Part shown: positions 1 through 64,000 of the stretch, piece after piece | Numbering within the stretch: the first letter of the stretch is position 1 | Layout of the letters: each line of letters starts with the position of its first letter | Source: Phycisphaerae bacterium | GTDB lineage: Bacteria; Planctomycetota; Phycisphaerae; Sedimentisphaerales; Anaerobacaceae | Reading direction: 5' to 3' | Length of the DNA stretch: 64,000 nucleotides | Assembly (NCBI GenBank): GCA_017993835.1 | Contig: JAGOLX010000005.1 | Span: 8,019-72,018, forward strand | The notes under the pieces: model-generated | Database searches by the model: none | Seen by the model: only the letters and a program-made list of their open reading frames with translations | What the model was told of the DNA's origin: nothing | Translations under genes and position numbers: made by a program

Positions 1-17
1 TACACGTGAAACAGACG

Positions 18-54
18 ATCCGAGGCCCACACGTTGCTGGTGCGGGCCTCGGAT
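18..54 (-). terminator. Perfect 11-bp inverted repeat after the first operon
   Basis: ATCCGAGGCCC at 18-28 pairs exactly with GGGCCTCGGAT at 44-54 across a 15-base loop. It lies 42 bases past the stop of the minus-strand gene ending at 96, so it is placed to stop that operon. Read on the minus strand it is followed by a sequence with only a few T residues, so it is not a classic rho-independent terminator and could instead protect the RNA 3' end. Confidence 0.5.
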
Positions 55-95
55 TCTTCGAGGGCGGTGGATGGTCTGGTAGGCGTGAGCCCTCG

Positions 96-1466
96 CTATG
101 GTGCCGGTTTCTCGACGAGCCCCCGTTCGCGTCGCAGGCGGTTGTCCCGCTCGATCACCTTGCGGAACTGGTCATCGTTGAGCCATTCCACGTGGGTATC
201 GAGGAACAGGACGTTGCGGCCTCCTTCGTGGTCCTGCTTGCAGTAGACCATGATCATGTCGGGGCTCGCGGCCACCTCGACCAGATCGACGCCGCGGTAG
301 GTGAAGGGGACGCCCGCGCTCGGGTCGTCGTGCTTGCCCTCGCAGCGGAGACCGCGAGGAGTCATCTCTACCGTTTTGATGAGAATTTCGAGGTTGGGCG
401 GCAGCTTGTCCTCGTAGTCGTTGGCATAGATCAGGATCGCCTTGCCCAGGCCGCTGAGGTTCGTTGCACATCGGATGCGGGACGCTGTCGCCTTCAGGCG
501 GATCGTCGCAGGCGCGACGAGGTCGGCCGCCAGGCGCATGCACTGTCCGGCGTCCAGCGACAGGCGGGAGACACTGCCCTGGGCGGTCGGGGTCAGCATG
601 GCCAGCGATGCCTGGAGGTTGGGAACCATCTGCTGGAGGGCGGGGATCTGTCCGACCCGCTGCCAGAGGCTCGCGACGAACCGCCCAAGGGCCGCGGCGG
701 ATTGCTCGTCCGACGCCTGGATGTGCAGCCCGATGGCCGGCTTGGGCGGCAGGTTGACCGCCAGCGACGCCCACTGCAGGCCGGTGGCGATGGCGTTGCC
801 GTCTGCCTGGATGCCGTTGCCGTCCAGCAGGGACGGGAGCATGGCGCCGAGGATCTCGCGGGCATCCCGGTTGGGCACGAGAAACACCTGGAAGGCGGCC
901 TGGGGCACCGCACCGACCGCCTGGTCGAGGGCCGGCAGAGCAACCGGCGCGGTCTTGGCCCATCGCTCGACCACGTGCGGCGGGCCGAACAGCAGGAAGT
1001 TCTGCTTGCGGACCTGCGACAGCTCGCTCAAGCCGCGGTCTCGGGCGAGGCTGTTCACCCAGTCTTTGAGGACGCTCGCGTCCGTCTTGGCCGTGGTCGG
1101 AATCGCCACCAGGAACGCGGGCAGATCGGTCGTGCTCCACAGGACGTAGAGGGTCTCGCCGCCGGCGGCCTTGAAGGCGTCGATGCGTTTCTTCATCGCC
1201 TGGCGAGCCCGGCCGGAGGGGCTCTTGAGATCCGCCAGTTGCCCAGCGTCCAGGTATCTCGAGGCGGCCTGCGCCGCGGTCTCGAAGAAGGCGTCCGCGT
1301 CCATCCGCGACAGATCGATCCTCGCGACCGCGAACGTCTGCTCGTCGAGACAGGGCGCCAGGAATTGGCTCAGGCTCGTCGCCTGCCCGAGGGCCGATCC
1401 CGTCGGGCCGGCCGAGAGGGCAACCAGCGCGAGTCCCGTCAGCAAGTGAATTCGATTGTGAATCAT
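96..1466 (-). CDS. Exported protein of unknown function with C-terminal H-X9-D motif
   Basis: A 456-residue protein beginning MIHNRIHLLTGLALVALSAG, a clear Sec signal peptide with likely cleavage after ALGQA. The ATG at 1466 is chosen because AGAGGAG lies 8 bases upstream; a longer open frame extends into the neighbouring gene but has no such support. The middle contains no motif I recognise. The last third reads like a planctomycete DUF1559-type tail (an ILIYANDYEDKLPPNLE stretch, then HEGGRNVLFLDTHVEWL), that is the H-X9-DG signature with T in place of G, although the protein has no prepilin N-terminus. It is the last gene of the minus-strand sigma/anti-sigma operon, 29 bases after the previous stop. 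Function unknown; it probably acts in the periplasm or at the cell surface. Confidence 0.75.
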   Translation of the reverse strand: MIHNRIHLLTGLALVALSAGPTGSALGQATSLSQFLAPCLDEQTFAVARIDLSRMDADAFFETAAQAASRYLDAGQLADLKSPSGRARQAMKKRIDAFKAAGGETLYVLWSTTDLPAFLVAIPTTAKTDASVLKDWVNSLARDRGLSELSQVRKQNFLLFGPPHVVERWAKTAPVALPALDQAVGAVPQAAFQVFLVPNRDAREILGAMLPSLLDGNGIQADGNAIATGLQWASLAVNLPPKPAIGLHIQASDEQSAAALGRFVASLWQRVGQIPALQQMVPNLQASLAMLTPTAQGSVSRLSLDAGQCMRLAADLVAPATIRLKATASRIRCATNLSGLGKAILIYANDYEDKLPPNLEILIKTVEMTPRGLRCEGKHDDPSAGVPFTYRGVDLVEVAASPDMIMVYCKQDHEGGRNVLFLDTHVEWLNDDQFRKVIERDNRLRRERGLVEKPAP

Positions 1467-1495
1467 GGCACTTCTCCTCTTAAAAAGGTCGCTGG

Positions 1496-2959
1496 TCATC
1501 TCGCACGGGGTCGCACGGTGATCTCGTACCGCGTCCCCCATCGTGCATTCTCTCCCGGCGGGACCGGGCTTTCGAGGATCCCCTTGCCGTCGGCCACCCG
1601 ATAGCTGAACGGACGGCCGTACAGGGGATCCAGGGGGATCGGCACTTCCACAATGTCGTCGAGCGACTTCGGCAAGGCGTCCTTGTGTCCCGCCGCATAC
1701 AGGCGGATCGCCTCCACACAGCGGAGCATCGCGATATCCCGCTCCCGGCACGTCCCTGCGAAGAGCGTCCAGCGGAAATAGGGCATATTGTTGGCGAAGA
1801 CGAGCGCAATCACGTCCCAGTCGGACTGGATCCGGCCCATGCCCTCCTGCCATACCTTTTCATCGGCCTTCAGGCCGCCGGCCGCCTGCCAGTACGGGAC
1901 ATGGCACCATTTGAGCATCATGTCGCGCAGGCGGCAGGCCCGCTCATGCTGGTAGACCAGCACGACGTACAGGTTGGGCAGGGACTCGATCTCCTGGATC
2001 GTCTTGCCCTGGTCCAGGAGGTGCTGCCTGGCCATCGGATAGAGTTTCATGGCGCTCGTGACGATCGCGAGCTTCGCGGCGGTCTGCTCCAGGTCGCCGG
2101 GGCCGGGCGCAATGGCGCCCGCCGCCTTGTTCCAGATCCGCATCACTTCGTCGTTCGTGAGGACCTCGTTGTCGACGCGCTTCAACTCGGGCAGATCGAT
2201 GTAGACCGCGCCGCTCTCCGCCTGGAGCGACAGGCGCATGTCGATCAACGGAGAGGGCAGCGCCGTCAACGCCCAGTACAGATTCGGCGCGCTGGGCTGC
2301 TGGACGAAGCCCTCGATCTCGCGTATTGCCCGCCCGGCCAGGCCGTAGCCCACCGCATTCTGGAGGCTCAGCGGCCCGGTGCCCACGTCTTTCGCCATGG
2401 CCAGCATGATTCGCAGGGTCTGGATCGCGCCCGGGAAGTCGCGGTCCGCGGCCTGAAGGCGGACCTTCAGTGCCAGGACCCGCGAGAGCATTCGATACCC
2501 GGACCAGTCCGGCGTTGCAGCGCGGAGCCCTTCCTCGCGGATTGCGAACTCCCATGTGCACTGTTCGCTGCGACCGGCCAGGTCGAGGTAGTGGATTGCC
2601 TGGTCGAACATCTTCAGAGCGCGCCGGACCTCCTGCTGGGGCAATTGGTCCACGGGGCTCTCGATCCACTCATCCAGCTTGTGCTCGTCGATGTCGGGCC
2701 ACTTGCTCTGGACCTGGGCGGCCAGCGACACCGCGGTCTGATACAGCGTTACGCCGTTGCCCGCTCGCTGTTCCTGGTACGGCGTCTCCAGACGCCAAGC
2801 CAGCGCCCGCGCGGGCACCGGGCTCGGATCGATCTGCAACGGGACCGTGCGGATCGTCTCTTTCGGGGGGGTGCCGGCGTCTTGCGATCGCGCCGACGGC
2901 GTCGAAGCCGCCAGCAGAATCGTCGCGACCGCCACAAGATAGTGCAGTCTGGGGGTCAT
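1496..2959 (-). CDS. Exported lineage-specific protein of unknown function
   Basis: A 487-residue protein starting MTPRLHYLVAVATILLAAST with a signal peptide ending near SARSQ. The ATG at 2959 has AGGGAGA about 7 bases upstream. The mature part is mostly helical by composition (many LxxAxxL stretches such as LRRALKMFDQAIHYLDLAG-like segments), without transmembrane helices or a catalytic motif I recognise. It sits between the anti-sigma-like gene (72 bases upstream) and the exported H-X9-D protein downstream, so it is probably cotranscribed with the sigma factor. Large exported proteins of unknown function next to ECF sigma/anti-sigma pairs are common in planctomycetes; the function here is not deducible from sequence. 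Confidence 0.7.
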   Translation of the reverse strand: MTPRLHYLVAVATILLAASTPSARSQDAGTPPKETIRTVPLQIDPSPVPARALAWRLETPYQEQRAGNGVTLYQTAVSLAAQVQSKWPDIDEHKLDEWIESPVDQLPQQEVRRALKMFDQAIHYLDLAGRSEQCTWEFAIREEGLRAATPDWSGYRMLSRVLALKVRLQAADRDFPGAIQTLRIMLAMAKDVGTGPLSLQNAVGYGLAGRAIREIEGFVQQPSAPNLYWALTALPSPLIDMRLSLQAESGAVYIDLPELKRVDNEVLTNDEVMRIWNKAAGAIAPGPGDLEQTAAKLAIVTSAMKLYPMARQHLLDQGKTIQEIESLPNLYVVLVYQHERACRLRDMMLKWCHVPYWQAAGGLKADEKVWQEGMGRIQSDWDVIALVFANNMPYFRWTLFAGTCRERDIAMLRCVEAIRLYAAGHKDALPKSLDDIVEVPIPLDPLYGRPFSYRVADGKGILESPVPPGENARWGTRYEITVRPRAR

Positions 2960-3031
2960 AGTCAGTCTCCCTTGCTCATGGATGTGAGTCAGAACTCTTC
3001 AGGGATGGTCCCTACGAAACAAAGACCGCGG

Positions 3032-3487
3032 TCAGGTCGATGATAGAATCTTCTCGATGTTGTCCCTCGTCCACGGCTCCTCCTGCCCGGACACCGGACG
3101 CGGCGCCAGGGGCGGCAGGGCATCCAGACCCCGATCCCGCACCAGGCGGCGCAGACGCAGGTAATTCGCGAGCGAGTCGCTCTGTCGCAGGCGCAGCGAG
3201 TCGCGAAACTCCGCCGGGAATACCGACGGTGCGGCGCGGTCCGTCGCGATGGCTGTGGGACTCGGGCCGATGTCCGTCATGTGGGCCCCAGGCCGCAAGA
3301 CGAGGACGGCAATCACAACCGCCAGGCAGCAGGAGACTCCCTGCCATGCCCAGCGCTGTCGGCGTCCCGACGCCTGTCCGGCCAGGAACATGACCCGGTC
3401 GCGATTCGCGGATGGAGTCACCGGTCGCAGGCCGCCCAGCAGGGTCTCCAGCTCTCTCTCGGCGGGTGTCAGTCTTTCGTCTTGCAT
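3032..3487 (-). CDS. Anti-sigma-factor-like single-pass membrane protein
   Basis: A 151-residue protein with a charged N-terminal cytoplasmic part (about 1-45, containing TPAERELETLLGGLRP), one transmembrane helix (about 48-64, GVSCCLAVVIAVLVL) and an extracytoplasmic tail. Its start lies inside the 3' end of the ECF sigma gene (19-base overlap), which implies translational coupling and a fixed ratio of the two proteins. The topology and position are those of an anti-sigma factor, but I do not see the zinc-binding HxxxCxxC motif of the ZAS family, so the call rests on context. It would hold the sigma factor at the membrane until a signal is received. Confidence 0.6.
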   Translation of the reverse strand: MQDERLTPAERELETLLGGLRPVTPSANRDRVMFLAGQASGRRQRWAWQGVSCCLAVVIAVLVLRPGAHMTDIGPSPTAIATDRAAPSVFPAEFRDSLRLRQSDSLANYLRLRRLVRDRGLDALPPLAPRPVSGQEEPWTRDNIEKILSST

Positions 3488-3969
3488 GGTCGTTCCATCC
3501 TCTCTTTGATCGCGGCCAACGCCGCCTTGTACCGGCTGTGAATCGTGCTGGTCGAACCGCCCACGATCCCGACGATTTGCGCCAGCGAGAGCTGGCCCCA
3601 GATTCGCAGCAGGACGACCTCGCGCTGGGGTTCGGGCAAGGTCTCCAGGATCTCCTGGGCCCGGCGTGCGTCGATCAGGTCATCGGGCCGGCCCTCGAAC
3701 CACGAAGCCTGCTGTGAGGACAACTGCCGGTCGTGACGTCGGCGACATTGCCTGCGCCGAAGACGCGTGATCGCCTCGTTGCGAACCGTGCGGAACAGCC
3801 AGGCGTGGATGTCCGTCGGCTCCGTCGATTGGCCCATCAGACGCACGAAGGCCGCTTGAACCGCGTCCTGGGCGCCGTCGTGTCCCAGCCAGGCACGCGC
3901 GTACAGCGTCAGCGAGGCACTGTATGCGTCATACCAGACGGCCAACCGATCCGAGTTCATCGCTGTCAT
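3469..3969 (-). CDS. ECF-subfamily RNA polymerase sigma factor
   Basis: A 166-residue sigma-70-like protein. Region 2 spans about 10-75 (WYDAYSASLTLYARAWLG, then DAVQAAFVRLM and IHAWLFRTVRNEAITRLRRR) and region 4 about 105-160 (LETLPEPQREVVLLRIWGQ followed by an HTH that includes TSTIHSRYKAAL). The chosen ATG at 3969 has AGGA 8 bases upstream; an upstream ATG at 4116 would add an N-terminus without sigma similarity, and the ATG at 3960 has no binding site. It overlaps the anti-sigma-like gene by 19 bases and heads a four-gene minus-strand operon that includes two exported proteins. It probably directs core polymerase to an extracytoplasmic-stress regulon that includes itself. Confidence 0.85.
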   Translation of the reverse strand: MTAMNSDRLAVWYDAYSASLTLYARAWLGHDGAQDAVQAAFVRLMGQSTEPTDIHAWLFRTVRNEAITRLRRRQCRRRHDRQLSSQQASWFEGRPDDLIDARRAQEILETLPEPQREVVLLRIWGQLSLAQIVGIVGGSTSTIHSRYKAALAAIKERMERPCKTKD

Positions 3970-4420
3970 GCTGTGTCCTATGGTATCCACCTGTAAGACG
4001 CGCACCGAGGGGATTCTTGCGAGCGAATTGCGGAGATACGCTTCAGAAACAGCCGACCTCCGCGGATTGTCATGCTGAATGCAGTGAAGCATCGGGGCAT
4101 TGGAGGAGAGGTGCAATTCGCGTCCGAATCGGCGTCCCGTTCCTCGGCCGGATGCTTCGCGGTGCTCAGCATGACAAGAGGCTCTGTGCCGTGCCGCGTG
4201 GTCCTTTGCGGTCTCTTCTGAATCGGTAGTAGTGGTACGCCGTCCACGTTAATTCGGTTGGCAGTCTATCGGCATATGGCCTGTTCGGAGTTCCGCGTTC
4301 ACGCGGTCTTGACCCGCCTGAAGGCGGAACTCCAAACGGTGTCCGCCACGTTTGCCCAGTGTTGTAAGATGGACGGCGTAGTAGGGTGCGTATTACGCAC
4401 CATCTTCCTGCGGACGGGGG
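3970..4420. repeat. Gene-free stretch with three palindromic intergenic repeats
   Basis: No coding region is supported. Three inverted repeats are visible. The first is an imperfect pair: GTCATGCTGA at 4070-4079 with GAAGCATC at 4086-4093, mirrored by GATGCTTCGC and TCAGCATGAC at 4151-4175. The second pairs GGAGTTCCGC at 4287-4296 with GCGGAACTCC at 4324-4333. The third is GGTGCGT-ATT-ACGCACC at 4385-4401, 19 bases past the stop of the enolase-superfamily gene, where it may also act as a 3' hairpin. Such elements resemble REP-type repeats scattered in many bacterial genomes. Confidence 0.6.
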
Positions 4421-5629
4421 TCAATTCACCCTGTGGGTGACGATGTACTGCCAGTCGAGTTCCAGGCCCATGCCGGCGATCTGGGGGATCGCGACGAAGC
4501 CCTGCTCGTCGGGCACGGGTTCCGCGGTGGTTCGCCCGGGACGGATCTGCGCCTCGCGCGACAGGGACGAGACCTCGACATATTTGACGACCGATTCGGA
4601 GGTGGCCGCCATCAGTTGCAGGTGGGGATAGGCGTCCAGGCCGATGTCGTGCAGCTCCAGCCTGGCGCCGAGCGTTTCGCAGGTGTTCGCCAGTTCGATG
4701 CACGGCGTCAGGCCGCCCAGAGATGCGTCGATCCGCGCAATGTCGCATGCCTTGGACGCGAGCCACACGACGCGAGTCGGATAGGACTCCGCGAGACTCT
4801 CCGGGGCGCAGATCGGCGTCTTCACTTGTCCGGCCAGTGCGCTGTACTGCTCCCGCCAGGCCTCCGTCTCCGGCATGGGCGACTCGAACCACTCGTATTG
4901 CAGCTCGTCGAGGAGCTCGCCCACGCGAAGGGCCTCGTCGAAGGTGTAGGCGCCGCTGTTGTCGGCCATGCACGCGAAGTCCGCTCCCACCGCCTCGCGA
5001 ACCGCCTGGTAGACCTCCATGTCGCGATCGGGGAACCCCTTGCCCTCCGAGCCGGTGGCGCCGATCCCGGAATCCCAGTAGGGTCGGATCTTGCACCCGT
5101 GGAGCCCCGCCTGTTTGCACGCTTGGGCGTATTGGACATATCGTCCTGCGTCGCCCAGGTTGACTTCTGTCGTGATGTAGGCCGGGATCTGCTGCCGCCG
5201 GGAGCCCAGCATCGCGTGGACCGGCTTGTTCTCGACCCGGCCCAGCAGGTCCCACAAGGCGATGTCCACCGCACCCAGAACCCCGAGCGGCAAACCGGCT
5301 TCGTATAGCTCCCGCCAGATCGCACTGGGCAAGTCGATCTGGCGACCCGCGAGCAGACTGCTGACGGCGCGGGCCGTCTGCGCGTCGGGCATCGTCGCGT
5401 CCGACACGTCGGCCCAACCCTGAATCCCGCAGGCTGCGGTGATTCGGACTGCGCAGCGGAGATCGGGCTCATCGCCGGAGGCGGACAGACCCGTCTTGTA
5501 CAGGAACCACTCGATTCGGGAGATGGTGATTGTCTCGCGGATGTTCAGCAGGACGAGAGTGCGAGCCGCCGCGGAGCCGCCCAGGGCCGCCGCCAATCCA
5601 GCGATCTTGAGAAATGATCTTCGATTCAT
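4421..5629 (-). CDS. Tat-exported enolase-superfamily enzyme (mandelate racemase / muconate lactonizing group)
   Basis: A 402-residue protein starting MNRRSFLKIAGLAAALGG, a twin-arginine signal (RRSFLK), so the enzyme is probably exported folded. The ATG at 5629 has GGGCGAGG just upstream. Superfamily features in order: an N-terminal capping domain, a KxR motif (K180, R182 in CKIRPY), metal ligands D223 (MADNSG), E249 (WFESPM) and E277 (CAPES), and a His at 327 (ELHDIG), the likely second catalytic base of the His-Asp dyad. These enzymes abstract a proton alpha to a carboxylate; sugar-acid dehydratases are the usual activity, but the substrate cannot be named. It is a single gene with its own strong promoter. 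Export of a member of this mostly cytoplasmic superfamily is typical of planctomycetes. Confidence 0.85.
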   Translation of the reverse strand: MNRRSFLKIAGLAAALGGSAAARTLVLLNIRETITISRIEWFLYKTGLSASGDEPDLRCAVRITAACGIQGWADVSDATMPDAQTARAVSSLLAGRQIDLPSAIWRELYEAGLPLGVLGAVDIALWDLLGRVENKPVHAMLGSRRQQIPAYITTEVNLGDAGRYVQYAQACKQAGLHGCKIRPYWDSGIGATGSEGKGFPDRDMEVYQAVREAVGADFACMADNSGAYTFDEALRVGELLDELQYEWFESPMPETEAWREQYSALAGQVKTPICAPESLAESYPTRVVWLASKACDIARIDASLGGLTPCIELANTCETLGARLELHDIGLDAYPHLQLMAATSESVVKYVEVSSLSREAQIRPGRTTAEPVPDEQGFVAIPQIAGMGLELDWQYIVTHRVN

Positions 5630-5716
5630 ACCCTCGCCCAAGGCTTCGACCCGCATGGACGTTCGATTCGCTCCGCATCGCATTCAACGGAACACACCCC
5701 AATCGTCTACTACATT

Positions 5717-5745
5717 ATTATAGCACAACGGAGGGCAGAATGCAA
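5717..5745 (-). promoter_or_regulatory. Sigma-70 promoter TTGCAT-N17-TATAAT
   Basis: On the minus strand TTGCAT (5740-5745) and TATAAT (5717-5722) are separated by exactly 17 bases. The predicted start is near 5710, giving a leader of about 80 bases to the enolase-superfamily gene at 5629. Confidence 0.6.
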
Positions 5746-5828
5746 TTCGATTGGGGGCGAGGCTCCAATCCGCGTGCATGACCGCTCTTGTCGTCTCCCG
5801 TGGGGTGACGAGGCATTGTCCGGACTCT

Positions 5829-5946
5829 GTCATTCCTGCGTCAAGCAGGAATCCAGGAACCTTGGGACCAGGCGCGACCTGGGGAGTGGATTCCCGCCCC
5901 CGATCGGGTCGAGGGCAGGCTTTGTGCGGGAATGACAATCCACGGC
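5829..5946. repeat. Two ATTCCYGC palindromes in the 5630-6039 gene-free stretch
   Basis: ATTCCTGC (5832-5839) pairs with GCAGGAAT (5845-5852), and ATTCCCGC (5890-5897) pairs with GCGGGAAT (5936-5943). Both are flanked by TGTC/TCCA or TGGA/TGACA as in the widespread TGTCATTCC repeat of many bacteria; a third copy is at 58321-58350. Inside the second is a 26-base segment (5896-5921) that recurs at 31326-31351. Apart from the promoter at 5717-5745, the rest of the 5630-6039 gap shows nothing coding. Confidence 0.65.
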
Positions 5947-6039
5947 CCCCATGAACCTCCATCGCACGCACGCAAATACGGACATGCACCCCTCCAATCC
6001 AGTCGCGGATCATCATTCCGGCGAAATCGCGAGTCCATT

Positions 6040-6975
6040 TCACGGCCGGTTCCCCGCGATGGCCTCCGCCGATCGCTGGAGCGCCTCCTGCTCCTCGGGC
6101 GCGAGCTTGGCGTCGATGATCCGGACCACGCCGTGCTCGCCGACCACGCACGGGACGCTCAGGCACACGTCGTGGATCCCGTACTCGCCCTTCAGCAGGC
6201 TGGAGACTGTCAGGACGCTGTTCTCGTTCCGCAGGACCGCGCCGGTGATGCGGACAAGCGACAGGCCGATGCCGTAGTACGTCGAGCCTTTGTAATCGAT
6301 GATGTGGTAGGCGGAATCGCGAACCTGCTCGGCGATCTGTTTGTGATACAGTCCGCTGTTGCAGACGCCGCAGATCCGGCAGTAGTCCGAAATGCCGACG
6401 CCGCCGATGTGCGACAGACTCCAGGCGGCGACTTCGCTGTCCCCGTGCTCGCCGATGATGTAGGCGTGTACGTTGCGGGGGTCGATCCCGCAGTGCCGGC
6501 TGAGCATGTACTTGAAGCGGGCGCTGTCGAGCACGGTGCCCGACCCGATCACCCGCTGTCGCGGCCAGCCCAGCGACTCGAGCGCGACGTGTGTCAGCGT
6601 ATCGACCGGATTGGTCACCATCAGGACGACCGCGTCGCTTGCCTGCTGTGCGATCTGCGTGCAGATCGCGCGGACGATCCCTGCGTTCACGCGGATGAGG
6701 TCCGCGCGCGACTGTCCCGGCGCCTGCTTGGCGCCTGCGGTGATGACGATCAGCGACGCGTCGGCGCAGTCTTCATACGTCCCCGCCTTGATCCTCACCG
6801 GCGCCAGGAAGGGCAGTCCGTGCGAAAGGTCCATGATCTCGCCTTCCACGCGGTTGGCGTCGAGGTCGATCAGCGCGATCTCCTCGGCCATGCCCGTCTG
6901 CAGCAGGGCGTACATATAGGTCGTTCCGACCGCTCCCGCGCCGATCACGACCACCTTGGGTTTGCGACAAGCCAT
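6040..6975 (-). CDS. ldh: L-lactate dehydrogenase
   Basis: A 311-residue NAD-dependent 2-hydroxyacid dehydrogenase that interconverts pyruvate and L-lactate. The ATG at 6975 has AGGAG 7 bases upstream. Visible are the dinucleotide site GAGAVG (residues 12-17), the substrate-discriminating loop AKQAPGQSR, whose Gln in the 102 position is characteristic of lactate rather than malate dehydrogenase, the TNPVD segment, and the catalytic IGEHGDSE with its His. Length and motifs match the tetrameric bacterial family. It stands alone, with an enolase-superfamily gene downstream on the same strand behind 410 bases and its own promoter. It suggests fermentative growth, consistent with an anaerobic or facultative planctomycete. 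Confidence 0.9.
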   Translation of the reverse strand: MACRKPKVVVIGAGAVGTTYMYALLQTGMAEEIALIDLDANRVEGEIMDLSHGLPFLAPVRIKAGTYEDCADASLIVITAGAKQAPGQSRADLIRVNAGIVRAICTQIAQQASDAVVLMVTNPVDTLTHVALESLGWPRQRVIGSGTVLDSARFKYMLSRHCGIDPRNVHAYIIGEHGDSEVAAWSLSHIGGVGISDYCRICGVCNSGLYHKQIAEQVRDSAYHIIDYKGSTYYGIGLSLVRITGAVLRNENSVLTVSSLLKGEYGIHDVCLSVPCVVGEHGVVRIIDAKLAPEEQEALQRSAEAIAGNRP

Positions 6976-7269
6976 TGTCACTCCTGTCTGGAAACTACTT
7001 CTCTGTATCGGCTCTTTTCTTTCCTTATACTGGCGATTCACGGAAGTGGTTCAAAATCGAGCAGGTAGTGAATCAGCCACAGATGCACCCGGCCCGGCCT
7101 TCGGCCGGAACCAAGAGAGTGGCGATGATTGTCTCTGGTTCGACCGCCGCTACTGCGTGTGACAAGAACGTGCCAGGTGTACCGTCGTCGTGGACTTGAG
7201 ACGTTGGCGAATCGTATGCGGTGAATGACGTTGGCTCCGCCGTCGTGGCTCGCCTGTCACTTTTCTTGC

Positions 7270-7449
7270 TCACACTCCGTGGGCGCTCTCGGAGAACCGG
7301 TGGCAGCGCCGCGCGGAGGCGTCCGCTTCGTTCATGCCCTGCTGCACGACCGCCCAGACGCCGTTTCGCGAGAAGAACGCATGGTGGTAGATCTGGTAGC
7401 CGTCCTGGATCAGCGGCTCGTCCCGATTGCGACGATCCCGTCGAGCATT
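7270..7449 (-). pseudogene. Remnant of a DUF763-family gene
   Basis: In a frame with no usable start, the minus strand encodes about 59 codons between a TAG at 7450-7452 and a TGA at 7270-7272. The translation includes IQDGYQIYHHAFF, GVWAVVQQGMNE and ARRCHRFSE, which closely follow the conserved core of DUF763 proteins (QDGxQLYHH, WxVVQQGMN, ARRYHWLSE). Everything upstream and downstream of this core is missing, and the Tyr-His-Trp of the family's ARRYHW has become Cys-His-Arg. It is therefore a truncated relic. The surrounding gap between ldh (6975) and the regulator (7469) holds nothing else coding. Confidence 0.75.
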
Positions 7450-7468
7450 CTACCATCTTCGCGCGGCT

Positions 7469-8545
7469 TCACGTGCGCAATTCGCGGGTCGTGCCGGCGA
7501 ATTCCTCAGGGGTCCAGTCGGTGGACAGGGACAGACTCTCCACGCTCGGTTGGGCGGGGGAGGGGGCCGGCTCCATCGGAGCCGCAGATTCGCTGGTGAC
7601 TGAGGCCTGGAGATACGTGGCGAGATTGGCCTTTCGGTTCTTCAGGCTTAGCTTGCGGCGGATGTTCTCACGGTGCCGGCGGACCGTGGCAGGGGAGATG
7701 CAGCGCAACTGGGCGATCTCCTTTGTGGACAGCCCGTTACGGATCATCGTGCTGATCGCGATCTCGACGGGCGTCAGTTGCACGTGGTCCCTGGCGATCT
7801 GGCTGAGGAAGGGGGACGTGATCTCCTGGAGGCTGCGGCGCAACAGCGTCACGTAGGACCGTTGCCGCCCGCTCACCTCGAGCTCCAGCTCGAAGACGAT
7901 CGGCATGATGACCTTCTGGATGTTGGCGGCGACCGAGGCCTTGATGCCGCGCTTTTCCTCCTCCAGTCGGGACAGCACCGCGCGAAGGGCGATGTTGGCC
8001 TCCTGCAGTGCCTGATGCTCCCGCTGAATCGCCCGGTTCGCCTCGCGCAGGTCCGAGAGGGTCTTCATGTGCATCAGAATGGTGCTGATTCGCTCCGCTA
8101 CGTCACGGATCAGGGCGTGTTCCTCCTTAAGGAAGGGGCTCGTTCCCGACGTTGGGACAATCCTGCGGTAGTACACCTCCACGACGCCGGCGGTCCGTCC
8201 GTCCGTCACGATGTCGGCGGCCATCCGCCACTTGGTCTCTGTGAACTGCTCGGTGACATATCGCTTGTCGCCGTAGATCACCCTGGCGCAGGCGTGCTCC
8301 GGGAACTGCCAGCTCTTGGGCAGGCAATCGACGACGCTCTGAAGGAATCTGTCGGGGACGTGGAAGTACATTTCACGAAAGGTGGATATGGTATACAGGC
8401 AATCGAGCTCCTTGATTCGCTCCCGCAGGGCGACTTCGAGTTCGGATTGGGGGGGATTGCCCGCGGTGGCCTCCATCGACGCCAGGCGTTTGTCCAGGGT
8501 TCTTACCTGCTTGATCCGTTGATCACGAGTTGGAGTCTTCGCCAT
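7469..8545 (-). CDS. LuxR-type transcriptional regulator with GAF-like sensor region and coiled coil
   Basis: A protein of about 358 residues. The N-terminal segment (1-60) is charged, a middle region (about 50-170) resembles a GAF-type sensor (ELDCLYTISTFRE, ending in FLKEEHALIRDVAERISTIL), a strong coiled coil follows (about 175-225, rich in REANRAIQREHQALQEAN), and a LuxR/FixJ helix-turn-helix lies near 255-315 (LTPVEIAISTMIRNGLSTKE, then SPATVRRHRENIRRKL). The C-terminal 45 residues are Pro/Ser-rich. The ATG at 8545 is the best start before the charged segment, although its binding site is weak; in-frame starts up to 8593 are possible. It faces the small-gene/gdhA pair across a 378-base gap. 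It has no receiver domain, so its signal is probably a ligand or an associated kinase. Confidence 0.75.
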   Translation of the reverse strand: MAKTPTRDQRIKQVRTLDKRLASMEATAGNPPQSELEVALRERIKELDCLYTISTFREMYFHVPDRFLQSVVDCLPKSWQFPEHACARVIYGDKRYVTEQFTETKWRMAADIVTDGRTAGVVEVYYRRIVPTSGTSPFLKEEHALIRDVAERISTILMHMKTLSDLREANRAIQREHQALQEANIALRAVLSRLEEEKRGIKASVAANIQKVIMPIVFELELEVSGRQRSYVTLLRRSLQEITSPFLSQIARDHVQLTPVEIAISTMIRNGLSTKEIAQLRCISPATVRRHRENIRRKLSLKNRKANLATYLQASVTSESAAPMEPAPSPAQPSVESLSLSTDWTPEEFAGTTRELRT

Positions 8546-8600
8546 TTCGAGTACCCATCTAATGCACATGAACTGAAAGGGACAGAAACCCAATTACCAT

Positions 8601-8629
8601 ATAATCCCGCACAGGCCCTAAGGATGCAA
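8601..8629 (-). promoter_or_regulatory. Possible promoter TTGCAT-N17-GATTAT for the LuxR-type regulator
   Basis: Minus strand: TTGCAT (8624-8629) and GATTAT (8601-8606) with a 17-base spacer, about 56 bases before the chosen ATG. The -10 box matches four of six consensus bases, so this is moderate support only. Confidence 0.35.
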
Positions 8630-8723
8630 GCTTATTTTGCGAATGTCTGCTCGCGTGTTGTAAACCTTTGTGAATGAGGCGGTTGCACATCCTTCCGGCC
8701 CGCAATTGTGCTGTGTCGAAGGA

Positions 8724-8756
8724 ACACGGTCATGCATATACGTGCGTAAACCGTGT
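8724..8756. promoter_or_regulatory. Dyad ACACGGT-N19-ACCGTGT in the divergent 8546-8923 gap
   Basis: ACACGGT (8724-8730) is the exact reverse complement of ACCGTGT (8750-8756), with an AT-rich centre between them. It lies between the divergent LuxR-type gene and the gdhA pair and could be an operator for either. A TACAAT at 8829-8834 is a possible -10 for the plus-strand genes but lacks a good -35. Nothing else is apparent in this 378-base gap. Confidence 0.3.
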
Positions 8757-8923
8757 GGAAGAACTAGCACATTGTGACTGGGCGTTCCATGGGTGTTATG
8801 TTGGGGATAGGTACGACCCCCTGTCCGCTACAATGCCAATGGTTTCGCTCGCTGTTGTCGCACGGGGCGCGCGCCGTCGTGCATGATGATGAGATCCGGG
8901 TTGTCTGTGATTGGGAGGTTGCG

Positions 8924-9238
8924 ATGGCTGCTGAACCGAGAAGGAAGGCTCGTGCGGCTCCGCCGCCGGGGGAACTGCCCACGGTCCTGCCGTTCACGCC
9001 TTTGGTGGAACTGGATCACCTGTTGAAGGTGGCCGGCTCCGTGTCGCAGGACGCCAACCAGATCTGGGCCGAGATGTGGGGGGAGTTCCGACGCATCGTC
9101 ACCAGCAGTGGGATGATCGTTCCGGAGGCGGCGGCCCATTTCGTCCCGGCCTGCGGGTGGCCGGAGTTTCTCGAAAAGTTCTGGCTGTTGAAACACTATC
9201 TGGACTCGATCCAGAGGATTTGCGAACGACGTCAATGA
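8924..9238 (+). CDS. Small protein of unknown function upstream of gdhA
   Basis: A 104-residue protein. The ATG at 8924 is preceded by GGGAGG at an 5-base spacing, one of the best ribosome binding sites in the window, which supports translation. It has a basic, proline-rich N-terminus (AAEPRRKARAAPPPGELP) and a helical remainder ending LEKFWLLKHYLDSIQRICERRQ. There is no signal peptide or membrane helix. I do not recognise the family. It lies 85 bases before gdhA on the same strand and is probably cotranscribed with it, so a role in glutamate dehydrogenase expression or assembly is conceivable but unproven. Confidence 0.6.
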   Translation: MAAEPRRKARAAPPPGELPTVLPFTPLVELDHLLKVAGSVSQDANQIWAEMWGEFRRIVTSSGMIVPEAAAHFVPACGWPEFLEKFWLLKHYLDSIQRICERRQ

Positions 9239-9323
9239 TCGGCGCCCGGAGGACCGGGGTTGCGTCGAGACGCGATATGAGCACGACAATACGAACCGCA
9301 CGATAGAAGTTTGAGGAGAATCT

Positions 9324-10703
9324 ATGACTGTTGCAGCGTTACGAAAGACAGAAGAATCATCGATTGAACCGCTGGTCGAAGCCTTCATGGCCCGCGTTGT
9401 CGCCCAATCGCCGGGCGAGGTCGAGTTCCACCAGGCGGTCAAGGAGGTGGCCAGATCGGTCATGCCCCTCGTGCAGGGCACGAAGGCCTACCGTGACGCC
9501 AAGGTCCTGGAACGCCTCGTGGTGCCCGAGAACGTCTACCAGTTCCGCGTCGTCTGGATGGACGATGCCGGGGAGGTCCAGGTCAACCGCGGCTACCGTG
9601 TTCAGATGAGCAGTCTGCTGGGTCCCTACAAGGGCGGGCTTCGCTTCCACCCATCGGTCAACCTCGGCGTGCTGAAGTTCCTGGCCTTCGAGCAGGTCTT
9701 CAAGAACAGCCTGACCACGCTGCTGCTGGGCGGCGGCAAGGGCGGGTCTGACTTCGATCCGAAGGGTCGCAGCGACGGGGAGGTCATGCGGTTCTGTCAG
9801 TCGTTCATGGCCTGTCTGTTCCGCTACATCGGCTCCGAGATCGACGTTCCGGCGGGCGATATCGGCGTTGGCGGGCGGGAAATCGGCTATCTCTTCGGCC
9901 AGTATCGCAAGCTGACCCGCCGGTTCGACGGCGCCCTGACCGGCAAGAGCCTCAACTGGGGCGGCTCGAACCTGCGTCCTGAAGCGACCGGATACGGCTC
10001 CGTCTACTTCGCAAGCGACATGCTGGCCACGCGAGGCGAAGGCATCCAGGGCAAGACCGCCACGGTCTCCGGCTCGGGAAACGTCGCCCAGTACACCGTA
10101 GAGAAACTCAACACCCTCGGCGCCAAGGTCCTGACGCTCTCCGACTCGAATGGCACGATCGTGGACATGGACGGGATCACGCCGGAGAAGCTGGCATGGA
10201 TCATGGAACTCAAGAACGTCCGCCGCGGGCGCATCAGCGAGTACGCCAACCACTTCAAGGGGGCCCAGTACCTGGCCGGCAAGAGGCCGTGGGGCGTTCC
10301 GTGCGACCTGGCGTTCCCCAGCGCGACGCAGAATGAGATCGAAGAGGATGATGCCCGCTTGCTGGTCAAGAACGGCTGCTACTGCGTCAGCGAAGGCGCG
10401 AACATGCCGAGCCATGCCGACGCGGTCGAGGTCTTCCTGAACGCCAAGATCCTCTACGGTCCCGGCAAGGCCGCCAACGCTGGCGGCGTCGCGGTCTCCG
10501 GCCTGGAGATGAACCAGAACGCCGGCTGCATGCGTCGCTCGCGCGAAGACGTCGACGCCCAGCTCAAGACAATCATGCACTCGATCCACGAGAACTGCGT
10601 CAAGTACGGGAAAGTGGACGGGTTCGTCGATTACGTCAAGGGCGCCAACACCGCTGCGTTCGTCAAGGTCGCGGACGCCATGGTCCAGCAGGGTTATGTC
10701 TAA
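9324..10703 (+). CDS. gdhA: NADP-specific glutamate dehydrogenase
   Basis: A 459-residue enzyme making glutamate from 2-oxoglutarate, ammonium and NADPH (reversible). The ATG at 9324 follows AGGAG at 7 bases. The substrate domain shows PYKGGLRFHP (about 101-110) and the catalytic-Lys loop GGGKGGSDFDP (about 136-146, Lys139); the Rossmann domain shows VSGSGNVAQYT near residue 250; the C-terminus has SEGANMPSH and NAGGVAVSGLEMNQN. Length and motifs are those of the hexameric 450-residue NADP class rather than the shorter 420-residue class. It is preceded by a small unknown gene and followed by a terminator-like hairpin with a T run. It provides low-affinity ammonium assimilation. Confidence 0.95.
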   Translation: MTVAALRKTEESSIEPLVEAFMARVVAQSPGEVEFHQAVKEVARSVMPLVQGTKAYRDAKVLERLVVPENVYQFRVVWMDDAGEVQVNRGYRVQMSSLLGPYKGGLRFHPSVNLGVLKFLAFEQVFKNSLTTLLLGGGKGGSDFDPKGRSDGEVMRFCQSFMACLFRYIGSEIDVPAGDIGVGGREIGYLFGQYRKLTRRFDGALTGKSLNWGGSNLRPEATGYGSVYFASDMLATRGEGIQGKTATVSGSGNVAQYTVEKLNTLGAKVLTLSDSNGTIVDMDGITPEKLAWIMELKNVRRGRISEYANHFKGAQYLAGKRPWGVPCDLAFPSATQNEIEEDDARLLVKNGCYCVSEGANMPSHADAVEVFLNAKILYGPGKAANAGGVAVSGLEMNQNAGCMRRSREDVDAQLKTIMHSIHENCVKYGKVDGFVDYVKGANTAAFVKVADAMVQQGYV

Positions 10704-10706
10704 ACC

Positions 10707-10727
10707 GACCCATTAGGGTCTTTTTTT
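10707..10727 (+). terminator. Rho-independent terminator of gdhA
   Basis: GACCC-ATTA-GGGTC followed at once by seven T residues, four bases after the gdhA stop codon. The stem is short (5 bp) but the layout is classical. Confidence 0.6.
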
Positions 10728-10764
10728 CTCGCCACAGGCTATCCCGGGCGCCGATGCCCGGAAG

Positions 10765-10830
10765 GGGCGAGGCTCTCGTCTGAATCTTGGGCTGTTGCAG
10801 ATTCATTAGCGGAAGACGAGGGCCTTGCCC
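10765..10830. repeat. Nested dyad between convergent genes
   Basis: A 17-base arm at 10765-10781 matches the reverse complement of 10814-10830 at 15 positions, the two differences being G-U compatible in RNA. Inside it GAATCT (10782-10787) pairs with AGATTC (10799-10804). A further CCGGGC/GCCCGG pair lies just upstream. The element sits between the 3' ends of gdhA and the minus-strand hydrolase, so it may terminate both, or be a small repeat element. Confidence 0.5.
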
Positions 10831-10923
10831 GGTTCTATTGGTCATGGATGATCGGTGGTTGACAGTTGGCGTCCGCAGGGCGGACAGAGGACGGAGTCTC
10901 TTGAATCGTTCATCCCGCACGTG

Positions 10924-12579
10924 TTATTTCGGAGTCGATTCCGTGTCGGTCTTGGGCGGCCAGTGATTGGCCACCGGCAGCAGGATGTGCGACGGGTGGT
11001 TGGCATTCATGTAGACCGTGTTGGTGGCGATCTCGGTCTTGTCGTCCGTCCCCGGGACGCGGCCTGTGTTCGGGTTGGGCTCGAAACGCGGCGAGTTGCT
11101 CGACGAAACCGCGATGCGGACGCGGTGGCCCGGTCCCACGACCAGACTGGTGGACCACAGGTCGATCTCGATCTCGTAGATTTTGCCCGGCTCCAGGAGT
11201 TCGCTGGTTTCCATGGAGCTGCGATGGCTGGCCCGGAGGATGCCGTCGAGGACGACCATGCTGCGACCGTCGGGGTAGACGTCGCAGAGCTTGGCGGTGA
11301 AGTCGGTGTCCACGGCGGTCGAGGAGACCCAGAGCTTGACCTTGATTGCCCCGGTGAACTCGATGTATCTGTCGAAGACCGGGGAGTTGAACACCAGGAC
11401 GTCCGGCCGCTCTTCTACCGATCGCTGGTCCTTGGGGCCCTTGGTTCCGGTCAGGTTCGCGCCTCCGACGGTGGAGACGGGGTCCTTCGGATCGTACTTG
11501 TAGGACAGCGATCCGAAGAGTTCCTCCGACGGAGTGAGGCGGAGCTTGTTGTCTACGTGCAGATAGACCGGCACCATCATCGCAGGCACCGGCCAGTCGT
11601 CGTCGGTCTTCCACTTGTTCCCGGGGCTGTTGGGATCGGCCGGATCGCCCATGACATAGTACTGCACGGCGGGGATCTGCTCGATTCCCCGCCCGTCGTT
11701 CTTGAGCCAGAGATCGAACCAGTTCCACATGTCGCCCGTCTGCGGGGCGCTGGTGTTGGGGAAGGCCAGATCGTCACTGCGGCCGTGACCGTAGGGCTCC
11801 ATGATGAGACGGCACTTGCCCCGGGCGAGATCGCCGCCTTGCGTGTTGATCGTGACGAAACTGTTGATTGTGCCGGCGCAGAAGATGTCGTACCAGCCGC
11901 CGTAGAACAGGGTGGGCGCGTTCACCTGGGCCGCGACCCGCTGGGGATCGAGCGCCTTCCAGAAATCATCGTAGTTCGGATGGGCACGGACCAGTTCCAG
12001 GTTCTTGGCAGTGAACTTGCTCTGAGTCAGCCAGTCTTCGAGCAACCCTTTGCGAAAGGCGCCGCCTTGGTAGGCGGCCTGGGAGTACATGTCCGAGAAG
12101 GCCACTGCGACATAGCAGCAGGTCAGGTGGGGTGGTCGGCTCGGCGCGGTCATGTTCAGGGCGATTCCCGGCGCGCTGACACCCCATCCGCCGATCTTGC
12201 CGTTGGACCACTTCTGGGCGGCGATCCACTCGGTCGTGTCATATCCGTCCTGGTGCTCGCCCCAGCCGCAGTGGAGAAACACCGGGTAGTCTTCCCCCTC
12301 GGACGCAAATCGCCCACGGAAGTCCTGGGCGACCAGGGCGTAGCCTCGTTTGGCGGTCTCGCCCGCGAAGGCCGCCAGTCCGTTCTTGTTGTAGGGAGTC
12401 ATCACGAGGATGGTCGGCCAGGGCCCCTTGCCCCCGGGCAAATGGACATCCGTAGCGAGTTTGACCCCGTCGCGCATCGGGACCATGACCGTCTGGCCGG
12501 AGGGAGCCGGATTGGTGGAGACGAGGATCGCGATGAGGGTGGTCAGGATCAATCTGCTCGGCGACGTTGTCCGGTACAT
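10924..12579 (-). CDS. Exported CocE/NonD-family hydrolase (X-Pro dipeptidyl-peptidase-like)
   Basis: A 551-residue protein starting MYRTTSPSRLILTTLIAILV with a signal peptide ending near NPAPSG. The ATG at 12579 has GGAG 7 bases upstream. The alpha/beta-hydrolase part opens VMVPMRDGVKLATDVHLP and carries the nucleophile Ser in GGWGVSAPG (about residue 140), the Asp in GGWYDIFC and the His in EPYGHGRSDD. The C-terminal half is the jelly-roll domain of this family (KLWVSSTAVDTDFTAKLCDV, GPGHRVRIAVSSSNSPRF). Relatives hydrolyse acyl esters, glutaryl-amides or X-Pro peptides; the substrate here is unknown. The GNAT gene lies upstream on the same strand after 161 bases. Confidence 0.85.
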   Translation of the reverse strand: MYRTTSPSRLILTTLIAILVSTNPAPSGQTVMVPMRDGVKLATDVHLPGGKGPWPTILVMTPYNKNGLAAFAGETAKRGYALVAQDFRGRFASEGEDYPVFLHCGWGEHQDGYDTTEWIAAQKWSNGKIGGWGVSAPGIALNMTAPSRPPHLTCCYVAVAFSDMYSQAAYQGGAFRKGLLEDWLTQSKFTAKNLELVRAHPNYDDFWKALDPQRVAAQVNAPTLFYGGWYDIFCAGTINSFVTINTQGGDLARGKCRLIMEPYGHGRSDDLAFPNTSAPQTGDMWNWFDLWLKNDGRGIEQIPAVQYYVMGDPADPNSPGNKWKTDDDWPVPAMMVPVYLHVDNKLRLTPSEELFGSLSYKYDPKDPVSTVGGANLTGTKGPKDQRSVEERPDVLVFNSPVFDRYIEFTGAIKVKLWVSSTAVDTDFTAKLCDVYPDGRSMVVLDGILRASHRSSMETSELLEPGKIYEIEIDLWSTSLVVGPGHRVRIAVSSSNSPRFEPNPNTGRVPGTDDKTEIATNTVYMNANHPSHILLPVANHWPPKTDTESTPK

Positions 12580-12740
12580 CGAAGACTCCAATCATCTCTC
12601 CTGGATACTGTCCAGATGCAGGATTCTGCGTCTCCATCGGCGCAAGGACCACGCCATTCTATGGACTCCAGTACAGACGTTCAATGACGCTCTGGATATT
12701 GCGGAGAACCCCAGGACCGTCGGCTGGGATGGGACTGCTC

Positions 12741-13220
12741 CTACAACTCCATGAAAAGGACCTGTACGTAGGGTTTGAAACCCATCCTGGGCCAGAAGCG
12801 AGCAGCGAGATCATTGACCGTCGAATGGCGGACCTCGACCCGGCGGATGCCCTCCGTGTGAAACCACCGTCGCAAGGCCTCGAACATCTGACTGCCGATG
12901 CCGGTGTTGCGGCTGCCTGCCGTCACCATGAAGTCGAGGACCTGGCCGTAGTCCGGCTCGGCCAGCACCGACGGGTGATGGTCAATGACGCCCTGGCAGT
13001 AACCCACGATCTCGTTCTCGACCAAGGCGACGAGTACGCAGGCGGCGTCATTGCCCACGTTCTCCTCGACATACCGCCTGAAGAGATCCGACCCGTTGCG
13101 GGCTCGCGTGTAGAACGGGTCTCGCTCGCGATGGAAGTCCATCAGCTCCTCCCAGAGTCGGACGATGTCGGGAATATCCCCCAGGGTCGCGGATCGTATC
13201 AGAGCATTTGCCTTCGACAT
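12741..13220 (-). CDS. GNAT-family N-acetyltransferase
   Basis: A 159-residue protein with the GNAT fold order: an N-terminal strand and helix (IRSATLGDIPDIVRLWEELM), the central VALVENEIVGYCQGVID strands, the acetyl-CoA-binding segment after VLDFMVTAGSRNTGIGSQMF (G-x-G-x at about 113-118), and the C-terminal AARFWPRMGFKPYVQVLF. The ATG at 13220 has AGGGA upstream. A perfect TTGACA (13250-13255, minus strand) lies 30 bases before the ATG, but the expected -10 (TAGGGA) is poor. The acceptor cannot be predicted; small molecules or protein N-termini are usual. Confidence 0.85.
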   Translation of the reverse strand: MSKANALIRSATLGDIPDIVRLWEELMDFHRERDPFYTRARNGSDLFRRYVEENVGNDAACVLVALVENEIVGYCQGVIDHHPSVLAEPDYGQVLDFMVTAGSRNTGIGSQMFEALRRWFHTEGIRRVEVRHSTVNDLAARFWPRMGFKPYVQVLFMEL

Positions 13221-13287
13221 GCCTGTTCCCTAACGGATTCTCAGACCGCTGTCAAGCAGGGGGGCTTTGTGTGCGGGGGAATCCATC

Positions 13288-14409
13288 TCACCGATCAGGG
13301 GGCACGATGCATATCCACTTCTGACCGGAGGACAGACAGTCATAGGTGTGAAGCTCCACCCCGTCGCGCGAGCAGTGCCAGACCTTGGTTTGCCCGCCGA
13401 TCCAGACGGAACCATCCGAAGGATCGAAATCCAGGGACTCCCCGCCGTCGTTGCTTCGCCACAGAAGTTGGCCTTGCATCGAGTACTTGCAGATCGGCCG
13501 TCCGCTGATCTGGTAGTCGTCGCGATATCCGATTATGTCAGGCCAATTCCTCATCGTGACGCACAGTTTTCGGTTGTTCTGGATGCGGATGCCGCTGACC
13601 CACACGCTCTTGTCCGATGGGTCAACTCGCACGCATGTCGGCGACATGTCCACCGGGATTGTGCTCGCGATTGTGCCATCCGGAGCGATGTGCAGCAGTC
13701 TGTTCGTGCCGCCGGTCTGCACATGGGCGCGTTCTGCGACCCAGGCCGAGCCGTCGGGAACCACATCGACGGACGACGCACACCATTGAATCGGATCCGT
13801 GTGCCACAGAACGTTGAAGCTCGTGTCGCACTTCTTGATGTTCTCGCCGACCAGCCACAGAACGTTTCCGTGCGGGTCGACCGCAATGTCGGACCCGCCG
13901 AGGTCTGCCTGTCGAAGGACATCCCCCTGGCTGTCGATGGCCATGATCTCCTTGCCATAGACACTGCCGTCGGCTTTCAGCGCGTACACGGTGTCTCCAT
14001 GGACGACTGCGGCTGTGAACTCGCCCGGCAAGGACCACAGCGGATTGCCTGTGCCGATCTCGTAGGCGGTGATCCGGTCTGCCACGTTCTCGCAGACGAT
14101 GAGGGATCGGCCGTCCAGCGAAGCCATAATGGCCCGGCAGCCACCGATGGTCTCGCAGACGTTCAAGCCGCCGATTCGATGTGCGACATGGCCCGTGGCT
14201 GTCAGGAGAACCACGGCATCCTCGAACGGAGCCGTTTGGAAATCGTCGTCGGAGTCGTCGAGGATGAGGACCTTCACAGGAACCGTGGCAGGAGGGGTTT
14301 TCTCTTTGCCCAGCCCCGGTTCGGGAGACGGGATCAATACCACACAGGCCGACAGCACGAATGCCACACGAGTTATGTTCCGGCGTCCACGGGATGTCAT
14401 GCGGTACAT
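13288..14409 (-). CDS. Exported beta-propeller protein
   Basis: A 373-residue protein starting MYRMTSRGRRNITRVAFVLS with a signal peptide. The ATG at 14409 follows a purine-rich AAGGGGGGGAT. The mature protein is a series of propeller-blade repeats: SLDGRSLIVCENVADRITAY, GDTVYALKADGSVYGKEIMA, GSDIAVDPHGNVLWLVGENI, VDVVPDGSAWVAERAHV, CVRVDPSDKSVWVSGIRI and LDFDPSDGSVWIGGQTKVW, the pattern of NHL/PQQ-like (SMP-30 type) propellers. I see no catalytic residues. It is divergent from marC. The likely role is a surface or periplasmic binding protein. Much longer open frames on both strands here are shadows. Confidence 0.7.
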   Translation of the reverse strand: MYRMTSRGRRNITRVAFVLSACVVLIPSPEPGLGKEKTPPATVPVKVLILDDSDDDFQTAPFEDAVVLLTATGHVAHRIGGLNVCETIGGCRAIMASLDGRSLIVCENVADRITAYEIGTGNPLWSLPGEFTAAVVHGDTVYALKADGSVYGKEIMAIDSQGDVLRQADLGGSDIAVDPHGNVLWLVGENIKKCDTSFNVLWHTDPIQWCASSVDVVPDGSAWVAERAHVQTGGTNRLLHIAPDGTIASTIPVDMSPTCVRVDPSDKSVWVSGIRIQNNRKLCVTMRNWPDIIGYRDDYQISGRPICKYSMQGQLLWRSNDGGESLDFDPSDGSVWIGGQTKVWHCSRDGVELHTYDCLSSGQKWICIVPPDR

Positions 14410-14518
14410 AGAATCCCCCCCTTCTTCGAGTCCGTCCGTTTTCTGGTTCTCGTAATGCCGGATACCTGTTCTTGTACTTCCCCGATGACGCGATGTCAAC
14501 AGGTGACTGCAGGCAGGC

Positions 14519-14548
14519 GTTCCCCTGGCAGGGGAACTCGGGTATACT
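14519..14548 (+). promoter_or_regulatory. marC promoter with embedded perfect 19-base dyad
   Basis: TTCCCC (14520-14525), a 17-base spacer and TATACT (14543-14548) form a plausible sigma-70 promoter. GTTCCCCT-GGC-AGGGGAAC at 14519-14537 is a perfect 8-bp inverted repeat that covers the -35 box and half of the spacer, a typical repressor-operator position. Confidence 0.45.
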
Positions 14549-14613
14549 ACAACGCTTACGCCGGAGACAATGGCCTCCGGGACGATGGATGGCTGGTTGA
14601 AAGAGAGTCGGAA

Positions 14614-15216
14614 ATGGGTCTGTTCTTGGACATCTTCACGAAGGTGTTCTTCATTTTGTCGCCGTTCTTCTCGGTTTCGATGTTCCTGTTGTTGTCCCGG
14701 GACATGGACCATCGGATGCGGAACCACTGCGCGCTCCGTACGAGCATCGCAATTCTGGTCATCTGCTTCTCGGTCTACTTCTTTGGCAACGTGATCTTCC
14801 GGATCCTGGGAATCACCGTTCCGGCATTCCAGGTCGGCGCCGGGGTCCTGCTGTTTCTCACGGCCATGCAGATGGTCACCGGCAAGCGGGGCGAGCTGGC
14901 GGCGGAAGAGGGGGAGGATTTCGCGGTAGTCCCGCTGGCGATTCCGATGATCGTTGGCCCGGGAACCATCGGTACCCTCCTGGTCCTGGGCATGGAGATC
15001 AGCGGCGCGAGGGAGAAGGCCGTGGCTGCGTTGGCGGTCCTGCTGGCGGTGCTGGTGATCTCGCTGTTCCTGTTCCTGGCCATGCCGATCGCCCACGTGC
15101 TGGGGCACAAGGGCCTCCATATGATGATGAAGCTGACCGGCCTGATCCTGACCGCGATTGCGGCGCAGATCATCTTCACGGGCATCGAGGGGTTCCTCGG
15201 GACCGTCCGTTCCTGA
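14614..15216 (+). CDS. MarC-family integral membrane protein
   Basis: A 200-residue protein with six predicted membrane helices in two groups of three: FFILSPFFSVSMFLLL, SIAILVICFSVYFFGNVIF and FQVGAGVLLFLTAMQMV, then PLAIPMIVGPGTIGTLLVL, AALAVLLAVLVISLFLFL and LTGLILTAIAAQIIFTGI. The IPMIVGPGTI segment is the conserved core of MarC/UPF0056. The ATG at 14614 has GAGAG upstream; a longer frame begins far inside the propeller-gene region and is not credible. MarC was once linked to multiple antibiotic resistance but that was not confirmed, and the transported substrate is unknown. It has its own promoter with a possible operator. Confidence 0.9.
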   Translation: MGLFLDIFTKVFFILSPFFSVSMFLLLSRDMDHRMRNHCALRTSIAILVICFSVYFFGNVIFRILGITVPAFQVGAGVLLFLTAMQMVTGKRGELAAEEGEDFAVVPLAIPMIVGPGTIGTLLVLGMEISGAREKAVAALAVLLAVLVISLFLFLAMPIAHVLGHKGLHMMMKLTGLILTAIAAQIIFTGIEGFLGTVRS

Positions 15217-15325
15217 GGAGGCTGGCTCAGGCGATGTGCGGAGATTCTCGCGCAGACCGGGAACGTCGGGCTTGCAGGGAATCGGACGAAGGATTTCGAC
15301 CGGAGCGAGGTCCTGTGCGGCTGGT

Positions 15326-15739
15326 TCAGTTCTTGGCCGGTTCGGCGCCTGTGTCGCCGGCGGAGCCATGGGGGGCCAGCGCCTGGGGTTCGGCGACTCG
15401 CCGATAGCCCAGTGCCCGAATCACCTCCAGGACTTCCGTCCAGGTGGGGAAGGGGCGGGCATTGGCTCGCTTGTATTCATCGATGGCCATCAGGAATTCG
15501 AACTGTTCGTCGGACATCTGGCCCTCCTCGGCGGCCCTTCGTTCATCACTTCGGCGTCGGCCGGGTCCTCGCTGGCGATCGAGACCCAGGCGTCGGTCCA
15601 CCACGCTCTGACGGCGGTCCGTGAAGTTAGGGTCGTACGGATTGCCGCCGAGATCGTGTTTTCGCCGGTCGGGGAGGTTTGCTCGACGCTCCTCTGACAC
15701 GCGGCGTTCGCATCTGTCGCTGGTATTCGTTTCTGGCAT
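15326..15739 (-). CDS. Small Arg/Asp-rich protein with DRR repeats, unknown function
   Basis: A 137-residue protein. The first half is a low-complexity charged region with repeated RR and DRR units ([42 protein letters not shown]). The second half is a compact helical domain ([20 protein letters not shown], then [19 protein letters not shown]). The ATG at 15739 has GAGGAAGG 10 bases upstream. I do not recognise a named family. The helical part looks like a small DNA- or protein-binding module, and the DRR region is likely disordered. It lies downstream of another small gene on the same strand (131-base gap) and converges with marC. Confidence 0.6.
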
Positions 15740-15870
15740 GGTGCTGCAACCTTCCTCAATCTACTATTCGCAAATCGTCTTGTACTCTCGGAGCGGGACC
15801 CACTCTGGGCCGCTGCCCGTCGCAAGCGAGCGCGAATCGCGAACAGCAAATCCCGAGCTGCCAAGGCGGC

Positions 15871-16191
15871 TCAGAACTCGTCGTCGAATTGCTCTGCGTC
15901 AAAGTCGAGGTCTTCGTCCTCGTCCATCGCGAAGTCGCAGAGGTCGTCGTAGGCGTCTTGCGACTCGATAACGACATGGGCCTCGTCGAGGCACTCCTCG
16001 GGGACCATGATGGCGATGGCCTTGCCCTCTCCACAGGGATCCAACTGCTCCTTGATGACGGCCGGGATGTCGTTGAGGCGCAGGAGAGTCTCATACTCCC
16101 GTGCCTGATCCATCTCGTCCAGGAACGCCACCGCGACCAGCTCGCTGACCTTGGTGTGTCCCTTTCCGCTCTTTCTCGGGTGTCTGTTCAT
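15871..16191 (-). CDS. Small DUF2007-like protein with acidic tail
   Basis: A 106-residue protein. Residues about 15-80 (VAVAFLDEMDQAREYETLLR, then NDIPAVIKEQ and IAIMVPEECLDEAHVVIE) fit the ferredoxin-like fold of DUF2007/putative signal-transducing proteins, and the last 25 residues are almost entirely Asp/Glu/Phe (DEDEDLDFDAEQFDDEF). The basic N-terminus (NRHPRKSGKGHTK) contrasts sharply with the acidic tail. No membrane segment is present. It is first of two small genes on the minus strand. Function unknown. Confidence 0.55.
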   Translation of the reverse strand: MNRHPRKSGKGHTKVSELVAVAFLDEMDQAREYETLLRLNDIPAVIKEQLDPCGEGKAIAIMVPEECLDEAHVVIESQDAYDDLCDFAMDEDEDLDFDAEQFDDEF

Positions 16192-16785
16192 GTCCTTTCT
16201 CCGTAATCGGTGTCACCACGGGATCCACGTCAAACCACAGATCTGCTAGTGTCCCAAACACTCACGGGTATCGGTCCGCTCGATCCGTGGATTTAGCAGT
16301 TGGCGTCCTTTTTTTTGCTGTTCCTCACCTTTTCCGCCGCGACGAACCCCATGACGAAGGTGATGACAGAGTCGGACCTTGTCCGGACCACGAATCGGTT
16401 TGATATCCCGGTTATGGGCAGGGATTGCGGCGATGGGCGAAGAGGTAGTCCGATAATATACCACCCTGGCGTACTGGTGAGAGTTCATCCTGCACGGCCT
16501 CTGGAGGAGCAAGAGCCTATAACAACTGCGATTACAGTATGTCTACTTCGTTTTTTGCAGGAATTCCTGTTCGAGCGAGGCAAAAAAGTCCGATAGAGAA
16601 AATGGGATATGAGTAGGTGCGTCCCGAAATTTTTCACGCCCGAAAATCAAGATTGGGCTAAAGGCTGCCGATAGTCTCAGTAGACTGTGGGTGCTGCGGC
16701 GCTCGGCTCGATGGTCGCGCGGTGGGGGTTCCGCAGTTATCGCGGTGTCAGAGAGTTGCGGCAGACTCGGAACAGGTGAGGACAT
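16192..16785. other. 594-base gene-free stretch upstream of the glycosyltransferase
   Basis: No open frame with a credible start or family match was found on either strand. It contains a run of eight T residues at 16309-16316 not preceded by a good stem, and several AT-rich patches (near 16450 and 16530-16660) in otherwise GC-rich DNA. It is the longest non-coding interval in the window and could hold a long leader or an unrecognised RNA. I can name no structure. Confidence 0.4.
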
Positions 16786-18105
16786 ATGGGACTTAATGAT
16801 GAGGGGACGCGCGTTCGTGTCTTCATGTTGGGCTGGGAGTTCCCGCCGTTCATCAGCGGGGGACTCGGCACGGCCTGCTATGGCTTGACGAAGGCGCTGG
16901 ACCAACTGGGCGTGCGAGTGACATTCGTCCTTCCGAAGACGGTCGACAGCCAATACGCCACCCACGTGCGACTGTTGACCCCCCAGGCGAAGAGACAGAC
17001 GACCATCCGCAGGACATCTCAGACGGACGAACTGACCAACGTGAGTTTCCGGGCGATCATGTCGCCGCTGCGAGCCTACGCGACGCCGGAGACATACAAC
17101 GAGAGGATCGAGGAGACCCTGCGTCTTCAACGAGAGACCACGGTCTCGAGCGAGACGGGCGACGGGGGCACACGTGCGGACTATGCAGGGGATCTCTACC
17201 GGGAAGTCCATCGGTATGCCTCGATGGCCATGGAATTGGCGAAGGGCGAGGAATTCGACATTGTTCACGCGCACGACTGGATGACCTATCCGGCGGGCGT
17301 CGGGGTGGCTACGATCAGCGGAAAGCCTCTGGTGGTGCACATTCATTCGACGGAGTTCGACCGCAGCGGAGAGCACGTCAATCAGACGGTGTATGATATC
17401 GAGCGGGAGGGGATGCAGCGGGCGGACAAGGTGATCGCGGTTAGCCACTACACGCGCGGCATGGTGATCAGCCGCTACGGAATCCCAGGCGACAAGATCG
17501 ACGTCGTCTACAACGGGGTCGAGCGGGCCGGCGTGTGGTCCACGACGCCGGAGACCATCCGTCGGGAGGAGAAGATCGTTCTGTTCCTGGGCCGGATCAC
17601 CCTGCAGAAGGGACCCGAGTTCTTCCTCCATGCCGCCAAGAAAGTCCTGGATGTCATGGACAACGTGAAGTTCGTCATGGCCGGGTCGGGCGACCTGATG
17701 TATCGTTCGGTCGAGCTGGCGGCCCAGTTGGGGATTGGCAACAAAGTCCTTTTCACCGGCTTCCTTCGCGGCGACGATGTTCGGCGGATCTTCCGCATGG
17801 CGGACCTCTACGTGATGCCCTCGGTTTCCGAGCCTTTCGGGATCGCGCCGCTGGAGGCGCTGGACAACGACGTTCCCGTGATCATCAGCAAGCAGAGCGG
17901 CGTCTCGGAGGTGCTGCGTCACGCCTTGAAAGTGGATTTCTGGGACGTCAATGAGATGGCGAACAAGATCGTAGCGGTGCTGAAGTACCCGCCGCTGCGG
18001 ATGACGCTCCGCAACCATGGGAACTTCGAGGTCCGCAAGCTGCGGTGGCGCGACGCCGCGCAGCACTGCCTGCGGATCTACGAGGAGACGCTGGTGCCGG
18101 TGTAG
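16786..18105 (+). CDS. GT4-type glycosyltransferase (glycogen-synthase-like)
   Basis: A 439-residue GT-B-fold enzyme. The N-terminal domain opens MLGWEFPPFISGGLGTACYG (about 12-31), the Pro-Pro and Gly-Gly-Leu loop seen in glycogen/starch synthases, with FDIVHAHDWMTYPAGV near 165. The C-terminal domain has VLFLGRITLQKGPEF, VMAGSGDL and the donor-binding E-x7-E motif EPFGIAPLEALDND (about 368-381). The ATG at 16786 is preceded by GGTGAGGACAT. It is followed after 52 bases by a GH57 glucanase. The pair points to synthesis and remodelling of a storage alpha-glucan, probably from ADP- or UDP-glucose; the donor is not provable from sequence. Confidence 0.85.
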   Translation: MGLNDEGTRVRVFMLGWEFPPFISGGLGTACYGLTKALDQLGVRVTFVLPKTVDSQYATHVRLLTPQAKRQTTIRRTSQTDELTNVSFRAIMSPLRAYATPETYNERIEETLRLQRETTVSSETGDGGTRADYAGDLYREVHRYASMAMELAKGEEFDIVHAHDWMTYPAGVGVATISGKPLVVHIHSTEFDRSGEHVNQTVYDIEREGMQRADKVIAVSHYTRGMVISRYGIPGDKIDVVYNGVERAGVWSTTPETIRREEKIVLFLGRITLQKGPEFFLHAAKKVLDVMDNVKFVMAGSGDLMYRSVELAAQLGIGNKVLFTGFLRGDDVRRIFRMADLYVMPSVSEPFGIAPLEALDNDVPVIISKQSGVSEVLRHALKVDFWDVNEMANKIVAVLKYPPLRMTLRNHGNFEVRKLRWRDAAQHCLRIYEETLVPV

Positions 18106-18157
18106 TCGTCGCTGTGGAGCGAAGGATCGACAGGATCGGAAAGGATTGGAACGGATC

Positions 18158-19405
18158 ATGCCCTCGATATGCTTCTACTTTCAAGTCCACCAGCCGATGC
18201 GGCTGCGCCATTACACGGTCTTCGACAACGACGAGCGGTACTTCGATGAAGGCCGGAACGCCGCGATCTGCAAGAAGGTGGCCAACAAGTGCTATCTCCC
18301 CGCCAATCGGATGCTGTTGCGCCTCATTCAGCAACACAAGGGACGGTTCCGAGTCGCCTACAGTCTCACCGGCATCCTGCTGGAGCAGTTGGAGCGGTAC
18401 AGTCCCGAGGTGCTCAGCACGTTCCATGCCCTGGCGAAGACCGGGTGCGTCGAGTTCCTGGCGGAGACCTACTACCACAGTCTCAGCTTCCTCTATTCCC
18501 GCAAGGAGTTCATCGAGCAGGTCAGGAAGCAGATGGATGTCGTGCGTGATCTGTTCGGCCAGACACCGAAGGTCTTTCGCAACACCGAGCTGATCTACAA
18601 CAACGATCTGGGCCTGCTGATCGAGGCGATGGGTTGTTTCGACGCGATTCTCACCGAGGGCGCGGATCACGTCCTGGGCGATCGCAGTCCGAACTTCGTC
18701 TACCAGCCCAAGGGCTGCCGTCGGCTCAAGATGTTGCTGAAGAACTACTCGCTGAGCGACGACATTGCCTTCCGTTTTTCGAATCGCGACTGGGCGCAAT
18801 GGCCTCTGACGGTGGAGAAGTTCTCCAAATGGGTCAACGCGGTCAACGGCAACGGGAACGTGGTGAACCTGTTCATGGACTATGAGACGCTCGGCGAGCA
18901 TCAGTGGCAGGACACCGGGATCTTCGATTTCATGCGGCGTCTGCCCGAAGAGGTTCTCAAGCACTCCGACAACGACTTCAAGACGCCCAGCGAGGTCGTG
19001 GCCTCCTACGAGCCGGCCGGGACCATCGACGTGCCTCACGTTATCAGTTGGGCCGACACGGAGCGAGATCTTTCCGCCTGGCTGGGGAACCCCATGCAGT
19101 CCAACGCGATCCACGAGCTCTACCGCCTCGAAAAGCGGATCAAGCAGGCCAAGGACGAGAGACTTCTGACCGATTGGCGCCGGCTCCAGGCGTCGGATCA
19201 CTTCTATTACATGTGTACGAAGTACTTCGCCGACGGCGACGTGCACAAGTACTTCAATCCGTATGACTCGCCCTACGATTCGTACATCAACTTCATGAAT
19301 GTCCTGGACCATCTGGAACGGCGATGCGCCGTCAAGGAAACGCCGATCCTGTCCTGCGACAGCCTCCCGGCGAGCGGCATTCCGCTTGCCGCGGTTCCCG
19401 TCTGA
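18158..19405 (+). CDS. GH57-family glycoside hydrolase (alpha-amylase / glucanotransferase type)
   Basis: A 415-residue protein with GH57 motifs in order: motif 1 FYFQVHQPMRLRHY (near residue 6-19), the VEFLAETYYHSLSFLY segment near 105, motif 3 FRNTELIYNND with the putative nucleophile Glu (about 147), and motif 4 NLFMDYETLGEHQ with the putative acid Asp (about 235). The ATG at 18158 gives the motif-1 strand its usual N-terminal position; its binding site is weak (AAGGATTGG). It acts on alpha-1,4-glucans in the cytoplasm (no signal peptide). It is cotranscribed with the GT4 glycosyltransferase, so it probably trims, branches or degrades the polymer that enzyme makes. Confidence 0.85.
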   Translation: MPSICFYFQVHQPMRLRHYTVFDNDERYFDEGRNAAICKKVANKCYLPANRMLLRLIQQHKGRFRVAYSLTGILLEQLERYSPEVLSTFHALAKTGCVEFLAETYYHSLSFLYSRKEFIEQVRKQMDVVRDLFGQTPKVFRNTELIYNNDLGLLIEAMGCFDAILTEGADHVLGDRSPNFVYQPKGCRRLKMLLKNYSLSDDIAFRFSNRDWAQWPLTVEKFSKWVNAVNGNGNVVNLFMDYETLGEHQWQDTGIFDFMRRLPEEVLKHSDNDFKTPSEVVASYEPAGTIDVPHVISWADTERDLSAWLGNPMQSNAIHELYRLEKRIKQAKDERLLTDWRRLQASDHFYYMCTKYFADGDVHKYFNPYDSPYDSYINFMNVLDHLERRCAVKETPILSCDSLPASGIPLAAVPV

Positions 19406-19436
19406 AGAGGCTGTGCGGCACGCTCCGTGAGGAAAG

Positions 19437-19853
19437 ATGAATCTCCGAGTCATTCGCTGGGCGATTGGAATATGTGTTGCCTCCCTGTTCATCCTCTTGC
19501 TCACAGGCATCGGCTTCGTATTCGAATCGCACACTTTCCGGGCATCAGTCAGCGGGAAAATAACCGACGCTGAGGGCAACCCGATCGCAGGCGCAAAAGT
19601 CGAGTATTGTCTGGTGAATGCGCCTGGAGACACTATCGAGTACGACATGAGTTCGCAGACTGATTCAGAGGGAAGGTATTCGATGCGTCTTCCTGGTTTT
19701 GCCGTGGCCTTGGATACGTCACCCGACTATCTAAGGCTGGTTAGGATATCGGCCAATGGGTGCGCTCCTTTCACCGCATTCAAGGCACTCAAGAAGGGAC
19801 ACAATTCAGACTGCAACCATGTACTTACTGCTTGTGCAGAACGTGCCCAGTAG
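19437..19853 (+). CDS. Small membrane-anchored protein with carboxypeptidase-regulatory-like domain
   Basis: A 138-residue protein. An N-terminal membrane anchor or uncleaved signal (IRWAIGICVASLFILLLTGI, 6-25) is followed by a beta-sandwich of the CarboxypepD-regulatory-like type: ASVSGKITDAEGNPIAGAKV, then TDSEGRYSMRLP, the usual G-x-V-x-D-x-x-G-x-P-x-x-G-A and D-x-x-G-x-Y repeats. The ATG at 19437 has GAGGAAAG directly upstream. It lies 31 bases after the GH57 gene, but its local base use is less GC-rich than its neighbours. Likely exposed outside the cytoplasm; function unknown. Confidence 0.7.
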   Translation: MNLRVIRWAIGICVASLFILLLTGIGFVFESHTFRASVSGKITDAEGNPIAGAKVEYCLVNAPGDTIEYDMSSQTDSEGRYSMRLPGFAVALDTSPDYLRLVRISANGCAPFTAFKALKKGHNSDCNHVLTACAERAQ

Positions 19854-19919
19854 TCATGACTGAATCGGCAGCAAGCGGATGCAAAGGGATGGTCCCAAGG
19901 CCACCCCGGATCCACAGCG

Positions 19920-20945
19920 TCACGCCGTCGCAAGCAGTTCGGGGACCAGGCAACCCTCGCAGGGGCAAAAGGCGCGGATGTTCTGTTCGGGCGTCCCCGG
20001 CGGGACCTCGCAACCCGGTTGCAGGATGAACCGTTGACCGCCCATTTCCATGCACCGGCGAGCAGCGTGGGCCACGTCCTGCGGGGTGCCCTGCAACAGG
20101 ATTGCGGAGGGATCGAAGTTGCCGCAGAGGGTGGCGCTCGGGCCGACGACCGACCGCGTCTGGTCCAGGGGGACCATCCAGTCGATATCGAGGATGTCGC
20201 AGCCGGTCTGTGCCATCAGGCCGACGCTCCTGCTGATGTCGCCGCAGATGTGGAGCTTCACCGCGGCGCCGGCGTCATGGATCGCGTCGAAGAGCCGTTT
20301 CTCATAGGGCAGGACGAACTGCTCGTACATCGACGGGCTCACGAGACTGGCGACCGCATCGCCGACGCCGATCATGTCCGCGCCGGCCTGGACCTGTGCC
20401 CGGGCGAAGCGAATGGCGTTGTCCACCAGGGGGCCCGCCGCCTGCAAGTACATCTCGGGCTTGTCGATGAGGTCCATGAACATGCTCTCGACCCCTCGCA
20501 GGTCCGCATACTCCGCGAGCGGTCCCTCCACCCATCCCAGGACGCTGTGCGTCTGCCCGACAGCGCAGGCCATCTTCCGCACGCTCTCGACACGCTGTCG
20601 GGGACGCGGACTGTTCTCGATGTCGAACGCCTTGATCCGAGCGACGTCGTCGACCGAGCGGATCAGCAGGGCCCGCGGCTTGCCCACGCCGTGCTCGGGG
20701 TAGTCGAACTCCATGCCGTAGGCGGACGCCTCCCGCCATGGATCGCTGATGGCGCTGACCTGATCGAGGTGGAATGCCCGCGCCACCGCCAGTTGGGATT
20801 CGACGAGCACGTCGCCGTCGAGGTAGTAGTCGCGGTAGGTCCGCCCGATGAAGTTGGCCGACCAGGCCATGAAAATGGGCGTAACGGCGGGGCGATCGTG
20901 AGACTGGCCCCTGATGATTGCGTGAACCCGTTCTTTCGGCGTCAT
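19920..20945 (-). CDS. Uroporphyrinogen-decarboxylase-family protein, MtaA/CmuA-like methyltransferase
   Basis: A 341-residue TIM-barrel protein. The ATG at 20945 (MTPKERVHAIIRGQSHDRPA) is the family's typical start, preceded by GGGGACAG. It carries the zinc-ligand pattern of corrinoid-dependent methyltransferases: His and Cys in KLHICGDIS (about 240-248) and a second Cys in LQPGCEVPPGTP (about 315-326). True HemE lacks these and has different N-terminal arginines. It therefore probably transfers methyl groups from a corrinoid protein, or demethylates a methylated compound. No corrinoid protein is adjacent, so the partner must be encoded elsewhere. It is divergent from the oxidoreductase/isomerase/transporter cassette. 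Confidence 0.75.
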   Translation of the reverse strand: MTPKERVHAIIRGQSHDRPAVTPIFMAWSANFIGRTYRDYYLDGDVLVESQLAVARAFHLDQVSAISDPWREASAYGMEFDYPEHGVGKPRALLIRSVDDVARIKAFDIENSPRPRQRVESVRKMACAVGQTHSVLGWVEGPLAEYADLRGVESMFMDLIDKPEMYLQAAGPLVDNAIRFARAQVQAGADMIGVGDAVASLVSPSMYEQFVLPYEKRLFDAIHDAGAAVKLHICGDISRSVGLMAQTGCDILDIDWMVPLDQTRSVVGPSATLCGNFDPSAILLQGTPQDVAHAARRCMEMGGQRFILQPGCEVPPGTPEQNIRAFCPCEGCLVPELLATA

Positions 20946-21128
20946 ATCTGTCCCCGATGTCACGATATCGCGGGCCTCGGCCCGCCCAACCACGGCGCCC
21001 ATTATACGTCGCTCCGTCCCCACAAGCATGTCTTTTCCCGCGGAGTCTTCCGCGTCGCCTTGGTATGCATATTATCGGACGCCGGTTCGGGCGAGGCTTT
21101 TTTGCCGAGTTGCCGAGCGGAAATCCGT

Positions 21129-21157
21129 TTGCGGGCTTCTGATGGCTCTGGTAGAAT
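21129..21157 (+). promoter_or_regulatory. Sigma-70 promoter TTGCGG-N17-TAGAAT
   Basis: TTGCGG (21129-21134) and TAGAAT (21152-21157) with a 17-base spacer, 134 bases before the oxidoreductase ATG. It would drive the three-gene cassette. The rest of the 20946-21290 gap shows nothing coding. Confidence 0.5.
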
Positions 21158-21290
21158 CGCGCGCCGCCGGAATGTTGGAGGCTAGGCAGTGTTGAGAGTG
21201 CATGGCCATGGCCGGACAGAAAGGTTCACATCAGGAAGTCCCCGACGCGGGGTCTTGGAGCTGCGCGGGACGCGCGAAGGAGGTACCGGA

Positions 21291-22310
21291 ATGCTGCGAG
21301 TAGGGATTGCGGGTTTTGGGTTCATGGGTCGGATGCACTTCCGCCAGTGGAAGGCCGTCCAGGGAGCCCAGGTCGTCGCGATCTGTGATGCAAACCCGAA
21401 TATCAAGGAAGACACCAAGAGAGCGGTCGGCAACATCAAAGGGGCCGAGGGCGAGATCGACTTCGCAGGCATCGAGGTCTACCGGGATCTCGACCAGATG
21501 CTCGATGCGGCCCACTTGGATGCGATATCGATTACGCTGCCGACCTATCTGCACGCGGACTGTTCCGAGAAGGCCCTCTCTCGCGGCGTCCACGTGCTCT
21601 GCGAGAAGCCGATGGCGCTGACGGTCCCCGAGTGCAACCGGATGATCCGTGCGGCCGGCAAGAGCGGCAAGGTCCTCCAGATCGGGCACTGCGTGCGGTT
21701 CTGGCCCGAGTACGCCAAGGCCAAGGAGATCGTGGACAGCGGCCAGTACGGCCCCGTGGTCGCCGGCATGTTCCAGCGTCTGGGCTCGGCGCCCACGTGG
21801 AGTCCGGACAACTGGTTCACCGATGAGGCCCGCAGCGGCGGCGTCGCCCTCGACCTGCACATCCACGATGCGGACTACGTGCAATACCTCCTCGGAATGC
21901 CCAAGGCGGTGTGCAGCCATGGGGCGAAGGGGAGCAAGGGACAACTCATCCACATCGTCACCGAGTACGAGTACGGCCCGGACAAGGTCATCGTCGCCGA
22001 GGGCGGGTGGGGAATGAGCCCGACCTTCGGGTTCGAGATGAGCTTCAACGTCATCCTCGAGAAGGCGACTCTCGTCTACGATTGCACCCGCAGCCCGGCG
22101 TTCCGCGTCTGCCCGCGCGAGGGCCAGGCGTTCACGCCGCAGGTCGCGGCCGGAGACGGGTACAGCCGCGAGATCGAGCACTTTGCGAAGACCGTTCGCG
22201 GCGAATCCGTGCCCCAGGTCTTGACGCTCGAGCAGTCTCGTGACTCGGTCCGCCTCGTCGCGGCCGAAAGGAAGTCCCTGGACACCAACAAGAGAGTCGT
22301 GGTCAAGTAG
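21291..22310 (+). CDS. Gfo/Idh/MocA-family oxidoreductase
   Basis: A 339-residue NAD(P)-dependent dehydrogenase. The ATG at 21291 follows GGAGGT with 6-base spacing; the longer frame from 21189 has no such site. The N-terminal Rossmann fold shows VGIAGFGFMGRMHFRQW (G-x-G-x-x-G at about 8-13), the VCEKPMALT-like hinge is HVLCEKPMALTVPECNRM (Lys about 104), and the C-terminal domain has GGVALDLHIHDADYVQYLLG, where the His residues sit in the usual catalytic region. The family oxidises or epimerises sugars and inositols; the substrate is not predictable. It is followed by a xylose-isomerase-like protein and an MFS transporter, a common sugar-catabolic arrangement in planctomycetes. Confidence 0.9.
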   Translation: MLRVGIAGFGFMGRMHFRQWKAVQGAQVVAICDANPNIKEDTKRAVGNIKGAEGEIDFAGIEVYRDLDQMLDAAHLDAISITLPTYLHADCSEKALSRGVHVLCEKPMALTVPECNRMIRAAGKSGKVLQIGHCVRFWPEYAKAKEIVDSGQYGPVVAGMFQRLGSAPTWSPDNWFTDEARSGGVALDLHIHDADYVQYLLGMPKAVCSHGAKGSKGQLIHIVTEYEYGPDKVIVAEGGWGMSPTFGFEMSFNVILEKATLVYDCTRSPAFRVCPREGQAFTPQVAAGDGYSREIEHFAKTVRGESVPQVLTLEQSRDSVRLVAAERKSLDTNKRVVVK

Positions 22311-22359
22311 CACGGGCATCTTGCCCGTGATCCTGAACGCATGGGCGCTCGCGCCCATG
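22311..22359. repeat. Twin perfect hairpins between two cassette genes
   Basis: CACGGGCA-TCT-TGCCCGTG (22311-22329) begins immediately after the oxidoreductase stop codon, and CATGGGCGC-TC-GCGCCCATG (22340-22359) follows 10 bases later. Both stems are perfect. They lie inside the transcription unit, so they could trim or stabilise mRNA and set differential expression, or be copies of a dispersed repeat. Confidence 0.6.
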
Positions 22360-22380
22360 GTACTGTTGGAGATTGAAACG

Positions 22381-23199
22381 ATGAAATGCAAGAACTGGCC
22401 TGTAGCCGTATGCAGTTGGTCTCTTCGGACGGATGTCGCGGGCGTGGCTGCCGCATTGGAGGAACTGGGCATCCAGCACGTGCACCTCGGGATTCGCGCC
22501 GCGGTCGAGGACGGCAGCGGCAAAGTCCTCGATACGATCAAGGCGCAGAAGTGGACCATCACCAGCACGATGATCGACTTCCCGCAGGAGGACTACTCGA
22601 CGCTCGATACGATCAAGGTCACCGGCGGCGTCGTCCCCGACGAGCACTGGGAGCGGAACCGCGGCCTGTTCCAGGGCGCGGCCAAGGTCACCGCCAAGCT
22701 GGGCGTGAAGTACCTGTCGATGCACGCGGGCTTCGTCGATGAGAGCAAGCCGGCATACGCCGAGAAGGTGGCCACGCGGATTCAGACCCTCGCGGATATC
22801 GCGAAGGACAGCGGCCTGACGCTCCTGCTCGAAACCGGCCAGGAGACCGCCACGGAACTGCGGCACTTTCTGGAGAAACTCGATCACAAGTCGGTCGGCG
22901 TCAACTTCGACCCCGCCAACATGATCCTGTACGACAAGGGCGACCCGATCGAAGCGGTCCGCGTGCTCTCGCCGTGGATTCGCCACCTGCACGTCAAGGA
23001 CGCCGTCCGCACGACGAAACCCGGCACCTGGGGCAGCGAAGTCCCCTGGGGCGACGGCCAGGTCGGCATCGAGCGGTTCCTCGCGGTCCTCGGCGAGGTC
23101 GGGTACCAGGGCGCCATGGCCATCGAGCGCGAGGCCGGCGACAACCGCCTCGGCGACATCAAACTGGCTGCCCAGCGACTCAAGGCGGCCTGCAAATAG
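22381..23199 (+). CDS. Sugar phosphate isomerase/epimerase (xylose-isomerase-like TIM barrel)
   Basis: A 272-residue AP-endonuclease-2/xylose-isomerase-like barrel. The ATG at 22381 follows GGAG at about 10 bases. Metal-site residues expected in this family are visible: Glu in LLLETGQETA (about 161), Asp/Asn in GVNFDPANMILY (about 179), His in WIRHLHVKDA (about 205) and Glu in GAMAIEREAG (about 251). This pattern matches hydroxypyruvate-isomerase/tagatose-epimerase/IolE-like enzymes; the reaction cannot be fixed. It lies between the oxidoreductase and the MFS transporter and probably acts in the same sugar or inositol route. Confidence 0.85.
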   Translation: MKCKNWPVAVCSWSLRTDVAGVAAALEELGIQHVHLGIRAAVEDGSGKVLDTIKAQKWTITSTMIDFPQEDYSTLDTIKVTGGVVPDEHWERNRGLFQGAAKVTAKLGVKYLSMHAGFVDESKPAYAEKVATRIQTLADIAKDSGLTLLLETGQETATELRHFLEKLDHKSVGVNFDPANMILYDKGDPIEAVRVLSPWIRHLHVKDAVRTTKPGTWGSEVPWGDGQVGIERFLAVLGEVGYQGAMAIEREAGDNRLGDIKLAAQRLKAACK

Positions 23200-23226
23200 T
23201 GCGTCCCTGCGATTAAGGAGAACCAC

Positions 23227-24423
23227 ATGTTCGGAATGGACTCGGAGCTGTACCTCAAACTCAGTGCGATGATGTTCCTGGAATTCGCGGTCTGGGGGGC
23301 TTGGTACCCTGTTCTGGCCGCCCGACTCCTGGGACCGCTGAAGTTCACCGGCAAACAGACCGGGTGGATCTACGCGGCACTTCCGCTGGGCTGTATCTTC
23401 ATGCCGCTCGTGGCCGGCCAGGTGGCGGATCGGTGGGTCAACACGGAGTTCATTCTGGCCGGCGCGCATTTGGCTGGCACTCTGCTGCTGTTCATCGCGG
23501 CCTGGAAGCGGAAGTTCACCTCGCTCTTCGGCACGCTGATGGTGTACGCTCTGTTCTACGCCGCGACCTTGCCCCTGGTGAACTCGCTGATGTTCCGCCA
23601 TCTGGCGGCCAATGGCGTCAGCGACAAATCCCCCTACATCTTCATGTGGGCGCCGATCGCCTGGGCCTTGGCAGGGTACTTCCTGACGGGGTGGCGCTGG
23701 ATCTTCAAGACCGGCGAAGAGGGCCGGGATTGCCTCGTCCTTGCGGCGGTGCTGTCGGTCGTGATGGCCGTGGTTTGCGGCACCTTGTTGCCTGAGACGC
23801 GCCCTCTAACTACGGCAGGCGCCAGTGCCCTGGGGATGCTCAAGAACTCCAGCTTCCTGATCTTCATCCTCATCTCGATGATCGCCCCCGGCATGATGCA
23901 GTTCTACTTCCTGGGCACCGCCCAGTTCATGCAGGACAACGGGATCGCCCCGAAGAATGTCCCGGCGGCCATGGCGATTGCCCAGGCAGTGCAGGCGGCC
24001 GCAACCCTGTTCCTTCTTGGCCGGCTCGTCGAGCACGCCGGCTACAAGTGGACGCTGACGGTGGGAGCCGCCTCCTGGCTGGTGATGTATATCATCTACG
24101 TGATGCCCAGGCCTGCGGCGGTGATTGCCGTGAGCCAGGCATTTCACGGCTTGGCGTACGTCTTCTTTATCATCGCGGGCCAGATGTTCGCGGGGGCCGT
24201 GGCGCCCGAGGGGGCCGGAGGCTCCATGCAGGGTTTGGTCTTCACCGCCCAGAGCGGAATCGCCTTGTTCCTGGGGACGCAGTTCGCCGGGATCGTGATG
24301 GACAAGTGCCGGGTGGAAGGCAAGTTCCAGTGGCAGAAGCTCTGGATGGTCCCCGGCGTTATCATGCTGGCCTGTGTCCTGGCGCTGATCCTGCTGTTCA
24401 AAGGGACCATTCCGACGCAATGA
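23227..24423 (+). CDS. MFS transporter of the nucleoside:H+ symporter (NupG/XapB) type
   Basis: A 398-residue membrane protein with about 12 helices (for example FAVWGAWYPVLAARLL, HLAGTLLLFIAAWKR, VLAAVLSVVMAVVCGTLL, AFHGLAYVFFIIAGQMFAG). The start MFGMDSELYLKLSAMMFLEF with an early FLEF-x-WGAW-Y stretch and the later QGLVFTAQSGIALFLGTQF resemble the NupG/XapB family. The ATG at 23227 has AAGGAGA at 6 bases. It closes the three-gene cassette 27 bases after the isomerase. Planctomycete members often neighbour sugar oxidoreductases and may import sugars rather than nucleosides, so the substrate is left open. Confidence 0.85.
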   Translation: MFGMDSELYLKLSAMMFLEFAVWGAWYPVLAARLLGPLKFTGKQTGWIYAALPLGCIFMPLVAGQVADRWVNTEFILAGAHLAGTLLLFIAAWKRKFTSLFGTLMVYALFYAATLPLVNSLMFRHLAANGVSDKSPYIFMWAPIAWALAGYFLTGWRWIFKTGEEGRDCLVLAAVLSVVMAVVCGTLLPETRPLTTAGASALGMLKNSSFLIFILISMIAPGMMQFYFLGTAQFMQDNGIAPKNVPAAMAIAQAVQAAATLFLLGRLVEHAGYKWTLTVGAASWLVMYIIYVMPRPAAVIAVSQAFHGLAYVFFIIAGQMFAGAVAPEGAGGSMQGLVFTAQSGIALFLGTQFAGIVMDKCRVEGKFQWQKLWMVPGVIMLACVLALILLFKGTIPTQ

Positions 24424-24492
24424 TGCCGAGGACGGCGGGCCGGGCGCTCGTGACGACGCGATGTTCTTCCGGTGGGCGAGAAACGCAGTCGG

Positions 24493-25326
24493 TCAGACGG
24501 TGAACTTCTGGAATTCCGTCATGAGCGCCTTGACCCGGGGACCGGGGACGCCTTGCCCGATGACCGTCCCGTCGAATCTCACCACGGGCACGATGTCCTT
24601 CGTCGTAACCGCGATGAACAGCTCGTCCGCTGCAGCGGCCTGCGCAGGCGTGACGCACTGCTCGCGGATGGGCATGCCCACGTTGGTGGCGGCCTTGACG
24701 ATGAAGTGTCGTGTGATCGAGGGCAGGATGTTGGCCGCCAGCGGGGCGGTGCATAGGGCGCCGTCGATGATGGCGAAGAACGCCGAGCCGGCGCCCTCGG
24801 TGATCAGGCCCGCGTCGTCCACGAGAATCGCCTCGTCACAGCCGCGGTCTGCGGCCTCCTGGCGGGCCAGGATGTTCGGCAGCAGATTCAGCGACTTGAT
24901 GTCGCACCGCTTCCATCGCAGGTCCGGATGCGTACAGACGGAGATCCCCTTGGCCTTGTCCTTGGTGCTATCGGGCGCCTCGCTGATCGTGAGGAAGAAG
25001 TTCGGCTGGATGTCCTTGGTCCAGGTGTGATTTCGCGGGGCGGAGCCTCGGGTCACGTGGAAGTAGATCTTGGCGTTGGCCAGGCCGGCGGCCTTGAAAG
25101 CCGCGAGCACCCGCTCGCGGATTGTTCCGATCTCGATGCCCGTAATGCGGATGGCGGCCATGCTGGCCGCGAATCGCTGCAGGTGTTCGTCCAGCGCGAA
25201 GAGCTTGCCGTTGTAGCTGCGAAGGACCTCGTAAACCCCGTCGCCGAAATAAGTTCCGCGATCCAGGTGCGTGGGGTCCAGGGTTTCCATGGGGACGAGT
25301 TTGTCGCCGATCATCGCCAGTTTCAT
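24493..25326 (-). CDS. Class IV aminotransferase, D-amino-acid-transaminase-like
   Basis: A 277-residue PLP enzyme. The ATG at 25326 (MKLAMIGDKLVPMETL) gives the family length; GGGAG lies about 10 bases upstream. Conserved features: RGTYFGDGVYEVLRSYNG, the substrate-carboxylate motif FHVTRGSAPRNHTW (R-x-H as in D-amino-acid transaminase), the PLP-binding Lys in CDIKSLNLLPNILA (about 146), and ILVDDAGLITEGAGSAFF. The R-x-H motif favours D-alanine/D-glutamate chemistry over the branched-chain enzyme, which lacks it. It is convergent with the MFS gene and divergent from rplU. Confidence 0.85.
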   Translation of the reverse strand: MKLAMIGDKLVPMETLDPTHLDRGTYFGDGVYEVLRSYNGKLFALDEHLQRFAASMAAIRITGIEIGTIRERVLAAFKAAGLANAKIYFHVTRGSAPRNHTWTKDIQPNFFLTISEAPDSTKDKAKGISVCTHPDLRWKRCDIKSLNLLPNILARQEAADRGCDEAILVDDAGLITEGAGSAFFAIIDGALCTAPLAANILPSITRHFIVKAATNVGMPIREQCVTPAQAAAADELFIAVTTKDIVPVVRFDGTVIGQGVPGPRVKALMTEFQKFTV

Positions 25327-25406
25327 CAAGGTGCTCCCGAAAACGGTTCCATCCACCTCCGAGCGGCGTCCGAGCCGACAGGGAACAAAAATCCTGTGGA
25401 AAAGTC

Positions 25407-25435
25407 TTTACTTTTGTATCGGCATACACTATCCT
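25407..25435 (+). promoter_or_regulatory. rplU promoter TTTACT-N17-TATCCT
   Basis: TTTACT (25407-25412) and TATCCT (25430-25435) are spaced by 17 bases in an AT-rich stretch, giving a leader of about 45 bases before the rplU ATG. Confidence 0.45.
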
Positions 25436-25487
25436 TTTGGTTTTGCCAAGATTCAGATATTTGAACCGTTGGACCGGAGTTTCGCAC

Positions 25488-25817
25488 ATGTACGCGATTG
25501 TTGAGCAAGGGAGCAAGCAGTATAAGGTGGCCGTCGGCGACCAGGTGGAGATCGAGTTGACCGACGTGGCCCCCGACGCCAAGACCATCGAGATGGACAA
25601 GGTTCTGTTCATCGGTGGCGACGGCGCCAGCAAGATCGGCAAGCCCTATGTCCCGGGCGCCAAGGTCGTTGCGTCGTTCAAGTCCACCGCCGAAGAGGCG
25701 GTCACGAAGGGTCCCAAGCTCTACGTCACCACGTTCCGCAAACGCAAGAACAGCCAGCGAAGGATTGGCCATCGCCAGAAGCACCTGCTCGTAACCATCG
25801 ATAAAATCGAGGGTTAA
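25488..25817 (+). CDS. rplU: 50S ribosomal protein L21
   Basis: A 109-residue protein typical of bL21: MYAIVEQGSKQYKVAVGDQV at the start, FIGGDG and VPGAKVVASF in the middle, and a basic C-terminus FRKRKNSQRRIGHRQKHLLV that binds 23S rRNA. The ATG at 25488 follows GGAG at about 8 bases. In most bacteria rpmA (L27) and often obgE follow rplU directly; here the next gene on this strand is more than 7 kb away, so L27 must be encoded elsewhere. Transcribed alone from the promoter just upstream. Confidence 0.95.
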   Translation: MYAIVEQGSKQYKVAVGDQVEIELTDVAPDAKTIEMDKVLFIGGDGASKIGKPYVPGAKVVASFKSTAEEAVTKGPKLYVTTFRKRKNSQRRIGHRQKHLLVTIDKIEG

Positions 25818-25930
25818 CCCTCGTTCCGGGCGGTGGTGCAGGCGCGTCGTCAGCGAGACGGGCCCGTCTGCATTGCCGCCCAAACCCCACCCGGGCACAA
25901 TTGCATTTGCATATCGCCGTAGCTTCGAAC

Positions 25931-25958
25931 GACAACGCCTTACGGCGTCACTACGAAC
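25931..25958 (-). repeat. Copy 1 of the GTTYGTAGTG dispersed repeat
   Basis: The minus strand reads GTTCGTAGTG then a CGCC-GTAA-GGCG hairpin and TTGTC. It matches 24 of 28 bases of the plus-strand copy at 32924-32951 and shares its layout with the copy at 32968-32996. It ends five bases before the stop codon of the KaiC-like/PPDK-like gene. Confidence 0.65.
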
Positions 25959-25962
25959 AGGT

Positions 25963-28569
25963 CTACGCGCGGGCGAAATAGCAGACGACCTTCTGTTTGA
26001 AGGCGTCGGCGCTGAGGAAGATGCCTCCGTTGCCGCCGGGGGTCTCGCAGGCGTCGACGACCTTGACCACATCGACCCATTTGCCTGCCTTCGGCACGAA
26101 CTGCAGCAGGCGATTGGGTGAACTCTCGAACAGGTCCGCCCGCAGGTAGTTGTTTCCGCGGTCGGGGAACAAAGCCAGGTAGAGCATATCCGTCTCCACC
26201 AGCTCGTTGAGAAAGTGCGTCCCGAGCGAGACGTCCGGGACGAGGTTCTCGTGCATCTGGACGATCTCGCAGAGGACCGCCGCCCGGTTGACCTCCGCGA
26301 AGGCGACGGGAATGCCGAGGAACGGGTCGCTCGTCCCCCAGCGTCCCGGCCCGAGGTACATCAGGGCGCCGTCCACGAGGGATTCGCAGGCCAGGTTGAT
26401 CTTGCCGAGCAGGCGGGCCACCTCGTAGCGGTCCTGGAGCGACAGGCGGCCATAGAGTGCGGGCGTCACATAGACGAACCGGCTGATTCGCGTGTGCCGA
26501 CTGTGGCCGACGACCGCGCCGCTGGCCTCGATGATTGCATCGGCCCGCGGGACCTCGACCTCCGGCGGGCGGGGTGTCTCCGTCCCCTTGACCGGCAGAG
26601 GGCGGCATTGAACCACGTGAATTCGGTACCGCTCCCGGTCCACGAAATTCAGGGTGAACTCGACGTCGATGGGGTACTCGTAGGCCTGCTGTAGGACGTG
26701 GAGCATCTCTCGCATGTCTTGGACGAACGCCGTCTCGGTCAGCAGGTTGTCGAAGGTGGGCACCCAGACCCTGGCGGCGCTTCCGCCGGCTCCCGGCAGC
26801 GATTCGCTCGCGGAGGCGAACATCTCGACGGGCAGGTCGTTGCTCTCCTTGATGACGTCCAGGAAATGGCCCGACATGATCCGGTTGGCCTGCAAGTCCA
26901 CGTAGTCCACCCGTCGTTGCGCGTACTGACGGACCTCCTCGAAGTTGGCCTCGGGGCGCTTCTGTGGCGCGTTGAGGGCGACGAGCCGGGTGTAGTCGTC
27001 GTCGGAGCGATCCACCGCGCGGGTGCCCAGGCCAAAGACCAGGCGAAGCACGCCCGCCTGGGGGTCGATGCCCTCATTCCAGACGTACGGATTGAACGAG
27101 AACCCGACGCCCGCGGCCTGGGGGAAGTAGTAGCGGCCGTGCATCTCGCCGGAGACCCGCATGACCAGCAGCGCCATCTGCTCGTCGTGGCTGAGCAGAC
27201 CTCGCTGCTCGCGGTAGCGGAGGGCCCGCTCGCTCATCGTGCTGGCGTAGACCGTCCGCACCGCGGAGAGGAAGTCCTCCATCCGGCGTTCCCGCGGCCC
27301 CTGGTTCGGGCAGAAGACGCTCTCGTACTTGCCCGCGAAGGAGTTGCCGTAGTTGTCCTCCAGGAGGGAGCTGGACCGCACGATGATCGGCGACTGCCCG
27401 AAGTAGTCCAGCATCTGCTCGAACTGCTCCAGGATGTGATCGGGGAACTGGCCCTGGAGGATCCGCTGGCGGGCCTGCACGGCGCCTTCGAGGAAGGTGG
27501 CGGGATTCCGCTGCTTCTGACGGAGCCACCAGACGCCGTTGCGGACCAGGTACGTGTAGAACACGTCGGAGCCGACGTAGAAGGAATCCTGCTCTTCCAG
27601 CAGTCCGGCGAAGCGGGCCGAGTGTCGCTTGAGGATGTTGCGGGCGACGAGCATGCCGACCGTCTTGCCGCCGACCAGGCCGGAACCGATCATCCGCTTC
27701 CAGATGTTCAGAACGTCTTCGAGCGACAGGTACCGCGAGACCAGCTTGAGCATGTTCGGGTCTCGCGAAATGGCCATCCGGCTCAGATGGTCGAACGTCT
27801 CCTTCAGCTTCTTCGGGGGACACACTCCGCTGCTGGCGGCGTCGCATATCTGTTGGCCTTCCGTGAACGCCCGTTCCCAGTAGCCTGGACGTGTGTCGGC
27901 GTTTAGATCGGACCAGTTCACCGACGACAGGATGGACGAGATCAGAACGCTCGATGTCACCGGGCGGAACTCGTCGCCGTCCCAGCGATGCAGCATGTTC
28001 ATCGTGGGCGAGTAGCGGAACTGCACCTTGAGCGGGTGGACGTAAAGGGCCTCCGCATGGCGGTAGAGCTCCAGAAAGAGCTGTGTCGTCTCCGTGATCG
28101 GGCGGATGGCTCGGGAACTGTGCGAGTTGCGGAAGAGTGCGAAGTAAGCGACCGTCTCCAGGTCGTAGAGATAGGGACAGGTCAGCATGAAGAAATTGGC
28201 GAGCATCGAGTCCGAGTACCAGTCGGCGGCCAGCTCGGACAGGCAGTCGAAGACATACAGGGCGCCTCGCCCCGCGGTCTCGATCACCATATGGATTCTG
28301 GCAATGAACGTCTCGAAGCCCTCCGCGGGGTCCAGCTCGTGCGTCTCGACCGACCGGCCCTGGAAGACCACTGGCGGGTGACTGGCGAATCGGAAGTAGA
28401 TTACCTTTCGACCCGACCGCAGGCCCGCTTCGACGTAGGGAGCCACCACCGTCATGTAGTCCTCGACCGCATCGACCTGCCAGACGATGTTGTCGCCGGG
28501 GAGGATGCCCTTGAGGGCCTGGTCCAGGCCCGTCAGACCCGTCGTCAGTTCCGCTACGTGGTCGCTCAT
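25963..28569 (-). CDS. PPDK/PEP-synthase ATP-grasp protein with N-terminal degenerate KaiC-like domain
   Basis: An 868-residue cytoplasmic protein. Residues 1-230 look like a RecA/KaiC-type ATPase domain: GLTGLDQALKGILPGDNIVW (11-30) matches the KaiC entry motif, and ALYVFDCLSELAADW (103-117) resembles its Walker B. The P-loop between them, however, is VDAVEDYM with no GxxGxGKT, so ATP binding is doubtful. Residues about 290-670 are a pyruvate phosphate dikinase N-terminal ATP-grasp domain: GLVGGKTVGML (297-307), PIIVRSSSLLEDNYGNSFAG (394-413), and VVQCRPLP near the end of the domain. The phosphohistidine and PEP-binding domains of PPDK are absent; instead a C-terminal region of about 200 residues (GPGRWGTSDPFLGIPV) follows. 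The ATG overlaps the U32 gene's stop by four bases. The reaction is unknown; a regulatory or protein-phosphorylating role is possible. Confidence 0.8.
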   Translation of the reverse strand: MSDHVAELTTGLTGLDQALKGILPGDNIVWQVDAVEDYMTVVAPYVEAGLRSGRKVIYFRFASHPPVVFQGRSVETHELDPAEGFETFIARIHMVIETAGRGALYVFDCLSELAADWYSDSMLANFFMLTCPYLYDLETVAYFALFRNSHSSRAIRPITETTQLFLELYRHAEALYVHPLKVQFRYSPTMNMLHRWDGDEFRPVTSSVLISSILSSVNWSDLNADTRPGYWERAFTEGQQICDAASSGVCPPKKLKETFDHLSRMAISRDPNMLKLVSRYLSLEDVLNIWKRMIGSGLVGGKTVGMLVARNILKRHSARFAGLLEEQDSFYVGSDVFYTYLVRNGVWWLRQKQRNPATFLEGAVQARQRILQGQFPDHILEQFEQMLDYFGQSPIIVRSSSLLEDNYGNSFAGKYESVFCPNQGPRERRMEDFLSAVRTVYASTMSERALRYREQRGLLSHDEQMALLVMRVSGEMHGRYYFPQAAGVGFSFNPYVWNEGIDPQAGVLRLVFGLGTRAVDRSDDDYTRLVALNAPQKRPEANFEEVRQYAQRRVDYVDLQANRIMSGHFLDVIKESNDLPVEMFASASESLPGAGGSAARVWVPTFDNLLTETAFVQDMREMLHVLQQAYEYPIDVEFTLNFVDRERYRIHVVQCRPLPVKGTETPRPPEVEVPRADAIIEASGAVVGHSRHTRISRFVYVTPALYGRLSLQDRYEVARLLGKINLACESLVDGALMYLGPGRWGTSDPFLGIPVAFAEVNRAAVLCEIVQMHENLVPDVSLGTHFLNELVETDMLYLALFPDRGNNYLRADLFESSPNRLLQFVPKAGKWVDVVKVVDACETPGGNGGIFLSADAFKQKVVCYFARA

Positions 28570-30413
28570 CGTGTCTCCTTATCGCCGTCCAGCAAGAGGT
28601 CCATCCCGCAGTCGCCGCAGCGGAAGTGGACCGGATACCGCCGGCCGTCCTGATCTTCCAGGATCATCGGCTCCGCGACCGTCCCGCTTCTACGGCCCGG
28701 GCACTGCCCCAGTTCCTTCCGCAGGCAGTACTTCGTCGTCATGACGACCTTTCCGGACATGTCAATGCCGGATTCCGCGGCCGGCTCGATGGTCTCGACC
28801 CGGTGCCTTCGGTAGAAGGCCCGCGCCTTCGTGTTCAGTACGTTGCCCAGGTACGTCAGGTCCGCCTGTGGATAGCGGAAATCGTTCCGTTTGACCCCGC
28901 CGGTCGGGCGGGGGCGGTCCGCCTCGCGGACGCGCAGCAGTCGCTCGACCAGCTCCCGCTTGGCCGCGTTCAGACGCGAGACCGGCAGGAACCAGGCGCC
29001 CTGCGTTTGCAGTTGCAGGTCCGAACAGTCGAAGACTGTATTGCCGAGCTTGGTCAACTGGGTCTGGAGGGTCTGCCTCGCGGCCTCCTTCTTCTCGGCG
29101 TGTTGCGCCCCGGCGATGGTCAGTTCCGCCTGGTTCCCGTCCTCGTCCGTCGCAGACAGCAGCAAGCCATCCGCTGACTCCTGCAGAGACATCGTCAGGC
29201 CGATCTTCCGTTCGGCGGCCTGTCCGCCCAGCACGCGGGAAAACGCATGGTCGAAGTTGCGACGAATCTCCAGGCCGACCCGAATGCCCTGCATCCTCCG
29301 CGGATAGACCCTGCGTTCCTCGACGCGATTGACAACCGTCCCGTCGAGGTTCCGCTCGGCGTCGAAGAAGCACAGGCCGTCGGCGTTGTGCAGATCGTGG
29401 TCCCGATCCAGGAGGAAGCTCGATTTGTCTATTCGTGCGACCGTCCCGACGGGCTCGCCGATGGACTTGGGCGTGTCCATCGATGCGACCGAGCCCACGG
29501 CGTCCGTGAAGCCGTAGTCCGTGAAGCCGTAGTCCGTGAAGCCGCGATTGAAGGTCTTCGCGAGGTTGGGCTCGAACGCCAGACGGACCGAGCCTGAGGA
29601 GCTTCGCCGCAATCCTCGCGAGACGCCAATCTCATCGAGTCTCCGCCGATAGAACGCGACCGTGTTCTCTACATAGGGAATATCCTTGAGCCGGCCCTCG
29701 ATTTTGAAGGACGAGACTCCCGCGTCGATCAGCTCCTCCAGATGGTCGGCCAGGCACAGGTCTTTGAGGCTCAGCAAATGGCGGTCCTTCACGATCTCGC
29801 TGCCGGCCTGGTCCTTTAGGGTGTACAGCCGCCTGCACGGCTGGGCGCACTGGCCACGATTGCCGCTGCGACCGCCCAGCGCGTAGCTCATGTAGCACTG
29901 CCCGCTGACGCCGACGCACAGGGCACCGTGGATGAAACACTCCAGTTCGATCTGTGTCTTGCTGCGAATCTCGCGAATCTGCTCAAGCGTCAGCTCGCGG
30001 GCCAGAATTACGCGGGAAAAACCGACCTGCTCCAGGAACTGCACCTTCTCGACGGTCGCATTGTGCATCTGCGTACTGGCGATTAGTTGCACCGGCGGCA
30101 GGTCCAGCTCCAGCAGGCCCGCGTCCTGGACGATCAGGCCGTCGATGCCGGCGTCGTGCAGTTGGCGGACCAGTCTCTCCGCCGCGGGCAACTCATCGTC
30201 GTGCAGAAGGGTGTTCAGAGCGACGTAGACCTTCGCGTAGTATTGGTGGGCGAAGGCCGCGACCTCCTGGATGACGGATACCGTGTTGCCCGCGGCCTCT
30301 CGTGCACTGAATCGCGGCGCGCCCAGGTAGACCGCATCCGCGCCGCACAGGATTGCCGCCTGTGCAGTGGGACCATCCTTCGCCGGGGCCAGGAGTTCCG
30401 TACAGTTGGTCAT
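28566..30413 (-). CDS. U32-family peptidase-like protein (RlhA/YdcP-like hydroxylase family)
   Basis: A 615-residue protein. The barrel begins ELLAPAKDGPTAQAAILCGA and has the U32 signature region with clustered cysteines at 159, 166, 173, 189, 193 and 220 (ECFIHGALCVGVSGQC, RGQCAQPCR), the ligands of an iron-sulfur cluster in relatives such as RlhA, TrhP and UbiU. The length and the C-terminal DUF3656-like and zinc-ribbon-like parts (FRCGDCGMDLLL, CLRKELGQCPG) resemble RlhA, which hydroxylates a 23S rRNA cytidine; that role is inferred from family only. The ATG at 30413 has no Shine-Dalgarno but TATAAT lies 8 bases upstream, implying a leaderless message. The conserved NRGFT motif at about 289-293 is expanded to three GFTD units. 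It is coupled to the next gene by a 4-base overlap. Confidence 0.85.
   Translation of the reverse strand: MTNCTELLAPAKDGPTAQAAILCGADAVYLGAPRFSAREAAGNTVSVIQEVAAFAHQYYAKVYVALNTLLHDDELPAAERLVRQLHDAGIDGLIVQDAGLLELDLPPVQLIASTQMHNATVEKVQFLEQVGFSRVILARELTLEQIREIRSKTQIELECFIHGALCVGVSGQCYMSYALGGRSGNRGQCAQPCRRLYTLKDQAGSEIVKDRHLLSLKDLCLADHLEELIDAGVSSFKIEGRLKDIPYVENTVAFYRRRLDEIGVSRGLRRSSSGSVRLAFEPNLAKTFNRGFTDYGFTDYGFTDAVGSVASMDTPKSIGEPVGTVARIDKSSFLLDRDHDLHNADGLCFFDAERNLDGTVVNRVEERRVYPRRMQGIRVGLEIRRNFDHAFSRVLGGQAAERKIGLTMSLQESADGLLLSATDEDGNQAELTIAGAQHAEKKEAARQTLQTQLTKLGNTVFDCSDLQLQTQGAWFLPVSRLNAAKRELVERLLRVREADRPRPTGGVKRNDFRYPQADLTYLGNVLNTKARAFYRRHRVETIEPAAESGIDMSGKVVMTTKYCLRKELGQCPGRRSGTVAEPMILEDQDGRRYPVHFRCGDCGMDLLLDGDKETR
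29502..29544. repeat. In-frame 15-bp tandem repeat inside the U32 gene
   Basis: GTCCGTGAAGCCGTA is repeated 2.9 times without mismatch. In the protein it gives GFTDY-GFTDY-GFTD at residues 291-304, directly at the conserved NRGFT motif. The unit is a multiple of three, so copy number can vary without a frameshift. Confidence 0.85.
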
Positions 30414-30421
30414 TTGCGGGG

Positions 30422-30427
30422 ATTATA
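30422..30427 (-). promoter_or_regulatory. TATAAT -10 box 8 bases before the U32 ATG
   Basis: A perfect TATAAT on the minus strand ends 8 bases before the start codon at 30413, so transcription should begin at or next to the ATG. No good -35 is visible 16-18 bases upstream and no ribosome binding site precedes the ATG. Confidence 0.45.
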
Positions 30428-30507
30428 CCGCCTGCGCGGGATTCTCGCGCACGAGAATACAAAGGGCAGGGGGACATAACGCCGATGTTGACGCTGCAGG
30501 GGAAGCG

Positions 30508-31143
30508 CTACGCGCACTCCTTGATCATGGCTTCGGCCCGCTGACGCCAGGCCGTCGCGCCGTTGGCGCGGAAGTGCTCGAAAGACTCTTCGTCCACGAG
30601 CCTGCCCAGCAGGGTCTTGCGGTCGGTCTCGCTCGGGACGTCGTCCACGATCTTCTTCCGCAGGCTCTCCAGTTCCGCGAGGAACTTGCCGTGTTCCTCG
30701 GTGAACATGGTTTCGAGTCGCTGTCGCAGGTGGCCGGCGTAGGCCGGGCAGTACCCCTCGGTCCCGATGGCGATCTGGAGGTCGCCTCTGCGGACGACCG
30801 CCGGGACGAAGAAATCACAGTGCTGGGGATCGTCCACGACGTTGCACAGGATTTCGAGCTCCTGGCAGTCGCGGTAGACTTGCTCGTTGACTTTGGGGTC
30901 GTCCGTGGCCGCGATGACCAGCACCGCCTGGCCGATGAAGGGTTTTGCATACCGGTCGCGGATCAGTTCGGCCCCGTGCTTCGTGCACAACGTCGTCATC
31001 GCGTCGCTCGCCTTGAGGGCGACGACAACCAGGCGGGCGCCCGCGCCCTGCAGGGCCTCGGCCTTGCGAACCGCCACGGCGCCGCCGCCGACGACCACAA
31101 CTCGTCGCTTGCCCAACTCCATGAATATCGGGTACTTTGCCAT
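30508..31143 (-). CDS. Precorrin-2 dehydrogenase / sirohydrochlorin ferrochelatase-like (CysG N-terminal type)
   Basis: A 211-residue protein starting MAKYPIFMELGKRRVVVVGG, with the NAD site GGGAVAVRKAEAL (about 20-32) and the family core VIAATDDPKVNEQVYRDC, CNVVDDPQHCDFFVPAVVRR and IAIGTEGYCPAYAGHLRQ. It oxidises precorrin-2 to sirohydrochlorin for siroheme (and possibly heme d1 or the alternative heme route); iron chelation may also occur in this domain. The usual SAM-methyltransferase half of CysG is absent, as in SirC/Met8p. The usual Ser of TxGxSP is Cys (TEGYCP). The ATG at 31143 has a TATAAT 7 bases upstream and no ribosome binding site, so it is probably leaderless. Confidence 0.85.
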   Translation of the reverse strand: MAKYPIFMELGKRRVVVVGGGAVAVRKAEALQGAGARLVVVALKASDAMTTLCTKHGAELIRDRYAKPFIGQAVLVIAATDDPKVNEQVYRDCQELEILCNVVDDPQHCDFFVPAVVRRGDLQIAIGTEGYCPAYAGHLRQRLETMFTEEHGKFLAELESLRKKIVDDVPSETDRKTLLGRLVDEESFEHFRANGATAWRQRAEAMIKECA

Positions 31144-31150
31144 AAGATCA

Positions 31151-31156
31151 ATTATA
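31151..31156 (-). promoter_or_regulatory. TATAAT -10 box 7 bases before the precorrin-2 dehydrogenase ATG
   Basis: A perfect TATAAT (minus strand) lies seven bases from the ATG at 31143. This is too close for a leader with a Shine-Dalgarno sequence, so a leaderless transcript is predicted. A TTGTGT lies 19 bases upstream, a rather long spacing. Confidence 0.5.
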
Positions 31157-31325
31157 CCAGCCCGGCCGACGAGGAACACAAGTTTCTCGCCAGGTCGGCG
31201 CAATTGATGACCTGCACTCCCTGTACGCATCCGCCCGGTCGCCGTTCGGACAAAGAGTCTTATCTCGCGCAGAGCCGCGGGGGAGAAGGTGAGAAGATCA
31301 GAACGTTGGAAGGTGAGAGTAGGGT

Positions 31326-31351
31326 GCCCCCGACCAAGTCGAGGGCAGGCT
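31326..31351. repeat. 26-base repeat shared with 5896-5921
   Basis: GCCCCCGA-N5-TCGAGGGCAGGCT occurs here and at 5896-5921 with 21 of 26 bases identical; the differences fall in the 5-base centre. GCCCCCGA and TCGAGGGC are nearly self-complementary, so it forms a short hairpin. Confidence 0.5.
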
Positions 31352-31389
31352 CCCCCTGCGAGAGCAGGTGGATCAAGCACCGTCTTGTC

Positions 31390-32622
31390 TCACTTCCGCA
31401 CATCCTGGAGCCAGTGAGAGGCCAGGATATCGAGGTCCAGCCAGTCCACCTTGCCATCGCCGTTGATGTCGCCCGCGATGATCGTATCGGAGACTGGTTC
31501 GCCGAAATAGGATTTGCTCGCCTCGGCGGTCCCGCCGTAGGCGCCCATGTTGATTCGTCCGCCATTGGGGAACGGCTCCAGGCCAATGGGGCTGTTCGGA
31601 TCGCCTGCATCGATGCAGGGGCTCGTCACATTGTCTTGCACCCAGCCGCCAGTGTTCGGGTCCCATCGCCCGGCTTGGGACTTCAGATGGTAATCGCCAT
31701 CGGTCCAGGAAGTGGCACTATTCCAGTGTCCCGGATTCGCGAACAAGGGATCACCCCAGATGCAATCGGTCATGTGGCTCATCAGGTAATCCACGCTAGC
31801 TCCAAATGCGTTGGGATCATCCTCGATCAGACAATTCCTGAGCTCAACGCCGATAGGCCCAATGACGCCAAGACCGGCACGGGAGATCTGATTCCCGCCA
31901 CCCCTTGTTCTGTTGCCGAACAGAATACAGTCGACCAGCGAAATCTTGCCCCAGCGGCCGAGTCCAGCCCGAACACCGCCTCCATATAGAGCGTGATTAG
32001 CATATAGGGTGCAGTTCCGCAAGATTACGTGGCCATCGCCCTCACAGACAAGACCTCCTCCAAGCTGTCTGCTGTTATCTATAGAAAGGGTACGGTTGCC
32101 AGCGATTACACAATTGAACACTACTGTGTCTAAACCACCCAACGCCAAGCCTCCACCTGCGGATGCCGCGTTGCCCACTATGACACAATTCCTGATGGTT
32201 GGACTACTCATCGAGCAGAGAATCCCGCCTCCACCGTAAAGGTACACATATCCTCCAGTGATCGTAAAACCATCTAGAACCGAGTCGGCCTGCTCCCCAT
32301 TGTGGAAGTAGAACCCTCGGTGCCACTCTTTCGAGGACCCCTCAGCATCGATGCTGCAGGTCCCAGGGCCCGCCTCGCTCCTGACAGTGATGGCCTTGCC
32401 GCCAAAGTCGATGTCGCGGTTTCCATCGCCGGTGTAAGTGCCGGGGGCAACCAGGACCGTATCGCCATCGACGCTCACCTCGATGGCCGCCTGGATGGTC
32501 GCGTAGTCGGCCGACCCGTCGTTGGCCACGCGGATCGTCCTGGCCATGCCGAGGGGGCAGGCCACCTGAACAAGGATGCCGACGACCGCCGCGAGATTGA
32601 ATACCACTGTGTCCGCTTTCAT
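31390..32622 (-). CDS. Secreted parallel beta-helix protein with C-terminal dockerin-like repeat
   Basis: A 410-residue protein with an N-terminal signal (MKADTVVFNLAAVVGILVQV). The body (about 30-330) is a right-handed beta-helix of the polymorphic-outer-membrane/pectate-lyase-like type: YATIQAAIEVSVDGDTVLVA, then repeated runs such as GGGILCSMSSPTIRNCVIVG and NCTLYANHALYGGGVRAGLG, ending DAGDPNSPIGLEPFPNG. The final 30 residues hold one dockerin-type calcium loop, GDINGDGKVDWLDLDILASH, widespread in planctomycete extracellular proteins. The ATG at 32622 follows AAAGGAG. No catalytic triad is evident, so it may be a polysaccharide-binding or structural surface protein. Its local GC content is lower than that of its neighbours in the middle section. 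Confidence 0.85.
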   Translation of the reverse strand: MKADTVVFNLAAVVGILVQVACPLGMARTIRVANDGSADYATIQAAIEVSVDGDTVLVAPGTYTGDGNRDIDFGGKAITVRSEAGPGTCSIDAEGSSKEWHRGFYFHNGEQADSVLDGFTITGGYVYLYGGGGILCSMSSPTIRNCVIVGNAASAGGGLALGGLDTVVFNCVIAGNRTLSIDNSRQLGGGLVCEGDGHVILRNCTLYANHALYGGGVRAGLGRWGKISLVDCILFGNRTRGGGNQISRAGLGVIGPIGVELRNCLIEDDPNAFGASVDYLMSHMTDCIWGDPLFANPGHWNSATSWTDGDYHLKSQAGRWDPNTGGWVQDNVTSPCIDAGDPNSPIGLEPFPNGGRINMGAYGGTAEASKSYFGEPVSDTIIAGDINGDGKVDWLDLDILASHWLQDVRK

Positions 32623-32655
32623 ACTCCGCTCCTTTGGATGAATGGATAATGACCG

Positions 32656-32677
32656 CGTGCGACGGATTCGTCGCACG
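32656..32677. repeat. Perfect 9-bp palindrome upstream of the dockerin gene
   Basis: CGTGCGACG-GATT-CGTCGCACG lies 34 bases upstream of the dockerin-gene ATG. It is either an operator or a 5'-leader hairpin. The rest of the 32623-33123 gap holds the repeat at 32923-32996 and no coding region. Confidence 0.45.
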
Positions 32678-32922
32678 AGACACGTGCGTGTCGGTCGAAG
32701 GGGGCGAGTATGAAAGGTGCTGCGAAACTACGTTATGATAACGACCGAACTATGAAAGACTTCCGGCCCGCCTTCGGCTCTCGATTCTCAATTTCTTGTA
32801 TTGTACCATCCGGATCAACAATGATGCAAGCGTTCTTTCGATTCTGCGGCCTCCGGCGTCCGGGCAGCCTTTCGGGTGACAGAGACCCTCTTGCATGGAC
32901 TGACTTTCCATGCCGCGAATCC

Positions 32923-32996
32923 CGTTTGTAGTGACGCCGAGAGGCGTTATCTTCCTCACCCCCTGAAGATATGCCCTTACGGGCACACTACGAACG
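32923..32996. repeat. 74-base element with terminal inverted repeats (two facing copies of the GTTYGTAGTG repeat)
   Basis: CGTTTGTAGTG (32923-32933) and CACTACGAACG (32986-32996) are inverted repeats with one mismatch. Each is followed inward by a small hairpin: CGCC-GAGA-GGCG on the left and GCCC-TTAC-GGGC on the right. The left half matches the copy at 25931-25958 in 24 of 28 bases. It looks like a miniature palindromic element. Confidence 0.65.
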
Positions 32997-33123
32997 GCTT
33001 CGCCCAGGACGACAGGAGAAGAATCGGCGGATGGGCGGGAACATACGGCTTGCGGATTTGGCTTCGCGTGGTTGAGGATATCGTATACACTTCGCAGGGT
33101 ATGACCCTGTTCGGAGGTTCAAG

Positions 33124-33675
33124 ATGGTTCGATTGCGTGCACCTTTGGCAGAGACCGACGTGCGACGACTCAAGGCGGGCGATGAAGTCCTCATCGATGG
33201 GACGATCTACACCGCCCGCGATATGGCTCACAAGCGACTGTGCGCAGCGCTCGACGCAGGCGAGGAACTGCCCATCGCGCTGGAAGGGGCAATCCTGTAC
33301 TTCGTCGGTCCGACGCCCCCCCGGCCGGGCAGGGTGATCGGCGCCGCGGGACCGACCACGTCTGCTCGCATGGACCCGTTCAGTCCCAAGCTCATCGCAC
33401 ACGGCCTGCGGGCTATGATCGGCAAAGGCTACCGCAACGACGAGGTCCGCAACGCCCTCAAGCAGTACGGTGCGGTGCACCTCGCCACCCTCGGCGGGGC
33501 GGGGGCACTGCTGGGCAAGCATGTCGTTCGGGCGGAGATTGTCGCCTATGAAGACCTCGGCACCGAGGCCATTCGACGCCTGGAGGTGGTTGATTTCCCT
33601 GCGGTCATCGCTTATGATGCCACCGGCGGCAGTGTGTATGAAGGTCTGACGACGCAATCGAAGTCTGGAGCATGA
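33124..33675 (+). CDS. Class I fumarase / L-tartrate dehydratase beta-type subunit, without alpha partner nearby
   Basis: A 183-residue protein of the Fe-S hydro-lyase C-terminal (beta) family: the opening VRLRAPLAETDVRRLKAGDE, then LIDGTIYTARDMAHKRL (about 23-39), YFVGPTPPRPGRVIGAAGPT (59-78, the substrate-phosphate-like loop with PxPGxxxGxxGPT) and MDPFSPKLIAHGLRAMIGKG. The ATG at 33124 follows GGAGG at 7 bases. Two-subunit fumarases need an alpha subunit carrying the 4Fe-4S cysteines; none is encoded on either side here. One base separates it from the YchF-like gene. Probable role: hydration of fumarate to malate together with a distant alpha subunit. Confidence 0.85.
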   Translation: MVRLRAPLAETDVRRLKAGDEVLIDGTIYTARDMAHKRLCAALDAGEELPIALEGAILYFVGPTPPRPGRVIGAAGPTTSARMDPFSPKLIAHGLRAMIGKGYRNDEVRNALKQYGAVHLATLGGAGALLGKHVVRAEIVAYEDLGTEAIRRLEVVDFPAVIAYDATGGSVYEGLTTQSKSGA

Positions 33676-33676
33676 C

Positions 33677-34747
33677 ATGAAAACCGCGTTGCTGGGGCTC
33701 GTTCAATCGGGCAAGAGCACGATTTTTTCCGCGATCAGCGGCAAGGCAATCCCGCCCATGGGACTCAACGCCATCGAGGAGGCCATCGTGCCGGTGCCGG
33801 ACGAGCGTCTGGTCTGGCTCGAGGGGTTGTACAAACCCCAGAAGACCGTTCGTGCGACCATCGACGTGCTGGACCTGCCGGGCTTCAGCTTCACGGACGA
33901 TCACGGGCGGACCGCTGCTCGAAAGCTGATCGGCCAGATCCGCGCGGTGGATATGCTGGTCATGGTGATCCGGGCGTTCGACGACCCGTCCGTCCCGCCG
34001 TACCGCAACAAGGTCGATCCCAAACGCGATCTGGTGGAATTGCAGACTGAACTGCTGCTCTCCGACCTCGAACTGGTCACGACGCGAATCGAGAAGCTCG
34101 AGAAGCAGGTAATGCGGCCCACCAAGACGATTGCTCAGGACAAGGTCGAGCTGGCCCTTCAGAAGCGACTCCAGGAGGCCATCGAGTCGGAGAAGCCCAT
34201 CAGCTCAGCCGTCCAGAACGAGGACGAGCTGAACATCATCAAGTCGCTGGGCTTCCTGACGCTCAAGCCGATGGCGCTGGTCATCAATGTGGGTGAGAAC
34301 CAGCTCGACAAAACGTTCGACTTGGGCCAGGTCATGGGCGGCACGGTCCCGGTCGTGAGCATGTGCGCCAAGCTGGAGCACGAGCTGGCCCAGTTGGACG
34401 AGGAGAGCCGGGCGGTGTTCAAGGCCGACCTCGGGATCACCGAGTCAGCCGCGGAGAAATTCGTCAAGATCTGTTATTCGGCGCTGGGTCTGATCAGCTT
34501 CCTGACCGTCGGGCCAGACGAGGTGCGGGCCTGGCCCATCCACAAGGGCACGATCGCCTGGGACGCGGCGGGCAAGGTGCACTCCGACATCAAGCGAGGC
34601 TTCATTCGAGCCGAGACGATGGCCTACGACGACCTCAAGCACTTGGGCGACGAGAAGGCGGTGAAGGCTGCGGGCAAGATGCGACTTGAAGGCAAGGAGT
34701 ACGTCGTCAAAGACGGCGACATCATCAACTACCGGTTCAACGTGTAA
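33677..34747 (+). CDS. YchF/OLA1-like P-loop NTPase with TGS domain
   Basis: A 356-residue protein. The P-loop is MKTALLGLVQSGKSTIF (G-x4-GKS-T at about 7-14), a variant of the GLPNVGKST of classical YchF. Walker B/switch II is VLDLPGFSF, and NVGEN takes the NxxE position that gives YchF/OLA1 preference for ATP over GTP. A long coiled-coil insert (about 118-180, ELQTELLLSDLELVTTRIEK) follows. The C-terminal TGS/DUF933 part shows ISFLTVGPDEVRAWPIHKGT, then HSDIKRGFIRAETMAYDDL and EGKEYVVKDGDIINYRFNV. YchF binds ribosomes and has redox-related roles. The divergent P-loop suggests a paralogue rather than the housekeeping copy. It is cotranscribed with the fumarase subunit. Confidence 0.85.
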   Translation: MKTALLGLVQSGKSTIFSAISGKAIPPMGLNAIEEAIVPVPDERLVWLEGLYKPQKTVRATIDVLDLPGFSFTDDHGRTAARKLIGQIRAVDMLVMVIRAFDDPSVPPYRNKVDPKRDLVELQTELLLSDLELVTTRIEKLEKQVMRPTKTIAQDKVELALQKRLQEAIESEKPISSAVQNEDELNIIKSLGFLTLKPMALVINVGENQLDKTFDLGQVMGGTVPVVSMCAKLEHELAQLDEESRAVFKADLGITESAAEKFVKICYSALGLISFLTVGPDEVRAWPIHKGTIAWDAAGKVHSDIKRGFIRAETMAYDDLKHLGDEKAVKAAGKMRLEGKEYVVKDGDIINYRFNV

Positions 34748-34765
34748 CAGGAGACCAGTGATTTC

Positions 34766-35800
34766 ATGAGAGCGGCTGTGCTGACCGGGATTCGTCGGAT
34801 GGAGGTCCGCGAGGTTCCCGACCCGAAGATCGAAAAGGAGACCGACGTCCTGCTCAAGATCGAGAAGGTGGGCGTCTGCGGGTCGGATGTCCACTACTTC
34901 GAGACGGGTCGGATCGGATCGCAGGTGGTCCAGTTCCCGTTCATCGTCGGACACGAGTGCGCCGCGACGGTGGCCGAGGTGGGCAAGGCGGCCAAGCACG
35001 TCAAGCCGGGAGATCAGGTCGTGGTCGAGCCTGCGGCTCCATGCCATCGGTGCGACCAGTGCAACAAGGGCCGGGAGAACACCTGCTTTCACATGCGGTT
35101 CCTCGGCACCCCCGGCCAAGGCAACGGCTGCCTGAGCGAGTTCCTCGTGATGCCCGAGGAGTGCTGCCTGCCCACGCATGACAGGATCACCATTGAGCAG
35201 GGCGTGCTCTGCGAGCCGCTGGCGATCGGCGTCTACTCGGTCCAGCAGGCCAGGCTGTCGGCAACGGACGACATCGCGATCCTCGGCGCCGGTCCCATCG
35301 GGCTCAGTTGCATGGTCGCCGCCCGGGCGCAGGGTGTTCGAGCCTGCTATTTGACGGAGAAGATCCCAGAGCGTGTAGAGACAGCCAGTGTTGGCGGCGC
35401 GACCTGGGTCGGCAATCCGCTCGAAGAGGACATCGTTGCGGCGATTTTGAAGAAGCAGCCGCTCGGGATGGACGTCGCCTTCGAGTGCGCCGGCCAGCAA
35501 TCGACCATCGACCAGGGGATCGACCTGCTCAAGCCCGGCGGCAGACTCATGCTGGTCGGGATTCCGCGTGAAGACCGGGTCTGCTTCGCCATCGACAAGA
35601 TCCGCCGCAAGGAGATCACGATCATCAACGTCCGCCGGCAGAACCGCTGCACCGAGAAGACCATTGAGCTGGTGGCCTCGCGGAAGATCAAGGCGGACTT
35701 CATGGTGACGCATCGTTTCCCGCTTGACCGCATCCAGGAGGCCTTCGAGATGGTCGCGGGCTACCGGGACGGAGTCGTCAAAGCGATGATCGAGATGTAG
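34766..35800 (+). CDS. Zinc-dependent medium-chain dehydrogenase (sorbitol/L-iditol dehydrogenase type)
   Basis: A 344-residue MDR enzyme. The catalytic zinc site is VGVCGSDVHYF (Cys about 38) with GHECAATV (His-Glu about 63-64); the structural zinc is bound by the cysteines of APCHRCDQCNKGRENTC (about 93-108); the Rossmann site is AILGAGPIGLSCM. The C-G-S-D-V-H-Y start and the GxGNGxxSEF loop are typical of sorbitol/xylitol/L-threonine-type polyol dehydrogenases. It oxidises a polyol or secondary alcohol with NAD; the exact substrate is open. It starts 18 bases after the YchF-like gene and ends 63 bases before cinA. Confidence 0.85.
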   Translation: MRAAVLTGIRRMEVREVPDPKIEKETDVLLKIEKVGVCGSDVHYFETGRIGSQVVQFPFIVGHECAATVAEVGKAAKHVKPGDQVVVEPAAPCHRCDQCNKGRENTCFHMRFLGTPGQGNGCLSEFLVMPEECCLPTHDRITIEQGVLCEPLAIGVYSVQQARLSATDDIAILGAGPIGLSCMVAARAQGVRACYLTEKIPERVETASVGGATWVGNPLEEDIVAAILKKQPLGMDVAFECAGQQSTIDQGIDLLKPGGRLMLVGIPREDRVCFAIDKIRRKEITIINVRRQNRCTEKTIELVASRKIKADFMVTHRFPLDRIQEAFEMVAGYRDGVVKAMIEM

Positions 35801-35863
35801 AGGAGGCATGACGTAAGACGAGCGATTGCAAAGGTTTGCGGAGGTTGGGGTGGTCAGCACGCT

Positions 35864-37114
35864 ATGAACAGGGGGTATAAGAAGGCCGGCATCGTCAGCA
35901 TCGGCAACGAGTTGCTCAACGGCAAGACCGTTGATACGAATGCAGCCTACATTGCCGGCCGGTTGCGGAGCATCGGGGTGCCGGTTGTCGGGGCCTGCAC
36001 CGTTGGCGACAAAGAGCCGGCCATCCGGCACAAGCTCGCCCAGGCGCTGGAGGAGGCGGATGTCCTGTTGATCACGGGCGGTCTCGGACCGACCGACGAC
36101 GACTTGACGCGGCAGGCCATCGCTGGTCTGTTGGGCGTCGATCTGGTCCTGCACGAGGACCTGCTGGAGGCATTGCGTCAGTTCTTTGACCGGCGCGGTG
36201 TCCAAATGCCCCAGCGGAACGCGATCCAAGCCCACGTCCCGCGAGGTGCGACGGCCATTACGAACGAGCGAGGCACTGCGCCCGGCATCCGGGCGGAACT
36301 GGGTGACAAGATTCTGTATGTCATGCCCGGCGTACCGAACGAGATGGAGCACATGCTCGACGCCTTCATCCTGCCGGAGTTGCGACAGCTCTGCGTTGGC
36401 CAGGCGATCTGCGCCAGGAGACTTCGCTGCTTTGGGGCAGGGGAGTCCAAGATCGCGGAGATGATCGGCGATGCCATGAAGCGGGACAGGGACCCCCTGG
36501 TGAACTGCACTGTACAGGGGGGCACGGTCACCCTGGAGATCGTCGCTACGGCTGCTGATTACGGCGGGGCACAGGTCCTGGCCGACCGCGAGGAGCAATC
36601 CCTTCGGGCTGTGCTCGGCGACGTAGTCTTCGGCGAGGGAGACCAGACCCTCGCCCAGGTGGTGGGCGAGCACCTGGCCAGGACGGGCCGGACGCTCGCG
36701 GTGGCGGAGTCCTGCACGGGCGGCCTGTTGGCTTCGCTCATTACGGACGTGCCCGGCTCCAGTCGCTACTTCACCTGCGGTTGGATCACGTACAGCAACG
36801 CCGCGAAGCACAGCGAACTCATGGTGCCCCAGGAAATGCTCGATAAACAGGGTGCGGTCAGTGAGCAGGTGGCTTGTGCCATGGCCCGGGGCGCCCGGCA
36901 ACGGTCGGGAGCCGACTATGCGATTGCTATTACCGGGATCGCTGGTCCCGGCGGCGGCAGTGAACAAAAGCCTGTGGGGCTTGTATATATTGCTGTGGAC
37001 AGCCGCGATGGCGCGGAGACCTCGCGACATCTTTTCTCATCTGATCGAAGTTCTGTGCGTCTGCGCGCCGCGCAGACGGCGTTGAATATGCTGCGCCGGA
37101 TGCTGAGGGTTTGA
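35864..37114 (+). CDS. cinA: CinA-family protein (ADP-ribose pyrophosphatase / nicotinamide-nucleotide amidohydrolase)
   Basis: A 416-residue two-domain protein. The N-terminal COG1058 domain shows AGIVSIGNELLNGKTVDTNA (8-27) and LLITGGLGPTDDDLTRQA (about 67-84). The C-terminal PncC domain shows LAVAESCTGGLLASLITDVP (about 280-299) and AIAITGIAGPGGGSEQKPVG, including the catalytic Ser/Lys region of NMN amidohydrolases. It recycles NMN to NaMN in NAD metabolism; the competence connection is historical. The ATG at 35864 lies 64 bases after the dehydrogenase. Its stop codon (37112-37114) overlaps the -35 box of the pilus-locus promoter. Confidence 0.95.
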   Translation: MNRGYKKAGIVSIGNELLNGKTVDTNAAYIAGRLRSIGVPVVGACTVGDKEPAIRHKLAQALEEADVLLITGGLGPTDDDLTRQAIAGLLGVDLVLHEDLLEALRQFFDRRGVQMPQRNAIQAHVPRGATAITNERGTAPGIRAELGDKILYVMPGVPNEMEHMLDAFILPELRQLCVGQAICARRLRCFGAGESKIAEMIGDAMKRDRDPLVNCTVQGGTVTLEIVATAADYGGAQVLADREEQSLRAVLGDVVFGEGDQTLAQVVGEHLARTGRTLAVAESCTGGLLASLITDVPGSSRYFTCGWITYSNAAKHSELMVPQEMLDKQGAVSEQVACAMARGARQRSGADYAIAITGIAGPGGGSEQKPVGLVYIAVDSRDGAETSRHLFSSDRSSVRLRAAQTALNMLRRMLRV

Positions 37115-37139
37115 CAGACCGGTCCCGAAGTGCTATAAT
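37111..37139 (+). promoter_or_regulatory. Perfect consensus promoter TTGACA-N17-TATAAT driving the pilus/secretion locus
   Basis: TTGACA at 37111-37116 and TATAAT at 37134-37139 with an exact 17-base spacer, the ideal sigma-70 layout. The -35 box overlaps the cinA stop codon. The start site would be near 37146, giving a leader of about 26 bases that contains the GAGGT ribosome binding site. Confidence 0.8.
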
Positions 37140-37171
37140 AACTCAATTGGCGACAGCAACATGAGGTTCGT

Positions 37172-38917
37172 ATGACCAAACAACGGATGCACTTGGGGGA
37201 AATCCTCTACAAGGCAGGCTTGGTAGAAAAGCAAGCGCTGATCAACGCGATCAAGACGGCCAAGACCAGCAACAAGAGGCTCGGCCAGGTTCTCATCGAC
37301 TTGGGCCTGATCAACGAAGACACGCTGGCCAAGGCGATTGCCAAGCAGTTCGGACTGAAGTACGTCGATGTCGAGCAGGTCGCCATCCCGCCGGATGCCA
37401 CGAAGATCATCCCTGAAGACCTCATCAAACGCCACAACATCCTGCCTCTGGGGGTCAGCGATGGTCGCCTGAGGCTTGTTATCGGCGATCCAATGGACCT
37501 CGACATGATGGATTCCGTCCGCCTTCGTCTGAGCAAGGAGCTGGAGTGCTCCGTGGGCAACCCGAAGAAGATCCGGGCCTACATCGAGGAATCGCTGGTG
37601 GACAAGAGCGCCCCGGCGGTCGAGGACGACCGGCTCAAGCATAGTATCGATGCCACCGCGGCCGAACTGGCCGAAGCGGGGCACGAGCTTCAGGCCGAGG
37701 CCATGCGAATCCAGGCGGGCGACAACGGGGATGAAGGTCCGATCATCCGTCTGGTGAATCTGATCATCGACACCGCCTACCACATGCGTGCCAGCGATAT
37801 TCACGTCGAGCCGATGGCCGACCGGGTCCGCATTCGCTACCGGGTCGATGGCGTCTGCCTTGAGAAGGACTGCATCCCTAAGAACATGCAAAACCCCCTG
37901 GTCGCCCGGTTCAAGATTCTCTCGGGCATGGATATCGCCGAGAAGCGTCTGCCCCAGGACGGTCGTATCAAGCGAAACATAGCGGGCACGGACATCGATT
38001 TCCGTGTTTCATCGCTTCCCGGGGTACACGGCCCCAGCGTGGTGCTGCGTATCTTGCGGCCCGATGCGGTCAACATCGGCATTGAATCGCTCGGTTTCGA
38101 GCCCGACAACTATCAGACCTTCCAGCAGATCATCAAGCGTCCGAACGGGATCTTCCTGGTGACCGGCCCGACGGGTAGCGGCAAAACGACGACGCTCTAC
38201 GCGGCCCTCCAGGAGTTGAACAAGCCGGACAAGAAGATCATCACGGCCGAAGACCCCGTCGAGTACAACTTCGCGGGCATGAACCAGTGCCAAGTCAGAG
38301 AGGAAATTGGCCTGAGCTTCGACAAGATTCTCCGCGCCATGCTGCGCCAGGCGCCGAACATCATTCTGGTCGGCGAAATCCGCGATAGCGAAGTGGCGGA
38401 TATCGCCATCCAGGCCGCTCTGACAGGCCACCTGGTCTTTAGCACCCTGCACACCAACGACGCCTGCGGCGCGATCACCCGTTTGATCGATATGGGGGTC
38501 AAGCCGTTCCTTGTCGCCAGCTCCATTCAGGCGATCATGGCCCAGCGTCTGATTCGTGTGATCTGCAAGAAATGCAAGGTCGTGGACGAGCATCCGAATC
38601 CCAAGCACCTGCGTCTGCTCGGCATCGACCCGGCGGAGACCAAGAAGCGTCCCGTCTACAAGGGAGCCGGGTGCAGCGCATGCCATAACACGGGATACAA
38701 GGGCCGTCTGGGCATCTTCGAGATGATCGAGATGAACCCGGAGCTGAGGGAACTGGCCTACAAACGGGCCACAACCAGCGAACTGCGGGTTGCCGCCAAG
38801 GCGGGAGGAATGAGAACGCTGGCCGAGGACGGCGTTTTGAAGGTTTTCAAGGGGATCAGCACGCCTGAAGAGGTCTCGCGCAACGCGCAGATCGAAGGGG
38901 TCGTGGTGGAGGAATAG
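37172..38917 (+). CDS. GspE/PilB-type secretion/pilus assembly ATPase (first copy)
   Basis: A 581-residue hexameric ATPase that powers pilin polymerisation from the inner membrane. The N-terminus holds two tandem MshEN-type motifs, HLGEILYKAGLVEKQALIN from residue 7 and RLGQVLIDLGLINEDTLAK from residue 36, the pattern known to bind cyclic di-GMP. The catalytic core has the Walker A GPTGSGKTTTLYAAL (about 332-346), the Asp box ITAEDPVEYNF, a Walker B RQAPNIILVGEIRD and a His box STLHTNDA. A C-terminal zinc-type tetracysteine follows (CKKCK and GCSACHNTGYKGR). The ATG at 37172 follows GAGGT. It is the first gene after the consensus promoter; pilT follows after 32 bases. Confidence 0.95.
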   Translation: MTKQRMHLGEILYKAGLVEKQALINAIKTAKTSNKRLGQVLIDLGLINEDTLAKAIAKQFGLKYVDVEQVAIPPDATKIIPEDLIKRHNILPLGVSDGRLRLVIGDPMDLDMMDSVRLRLSKELECSVGNPKKIRAYIEESLVDKSAPAVEDDRLKHSIDATAAELAEAGHELQAEAMRIQAGDNGDEGPIIRLVNLIIDTAYHMRASDIHVEPMADRVRIRYRVDGVCLEKDCIPKNMQNPLVARFKILSGMDIAEKRLPQDGRIKRNIAGTDIDFRVSSLPGVHGPSVVLRILRPDAVNIGIESLGFEPDNYQTFQQIIKRPNGIFLVTGPTGSGKTTTLYAALQELNKPDKKIITAEDPVEYNFAGMNQCQVREEIGLSFDKILRAMLRQAPNIILVGEIRDSEVADIAIQAALTGHLVFSTLHTNDACGAITRLIDMGVKPFLVASSIQAIMAQRLIRVICKKCKVVDEHPNPKHLRLLGIDPAETKKRPVYKGAGCSACHNTGYKGRLGIFEMIEMNPELRELAYKRATTSELRVAAKAGGMRTLAEDGVLKVFKGISTPEEVSRNAQIEGVVVEE

Positions 38918-38949
38918 ACACAACTGTTCTTCATAGTAAAGGGTCATCG

Positions 38950-40101
38950 ATGGCAACACTGAACATGGACAGGATTCTCCATGCGTGCGTATCGCAGGGG
39001 GGATCGGATATTCACATTTCTGTCGGTCGGCCGCCTGTGATGCGGATTGATGGGCACCTTCGATCTCTCGAGACGAAGGTACTGGAGCCGGATGATTCGG
39101 CGGCCCTCATGAAGAGCATCACGCCGGAGCGGTGCCAGCAGGAACTGCAGGAAGAGGGCGGGACCGACTTTGGCTTTGCCTTTGGAACCGCGGCGAGGTT
39201 CCGCGTCTCGGTGTTCAAGCAGAAAGGCAGCATCTCCATGGTGTTGCGTCAGATCCCGTACAAGATCTTGACCTTCGAGGAACTGGGTCTTCCCAAGATC
39301 TGTGCGGCGTTGTGCCGACGCCCTCGTGGGATGTTCCTCGTTACCGGACCTACCGGGAGCGGCAAGACGACCACCCTGGCGACGATGATCAACTACATCA
39401 ATGAGAACTTCGATCGGCACATCGTCACGATCGAGGACCCCATCGAATACTACCACCCGCACAAGAAGTCGGTCATCAATCAACGCGAGGTGGGTGTCGA
39501 CGTGCCGAGCTTCCAGGAAGCCCTGCGTCGCGTGCTGCGACAAGACCCGGACGTGATCTTGGTCGGTGAGTTGCGAGACCTGGAGACGATTGAGGCCGCC
39601 GTGCGTGCGGCAGAGACTGGACACTTGGTGTTCAGTACAGTCCACACGACCAGTGCGGCAGGCACGGTGAACCGAATTATCGACGTGTTCCCGACCGACC
39701 AGCAGGAGCAGATCCGCATTCAGTTGAGCGGCAACCTGATCGCGGTGCTCAGCCAGGCGCTATGCCCGCTGGCTGCCGGGCGGGGGCGTATCGCGGCCTA
39801 CGAGTTCATGGTCGTCACGCCCGCTATCGCCAATCTGATTCGCGAGAACAAGACCTACCGTATTGATTCGAGCATCCAGACGGGCAAGAAACTGGGTATG
39901 CAACTGCTCGATGAGCACCTGTGGAACCTCTACGACATCGGCAAGATCACCCTGGAGGAGATGCTGGACAAGGCCCGTGTTCCGGGTGCGCTCCAGGAGA
40001 AGGCCTTGGCCAAGATCGCAGGCGCCAAGGGCAAGCAGAAGAAGAAGGCCGCGGAGGCTGCCAAGGAGATGGAGGACATGGGTCCGATCCTCAAGACGTG
40101 A
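38950..40101 (+). CDS. pilT: PilT-type twitching motility / pilus retraction ATPase
   Basis: A 383-residue hexameric ATPase that depolymerises type IV pili. It starts in the family way (DRILHACVSQGGSDIHISVG) and has the Walker A GPTGSGKTTTLATM (about 134-147), an Asp box IVTIEDPIEYYH, Walker B RQDPDVILVGELRD and the His box STVHTTSAAGTVNRIID that separates PilT from PilB. It lacks the tetracysteine, as expected. The C-terminal tail is unusually lysine/alanine-rich (AKGKQKKKAAEAAKEMEDMG). It lies between the two assembly ATPases. The presence of a retraction motor argues that the apparatus is, or can work as, a dynamic type IV pilus rather than only a type II secretion system. Confidence 0.95.
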   Translation: MATLNMDRILHACVSQGGSDIHISVGRPPVMRIDGHLRSLETKVLEPDDSAALMKSITPERCQQELQEEGGTDFGFAFGTAARFRVSVFKQKGSISMVLRQIPYKILTFEELGLPKICAALCRRPRGMFLVTGPTGSGKTTTLATMINYINENFDRHIVTIEDPIEYYHPHKKSVINQREVGVDVPSFQEALRRVLRQDPDVILVGELRDLETIEAAVRAAETGHLVFSTVHTTSAAGTVNRIIDVFPTDQQEQIRIQLSGNLIAVLSQALCPLAAGRGRIAAYEFMVVTPAIANLIRENKTYRIDSSIQTGKKLGMQLLDEHLWNLYDIGKITLEEMLDKARVPGALQEKALAKIAGAKGKQKKKAAEAAKEMEDMGPILKT

Positions 40102-40240
40102 TCGGTTGTCTTGTGCCCCGGCGTCTCTGTGTGGCCATGGGGGTCGGCGGAACACGTTTCCTTCTGATGCCAGGCGGAATACCCTAGTTAGTGCTCAGTT
40201 GTCAGTGTCGCATTAACCATGTGTCTGATTCGTAATTTTA

Positions 40241-40269
40241 TTCAGAATAGATGTTTACTTCGCTACAAT
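40241..40269 (+). promoter_or_regulatory. Internal promoter TTCAGA-N17-TACAAT
   Basis: TTCAGA (40241-40246) and TACAAT (40264-40269), 17-base spacer, in the AT-rich 208-base gap between pilT and the second ATPase gene. It could transcribe the second ATPase, platform and pseudopilin genes independently of the first promoter. Confidence 0.5.
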
Positions 40270-40309
40270 ATAGACGTACTGGATTATAGGGTGTTTAAGG
40301 GTCAATGCG

Positions 40310-42076
40310 ATGGGTAAGACGAACGCAATAGAAAAGCTCCCTCCAGTCGAGCAGCTCCGCGGCCGGCCTATCGGTAGGATCCTGATGAAGATGGGGCTTC
40401 TGAGCCGGGAGAAGGTTCACGAGTGCCTCGAAGTTCAGAAGAAACGAGGCGGCGGGATTCGCATCGGCCAGGTCTTCCTTGAATTGGGACTGGTTGATGA
40501 GGCGCGTCTGCAGATTGCCCTGGCCGCTCAGCGGGGTATCGAGTACATCAGCATCGACGGGCTGGACATCCCTGCGGACGTGGTCGAGAAGGTCCCCGCT
40601 CAGACGGCCAAGACGTACCACCTTCTGCCCATTTCCTACAGCAAGGACAAGAACGAGCTGACCGTCGCGCTGGACAATGTGGATAACTTCCGGGCGACGG
40701 ACGACCTGCGAACGCTGATGGGTTTCACCGTGACGGCCAAGATGACGGACCGCACGAGCCTGGAAAACGCCCTGAACAAGCTCTATGAGACCAAGCAGGA
40801 CGACAACATCACCGAGCTGATCGACGAGATCCAGTCGGACGCGTTCCTCCAGGAGTTCGAGGGCCGGAACACGAGCATCGACCTCGACGAGCTGAAGGAA
40901 CTGTCCGAGTCGAACCCGGTCAAGAAGCTGCTGAACCTCGTGCTGCTCCAGGCGATCCGGGACAAGGCCTCGGACATTCACTTCGAGCCGTTCGAGTCCG
41001 AGTACAAGATGCGGTACCGCATCGACGGTGTGCTGTACGAGATGATTCCGCCCCCGAAGTACATCGCAGCGGCCTTGAGCTCGCGTATCAAGGTTATGGC
41101 CAGCCTGGACATCGCGGAGCGCCGTCTGCCTCAGGACGGTCGTATTTCCCTGACCGTGCAGGGCAATCCGGTCGACCTCCGCGTCAGCGTGCTGCCCACG
41201 ATGTTCGGCGAGAGCGTCGTGCTGCGTGTGCTGGACCGCAGTCAGGTGAGCTTCGATATCAACAAGCTGGGACTGCGTCCGAACGACGTCAAGACGTTCC
41301 GAACGCTGATCGACAAGCCGAACGGGATCATCATCGTCACGGGCCCGACCGGCTGCGGCAAGACGACCACCCTGTATTCGGCTCTCAACGAGCTGAATAC
41401 CATCGACACCAAGATCATCACCACGGAAGACCCCGTCGAATACGACATGGACGGCATGATTCAGGTCCAGATGAAGCCGGCCATCGGGTTGACGTTTGCC
41501 CGCTGTCTGCGTTCCATCCTGCGTCAGGACCCGGACATCATCCTGGTCGGCGAGATTCGTGACCTCGAGACCGCGGAAATCGCGGCCCAGGCATCCCTGA
41601 CAGGGCACCTGGTCTTCACGACCCTGCACACCAACGACGCCCCGAGTTCGATCGCGCGTCTGCTCGATCTGGGCGTCGAGCCGTTTCTTTTGACGGCCAC
41701 CATCGAAGGGATCGTCGCCCAGCGACTGGTGCGAAAGATCTGTACGGGCTGCAAGACGGCGTTCGAGCCAAGCGAGGCCCAGCTCAAGGATCTCCGCCTG
41801 ACGGAAGAGGAGATTAAGGGCCGGAAGTTCTACTACGGCCGGGGGTGCAGTCGGTGCAACGGCACGGGCTACAAGGGTCGGCTCGGCGTCTTCGAGATCA
41901 TGGTATTCAACGAGGAGATTCGCGAGTTGATCATGAACCGCGCCTCGACGAATGTGCTGCGCGTCGCGGCCGTCAAGGCGGGGATGATCCAATTGCGCAG
42001 CAACGGTCTGGACGCCATGTTCGAAGGACTGACCACGATCGACGAGATCGCCAAGGAAACGATGATCGAAGGATAG
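40310..42076 (+). CDS. GspE/PilB-type secretion/pilus assembly ATPase (second copy)
   Basis: A 588-residue paralogue of the ATPase at 37172. The N-terminus again has two MshEN-type motifs (PIGRILMKMGLLSREKVHEC from residue 20 and RIGQVFLELGLVDEARLQIA from residue 51), then a linker, the Walker A GPTGCGKTTTLYSAL (about 345-359, with Cys in the third Gly-loop position), the Asp box ITTEDPVEYDMDG, Walker B RQDPDIILVGEIRD, the His box TTLHTNDAPSS and the zinc cysteines CTGCK and GCSRCNGTGYKGR. The ATG at 40310 has AAGGG upstream. It directly precedes the platform protein and pseudopilins, so this copy is the likelier partner of the secretion-type pseudopilus. Confidence 0.95.
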   Translation: MGKTNAIEKLPPVEQLRGRPIGRILMKMGLLSREKVHECLEVQKKRGGGIRIGQVFLELGLVDEARLQIALAAQRGIEYISIDGLDIPADVVEKVPAQTAKTYHLLPISYSKDKNELTVALDNVDNFRATDDLRTLMGFTVTAKMTDRTSLENALNKLYETKQDDNITELIDEIQSDAFLQEFEGRNTSIDLDELKELSESNPVKKLLNLVLLQAIRDKASDIHFEPFESEYKMRYRIDGVLYEMIPPPKYIAAALSSRIKVMASLDIAERRLPQDGRISLTVQGNPVDLRVSVLPTMFGESVVLRVLDRSQVSFDINKLGLRPNDVKTFRTLIDKPNGIIIVTGPTGCGKTTTLYSALNELNTIDTKIITTEDPVEYDMDGMIQVQMKPAIGLTFARCLRSILRQDPDIILVGEIRDLETAEIAAQASLTGHLVFTTLHTNDAPSSIARLLDLGVEPFLLTATIEGIVAQRLVRKICTGCKTAFEPSEAQLKDLRLTEEEIKGRKFYYGRGCSRCNGTGYKGRLGVFEIMVFNEEIRELIMNRASTNVLRVAAVKAGMIQLRSNGLDAMFEGLTTIDEIAKETMIEG

Positions 42077-42134
42077 CCAGGTCGCCTGTACTCGCGTGCA
42101 GGCAGAACGGATCAAGGGAAAGTGAGGTTGGAAT

Positions 42135-43394
42135 ATGCCGGTCTTCCAGTACGTGGCACTGGATTCGCAAGGCGTCGAGATCAAGGACGAAATCGATGCC
42201 CTGAGCGAAAAAGAAGCGATCAGCAAGATCCGGAACATGGGGTATTTCCCGACCAAGGTCCGCCCGAAGTCCGCGACCGCCAAAGGCGGGGCCAAGGCCG
42301 CCGCAGCGAAGGCCAGGAAGCGGCGAGGCGCCGGCGCCAAGGCCAAGGTCAAGCACATCACGCAATTCGCCCGGCAGCTCTCGACCCTCCAGGACGCGGG
42401 CCTGCCCATCCTGCGTTCTCTGCGGATTCTCGAAGAGCAGCAGAAGAAGGGGGGGTTCAAGCGAATCATCGGGTACGTAGCCGATGACATCGAGGGCGGT
42501 TCCACCCTCTCGGAGGCGCTGGGCAAGTATCCGCGGTGCTTTGACCGACTGTTCGTGAACATGATCGCGGCCGGCGAGGCGGGCGGCGTGCTCGACCTGA
42601 TTCTGGCCCGCGTGGCGGAGTTCAAGGAGAAGGCGGAGCGGCTGAAGGCCCGCGTCAAGGGCGCGATGGTCTACCCGATCGTCGTGCTGACCGCCGCGTT
42701 CGGCATCCTGATGGGCCTGATGCTGTTCGTGATTCCGCAGTTCGAGTCCGTGCTCAAGGAGATGGTCGGCGGCAAGCTGAACCCGATTACGACGACCGTG
42801 CTGGGGATCAGCTCGTGGATCGCCAAGGACTTCGGGTGGGCGTGGCTGGCCGGCGTGCCCTTTGCCATCATCATCTCCCTGCGATTCCTCCGGCGGTTCC
42901 GCCCGGTCCGCGTCGTGCTGGACTCGATCCAGTTGAAGCTGCCGGTGATCGGGCAGTTGACGAGCAAGGTCTCCATCACGCGCTGGACGCGAACCCTCGG
43001 CACGCTCATCAGCGCCGGCGTGCCCATCCTCGACGCCATCAACGTGACGCGAGAGACGGCGGGCAACGAGGTGTATGCGAACATGCTCGGCGCCGTCCAC
43101 AACTCGATTCGCCAGGGCGATACGTTCGCGGGCCCGCTGCGGGCCTCCAAGACCGTCGACCTGCTCGTCTGCAACATGGTGGCGGTCGGCGAGGAAACGG
43201 GCGATCTGGACAAAATGCTCCTGAAGGTGGCCGACCAGTACGACGAACAGGTCGACGTGCTCGTCGGCAGCCTGATGTCCATGCTCGAGCCCATCATGAT
43301 CATCGGGCTCGGAGGCATCGTGGGAACCATCGTGATGGCTGTGTTCTTGCCGATGATCCAGGTTATTCAGTCCCTGGGTCAGACGAGCACGTAA
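42135..43394 (+). CDS. GspF/PilC-type inner-membrane platform protein
   Basis: A 419-residue protein with the usual order: a short N-terminal domain (MPVFQYVALDSQGVEIKDEI), a lysine/alanine-rich linker (about 53-75), and two T2SSF domains (FARQLSTLQDAGLPILRSLR from about 79, and ITRWTRTLGTLISAGVPILD from about 281). Membrane helices lie at about 178-198 (MVYPIVVLTAAFGILMGLML), about 236-252 (WLAGVPFAIIISLRF) and the C-terminus (IMIIGLGGIVGTIVMAVFLP). The conserved AGEAGGVLD and VGEETGDLD loops are intact. It couples the cytoplasmic ATPases to pilin polymerisation. It is the only platform protein in the locus although three ATPases are present. GAGGT precedes the ATG. Confidence 0.95.
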   Translation: MPVFQYVALDSQGVEIKDEIDALSEKEAISKIRNMGYFPTKVRPKSATAKGGAKAAAAKARKRRGAGAKAKVKHITQFARQLSTLQDAGLPILRSLRILEEQQKKGGFKRIIGYVADDIEGGSTLSEALGKYPRCFDRLFVNMIAAGEAGGVLDLILARVAEFKEKAERLKARVKGAMVYPIVVLTAAFGILMGLMLFVIPQFESVLKEMVGGKLNPITTTVLGISSWIAKDFGWAWLAGVPFAIIISLRFLRRFRPVRVVLDSIQLKLPVIGQLTSKVSITRWTRTLGTLISAGVPILDAINVTRETAGNEVYANMLGAVHNSIRQGDTFAGPLRASKTVDLLVCNMVAVGEETGDLDKMLLKVADQYDEQVDVLVGSLMSMLEPIMIIGLGGIVGTIVMAVFLPMIQVIQSLGQTST

Positions 43395-43453
43395 CCGATA
43401 TTTTCAGGATCCAAGATCCAAGTTGTCGCGCATCAGTGAAAAAGGAGAATACC

Positions 43454-44368
43454 ATGAAACCGAGCACCAACCAGGCCAGAAGGAAACGGGCGTTCACCAT
43501 CGTGGAGCTGCTGACTGTCATGAGCATCATCGTGATCCTCATCGGTCTGCTCGTCCCGGCCCTCAACAGGGCACGCCGCTACGCTACTTACGTGAAGCAG
43601 AAGGCGCAGCTTCACAGCATGGACTCAGCCATCGAGTTGTTCAACAATGAGTACGAGGGGTATCCGCCATCCGACGCTCGGGACGCGAGCGCCGCGTATT
43701 ACTGCGGCGCCATGAAGCTCTGTGAGGCCCTGATGGGCCAGGATCTGCTCGGGTTCCACTCCAATTCCTCGTTTCTTGCCAGTGGGCTGAGCACCACCGG
43801 ATCGGTGTTGTACCCGCCCAACTTCAGTTCGTTGAGCGAGGCCGAGCGAGCCGCTGCCCTGACGGCCAGAAAGGGCCCTTATCTGCCGGCCGAGAGCGCC
43901 AATGCTTTCCAGATGCAGGACATCTACGGTACCAATGTGGGGTCCTTCCTGGGGACCTCGCGCGTGCTCTGTGACGTATACGAGCGGCCGATGGACACCG
44001 GCAAGAAGACCGGTATGCCGATCCTCTACTACAAGGCGGATACCACCAACACCCAGCACAATCCGGCCCTGTCGATGGGGGTGAACAACAACGCCGGGAA
44101 CATCTACAACTGGCTGGACAACAACGAGCTGGTTGCGCTCGGCAAGCCCTGGGTCAAAGGCGCGACGACGCACAACCTGGGCACGACTGCGGAACGGTTC
44201 TATGCGAACACGCAGAGCGACAAGATCAAGACGACCTCGCGTCCTTTCCGTCCCGATCAGTACCTGCTGATCTCCGCCGGCTGGGACAACGAGTACGGCA
44301 CCGCGGATGACGTGTGCAACTTCGAATGGAGGTACGACGACGACCTTACGGATAACGTCTGGCAATGA
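43454..44368 (+). CDS. GspG-like pseudopilin (paralogue A)
   Basis: A 304-residue protein with a class III prepilin signal: a basic leader (QARRKRAFTIVELLTVMSII, the cleavage site replaced by A-F with E at +5) and a hydrophobic helix to about residue 40. The globular part has YCGAMKLCEALMGQDLLGFH, PILYYKADT and the C-terminal LISAGWDNEYGTADDVCNF, which resembles the calcium-binding end of GspG. The ATG at 43454 follows AAAGGAG at 8 bases; the longer frame from 42815 overlaps the platform gene and is a shadow. It is twice the usual 140-residue GspG length, typical for planctomycetes. It is paralogous to the next gene. Confidence 0.9.
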   Translation: MKPSTNQARRKRAFTIVELLTVMSIIVILIGLLVPALNRARRYATYVKQKAQLHSMDSAIELFNNEYEGYPPSDARDASAAYYCGAMKLCEALMGQDLLGFHSNSSFLASGLSTTGSVLYPPNFSSLSEAERAAALTARKGPYLPAESANAFQMQDIYGTNVGSFLGTSRVLCDVYERPMDTGKKTGMPILYYKADTTNTQHNPALSMGVNNNAGNIYNWLDNNELVALGKPWVKGATTHNLGTTAERFYANTQSDKIKTTSRPFRPDQYLLISAGWDNEYGTADDVCNFEWRYDDDLTDNVWQ

Positions 44369-44402
44369 CGTGTGCAACGTCGAATGGGACTTTGACGACG
44401 AC
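44307..44402 (+). repeat. Duplicated 3' gene end between two pseudopilin genes
   Basis: The 38 bases at 44307-44344 recur at 44365-44402 with 32 identities. The first copy encodes DDVCNFEWRYDDD in the end of paralogue A. The second encodes NDVCNVEWDFDDD in the frame of the following gene, upstream of its GTG start, where it should be untranslated. Protein-level similarity in different frames shows it is the tail of a former pseudopilin gene copy. Confidence 0.8.
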
Positions 44403-44423
44403 AGTGAATACCCGAGGATAGCC

Positions 44424-45329
44424 GTGAAAACGAGAAGATCAGGCCTGACGGTGATTGAGATCCTGGTCGTGGTCGGCATCATCGCCGCCCTGGTGGGGTT
44501 GTTGCTGCCGGCCGTGCACATGGTGCAGAAGACGGCCAAGGAGACCAAGCAGAAGGCGCAGTTCACAGCCATCGAGCTGGGTCTGGCGGCCTTCAAGAAC
44601 GACTACGGAGACTATCCCCCGTCGCACTGGTACGATCCTTCGGGCCGCACGCCGGGGACGCTGCAGAACTACTGCGGCGCCCAGAAGCTCGCGGAAGCGA
44701 TGCTCGGATGGGACTTGCTCGGGTTCCATCCGCAGTCGGCCTGGCGGGCCGATGGATTGGATGCGAGCGGGACTGCCGGCACGGTGTACGATGACACGAC
44801 AGCGACCGACCTGACGAATCTGAGGAAACGGAAGGCTCGGTACGTCGAGATGCAGACCGCCAATCCCTTCCGCTTGGGCGGCACATATGGCCTGTTCCCC
44901 TCGGACACCGGTCTGCTGAATCCCGACCGTTACGTGCTGTGCGACGTCTTCGGCGTGACCGGGCGGAAGATCACGCAGAGCGACGGGAAGATCGTGACTC
45001 CTGGGACGCCGATCCTGTACTACAAGGCGAATCCGGCCAACCTGGTTCACATCCCGACGGACCAGCAAATGACAAGCGCTGCCATCTACGATATACGCGA
45101 CAACGTGCAGCTCGTGAGCCTGGGCACGGTGGACGGCGGCAAGGAGCACTGGCTGACGCCCGGGCACTTCGGCGCGTCGGCGCCCCTGGCCTATTTCTAC
45201 AACTACATCCGTGACTCGCGGATCACCGCGAGGGACTGGCCGCACCGGCCCGACTCCTACATCCTGATCTCCGCGGGCATGGACGGCATTTACGGCACGG
45301 ACGACGACATTCGCAACTTCGGACAGTAG
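44424..45329 (+). CDS. GspG-like pseudopilin (paralogue B)
   Basis: A 301-residue prepilin-like protein. The GTG at 44424 with GAGG 7 bases upstream gives a short basic leader (VKTRRSGLTVIEILVVVGII) with the G-L-T-V-I-E cleavage motif; the longer open frame upstream only contains the duplicated remnant. Like paralogue A it has NYCGAQKLAEAMLGWDLLGF, PILYYKANP and the C-terminal ILISAGMDGIYGTDDDIRNF. It stays in the inner membrane until cleavage and methylation by a prepilin peptidase, which is not encoded in this window. It lies 55 bases after paralogue A and 22 bases before the next pseudopilin. Confidence 0.9.
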   Translation: MKTRRSGLTVIEILVVVGIIAALVGLLLPAVHMVQKTAKETKQKAQFTAIELGLAAFKNDYGDYPPSHWYDPSGRTPGTLQNYCGAQKLAEAMLGWDLLGFHPQSAWRADGLDASGTAGTVYDDTTATDLTNLRKRKARYVEMQTANPFRLGGTYGLFPSDTGLLNPDRYVLCDVFGVTGRKITQSDGKIVTPGTPILYYKANPANLVHIPTDQQMTSAAIYDIRDNVQLVSLGTVDGGKEHWLTPGHFGASAPLAYFYNYIRDSRITARDWPHRPDSYILISAGMDGIYGTDDDIRNFGQ

Positions 45330-45351
45330 CCGGGGACGGCAGAGGCAAGGC

Positions 45352-45885
45352 ATGAAGGATGGCCACTCCAACAGGGCTGTGACTCTGATCGAGATGATGG
45401 TCGTGCTCGGCATCATCGTCGTGCTGGCCGGCGTCGTCGTCACGTTGACGCTCCGCGCCGACAGCCAGTCGAAGGAGCGGGCCCTGGACAACGCCTTTGC
45501 CCTGCTGGGCACGTCGCTGCGGGAATACTATGAGTTCCGGGACGAATTTCCGAAGCAGACCGAGCGAATCGACTGGCAAGCGGTGACTGCGAATGACTAC
45601 AAGACGTATCTGGCGAGAGTTGTGACCCACATCGAGTCGATGGTGCAAGCGCTCCGGTCGGTGCCCGATTCCCGTCACGTGCTGGACCAGCTCAGCCCGG
45701 CGTCGCTCAAGAGCCAGGAAGGCCTTGCGGATGTGCCGGAACTGAGGGACCCCTGGGGAACCGTGCTGGACTATATCTATGATCCGAGCGCGGGCGACAC
45801 CTTTCCCGAGCTGATCTCCGCCGGCGAGGACAAGCTGTTTGGCACGGACGACGACATCAGCAACAAGGGCATCCAGAAGAACTGA
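45352..45885 (+). CDS. GspG-like pseudopilin (shorter)
   Basis: A 177-residue prepilin-like protein, leader NRAVTLIEMMVVLGIIVVLA with E at +5, a helix to about residue 33, and a compact domain ending FPELISAGEDKLFGTDDDIS, the same terminal calcium-site-like signature as the two larger pseudopilins. Its length is closest to classical GspG, so it is a candidate for the major pseudopilin. GAGG lies upstream of the ATG. The next pseudopilin starts 17 bases after its stop. Confidence 0.85.
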   Translation: MKDGHSNRAVTLIEMMVVLGIIVVLAGVVVTLTLRADSQSKERALDNAFALLGTSLREYYEFRDEFPKQTERIDWQAVTANDYKTYLARVVTHIESMVQALRSVPDSRHVLDQLSPASLKSQEGLADVPELRDPWGTVLDYIYDPSAGDTFPELISAGEDKLFGTDDDISNKGIQKN

Positions 45886-45902
45886 GTGAAAGACGAAAAC
45901 GC

Positions 45903-46739
45903 ATGCACGGCCGCGCACACAGGACAGTTGGATTGACCTTGATCGAGATGGCGCTGGTCGTCGCGACGATCGCCCTGATGGTGGGCTTCGCGACGCCGGC
46001 AGTCCGCTCGCTGGTCCGGTCGTTCCAGTCGGAGGGCGGGGTCGTCAGCATGGTGAACGCGGCGCTGAGCTCGGCACGGACTATGGCGGTGAGCCGGCAG
46101 CGGTATGTGGGCGTTCGCATCCAGAAGGCGTGTGCATCGACGGATTCGGCCAATCCCCTCAAGGGCCTGATGGACGCGCCGCAGTATATGATCTTCATCG
46201 TACACGAAGAGATGAAGAACAACGGCGACCTCAGCGCCGGCTTCCGGGCGATGGACGGACTCGATCCGATCAAACTGCCCGCGATGATCGGCCTGATGGA
46301 TCTGAGCGGGGTCGAGAACGACAAGGGCCTGGACGAGTTGCCCGAACTGAGCAACGCCACGACGTTCTCCATCGTGTTCAGCCCATCGGGGAGGGTCGTT
46401 GTCCGCGGTGTTCGGGTCCGCAACAAGGACGGCGTGAATCGCCCGCTGACCGGGTTGATTCCGCCCGACCCGTCGTCGGACGACACGTTCAACGTTGCAG
46501 ACACGATCTGCCGGCTCGGACGCGGCCGGTTCATCCAGGACGACTACCCGATCGGCGATTCGGTGCAGGCCCTCGGACTGGGAGAAGAGCCCAGCCGCGT
46601 GAGTTTCGTGGTGTACGAGGCGCCCCCCCTGCGGGCGGCGTACGAGAGAAAGACTGCCTGGACCGACTACCTGAGCGATCTGGCAGGCAAAGCCTACTAC
46701 GTGAGCCCGCATACGGGAGACCTCATTGCGTCGGATTGA
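45903..46739 (+). CDS. GspH/FimT-like minor pseudopilin
   Basis: A 278-residue protein with prepilin leader HRTVGLTLIEMALVVATIAL (G-L-T-L-I-E cleavage motif) and the GspH/FimT pattern after the helix: VSMVNAALSSARTMAVSRQR (about 50-70), followed by beta-rich sequence including FSIVFSPSGRVVVRGVRV. The order H-I-J-K of the following genes matches the conserved minor-pseudopilin order of type II secretion systems, which supports this identity. The binding site is weak, so translation may be coupled to the preceding gene, 17 bases away. Confidence 0.85.
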   Translation: MHGRAHRTVGLTLIEMALVVATIALMVGFATPAVRSLVRSFQSEGGVVSMVNAALSSARTMAVSRQRYVGVRIQKACASTDSANPLKGLMDAPQYMIFIVHEEMKNNGDLSAGFRAMDGLDPIKLPAMIGLMDLSGVENDKGLDELPELSNATTFSIVFSPSGRVVVRGVRVRNKDGVNRPLTGLIPPDPSSDDTFNVADTICRLGRGRFIQDDYPIGDSVQALGLGEEPSRVSFVVYEAPPLRAAYERKTAWTDYLSDLAGKAYYVSPHTGDLIASD

Positions 46740-46748
46740 CGTGCTACT

Positions 46749-47564
46749 ATGACGAGCAAGTCGCAACAACGCGGATTCTCACTGACGGAGACCCTGATGG
46801 CCGTGGGGACGCTGGCGATCGGGCTGACGTTCATCGCCGGCACCTTCTTGACGGGGATCTACTTCGCGACGTTTTCCACCGAGCGGACGATCGCGGAGGT
46901 GGCCGCCGCGGAGGCGCTCGCCAAGATCCAGATCTTCGGCTTCGACGACACCGACTCGCTGAGCAGCAGCCGATGCGTCGACTACAATGATCTGGCGGCG
47001 CTGCCCGACGAGGAATGGCGGTATCCGTCGGTGGCGGGGATCGGCAAGCAGTACTCCTGGGCTGCTGTCTGCAGGCGGGTGGCGGACGGCAACGGTGGGT
47101 CGCACGACCACCCCCGCGTCGGGAGCGACTTGGTCCAGTGCACGGTGTTTGTCAGTCGCGAAGCCGGGGGCAATCTGTCCTACTGGAAACACCCCGACGG
47201 CGTCACCGATTCGTCGCTGGAGCTGTGCGATCGGCCTCGTCCGGTCCGTGTCCAGATCGCGGGGAGTTCGTCGGGCGACAACGTGGTCACGATTCAGGAC
47301 GCCGCCGCGTCCGCGCAGGCGGATGAACGCACGTTCGTCAGCGAGGGTTCGATTCTCGTGGACGATGCGACGGGAGACCTGTATCGCGTGATGGAGCGGT
47401 CGGCGAATCGGCCGGGCGACGTCATGCTGGATCGTGACTGGGAAGGCGGCGGCCTGACGTCCTCCACAAACCGCTGGGTGTGGGTGGTCCCGCCCGCGGC
47501 CTCCGGGGGCCGGAACCCCGGCGTCGCCGTATATCAGAAGATTCTCCGATTCCCGGGGCTGTAA
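46749..47564 (+). CDS. GspI-like minor pseudopilin
   Basis: A 271-residue protein. Leader KSQQRGFSLTETLMAVGTLA with G-F-S-L-T-E cleavage motif and a helix to about residue 40. The globular part is poorly conserved (YSWAAVCRRVADG, VQCTVFVSREAGG, DDATGDLYRVMERS). The assignment to I rests on position between the H-like and J-like genes and on the T-E-T-L variation typical of I proteins. It starts 9 bases after the H-like gene and is separated by a single base from the J-like gene. Confidence 0.75.
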   Translation: MTSKSQQRGFSLTETLMAVGTLAIGLTFIAGTFLTGIYFATFSTERTIAEVAAAEALAKIQIFGFDDTDSLSSSRCVDYNDLAALPDEEWRYPSVAGIGKQYSWAAVCRRVADGNGGSHDHPRVGSDLVQCTVFVSREAGGNLSYWKHPDGVTDSSLELCDRPRPVRVQIAGSSSGDNVVTIQDAAASAQADERTFVSEGSILVDDATGDLYRVMERSANRPGDVMLDRDWEGGGLTSSTNRWVWVVPPAASGGRNPGVAVYQKILRFPGL

Positions 47565-47565
47565 G

Positions 47566-48666
47566 ATGCGAAGAGCGTTCACCCTCATGGAGTTGATCGT
47601 GTCGCTGGGGATTCTGGCGCTGGTCCTGTCGTTTGCCGGCGTGATCTTCCGCGTCAGCATCGGCTCCCAGCAGCTCGCGCAGGCCAACGCGGAGATCATG
47701 CAGAAGCTGCGGACCCTCACGGACCAGCTCGACGCGGATTTCCGCGGCCTGTGCAAGGACGGCGAGATCTTCGTCGTCTGGGAGGCGCATCGCAAGCCCG
47801 ATCCGAACGACTACCTGGGCTTCTATCGAAACCACTCCTCCATGGCCTTCGAGCGGTTCGATCGGATCATGTTCTTCGCCAGTGGCGATTTCCAGACCTA
47901 CGGTCCCGACCCCAATCGCGGCAACGTGGCGCGCATCTGCTACACGCTGGCCCAGGATCCGACGCTCAATGCCTCGAAACCCAACCCGCCGGAGAGCCAG
48001 GAGCCGCACCGACGGATTCTGGCGAGGACGCAGCATATCCTGATCCCGCCGGCCCCTGGGGATGCGGACGAGCAGCTCGATGTGAACGATTTCGACACGG
48101 ACGACTGGATCGCTTGGAACAGCCGCGGGCAGGTCGACAGGATCTCGCTGGAGGCGTGGAAACGGATTCCATTCTCGGAGAAGGCCAACATCTTGTCTGT
48201 GATTGGAGACGTCGATGTCGGGGAGGGGAGGAACGTGGTGAGCACGACTGCGAAAGCGGCACGCGGTGCGCTGATCGACCGCTCCGACCCGGATTCCCTC
48301 CACGCGGTGTTCTGCCAGGGGGTCGGGCAGTTCATGGTGCAGGGCTGGAACGACGCTCAAAAGCGGTGGATCCCCGACGTGAACCCCGAGACGGAGGGCG
48401 AAACGGATCCGAACAGTCTGGCGGACTCGGACTTCCCCCTGGAGGCGGGAGACATCGATCCGAACGACGGTCCGGGCCTGTGGTATCCGCGGGGGGGGAC
48501 GAGCCTGACGGACCCGAACTTCCCGACGCAGTGGATCGACAAGGATCATTTCAACCAGATCCCGGGGCTCGGACGGGCCCTGAAGTTCACGTTCACGCTC
48601 TACGACTCACGGAATCTGATCAAGCACGGCAGGACATTCACGCACATCGTGTACCTGGACAATTGA
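47566..48666 (+). CDS. GspJ-like minor pseudopilin
   Basis: A 366-residue protein with leader MRRAFTLMELIVSLGILALV (A-F-T-L-M-E motif after a very short MRR), then INSQQLAQANAEIM-like helix and the J-type LRTLTDQLDADFRGLCKD (about 44-62). The remainder is beta-rich with many D-P-N turns (GDIDPNDGPGLWYP). The ATG follows the previous stop by one base, so it is translationally coupled. It would form the pseudopilus tip complex with the I- and K-like proteins. Confidence 0.85.
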   Translation: MRRAFTLMELIVSLGILALVLSFAGVIFRVSIGSQQLAQANAEIMQKLRTLTDQLDADFRGLCKDGEIFVVWEAHRKPDPNDYLGFYRNHSSMAFERFDRIMFFASGDFQTYGPDPNRGNVARICYTLAQDPTLNASKPNPPESQEPHRRILARTQHILIPPAPGDADEQLDVNDFDTDDWIAWNSRGQVDRISLEAWKRIPFSEKANILSVIGDVDVGEGRNVVSTTAKAARGALIDRSDPDSLHAVFCQGVGQFMVQGWNDAQKRWIPDVNPETEGETDPNSLADSDFPLEAGDIDPNDGPGLWYPRGGTSLTDPNFPTQWIDKDHFNQIPGLGRALKFTFTLYDSRNLIKHGRTFTHIVYLDN

Positions 48667-48676
48667 CGGAGCAGCC

Positions 48677-51268
48677 ATGAAGGAACGGATCGGACACATC
48701 GCGGCGACCTGGCGTCGGGGCTCGGCCCTGATTCTGACGGTCGTGCTCACGAGCCTGCTGGCCATCGTCGGCGTGCTCTTCGTGATGGCGTCGCGGATCG
48801 ACAAGATGGCCACGAGCGCGGCCATGGAGAACCGCGAGCTGACCTGTGCCGTCGATACGGTCTTGTCGCAGATCGATGAGGCTCTGATCGAGGATCTTCC
48901 GCTGGTCTCGACCGACCAGGAGTACTACGACTATCCGGATGCTCTCAATCCCTGGCTGGCCGATCTGGAGCCGTATGCCTCCGACGGGGAGTACTACTGG
49001 CGTCAAATCAGCAACGTGGGGAATGTTCTGACCAGCGGCACGAGGGATGTTCTCATCGACCGCGTCCTGGGCGAGCGGGAGGCGTTGGACGATCCGAACG
49101 ACGAGGTGGACCCGAACGCGCTGGCCGACGCCGACGGCGACGGTGTGCCGGACGCCAAGTGGTTCCAGGTCCCCGACATGACGACGAGCAAAGGCAAGCG
49201 GTTCTATGCGGCGGTTCGCATCATCGACAACGGCGCCATGCTCAACGTGAATACGGGCTTCCAGCTCGATCCGAACGACCCGCGAGATTCCGCCGTGGAC
49301 GGCGCCTCCCCACTCCATGTCAACGTTCTGGCTCTGGCGGCCGCGCCGGGTAATCAGCCGCGGGCGGCAGACGCGGACGCTCTGCTGGCGGCGCGAGCCA
49401 ACAACGGTGCGAACCCGGCTGCGATGGTCGATTTGGATGCCTATCAGCGGAACGTAATCTGGCGGTACATGGACGTGAGAAATCCCAGCCTGTCCAATCC
49501 GTCCCCCTACACTCCCTTCGACGTGTCGGATGAGCTGGAGCTTCGGTATCGGTTCCTGCTCAACCAGAAGGAGACGGACGTACGCATCGAGGACTGTGGG
49601 CGGTTCCGAGCCAACACGCTTTCGACGCCACTGGAGTACGCGGGCAACGATCTGAACGCATGGTTCCTGCGGGCCGCCGGCGGCGGGTCCGAATCCACCT
49701 ATGCGTACCGGCACCTTGCCACGACGTATAACATGGACCGGATCATCACGCCGAAGGTGTTGTCGGCCCATCGCAGGAAGATGGTCAACGTCAACACGAC
49801 GGATCTCAACGCGCTCCGCGACGCGATTGTCGCTGCGCTGGACGAGATGGACCCGAATGCCGACGACGCGGACCTCGCCCAGCGAGCGGCGCAGCTCGCT
49901 GCCAATCTTCGGGATTACATCGACGATGACAACGACGTCACCGTCATCCCGGATCTGTCCTCTCGGTACTACGGTTTCGAGCGGCCGTGCATCTACATTT
50001 CGGAACTGGCCTGCCGGCAGGTGCGCGACGCGATGGGAACGGTCCACTCGTCCTATGCGGTCGAGTTGTACAAGCCGTACTTCGAGGACGGCGATCCGAA
50101 CACCGCCGAGTGGCAGCTTGTGATCGACAATCCGTCGGATGCCGATCCGCCGGTCCCGCTATCGATCACGTGGAGTGGATCGAGGCGATTCCATGTGATC
50201 CTGGCCGAGGACACGCAGGCGCCACTGGCCAGGGACTACCTCCGGTTCGTGGATCCGAACGAGCCAACGGACACGGTGCCGCTCTACGGCTACGACCGTG
50301 CCGACTATCCCGGGACGCCGCAGGTGGCCAGTCCCAGTACTTTTGCGTTCGAGCCGAACGTCACGATTAGGCTGGAACGCGTGATTCCCGATGAAACCAA
50401 GCAGCCCGAGGTCGATTGGGTCAGAGTCCCTGCGGGATGGATGGCGGTTGATGGGGTCGCCTATAGCCTCCAGCGGGACATCTCGCCGCACAAGTGCATT
50501 CGTCGCTTGTGGGCTCCCATCGCCCAGAAATCCACTCCTTCGTTGGGCAACGCTTCGAGCAACTACGTGGACGTGAATCAGCCTGCGGTCATCCAGGCTC
50601 ACCCGGCGAACCGGCCGCTGACCAACATCGGCGAGTTGGGCATGATCTTCCGCGAAAGCGCGTATGACCTGCCGACGGGATCGCTTGCACACAACGTGCT
50701 GCTGAACCTGGCCGATCCGAACAACTCGCGGCTGTTCAACTATCTGACGGTGATCGATCCGGCCCGATATCCCTGGCTCGACCCGAACGAGACCCGCGTC
50801 GCAGGGCGGATCAACATCAACACGGCGCCGGCGATGGTCCTGGCTCAACTGCCGTGGATGCAGTATGGTCAGAGCGATGCGTTCGCGACCGCGACGGACA
50901 TCGTCAACTATCGGCTCCGCAACGGGCAGAGCCATCCCTATCACAGCATCGGCGACCTGATGCAGATCGAGTCGATGCGAAGATTGATGGCGGATGGTCT
51001 GAACAACCAGCGTGCGGACACGCCGCCGGGCCCGGACATCACGCCGGACGCCGCTCGGGACGACCTCGAAGAGCAGGATCTGGTCTTCACGCGGATCAGC
51101 GATCTGGTGACGGTCCGAAGCGACGTGTTCACGGCCTATATCCTGGTCCGGATCGGGGTGAATGGCCCTCAGCGCAGGGTTATCGCGATCCTCGACAGGA
51201 GCCAGGTCAATTCCCGTGGCGACCGGGTCCGCCTGTTGGCTCTGCACCTTGTCCCCGACCCGCGATAG
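48677..51268 (+). CDS. GspK-like minor pseudopilin, unusually large
   Basis: An 863-residue protein, more than twice the usual GspK (about 320). It starts with a basic leader and hydrophobic helix (RRGSALILTVVLTSLLAIVG, about 14-33) but lacks the +5 Glu, a hallmark of GspK. Near residues 710-770 it has the K-type helix-hairpin-helix region: GRININTAPAMVLAQLPWM, followed by IVNYRLRNGQSHPYHSIGDL. The large insertions contain repeated D-P-N turns and an aspartate-rich DADGDG segment. GGAG precedes the ATG at 48677. It closes the locus; no GspL/M or secretin follows, because the next gene is on the opposite strand. Confidence 0.85.
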   Translation: MKERIGHIAATWRRGSALILTVVLTSLLAIVGVLFVMASRIDKMATSAAMENRELTCAVDTVLSQIDEALIEDLPLVSTDQEYYDYPDALNPWLADLEPYASDGEYYWRQISNVGNVLTSGTRDVLIDRVLGEREALDDPNDEVDPNALADADGDGVPDAKWFQVPDMTTSKGKRFYAAVRIIDNGAMLNVNTGFQLDPNDPRDSAVDGASPLHVNVLALAAAPGNQPRAADADALLAARANNGANPAAMVDLDAYQRNVIWRYMDVRNPSLSNPSPYTPFDVSDELELRYRFLLNQKETDVRIEDCGRFRANTLSTPLEYAGNDLNAWFLRAAGGGSESTYAYRHLATTYNMDRIITPKVLSAHRRKMVNVNTTDLNALRDAIVAALDEMDPNADDADLAQRAAQLAANLRDYIDDDNDVTVIPDLSSRYYGFERPCIYISELACRQVRDAMGTVHSSYAVELYKPYFEDGDPNTAEWQLVIDNPSDADPPVPLSITWSGSRRFHVILAEDTQAPLARDYLRFVDPNEPTDTVPLYGYDRADYPGTPQVASPSTFAFEPNVTIRLERVIPDETKQPEVDWVRVPAGWMAVDGVAYSLQRDISPHKCIRRLWAPIAQKSTPSLGNASSNYVDVNQPAVIQAHPANRPLTNIGELGMIFRESAYDLPTGSLAHNVLLNLADPNNSRLFNYLTVIDPARYPWLDPNETRVAGRININTAPAMVLAQLPWMQYGQSDAFATATDIVNYRLRNGQSHPYHSIGDLMQIESMRRLMADGLNNQRADTPPGPDITPDAARDDLEEQDLVFTRISDLVTVRSDVFTAYILVRIGVNGPQRRVIAILDRSQVNSRGDRVRLLALHLVPDPR

Positions 51269-51271
51269 CCT

Positions 51272-52087
51272 CTATCTCCGCATGGTTTCCAGGAGGCCGG
51301 CGTGCGCCTTGGGGTTGCCCGCCAGCACGCGGAAGGGCTGTCCCGCATAGGCATCGAGATCAACCGGGAAGATCCTTCCGCCGTTCCAGTCCGTGATGAC
51401 GGCACCGGCGGCCTCGGCAATGACCACCCCGGCCGCGATGTCCCACAGCTTGGGCGTGGACATCGCGGACACCACCAGTCCCCCCTTGGCGACGTAGGCC
51501 AGGTGCAGAGCGGTGGTGCCGAAGTTGCGGAATCGCGAACTGCGGATCAGATCGCACGCCCACGCCGGCAGCGGATCGTCGAAATGGCTGTCCAGACCGG
51601 CGCTGGTGAGCGGGCCGATCGGCTCGTCGCCGGCCACGATGCGCCGCCCGTCCAACTGGGCCTCGTCGCCTTTGACCGCGGTGAACATCGCATCGGCGCC
51701 GGGGTGGAAGACGACACCCACGATCGGCTCTCCCTGGAACATGGCCGCGATGCTGACGGCAAAGATCGGAATGCCGTGGATGAAGTTGTGGGTCCCGTCG
51801 ATCGGGTCGATGACCCACCAGATGGCCGGCTCGCCGAGCGGAGGGCGTTTGAACATCTTGCCGTGGTCTCCCTCCTCGGCGATGAACCCGTGATCCGGAT
51901 AGGTTTCGCGTATCCGCTGGATGACGATCCGCTGGCACTGGGTGTCGGCCTGGGTGACCATCTCGTTCTCGTTCTTCTTGACGGCCTTGACGTTGCCCAT
52001 CTGCTCCATCGCATGCTGGCCCGCCAGGCGGGCGGCCACGATCGCCGTTTCCAGGATTTCGCGTAAGTCTTTTTGTTCCAAGGGCAT
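51272..52087 (-). CDS. Inositol-monophosphatase-family phosphatase
   Basis: A 271-residue lithium-sensitive-phosphatase-fold protein. Metal-site motifs: FIAEEGDHG (about 68-76), WVIDPIDGTHNFIHGIP (about 90-106, motif 1) and LWDIAAGVVIAEAAGA (about 215-230, motif 2). Substrates in the family include inositol phosphates, fructose-1,6-bisphosphate, PAP and histidinol phosphate; the sequence does not decide between them. It is convergent with the pilus locus (stop codons three bases apart) and divergent from the DUF2752 gene. Confidence 0.9.
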   Translation of the reverse strand: MPLEQKDLREILETAIVAARLAGQHAMEQMGNVKAVKKNENEMVTQADTQCQRIVIQRIRETYPDHGFIAEEGDHGKMFKRPPLGEPAIWWVIDPIDGTHNFIHGIPIFAVSIAAMFQGEPIVGVVFHPGADAMFTAVKGDEAQLDGRRIVAGDEPIGPLTSAGLDSHFDDPLPAWACDLIRSSRFRNFGTTALHLAYVAKGGLVVSAMSTPKLWDIAAGVVIAEAAGAVITDWNGGRIFPVDLDAYAGQPFRVLAGNPKAHAGLLETMRR

Positions 52088-52108
52088 AGCATAGCACCTG
52101 TGTACTTG

Positions 52109-52137
52109 TTGACTTGTTCGAACGCCGACCCTATTCT
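52109..52137 (+). promoter_or_regulatory. Promoter TTGACT-N17-TATTCT next to a start codon
   Basis: TTGACT (52109-52114) and TATTCT (52132-52137), 17-base spacer. The -10 box ends nine bases before the ATG at 52147, so the message would have a leader of only about two or three bases. Confidence 0.55.
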
Positions 52138-52146
52138 ACAGGCGAT

Positions 52147-52614
52147 ATGCAGGAACGCCAACAGGATAGCACGAGCAAAACGACACGTCGGGCGTCCGCG
52201 AGGCAGCGCAAGATCGCCGCCGTAATTGCGGTCGTGATTGCGGGGGGATTCGGCAGCCTGTGGCTGTTGGAGAGGGTGGGATTCGATTTCGGGCGGCTGT
52301 TCTTGCCGTGCGGCCTCAAGATGCGGACCGGCATGCCCTGTCCGACCTGCGGGATGACGACCGCGGTGCGGGCCTTCGCTCGGGGCGAGGTGCTCACCGC
52401 GTTCTACCTCCAGCCGGCGGCCGGTCTGCTGTGCAGCCTGTCGATTGCCACTCTTTTTTTCGCTTTTCTCATTGCTGTGTTCGGCATATATTTCAATTTC
52501 CTGGACCGGGTGTTCGCTCGGGTTCGGGTCGTGCATGTGATCGTAGGTCTGCTTGTGATCCTTGCCGCCGGGTGGGCTGTCACGTTGGCGCGCGCCGTGG
52601 CGGCACAGACCTGA
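52147..52614 (+). CDS. DUF2752 membrane protein
   Basis: A 155-residue protein with a basic N-terminus, three predicted helices (AAVIAVVIAGGFGSLWLL, GLLCSLSIATLFFAFLIAVF, VHVIVGLLVILAAGWAVTLA) and the DUF2752 signature between the first two: LPCGLKMRTGMPCPTCGMTT (about 55-74), where the C-P-x-C-G-M-T motif is invariant. The ATG at 52147 has no ribosome binding site and lies close behind a good promoter, consistent with a leaderless message. The family's function is unknown; the cysteines suggest metal binding or redox. SerA follows 38 bases later. Confidence 0.85.
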   Translation: MQERQQDSTSKTTRRASARQRKIAAVIAVVIAGGFGSLWLLERVGFDFGRLFLPCGLKMRTGMPCPTCGMTTAVRAFARGEVLTAFYLQPAAGLLCSLSIATLFFAFLIAVFGIYFNFLDRVFARVRVVHVIVGLLVILAAGWAVTLARAVAAQT

Positions 52615-52652
52615 AATGGTCGGTAGATCGAGGATTTCTGGGAGTGTTGCTT

Positions 52653-54242
52653 ATGATCAAAGTGCTCATCACAGACAAGCTGGCAAAAGAAGGAATCGAC
52701 CTGATCAACGCTACGGCCGGCGCCGAGGCGGTTGTCAAGATAGGCATCAGTGAGGATGAGCTGAGCAACATCATCCGGGACTACGACGGGCTGATTGTCC
52801 GCAGCGAGACGAAGGTGACCGCGAAGGTCCTCGCCAATCCCGGCCGCCTCAAGGGCGTCGCCCGGGCGGGCGTGGGCGTGGACAACATCGACGTTCCCGC
52901 CGCGACTCGCAAGGGCATCCTCGTGATGAACACTCCCGGCGGCAATACGCTCAGCGCCGCCGAGCACACGATAGCCCTCATGCTGGCGATGAGCCGGAAC
53001 GTCGTGCAGGCCTGCAACAGTCTCAAGTCCGGCGCCTGGGATCGCAAGAAGTACACGGGCAACCAGCTCAACAACAAGGTTCTCGGCGTGATCGGCCTGG
53101 GACGGATCGGCATGGCGGTGGCGCGGATGGCTCACGGCTTGGACATGAAGATCCTGGGCTACGACCCGCTGGCGGCGCCGAAGGACGCGGGGGAACTGGG
53201 CGTCGAGGTCACCGACAAGCTCGAACGGATCTTCCGGGAGTCCGATTTCATTACGATCCACGTGCCGAAGAACCCGCAGACGCTGAACATGATTGGCGCC
53301 GACCAGATCGCGATGATGAAGCCGACGGTCCGCCTGGTCAACTGCGCCCGCGGCGGCATCATCAACGAGGACGCCCTGTACGATGCGCTGTCGAAGAAGC
53401 GGATCGCCGGGGCGGCCCTCGACGTGTTCTCGACGGAGCCGCCGCAGGACCTGCGGTTCGCCGCGCTGGACAACTGCATCGTCACGCCGCACCTCGGCGC
53501 CAGCACGGAAGAGGCCCAGGTCGAGGTGGCCGTCGAGGCCGCGGAAATCCTGATCGACGCCATCAAGGGCGGCCCAATCCGTAACGCGGTCAACGCGCCG
53601 TCCACGTCGGGCGCCATGCCGCCTGCGGTCAGCCAGTATGCCAATCTGGCCCGTCGCGTCGGCACGTTGCTCAGCACGATTGCCCCCGGCAACATCAAGA
53701 GCGTCCAGGTCGAGTATCGGGGGACCATCGCAGACATGGGGGTCCAGCCGATCACGCTGAACTTCGGCATCGGCCTGTTGCAGAGGCATTTCGAGATGCC
53801 GCTGAACATGGTCAATACGCCGGTCCTGGCCAAGGAGCGTGGCATCAGCGTCGATGTGACGAAGAACCCTGAAGCCCGCGACGTCGCATCCAGCTTCACG
53901 GCGACCGTCACGACCAGCGAGGTGAAACGGACGGTCCGAGGTTCCGTGTTTGGCGAGACGCTGCTGCGCATCATCGAGGTCGATGACTTCCACGTCGAGA
54001 TGACGCCGCAGGGCACCGTCCTGGTCATCTTCAACGACGACCGACCAGGCGTGATCGGATCGGTCGGCACGGTCCTCGGCAATCACGGCATCAACATCGG
54101 TACGATGGGCGTCGGCCAGAAGCTCGACCTGCAGAAGGCGGTCCTGGCGGTCAGTCTTGACAAAGAGCCCGACGCCGCCACCGTCGAGGAACTCAAGAAG
54201 CTCGATTTCGTCAACGAGCTGTACGTCTGCACGCTCGATTGA
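52653..54242 (+). CDS. serA: D-3-phosphoglycerate dehydrogenase (long form)
   Basis: A 529-residue enzyme that commits 3-phosphoglycerate to serine synthesis. The ATG at 52653 has GGGAG at 9 bases. In order: a substrate domain (VRSETKVTAKVL), the nucleotide-binding domain with VIGLGRIGMAVARMA (about 148-162), the active-site Arg in NCARGGIINEDAL (about 232-244) and His in TPHLGAS (about 281), an intervening ASB-like domain, and a C-terminal ACT domain (VIFNDDRPGVIGSVGTVLGN) that normally binds L-serine for feedback inhibition. The length matches the type I long form of B. subtilis and mycobacteria. Confidence 0.95.
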   Translation: MIKVLITDKLAKEGIDLINATAGAEAVVKIGISEDELSNIIRDYDGLIVRSETKVTAKVLANPGRLKGVARAGVGVDNIDVPAATRKGILVMNTPGGNTLSAAEHTIALMLAMSRNVVQACNSLKSGAWDRKKYTGNQLNNKVLGVIGLGRIGMAVARMAHGLDMKILGYDPLAAPKDAGELGVEVTDKLERIFRESDFITIHVPKNPQTLNMIGADQIAMMKPTVRLVNCARGGIINEDALYDALSKKRIAGAALDVFSTEPPQDLRFAALDNCIVTPHLGASTEEAQVEVAVEAAEILIDAIKGGPIRNAVNAPSTSGAMPPAVSQYANLARRVGTLLSTIAPGNIKSVQVEYRGTIADMGVQPITLNFGIGLLQRHFEMPLNMVNTPVLAKERGISVDVTKNPEARDVASSFTATVTTSEVKRTVRGSVFGETLLRIIEVDDFHVEMTPQGTVLVIFNDDRPGVIGSVGTVLGNHGINIGTMGVGQKLDLQKAVLAVSLDKEPDAATVEELKKLDFVNELYVCTLD

Positions 54243-54332
54243 CAGGCTCGGTCTCCCCTCATACGATGGATGAGTTTGCTTCCGCCTCCGTGGGCGGCAG
54301 GACGCAGAGTGTGCGCAAAGGGAGTGTGCGTG

Positions 54333-55736
54333 ATGGCTGAGAGTCTTATCATCAGTGTCAGCGGAATGAGAGGGGTGATCGGGGAGAACCTCACGCCGGT
54401 CATTGCGGCCCAGTACGGCGGCGCATTCGGGACCTTCCTGAGGGATTCCTCCGGCGCCAACGGGCGTCGGCTCAAGGTCTGCATCGGTCGGGATTCCCGA
54501 GTCAGCGGCCCGATGCTCCTGTCGGCGATGACGGCGGGGTTGTGCTCCGTCGGCGTGGATGTCGTCGATCTCGGTCTGGTGACCACGCCGGGCGTCGGGA
54601 TCATGCTCCGCGAACTGGGCTGCGACGGCGGCATCGTCATCACCGCGTCGCACAATCCGCTGCCGTACAATGGGATCAAGCTGCTGTTGAGCAATGGAAT
54701 GGCCCCGCCGCTGGCTACGGCCGAGCGGATCAAGAAGGCATTCCTGGAGGGGCAGATCCGCTACGTCGATTCCGTCCAGTGCGGTACGGTCAGCCGCAAC
54801 GACGACACCGACCGCGTTCACGTCGAGAAGGTCCTGGCCACCGTCGATGCCGGGCAGATCGGGCGCAAGAGACGGCGTATCGTGCTCGACAGCATCAACG
54901 GCGCCGGCGCTCGGGTCGCCAAGAAGCTCCTGGCCGCGTTGGGATGCGAAGTCATTGCCATGAACGATGAGCCGACCGGGCTGTTTGCCCACGGCGCCGA
55001 GCCGATTGCAGAAAACTTGGTCGATCTGTGCCAGCGGGTGAAGCAGGAGAAAGCGGAACTGGGATTTGCCCAGGACCCGGACGCGGACCGCCTGGCGATC
55101 GTCGATGAGCACGGCGTCTACATCGGAGAGGAGTACACGCTGGCCCTGGCGGCCAAACACGTCTTCTCCGCGGGCTCCGGGACGGCTGCCGCCAATCTGT
55201 CCACCTCGCGAATGATCGACGACATCGCCCACCGCGCGGGCGGTCGAGTCATTCGGACCCCGGTCGGCGAGGCCCACGTCGCCAACGCCATGACCGAGCA
55301 CGGCTGCGTCATTGGCGGCGAGGGCAACGGTGGCGTCATCGACCTGCGAGTCGGGCCCGTTCGCGACAGTCTCGTCGGGATGGCCCTGGTCCTTCAGTTG
55401 ATGGCCGACGTGGGCAAGACCATCAGCGCCCTCGTGCGGGAAATCGGCGGCTACGCCATGCACAAAGAGAAGCTCGCTGCCGATTCGCAGCAGGCGCGAC
55501 GGATTATGGACCTGGCAGCCCAGAAGTTCCCCAAGGCCGCCGCGAACCCCTCGGACGGTCTGCGCCTGGACTTTACCGACGGCTGGATTCACCTGCGGAC
55601 CAGCAACACCGAGCCGGTGATGCGGATCATCGTCGAGGCCAAGGACGAGCCCGCCGCCCAACGGTACATTCACGCCGTTTCCGAAATACGCAGCTCTGTG
55701 CTGGGACGAGACGATGGCGGCAAAGGACAAACATGA
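54333..55736 (+). CDS. Phosphoglucosamine mutase / phosphomannomutase-family enzyme
   Basis: A 467-residue alpha-D-phosphohexomutase. The phosphoserine loop is GIVITASHNPLPYNG (Ser about 117), the metal loop is FAQDPDADRLAIVDEHG, the sugar-binding loop is GGEGNGGVIDLRVG and the phosphate-binding loop is LRTSNTEPVMRIIVEA. Bacterial GlmM has GEQSGH in the sugar loop; the GEGNGG version is typical of archaeal-type phosphoglucosamine/phosphomannomutases, so the substrate is uncertain, although peptidoglycan/UDP-GlcNAc precursor supply is likely. The ATG at 54333 is preceded by GGGAG. Its end overlaps the next gene by 23 bases. Confidence 0.85.
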   Translation: MAESLIISVSGMRGVIGENLTPVIAAQYGGAFGTFLRDSSGANGRRLKVCIGRDSRVSGPMLLSAMTAGLCSVGVDVVDLGLVTTPGVGIMLRELGCDGGIVITASHNPLPYNGIKLLLSNGMAPPLATAERIKKAFLEGQIRYVDSVQCGTVSRNDDTDRVHVEKVLATVDAGQIGRKRRRIVLDSINGAGARVAKKLLAALGCEVIAMNDEPTGLFAHGAEPIAENLVDLCQRVKQEKAELGFAQDPDADRLAIVDEHGVYIGEEYTLALAAKHVFSAGSGTAAANLSTSRMIDDIAHRAGGRVIRTPVGEAHVANAMTEHGCVIGGEGNGGVIDLRVGPVRDSLVGMALVLQLMADVGKTISALVREIGGYAMHKEKLAADSQQARRIMDLAAQKFPKAAANPSDGLRLDFTDGWIHLRTSNTEPVMRIIVEAKDEPAAQRYIHAVSEIRSSVLGRDDGGKGQT

Positions 55737-56613
55737 GATAGCCGCTCGGCAGATCCGGTCGGTTACTTGCCTCGGCGCGGCTGTCAATATCGTCTTGGCC
55801 ATTGTCAAGATCGCCATTGGCATGGCGGTCTCCTCGCTGGCGATGATCGCAGACGCGATCCATTCCCTGTCGGACCTGGCGACCGACGTGGCTGTCGTCA
55901 TCGGATCGTACTGGGGCGCCAAGAAGCCCGATCTAATGCATCCCTATGGTCACGGCCGAATCGAGACGTTCTGTGCCGTGTTTGTCGCACTGGTCCTGAT
56001 GGGCGTCGGTGGCTTCATGATGTACGAAGGCGCCTTGGCGATCGCGAGAAATCAGACCACGGCGCCTCACTGGGGCATTCTGGCGGGGGCCGTGCTGTCG
56101 ATCGTCGCCAAGGAATGGCTCTACCAGGTCACGAAGAAGGTCGCCAGGAGGCTTCACAGTCCCGCGGTCTACGCCAACGCCTGGCACCATCGCAGCGATG
56201 CCTTCAGCTCCGTGGCTGTGTTGGTCGGCTACATTGCGATGGTGGTCGGCTACGATCACGGGGATCAGGTGGCGGCCATCGCCGTAGGGCTGATGATCGT
56301 CTTCGTCGGGGTCAAGGTAATTGTCGACGCGGTCATGGAACTGACCGAGGCCGCGGTCGATCCCGAGACGGTCGAGCACGTCAAGAGCATCATGGGCGCG
56401 GATCCCGCCATTCGCCAGTGGCACCGGCTCAGGACCCGCACCGTCGGACGAGAGGTCTTTCTCGACGTGCACATTCTCGTGGACCCCGAGCTGAACATCG
56501 CTGCGGCCCACGACGTTTCCGAGAGACTGGAGAGGGCCCTGGACGAGGAGATCAGTCGGCCGGTGAACATCACGGTTCATGTCGAGCCGGACCTGCCGTC
56601 GTTCCGAAAATAG
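55714..56613 (+). CDS. Cation diffusion facilitator family transporter
   Basis: A 299-residue CDF protein. Six membrane helices span about 18-205, with the metal site DAIHSLSD (helix 2, about 49-56) and HHRSDAFSS (helix 5, about 155-163); the cytoplasmic C-terminal domain shows VKSIMGADPAIRQWHRLRTR and VDVHILVDPELNIAAAHDV-like sequence ending in a ferredoxin-like fold with metal-ligand His residues (TVHVEP). It exports Zn2+, Fe2+ or Mn2+ by proton antiport; the H/D-x3-D pattern does not settle the metal. It overlaps the mutase gene by 23 bases, so its translation is probably coupled. Confidence 0.9.
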   Translation: MAAKDKHEIAARQIRSVTCLGAAVNIVLAIVKIAIGMAVSSLAMIADAIHSLSDLATDVAVVIGSYWGAKKPDLMHPYGHGRIETFCAVFVALVLMGVGGFMMYEGALAIARNQTTAPHWGILAGAVLSIVAKEWLYQVTKKVARRLHSPAVYANAWHHRSDAFSSVAVLVGYIAMVVGYDHGDQVAAIAVGLMIVFVGVKVIVDAVMELTEAAVDPETVEHVKSIMGADPAIRQWHRLRTRTVGREVFLDVHILVDPELNIAAAHDVSERLERALDEEISRPVNITVHVEPDLPSFRK

Positions 56614-56807
56614 GTCCCCCAACGGACGACGGACCGACGCTCTTGCGATGAAAACCCTTGATGGATCGAGGAACCTCGTGTACAATGCCCCGCACATCGG
56701 TTCCGGGGGCAAGGGAGTGTCGGTTGTCGATCCTTACAGGGTGTGGATGTTGCCGACGCGATTGCCTTGTCCACATGGAATGAGATTGGGAGTGTGAAGG
56801 TGTAGGG

Positions 56808-58187
56808 TTGGATAGTCGCTGGACAGAGCACAAGCCGTCGGTCCTGGTGGTCGATGACGAACGGGACCACGCCGACGGGATCGTCGAGGCGCTGGGGAAG
56901 CTGCCGGTCAAGGCGCTGGCCGTCTATACAGGCGAGCACGCGGTCGAAGTGCTCCGGCATCAGGCGGTCGACGTGGTTGTGACCGATCTGAAGCTGGAAG
57001 GGCGGGTGGACGGCCTGGGCGTGCTTCGCGAGGCGCGTCGGCAGGGGGGCGCCACCGAGGTCATTCTAATCACGGCCTACGCGACCATCGACAACTGCAA
57101 GGAGGCGATGCGCGAGGGGGCGTTCGACTATCTCGTCAAGCCGCTGGACATCGATCAGCTCCGCACGCTGGTCGAGCAGGCGGCGCGCAAGGCTGCAGCC
57201 GGACGGGCGGGACCGGCTCAGGCCGCGCCGGAAGAGGAGGCGTTTCTCTTCGAAGGCATCAAGGGCGTCAGTCCCGCCATGCAGGGGATCTTCGAAGTCG
57301 TTCGGCGGGTGGCCCCCACGAATATCTCCGTGCTCATCGAGGGTTCCTCGGGGACGGGCAAGGAACTGCTGGCCCGCGCCATCCACCGGAACTCGCTCCG
57401 GCGGAACAAACCGTTCAAGCCGGTCAACTGTGCCGGCCTGACGGAGACCCTGCTGGAGAGCGAACTGTTCGGACACGTCAAGGGCGCGTTCACCGGCGCC
57501 AATACGGATCGCAAGGGATTGTTCGAGATCGCCGATGAGGGGACGCTCTTCCTCGACGAGATCGGGGACATGCCGCTGTCGATGCAGGCGAAACTGCTGC
57601 GGGTCATCGAGGACGGCGTCGTCGTGCCGGTCGGTTCGAGCAAGGCCACCGTCGTCAACGTGCGGATCATCAGCGCCACGAACCGCAGTCTGACGAAGCT
57701 CATCGAGCGGAAGGAGTTTCGCGAGGATCTCTATTTCCGGATTCGAGGGGTGAACATCAGTCTGCCGGCGCTGCGGGAGCGGACGGCCGACATCCCGATC
57801 CTGGCGGAGCACTTCTTGCAGGAGGCGGTCGAGGAGACGGGCTCCCGCGTCACGGGGTTCACAACTGCGGCGATGGGCGTTCTGACCGGCTACGAGTGGC
57901 CGGGCAACATCCGCCAGCTTCGGAACATGATCCGCACGATGGTCGTGATGTGCGACCGGGACAAGATCGACGTGCAGGACCTCCCGCCGGAGATTTCCCA
58001 GCGTCGCCAGCTCCCCGGCAGCAGCGCCTCGCCCGCCGACCTGGCGGGGGTGTCGCTCAACGATCTGGAGAAGAAGGCAATCGTCGATACGCTGGCCCGG
58101 ACGCAGGGCAACCGCGAGCAGGCCGCCAAGATCCTCGGCATCGGCGAGCGCACGCTCTACCGCAAGATCAAGGAATACGGTCTGTAG
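56808..58187 (+). CDS. NtrC-family sigma-54-dependent response regulator
   Basis: A 459-residue regulator. Receiver domain: VLVVDDERDH (12-21), the phosphoacceptor Asp in VVVTDLKLEG (about 63), Thr in ILITAYATI and Lys in YLVKPLD. AAA+ domain: Walker A IEGSSGTGKELLARA (about 178-192), the sigma-54-contacting loop VKGAFTGANTDRKG (about 223-236), Walker B GTLFLDEIGDMP and the arginine-finger region. A Fis-type HTH closes the protein (GNREQAAKILGIGERTLYRK). The start is a TTG at 56808 with AAGGTG upstream. It activates sigma-54 promoters when phosphorylated; no histidine kinase is next to it, so it is an orphan in this window. Confidence 0.9.
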   Translation: MDSRWTEHKPSVLVVDDERDHADGIVEALGKLPVKALAVYTGEHAVEVLRHQAVDVVVTDLKLEGRVDGLGVLREARRQGGATEVILITAYATIDNCKEAMREGAFDYLVKPLDIDQLRTLVEQAARKAAAGRAGPAQAAPEEEAFLFEGIKGVSPAMQGIFEVVRRVAPTNISVLIEGSSGTGKELLARAIHRNSLRRNKPFKPVNCAGLTETLLESELFGHVKGAFTGANTDRKGLFEIADEGTLFLDEIGDMPLSMQAKLLRVIEDGVVVPVGSSKATVVNVRIISATNRSLTKLIERKEFREDLYFRIRGVNISLPALRERTADIPILAEHFLQEAVEETGSRVTGFTTAAMGVLTGYEWPGNIRQLRNMIRTMVVMCDRDKIDVQDLPPEISQRRQLPGSSASPADLAGVSLNDLEKKAIVDTLARTQGNREQAAKILGIGERTLYRKIKEYGL

Positions 58188-58320
58188 GACGATCCTCGCA
58201 ATGGACAATTCTTACGCGGAACCCATGTCCTGAGAATGCGGATGTTTTGTGTCTTGTATTTATGTGCCCATTCCCGCGAATGCAGGAGTGTCGAAATCAC
58301 GGGATTCATCACATTCCTGA

Positions 58321-58350
58321 GAGTGGATTCCCGCTTTCGCGGGAATGACA
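58321..58350. repeat. Third copy of the ATTCCCGC palindrome
   Basis: ATTCCCGC (58327-58334), TTTC, GCGGGAAT (58339-58346), flanked by AGTGG and GACAT as in the copies at 5832-5852 and 5890-5943. It lies between the 3' ends of the NtrC-like gene and the nuclease gene, where it may also work as a bidirectional terminator. Confidence 0.65.
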
Positions 58351-58398
58351 TCCGTGACACGTGGCGCATTCCTGGTGGGGGCGTCTATTCTGCAGAAA

Positions 58399-59058
58399 TC
58401 AATCCGAATCCCCAGTCCCTTCCGTCTGCTTTTTCTGTCGCCAGGCGGGCATCTGCTCGGGTCGGACGTGGGCCCAGAGTCCCTTGTCGAGGGCGCGGGC
58501 GCCGGCCTCCAACTGCCGGTACCTCTGGAAGTACCCGTGTTTGAACCGCACGTCCGCGTAGGCGAACCCCTCGGAGAGCAGCTCCTCGTTCAGGAACTTC
58601 CCGTCGGGTAACTGGATGTAGGCGAGGAGCCGCTGGTAGCGATCCCGACTTCCGGCCCGCTGGTCGAGATAGAGGGTGACCTGCCGGCCGAGAGCCGACT
58701 GCCGCGCGAATGCGGTGGCTTCGTCGGCATAGTACATCCGCTGGCCAGTGTCCGAACCCATCTCGGGTGCGTCTACTCCTATGAGACGGACCTTGGTCGT
58801 CTCATCGGTCCCGTCCGCGGCGCCCAGATGGAGTGTATCGCCGTCGACGACCCGAACGACGGAGAAGGTCCGCCCGTCGTATCGAGCCTGATCGTCGGCG
58901 AGGGTCTGTTGACGTCCCGTGGGTGCACCGGGCCAGTTCGGGGCCACAACAGCCCGGTCGAGCACAACGAGAAGAGCCGTCCCGATCAGAGAGATGCCGA
59001 TCAGGACGGCTCGTTGTCGTCTGCTCCACGCGCGTCGGCTTGTTCGTCTGCGAGCCAA
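58399..59058 (-). CDS. Membrane-anchored staphylococcal-nuclease-like (thermonuclease) protein
   Basis: About 219 residues. A basic N-terminus precedes one membrane helix (AVLIGISLIGTALLVVLD); the nuclease domain follows outside the membrane: SVVRVVDGDTLHLG (catalytic Asp region), VRLIGVDAPEMGSDTG (Arg, Asp and Glu of the active site), the Arg in SRDRYQRLLAYI, then GKFLNEELLSEGFAYAD. It should cut DNA or RNA with calcium. The start is uncertain: a TTG at 59058 is offered because it avoids overlap with aspartokinase, which ends at 59075; no strong binding site helps. It is the last gene of the homoserine/aspartate operon. Confidence 0.8.
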   Translation of the reverse strand: MARRRTSRRAWSRRQRAVLIGISLIGTALLVVLDRAVVAPNWPGAPTGRQQTLADDQARYDGRTFSVVRVVDGDTLHLGAADGTDETTKVRLIGVDAPEMGSDTGQRMYYADEATAFARQSALGRQVTLYLDQRAGSRDRYQRLLAYIQLPDGKFLNEELLSEGFAYADVRFKHGYFQRYRQLEAGARALDKGLWAHVRPEQMPAWRQKKQTEGTGDSD

Positions 59059-59074
59059 CTCCAGGGAATCCCGC

Positions 59075-60316
59075 CTACTTCTTCTTGGTCCGTTGTCGGG
59101 CGGGTCGATCCAGCTCGAACGCCAGGCAGACCGCCTCAAGCGCCCGCTCGACATCCTGGCGGCCGACGGCACAACTGATCCGGATCTCGCTCGTGGTGAT
59201 CGAGTCGATGTTCACCTTGGCCTTGGCCAGGGCGCCGAACATCCGCTCGGCCACGCCGTACTGCGACCGCATCCCGACCCCGATCGCGGAGACCAGCGCG
59301 ATGTCGTCCCGCACGAAGACGCTGTCGCAGAGCAGTTCCGCCTTCAGCTCGTTCGCCACCTTCTGGGCGGTCTCGACGTCGCACTTCTTGACCATGAACG
59401 ACATGTTCGCCTTCTCATGGCTGATCTCGGTCTGGATGATGTCGTCGACGACGACCTTGGCCTCGGCCAGCCGGGCGAAGATCCTCGCGGCCGTCCCGGG
59501 GACATTCGGAATCCCCGCAATGCCGATCTTCGCCATGTCCTTCTGAATTGTCGCACCCGACACCAATATGCCTTCCATCTGCGGTACCTCGTGAGTGATG
59601 ATGGTTCCCGGATTATCGTTTTCACTGTTTCGGATTCGAATCCTGACGTTGTATCGTTTGCCGATGGCAACGGAGCGACTGTGCATGACGCCGGCGCCCA
59701 GGCCCGCCATCTCGATCATCTCGTCGTAGCTGATCTCGTCGAGTATCGCAGCCTTTCTGAAAGCCCTCGGATCGGCGGTGTAGACGCCGTCCACATCGGC
59801 GAAGATCTCGCACTCCTCGGCTTTCAGGGCTGCTGCCAGGGCCACGGCGCTCGTGTCGGACCCGCCGCGCCCGAGCGAGGTGACGTTGCCTCGCTCATCG
59901 ACGCCCTGGTAGCCGGCGACGATGACGACCTTGCCCTCGTTCAACTCGCGCCGGATGAACTCCGAATCGACGCTCTTGATCTGGGCGTTGCTGAAAACGC
60001 CGTCGGTCAACATGTGGATCTGGGTCCCGGTCAGGCTGATCGCCTTCTGGCCCATTGCCTCCAGGGCCATAGCCAGCAGCGAGATGGTCTGTTGCTCGCC
60101 CGTGCTCAGGAGCTGGTCCATCTCCCGCTTCGGCGGATTGGGGTTGAGCTCCCGTGCGTCCCGCAGGAGCTCCTCGATCTGTTGTCCTCGGGCGGCTGCG
60201 ACCACGCAGACCTGAAAGCCGGCCTGCATCCGCTCGATGATCCGTTTGGCCGCCCGGCGGATCTTCTCCGCGTTCGCCACCGAGGGGCCGCCGAACTTCT
60301 GAACGATGATTGCCAT
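59075..60316 (-). CDS. lysC: Aspartate kinase
   Basis: A 413-residue enzyme phosphorylating aspartate at the head of lysine, threonine and methionine synthesis. The ATG at 60316 follows AAGGGTGA. The kinase domain opens AIIVQKFGGPSVANAEKIRR; the usual KFGGTS is KFGGPS here. It continues with VIVAGYQGVDERGNVTSLGR and GGSDTSAVALAAALKAEECE, which includes the ATP/Asp site. The C-terminus has tandem ACT domains (IAGIPNVPGTAARIFARLAE and IALVSAIGVGMRSQYGVAER), so feedback regulation by lysine or threonine is expected. It follows the ApgM-like gene by 23 bases. Confidence 0.95.
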   Translation of the reverse strand: MAIIVQKFGGPSVANAEKIRRAAKRIIERMQAGFQVCVVAAARGQQIEELLRDARELNPNPPKREMDQLLSTGEQQTISLLAMALEAMGQKAISLTGTQIHMLTDGVFSNAQIKSVDSEFIRRELNEGKVVIVAGYQGVDERGNVTSLGRGGSDTSAVALAAALKAEECEIFADVDGVYTADPRAFRKAAILDEISYDEMIEMAGLGAGVMHSRSVAIGKRYNVRIRIRNSENDNPGTIITHEVPQMEGILVSGATIQKDMAKIGIAGIPNVPGTAARIFARLAEAKVVVDDIIQTEISHEKANMSFMVKKCDVETAQKVANELKAELLCDSVFVRDDIALVSAIGVGMRSQYGVAERMFGALAKAKVNIDSITTSEIRISCAVGRQDVERALEAVCLAFELDRPARQRTKKK

Positions 60317-60339
60317 AGTTGTTTTGTCACCCTTAAAAA

Positions 60340-61527
60340 TCAACTCTTGAGAAAGTACTCCATCAGTTCGCATCCCTTCTCGATGCGAAGGCCCGCCTTG
60401 GCTGCGTTGCTCTCGCTGAAGGTCGCGTGCAGAACTCCCGTGATTCCGGTTCCAGCCATCGCAAAGGGCACTGCGTCGGCCGAGTGCGCGCCGCTCTTGA
60501 CCGGGGTCGGATGGTCCGGCAGCACCAGGATTCGCCAGCTCTCGTGACGCGAGAGGGCCTCCAGCACCGGTCCAATGACATGCTTGTCCACCTGCTCAAT
60601 GGCTTGCTTCTTCGCTTCGGCGTTGCGCTCGTGCCCGGCCTCGTCCGGGGCTTCCACATGGACGAAGACGAGGTCGTACTCGTCGATGGCCTTGATCGCG
60701 GCCTGGCCCTTGCCCTCGTAGTTCGTATCGAGGAAGCCCGTCGCGCCGGGCACCGTGATCAGATCGAAGCTGACCAGCTTGGCCAGCCCGCGGACGAGAT
60801 CCACCGCGGTGATTGCTGCCCCTTTGAGACCGTACCGCTTGCGGAAGCTGTCCAGGCGGGCTTGCTTGCCCTGGCCCCAGAGCCAGATCGAGCTGACCTG
60901 GTTCTCCCCGAGGTCCTGTCGCACCTTGTTGATGTCGTGACCTGCGAACAACTGCTGCGACTGGTTCATCAGTTGGATCAGCAGATCGGCGCCTTTGCCT
61001 CGGGGCAGGAGCTTCTCGACCGGCTTGCCGATATAGTCGTGCGGCGGATAGGTCCGCACGTCGAAATCCATGCCTCGCAGGACGAGCAGATGGCGGTAGC
61101 TGACGCCGGTGTGCAGACTGATTCGCTCGTCGCTGATATGCTTTTGCAGCTCTCGGATCAGGCTGCTGCCTTCCTCCGTGGAGATGTGTCCGGCGCTGTG
61201 GTCGGCCATCAGGCCGTCGGCGATGGTGACCAGGTTACAGCGGAAGACCCAGTCGTCCATGCCAAGCCGGATGTTCCTCGCGGCGGCTTCGATGGGCGCC
61301 CGCCCGGTGTAGTAACGCAGCGGGTCGTATCCGAGCAGGCTCATCTGGGCGACGTCGCTGCCCGGCTCGAGCCCGTCCGGCACCGTCTGCACGAGACCCT
61401 GACGGCCCTCGACGCTGATCCGATCCATGTTCGGGGTCTGTGCCGCCTCGAGGGGCGTCTTGCCCCCGAACAGTTCGAGCGGCTCGTCCGCCGCCCCGTC
61501 CGGGACGATGATGACGTATTTAGGCAT
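60340..61527 (-). CDS. ApgM-like phosphoglycerate-mutase-family protein, probable homoserine kinase
   Basis: A 395-residue alkaline-phosphatase-superfamily protein of the cofactor-independent ApgM group. Metal and nucleophile sites: VIIVPDGAADEPLE (Asp near residue 10), GSDVAQMSLLGYDPL (Ser about 63), VHVEAPDEAGHER and VLPDHPTP with a later SGAHSADAVPF. Members of the group encoded among threonine-pathway genes have been annotated as proposed homoserine kinases replacing ThrB. Here the gene lies between homoserine dehydrogenase and aspartokinase on the same strand, exactly that context, and no ThrB is nearby. The alternative is a true phosphoglycerate mutase for glycolysis. Confidence 0.75.
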   Translation of the reverse strand: MPKYVIIVPDGAADEPLELFGGKTPLEAAQTPNMDRISVEGRQGLVQTVPDGLEPGSDVAQMSLLGYDPLRYYTGRAPIEAAARNIRLGMDDWVFRCNLVTIADGLMADHSAGHISTEEGSSLIRELQKHISDERISLHTGVSYRHLLVLRGMDFDVRTYPPHDYIGKPVEKLLPRGKGADLLIQLMNQSQQLFAGHDINKVRQDLGENQVSSIWLWGQGKQARLDSFRKRYGLKGAAITAVDLVRGLAKLVSFDLITVPGATGFLDTNYEGKGQAAIKAIDEYDLVFVHVEAPDEAGHERNAEAKKQAIEQVDKHVIGPVLEALSRHESWRILVLPDHPTPVKSGAHSADAVPFAMAGTGITGVLHATFSESNAAKAGLRIEKGCELMEYFLKS

Positions 61528-61551
61528 ACCGACCTGTCAGAAGCAAATCCG

Positions 61552-61698
61552 AAGCACGAAACTCGAAATCCGAAACAAATCCAAGAAACCGAGACTCAAA
61601 TGATCGAAACGCTGTCGCGTCTCGGACGGCCCGTTTTGGATTTTGGATTTCGGACATTCGTGCTTGTTTCGGATTTCAAAATTCGAATTTCGTGCTTT
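61552..61698. repeat. Long imperfect inverted repeat inside the hom operon
   Basis: The arm at 61552-61581 (AGCACGAA, TCGAAATCCGAAACAA elements) is mirrored at 61665-61698 (TTGTTTCGGATTTC, TTCGTGCTT elements); another GGATTTTGGATTTCGGA stretch lies in the centre. The interval is much richer in A and T than its surroundings. It has no coding sense and fits a dispersed palindromic repeat inserted between hom and the next gene. Confidence 0.6.
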
Positions 61699-61705
61699 CC
61701 TCAAA

Positions 61706-63031
61706 TCACGTATCTCTGTCCTGCGGGATATCGACGATCCGCACGCACACCGGCTTGCCGCTGATGATGTCGAGCTTCGCCAGCTCCGCGAGGGCGGCCG
61801 TCATGTTCTTCTCCTGGGTCCGGTGCGTGGTGATCACGACCGGCACCGTATTGTTGGGCCCGGTCCCTTCGTGCTGGAGGGCGCCGGAGATGCTGATGTC
61901 GTGGTCGCCCAGGACGCCGCCGTAACGGGCCACGACGCCGGGATTGTCCTTGGCCATTACGCGGAGGTAGAACCGGGTGATGATCTCCCCGATCGGCTCG
62001 ATGATCGACTGGACCTCGCTTCGCGGCTTGAGATACAACTGGTTGAACGTGGTCCGCGAGTTGCCGATGGCGACGTCGATGATATCCGCCAGGACGGCGC
62101 TGGCGGTCGGCATCATGCCGGCCCCGCGACCGTAGTAGAGGGTCTCGCCCACCGCACTGCCGAAGACGCTCAGGGCGTTGAAGGAACCATCGACCCTCGC
62201 CAGGGCGGTGTTGGCCGCGATGAACGAGGGATGGACCCGCAGGGAGATCCGTCCCTGGTTGTTCTTCTGTGCGATGGCCAGCAGCTTGAGGCAGTAGCCC
62301 ATCTCGCGTCCGTACCGCAGGTCCTCCTTGGAGATCGCTTCGATGCCCTCGACGAAGATGTCGTCCAGGGTGATCTCGCAGCCGAAGGCGATGGACGCGA
62401 GGATGGCGAGCTTGTGGGCACTGTCGCCGCCGGAGATGTCAAGTGTCGGGTCGGCCTCCGCGAAGCCCTTCTTCTGGGCCTTGGCCAGGGCCTGGGAGAA
62501 CTTCTCATCCTGCGAGCTCATATTGGACAGGATGTAGTTGCAGGTGCCGTTGACGATGCCGTACATGGCGGTGATGTCATTGGCCGCGAGGCCGGTGCGG
62601 ATGGCGCCGATGATCGGGACGCCTCCGACGCAACTGGCCTCGAAGGCGATGCACCGTCCGTTTTCGCGTGCGGCTTGGTACAACTCCGCTCCGTGCTTGG
62701 CCAGCAGGGCCTTGTTGGCGGTGACCACGTCCTTGCCGGCACGGAGCATCTTGAGCACGATGTCCTTGGCGATGCCGGTGCCGCCGACCAGCTCGATCCC
62801 GATGGGGATGGACGGGTCGTTGAGCAGGCGATTCAGATCGTTCATGAGCACGCCGGGGGGCAGTTGCACGGGGCGCGGGCGGGTCGTGTCCATATCCACG
62901 ACGCAGGCCAGCTCCGGGCGGACGCCCATCTTCCTGATGAACGGGTCTGCCTGTTCCAGGATCAGCTTGGCGACGCCGGTTCCGACGGTGCCGAACCCGA
63001 CGAGTCCCACGCGTACACGCTTCTCTTCCAC
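61706..63031 (-). CDS. hom: Homoserine dehydrogenase
   Basis: A 441-residue enzyme reducing aspartate semialdehyde to homoserine. The start is a GTG at 63031 with GGGGAT upstream. NAD(P) site VGLVGFGTVGTGVAKLIL (about 8-25), the Lys and catalytic region in GKDVVTANKALLAKHG (about 103-118), the family motif GVPIIGAIRTGLAANDITAM with YGIVNGTCNYILSNM, and TLDISGGDSAHKLAILASIA with its catalytic Asp/Lys. A C-terminal ACT domain (DNPGVVARYGGVLGDHDISI) suggests threonine feedback. It heads the operon with the ApgM-like protein, aspartokinase and nuclease. Confidence 0.95.
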   Translation of the reverse strand: MEEKRVRVGLVGFGTVGTGVAKLILEQADPFIRKMGVRPELACVVDMDTTRPRPVQLPPGVLMNDLNRLLNDPSIPIGIELVGGTGIAKDIVLKMLRAGKDVVTANKALLAKHGAELYQAARENGRCIAFEASCVGGVPIIGAIRTGLAANDITAMYGIVNGTCNYILSNMSSQDEKFSQALAKAQKKGFAEADPTLDISGGDSAHKLAILASIAFGCEITLDDIFVEGIEAISKEDLRYGREMGYCLKLLAIAQKNNQGRISLRVHPSFIAANTALARVDGSFNALSVFGSAVGETLYYGRGAGMMPTASAVLADIIDVAIGNSRTTFNQLYLKPRSEVQSIIEPIGEIITRFYLRVMAKDNPGVVARYGGVLGDHDISISGALQHEGTGPNNTVPVVITTHRTQEKNMTAALAELAKLDIISGKPVCVRIVDIPQDRDT

Positions 63032-63451
63032 GATTATCCCCTATCCTCTTGCCGGATCCATTCGCGTCGCAGCCGCGGGCGACAGTGACCGCGGACCGGA
63101 CGGCCCAAAATGGGACAGAAGTCCCGCGGCATCCGGCGCATCCCTGTTGGCCTGGCGACGCCGTAAATAGCCCTCTATTAAATGGGACAGCCTCCCTGGG
63201 GTCAAGGGAAAACCGCCGATACCGGACAGGGGGGTGCGACTACCCCTCCCGACCGCCACGCGGTGCGGGCACGACCTTCTCCCTCGCCTGTCCTGGTGTA
63301 TCGGGAAAATGCTAGTGTCACATAGGGGATTCCCTGATGACAAAAGGGGTGCCATGCCGGATAGCAGAAGCAGTCATCGCCCGATTTGCCCATCTCTCGT
63401 CTTTGTTACCATTACCCCCATGAATAGTGTGCTTTTGGAAGGGGATATACG
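63032..63451. other. 420-base divergent gene-free stretch
   Basis: It lies between hom (minus) and an ECF sigma gene (plus). A short GGGGT-N6-ACCCC dyad occurs near 63231-63246. I found no credible open frame and no clear promoter; a TTGTTA near 63402 lacks a -10 at the right distance. Confidence 0.35.
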
Positions 63452-64000
63452 ATGAACGATATGGAACTTTTGAAACGCTACGCCGCGGGCGAGGAAGAGG
63501 CTTTCCAGGAGCTCGTGAAGCAGTACAAGGACAGTCTATACGTGTTCCTGAGGAGGTTCTTGAACCAGTCGGATATGGTGGACGACGTCTTCCAGGAGAC
63601 CTTCATGCAGTTGTACGTCAGTCGGGATTCGTTCGATCAGTCGCGTCCGCTCCGCCCGTGGCTGTTTACCATCGCTGCGAACAAGGCGAAGGACGCGCTG
63701 CGCCGCATGCAGCGGGTCGATTCCGCCAATCTGGGCAGCATGTTCGACAGTGACGAGCATTCGATCGACGACGTGCTGAACACGCTCGATCACGACGAGC
63801 GGATGCCGTACGACGATCTGGTCCGCGATGAGACGGCGGCTTCGGTGAAACGGGTTATTTCGCGGATGCCGGCAAAGCTGCGGGAGATCCTGATTCTGGC
63901 CTATTTTCACAAGTTCTCCTATGCGGAGATCGCCGGGATGCTGCGGATTCCCGTGGGGACAGTCAAGAGCCGCCTCCACACCGCTGTAGGTCGTTTTGCC
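63452..64000 (+). CDS. ECF-subfamily sigma-70 factor (3' end beyond the window)
   Basis: The first 183 residues of an ECF sigma factor; the gene runs off the window at 64000. The ATG at 63452 follows GGAAGGGG. Region 2: MELLKRYAAGEEEAFQELVK, then DDVFQETFMQLYVSR and PWLFTIAANKAKDALRR. Region 4: ISRMPAKLREILILAYFHKF, SYAEIAGMLRIPVGTVKSRL (HTH). A loop of about 35 acidic residues between the regions (DSDEHSIDDVLNTLDHDERM) is longer than usual. This is a different ECF type from the one at 3469. An anti-sigma or membrane partner may follow outside the window. Confidence 0.9.
   Translation, partial: MNDMELLKRYAAGEEEAFQELVKQYKDSLYVFLRRFLNQSDMVDDVFQETFMQLYVSRDSFDQSRPLRPWLFTIAANKAKDALRRMQRVDSANLGSMFDSDEHSIDDVLNTLDHDERMPYDDLVRDETAASVKRVISRMPAKLREILILAYFHKFSYAEIAGMLRIPVGTVKSRLHTAVGRFA

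Follow-up and report, generated by a model that had tools for sequence, protein, structure and literature searches.

A pseudo-KaiC protein with a PPDK-type ATP-grasp domain belongs to a widespread bacterial family encoded near glutamate dehydrogenase and glutamate synthase genes

What does a protein do that joins a KaiC-like domain without a P-loop to the ATP-grasp domain of PPDK? The question is raised by a gene at 25963..28569 on the minus strand of the window, the 64,000-nucleotide stretch of Phycisphaerae DNA analyzed here, which we found at exactly the coordinates given by an initial annotation of the sequence. It encodes 868 amino acids and starts with an ATG, within a 4-base overlap with the U32-peptidase gene that lies upstream. 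The open reading frame, Pfam matches, an AlphaFold model, and full-length relatives together delimit three parts: a pseudo-KaiC domain, a PPDK_N ATP-grasp domain, and a C-terminal domain carrying GRWG and SxGTHF motifs.

Anatomy of the 868-residue protein

A Pfam scan of the protein placed PPDK_N (PF01326) at residues 298-668 with an E-value of 1.2e-48, found only a subthreshold match to MEDS (PF14417; 15.5 bits, below the cut-off of 29.8) at the N terminus, and returned no match at the C terminus. No PEP-utilizer/PHis or PEP/pyruvate-barrel family was matched at E ≤ 1, no NCBIfam model scored above its own cut-off, and no viral family was matched in PHROGs. The AlphaFold model, built from an alignment of 86 sequences, reached a pLDDT of 86 and a pTM of 0.82. 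Among 86 sequences from more than 10 phyla, more than 80 alignment columns are invariant.

The N-terminal domain (residues 5-217; 27919..28557, minus strand) is a KaiC fold minus its P-loop. In the AlphaFold model, residues 4-217 superimpose on the KaiC CII domain with a VIA Z-score of 20.0 (3.2 Å over 201 residues), and Foldseek matched the domain to FlaH with a TM-score of 0.66 by target length. The structure prediction that had been suggested as a check on the N terminus thus returned a RecA fold. The Walker A motif [GA]xxxxGK[ST], searched for in residues 5-120, was found in none of 88 relatives with a full N terminus, nor in the window protein, so the proposed loss of the P-loop from a KaiC-like domain holds. 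Its expected position is occupied by GDNIVWQVDAVEDY (residues 25-38; 28456..28497, minus strand), in which GDN-VW is nearly invariant according to the alignment and the model. Only two residues separate strand 27-32 from helix 35-51 in the predicted structure, which would leave no space for a P-loop. The Walker-B-like strand that had been noted is retained as a hydrophobic strand at residues 104-109 (28243..28260, minus strand), with Asp108 present in 89/89 aligned sequences.

The ATP-grasp domain (26566..27678, minus strand) is delimited by Pfam, by the alignment, and by its best structural match, the rifampin phosphotransferase 5hv1 (VIA Z 25.6). The NCBIfam model for that enzyme scored 37.7 bits against a cut-off of 999. 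The initial annotation was right to call the domain PPDK-type: the PPDK signature, PIIVRSSSLLEDNYGNSFAG, is present at residues 394-413, and the nucleotide-site residues K302, R398, D635, E637, Q654, and R656 are invariant in all 89 sequences. Because the motifs around R398, D635/E637 (DxE), and Q654/R656 (QxR) align with those of PEP synthase, the protein likely binds ATP, and by analogy the same residues may do here what they do in PPDK. The description of the domain as an orphan is not supported, since it always has a conserved partner on its C-terminal side that carries an invariant His.

This partner (residues 676-868; 25966..26544, minus strand), which we defined by a profile, fold prediction, and relatives, comprises ∼190 conserved residues with the motifs GPGRWG...SxGTHF, and was found solely downstream of PPDK_N in every protein scanned. 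The GPGRWG motif lies at residues 740-745 (26335..26352, minus strand), and R743 and W744 are kept in 89/89 sequences, as are the whole GRW motif, E768, S781, T784, and His785. The last of these, in SLGTHF (codon at 26215..26217, minus strand), is our candidate for a catalytic or phospho-acceptor residue. Among 21 distant members, GR[WF]G is kept (one has GRFG) and the His is retained in all 21 as G[TSA]HF.

The C-terminal domain had been described as unfamiliar, and it is: it is absent from Pfam, and although it was predicted confidently on its own (pLDDT 91.6), Foldseek found no PDB match at E ≤ 0.001. VIA gave only weak matches, with Z at most 5.5, among them DRTGG, RraA, and the PPDK His domain, the last through PPDK residues 388-510, the phosphohistidine-domain region (Z 4.5-4.9). 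With Z under 6, we assign no fold. Many of the matched folds are of the "swivelling" beta/beta/alpha kind, and His785 sits where a helix begins that a strand then follows, a placement like that of the phosphohistidine in PPDK. The model thus leans weakly toward the swivelling domains, including the PPDK phosphohistidine domain, and His785 might have a phosphohistidine-like role. When profiles were compared by hhalign, the C-terminal domain did not match phosphohistidine domains taken from related genomes (probability 0.2%), and Pfam detected neither PF00391 at E ≤ 1 nor the PEP/pyruvate-binding TIM barrel in the protein, in which only ∼190 residues remain after the ATP-grasp domain. The claim that the phosphohistidine and PEP domains are both missing is therefore upheld at the level of Pfam, and is qualified for the phosphohistidine domain by this weak structural leaning.

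Distribution of the family and its exchangeable N termini

The initial annotation saw in the fusion a new architecture. That it is rare is not supported: the three-part protein is widespread, occurring in more than 10 phyla and mostly once per genome. We rejected the possibility that it is peculiar to the window's genome, since 24 of 41 related genomes hold a match, mostly full length, and a scan of a genome collection yielded 145 relatives, of which 80 were kept. These come from Planctomycetota, Geobacter-type and other deltaproteobacteria, Verrucomicrobiota/Kiritimatiellota, Lentisphaerota, Competibacteraceae, Spirochaetes, Omnitrophota, Hydrogenedentes, Fibrobacterota, Elusimicrobia, Clostridia, and others, with taxa as given in public record titles, at least one of which appears mislabeled (L044). 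That record is titled Desulfobacteraceae (UBA2245), holds a 76% identical protein, and looks as if it belonged to the window's own planctomycete genus; its title is probably wrong. The C-terminal domain is present as a single copy in 17/20 genomes holding relatives, and a profile search detected it in 25 of 149 genomes sampled from the window's phylum.

What precedes the PPDK_N and C-terminal domains varies among subfamilies, and may be a pseudo-KaiC domain, a receiver-like domain (PF00072, above its cut-off in L166 and L168), a GAF-like domain (assigned by eye), or a short region of unknown kind. The pseudo-KaiC profile was unrelated to the N termini of the other subfamilies by hhalign. A domain scan showed that the pseudo-KaiC domain is also the input domain of sigma-54 activators, which adjoin split glutamate synthase operons in two genera. 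Because relatives exchange this N terminus for receiver-like or GAF-like modules and because it also heads sigma-54 activators, an input role fits, and the suggestion that it is a sensor gains in plausibility.

The sigma-54 activators (L280:1301-3634, L281:1445-3772, and L308:12067-14382) have the order pseudo-KaiC-GAF-Sigma54_activat-HTH, and a split glutamate synthase operon (Glu_synthase plus GXGXG/GATase) lies a few kb away in L307 (the contig of L280) and in L308. Further variation was seen elsewhere. Two members carry a PF01909 nucleotidyltransferase domain after the GRWG/SxGTHF domain (L154:86-3292(-) and L160:1797-5027(+)), and in L212 tandem members of two subfamilies stand beside a same-strand GDH gene (86-3292(-), 3288-6005(-), and 5096-6604(-)). 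The window's own genome encodes another PPDK_N protein (G000:C2:161623-163053; open frame of 1135 amino acids) in which a His domain precedes PPDK_N, an order like that of glucan water dikinases.

Recurrent linkage to glutamate dehydrogenase and glutamate synthase genes

The initial annotation made no mention of glutamate dehydrogenase (GDH), whose gene proved to be the commonest neighbor of the family. At 80 genome loci, with neighbor identities checked by NCBIfam and Pfam, we found GDH at 37, the small subunit of glutamate synthase (GOGAT) at 18, its large subunit at 13, and the nitrogen repressor NrpR at 12. Where a pseudo-KaiC locus had flanks of 2.5 kb or more on each side, which was so for 42 loci, GDH, GltB, or GltD lay within ∼6 kb in 31, with GDH in 25 of these, and the remaining 11 had none of the three within that distance. 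If a genome of 4-5 Mb has one or two GDH genes and 12 kb is considered per locus, chance would, as a rough estimate, place GDH at well below one of the 42 loci; these loci are not independent, yet their gene orders vary and they include more than 10 phyla. GDH may be upstream on the same strand, divergent, or converging, with or without NrpR between. These data establish a recurrent physical linkage of the family to GDH, GltB, GltD, and NrpR.

Loci of subfamilies with different N termini, fetched as a control, had GDH in 14/19 cases, nearly all adjacent. In a separate sample of the class of a Geobacter-type genome, a downstream converging GDH gene was seen at 9/28 loci with a flank of only 1.5 kb. 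In Parabacteroides distasonis, according to the NCBI annotation, the homologue is divergent from gdhA and a second GDH gene lies four genes further on; a Prevotella homologue has no GDH gene within 8 kb. As a further control, 21 genomes were examined for genes with a phosphohistidine domain (those for PPDK, PEP synthase, enzyme I, and phosphotransferases); of 68 such genes none was near GDH, although fragmented assemblies may hide some. Comparing GDH from genomes with and without the family gene (45 versus 10 sequences, a small sample), we found no positions that separate the two groups. A search of open-licence papers turned up none that connects GDH with proteins resembling PPDK or KaiC.

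The link is looser in the window's own genus, where GDH is 15 kb off or on another contig. In the window, the genome's only GDH gene (PF02812 plus PF00208; 9324..10703, plus strand) lies ∼15 kb from the 868-codon gene. The immediate partner there is the U32 peptidase family gene (PF01136 plus PF12392; 28566..30413, minus strand), conserved in the genus and not kept elsewhere; given the 4-base overlap, the two genes are probably cotranscribed. A LuxR-type HTH regulator gene (7469..8593, minus strand) is divergent from GDH, and the sensor it encodes is homologous (E 9e-33) to the N terminus of the GAF-like subfamily of PPDK_N plus C-terminal-domain proteins, a subfamily that itself adjoins GDH. 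Together with the pseudo-KaiC domain of the sigma-54 activators, this homology means that two different input domains are common to the enzyme family and to likely transcription regulators of glutamate genes. At 31390-32676 (minus strand), the window also encodes a right-handed beta-helix protein whose C terminus bears a dockerin-like repeat (subthreshold).

Possible roles and relation to known systems

We propose, and give roughly even chances to, the reading that the 868-residue protein represents the pseudo-KaiC subfamily within a large group of ATP-dependent enzymes, derived from PPDK and gated by sensors, whose task is to control GDH and, in some lineages, glutamate synthase. The N-terminal module would read a nitrogen, carbon, or energy signal without hydrolyzing ATP and would then set the activity of the rest of the protein. 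The ATP-grasp domain would cleave ATP as PEP synthase and PPDK do, and would either phosphorylate His785 in the C-terminal domain or act jointly with it. GDH or GOGAT would be handed, or would sense, the phosphoryl group or modified state, with a change in activity as the result. The ATP cleavage, the involvement of His785, and the choice of GDH or GOGAT as target are what we infer. In favor of a regulator we count the invariant ATP-grasp residues and His785, the swapped N termini, the GDH/GOGAT linkage, and the sigma-54 activators that share the pseudo-KaiC domain. Against it stand the lack of a profile relation between the C-terminal and phosphohistidine domains, the weak structural matches, the 11/42 loci without such neighbors, the distant GDH in the window's own genus, and the absence of discriminating GDH positions. 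The stronger claim, that a PPDK-derived enzyme with interchangeable sensors is a dedicated covalent regulator of GDH in many bacterial phyla, including gut Bacteroidota, we advance only tentatively.

The gene linkage would also fit a metabolic enzyme using glutamate or 2-oxoglutarate, the main rival to regulation and the less likely of the two. The ATP-grasp and C-terminal domains would, alongside GDH, catalyze a reaction of glutamate, 2-oxoglutarate, or ammonia that depends on ATP, with the N-terminal modules as feedback sensors. PPDK_N relatives act on small molecules (sub-cutoff NCBIfam matches were to rifampin phosphotransferase and to the PigC/RedH ligases), the catalytic residues and the candidate pocket residues of the C-terminal domain (GRW, E768, and H785) are strongly conserved, and GDH or GOGAT is linked in many orientations. 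On the other hand, the N-terminal modules are typical signaling inputs, two of them common to transcription regulators, and the gene is usually single copy beside a complete GDH or GOGAT that needs no such enzyme; we know of no reaction of this type. Both the regulator and the metabolic enzyme predict ATP turnover that depends on K302 and H785, and they differ on whether GDH is modified.

Two other explanations dispense with phosphoryl transfer or with function. The protein could bind GDH/GOGAT or NrpR directly, with ATP occupancy and the sensor setting its affinity, as the linkage to these genes, the sensor modules, and the absence of a classical phosphohistidine signature by Pfam and hhalign would allow; we judge this improbable, since the metal and phosphate ligands D635, E637, and Q654, along with His785, are invariant in 89/89 sequences, which suggests chemistry. 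Least probable by far, and disfavored, is a decayed PEP synthase or PPDK whose GDH linkage reflects incidental co-regulation of nitrogen genes. Loss of the PEP/pyruvate barrel and of a recognizable phosphohistidine domain is what decay would leave, but the family-wide invariant columns argue against it, as does a linkage that recurs in more than one gene order, is shared by subfamilies whose N termini are unrelated, and is not seen for true PPDK/PEPS-type genes.

GDH is a main entry of ammonia into carbon metabolism, and to our knowledge its control in most anaerobes is not known. The neighboring GDH and glutamate synthase genes in many phyla point to an unknown control of ammonia and glutamate handling in bacteria. 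The family now has a role that can be tested and a probable partner, along with candidate catalytic residues and members in Parabacteroides and other cultivable organisms. For the pseudo-KaiC input domain, the sigma-54 activators by glutamate synthase genes are a second context, and what ligand it binds is thereby a well-posed question.

Neither KaiC-like pseudo-ATPases nor PPDK_N are new; for the C-terminal domain Pfam has no entry. Inactivated KaiC domains (iKaiC, including MEDS) are a known kind of signaling domain in archaea and, like the N terminus described here, have a RecA/KaiC fold without a working P-loop and act as input domains of signaling proteins (PMC5847659). The 868-residue protein differs from them in missing the MEDS cut-off, in being fused to an ATP-grasp enzyme, and in being bacterial. 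Like PEP synthase and PPDK, it has the conserved K, R, DxE, and QxR residues in its ATP-grasp domain and an invariant His in the domain that comes next; unlike them, it has no barrel, a C-terminal domain unrecognizable as PF00391, and an extra sensor in front. Rifampin phosphotransferase, the closest structure to its ATP-grasp part, has a rifampin-binding domain that is missing here. The P. distasonis protein divergent from gdhA, WP_041525632.1, has the same ATP-grasp and GRWG/SxGTHF core, but its N terminus resembles tandem receivers rather than a pseudo-KaiC domain; NCBI names it and the family only "PEP/pyruvate-binding domain-containing protein". Dedicated partner proteins that control nitrogen-assimilation enzymes, some of them covalently, include GarA/OdhI, PII, and GlnE; their folds are unrelated to this family, and none is PPDK-derived. 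Should a PPDK-derived enzyme prove to control GDH covalently, it would represent a new kind of nitrogen regulation, another way in which ammonia assimilation is controlled after translation, beside the GlnE/PII and GarA/OdhI types.
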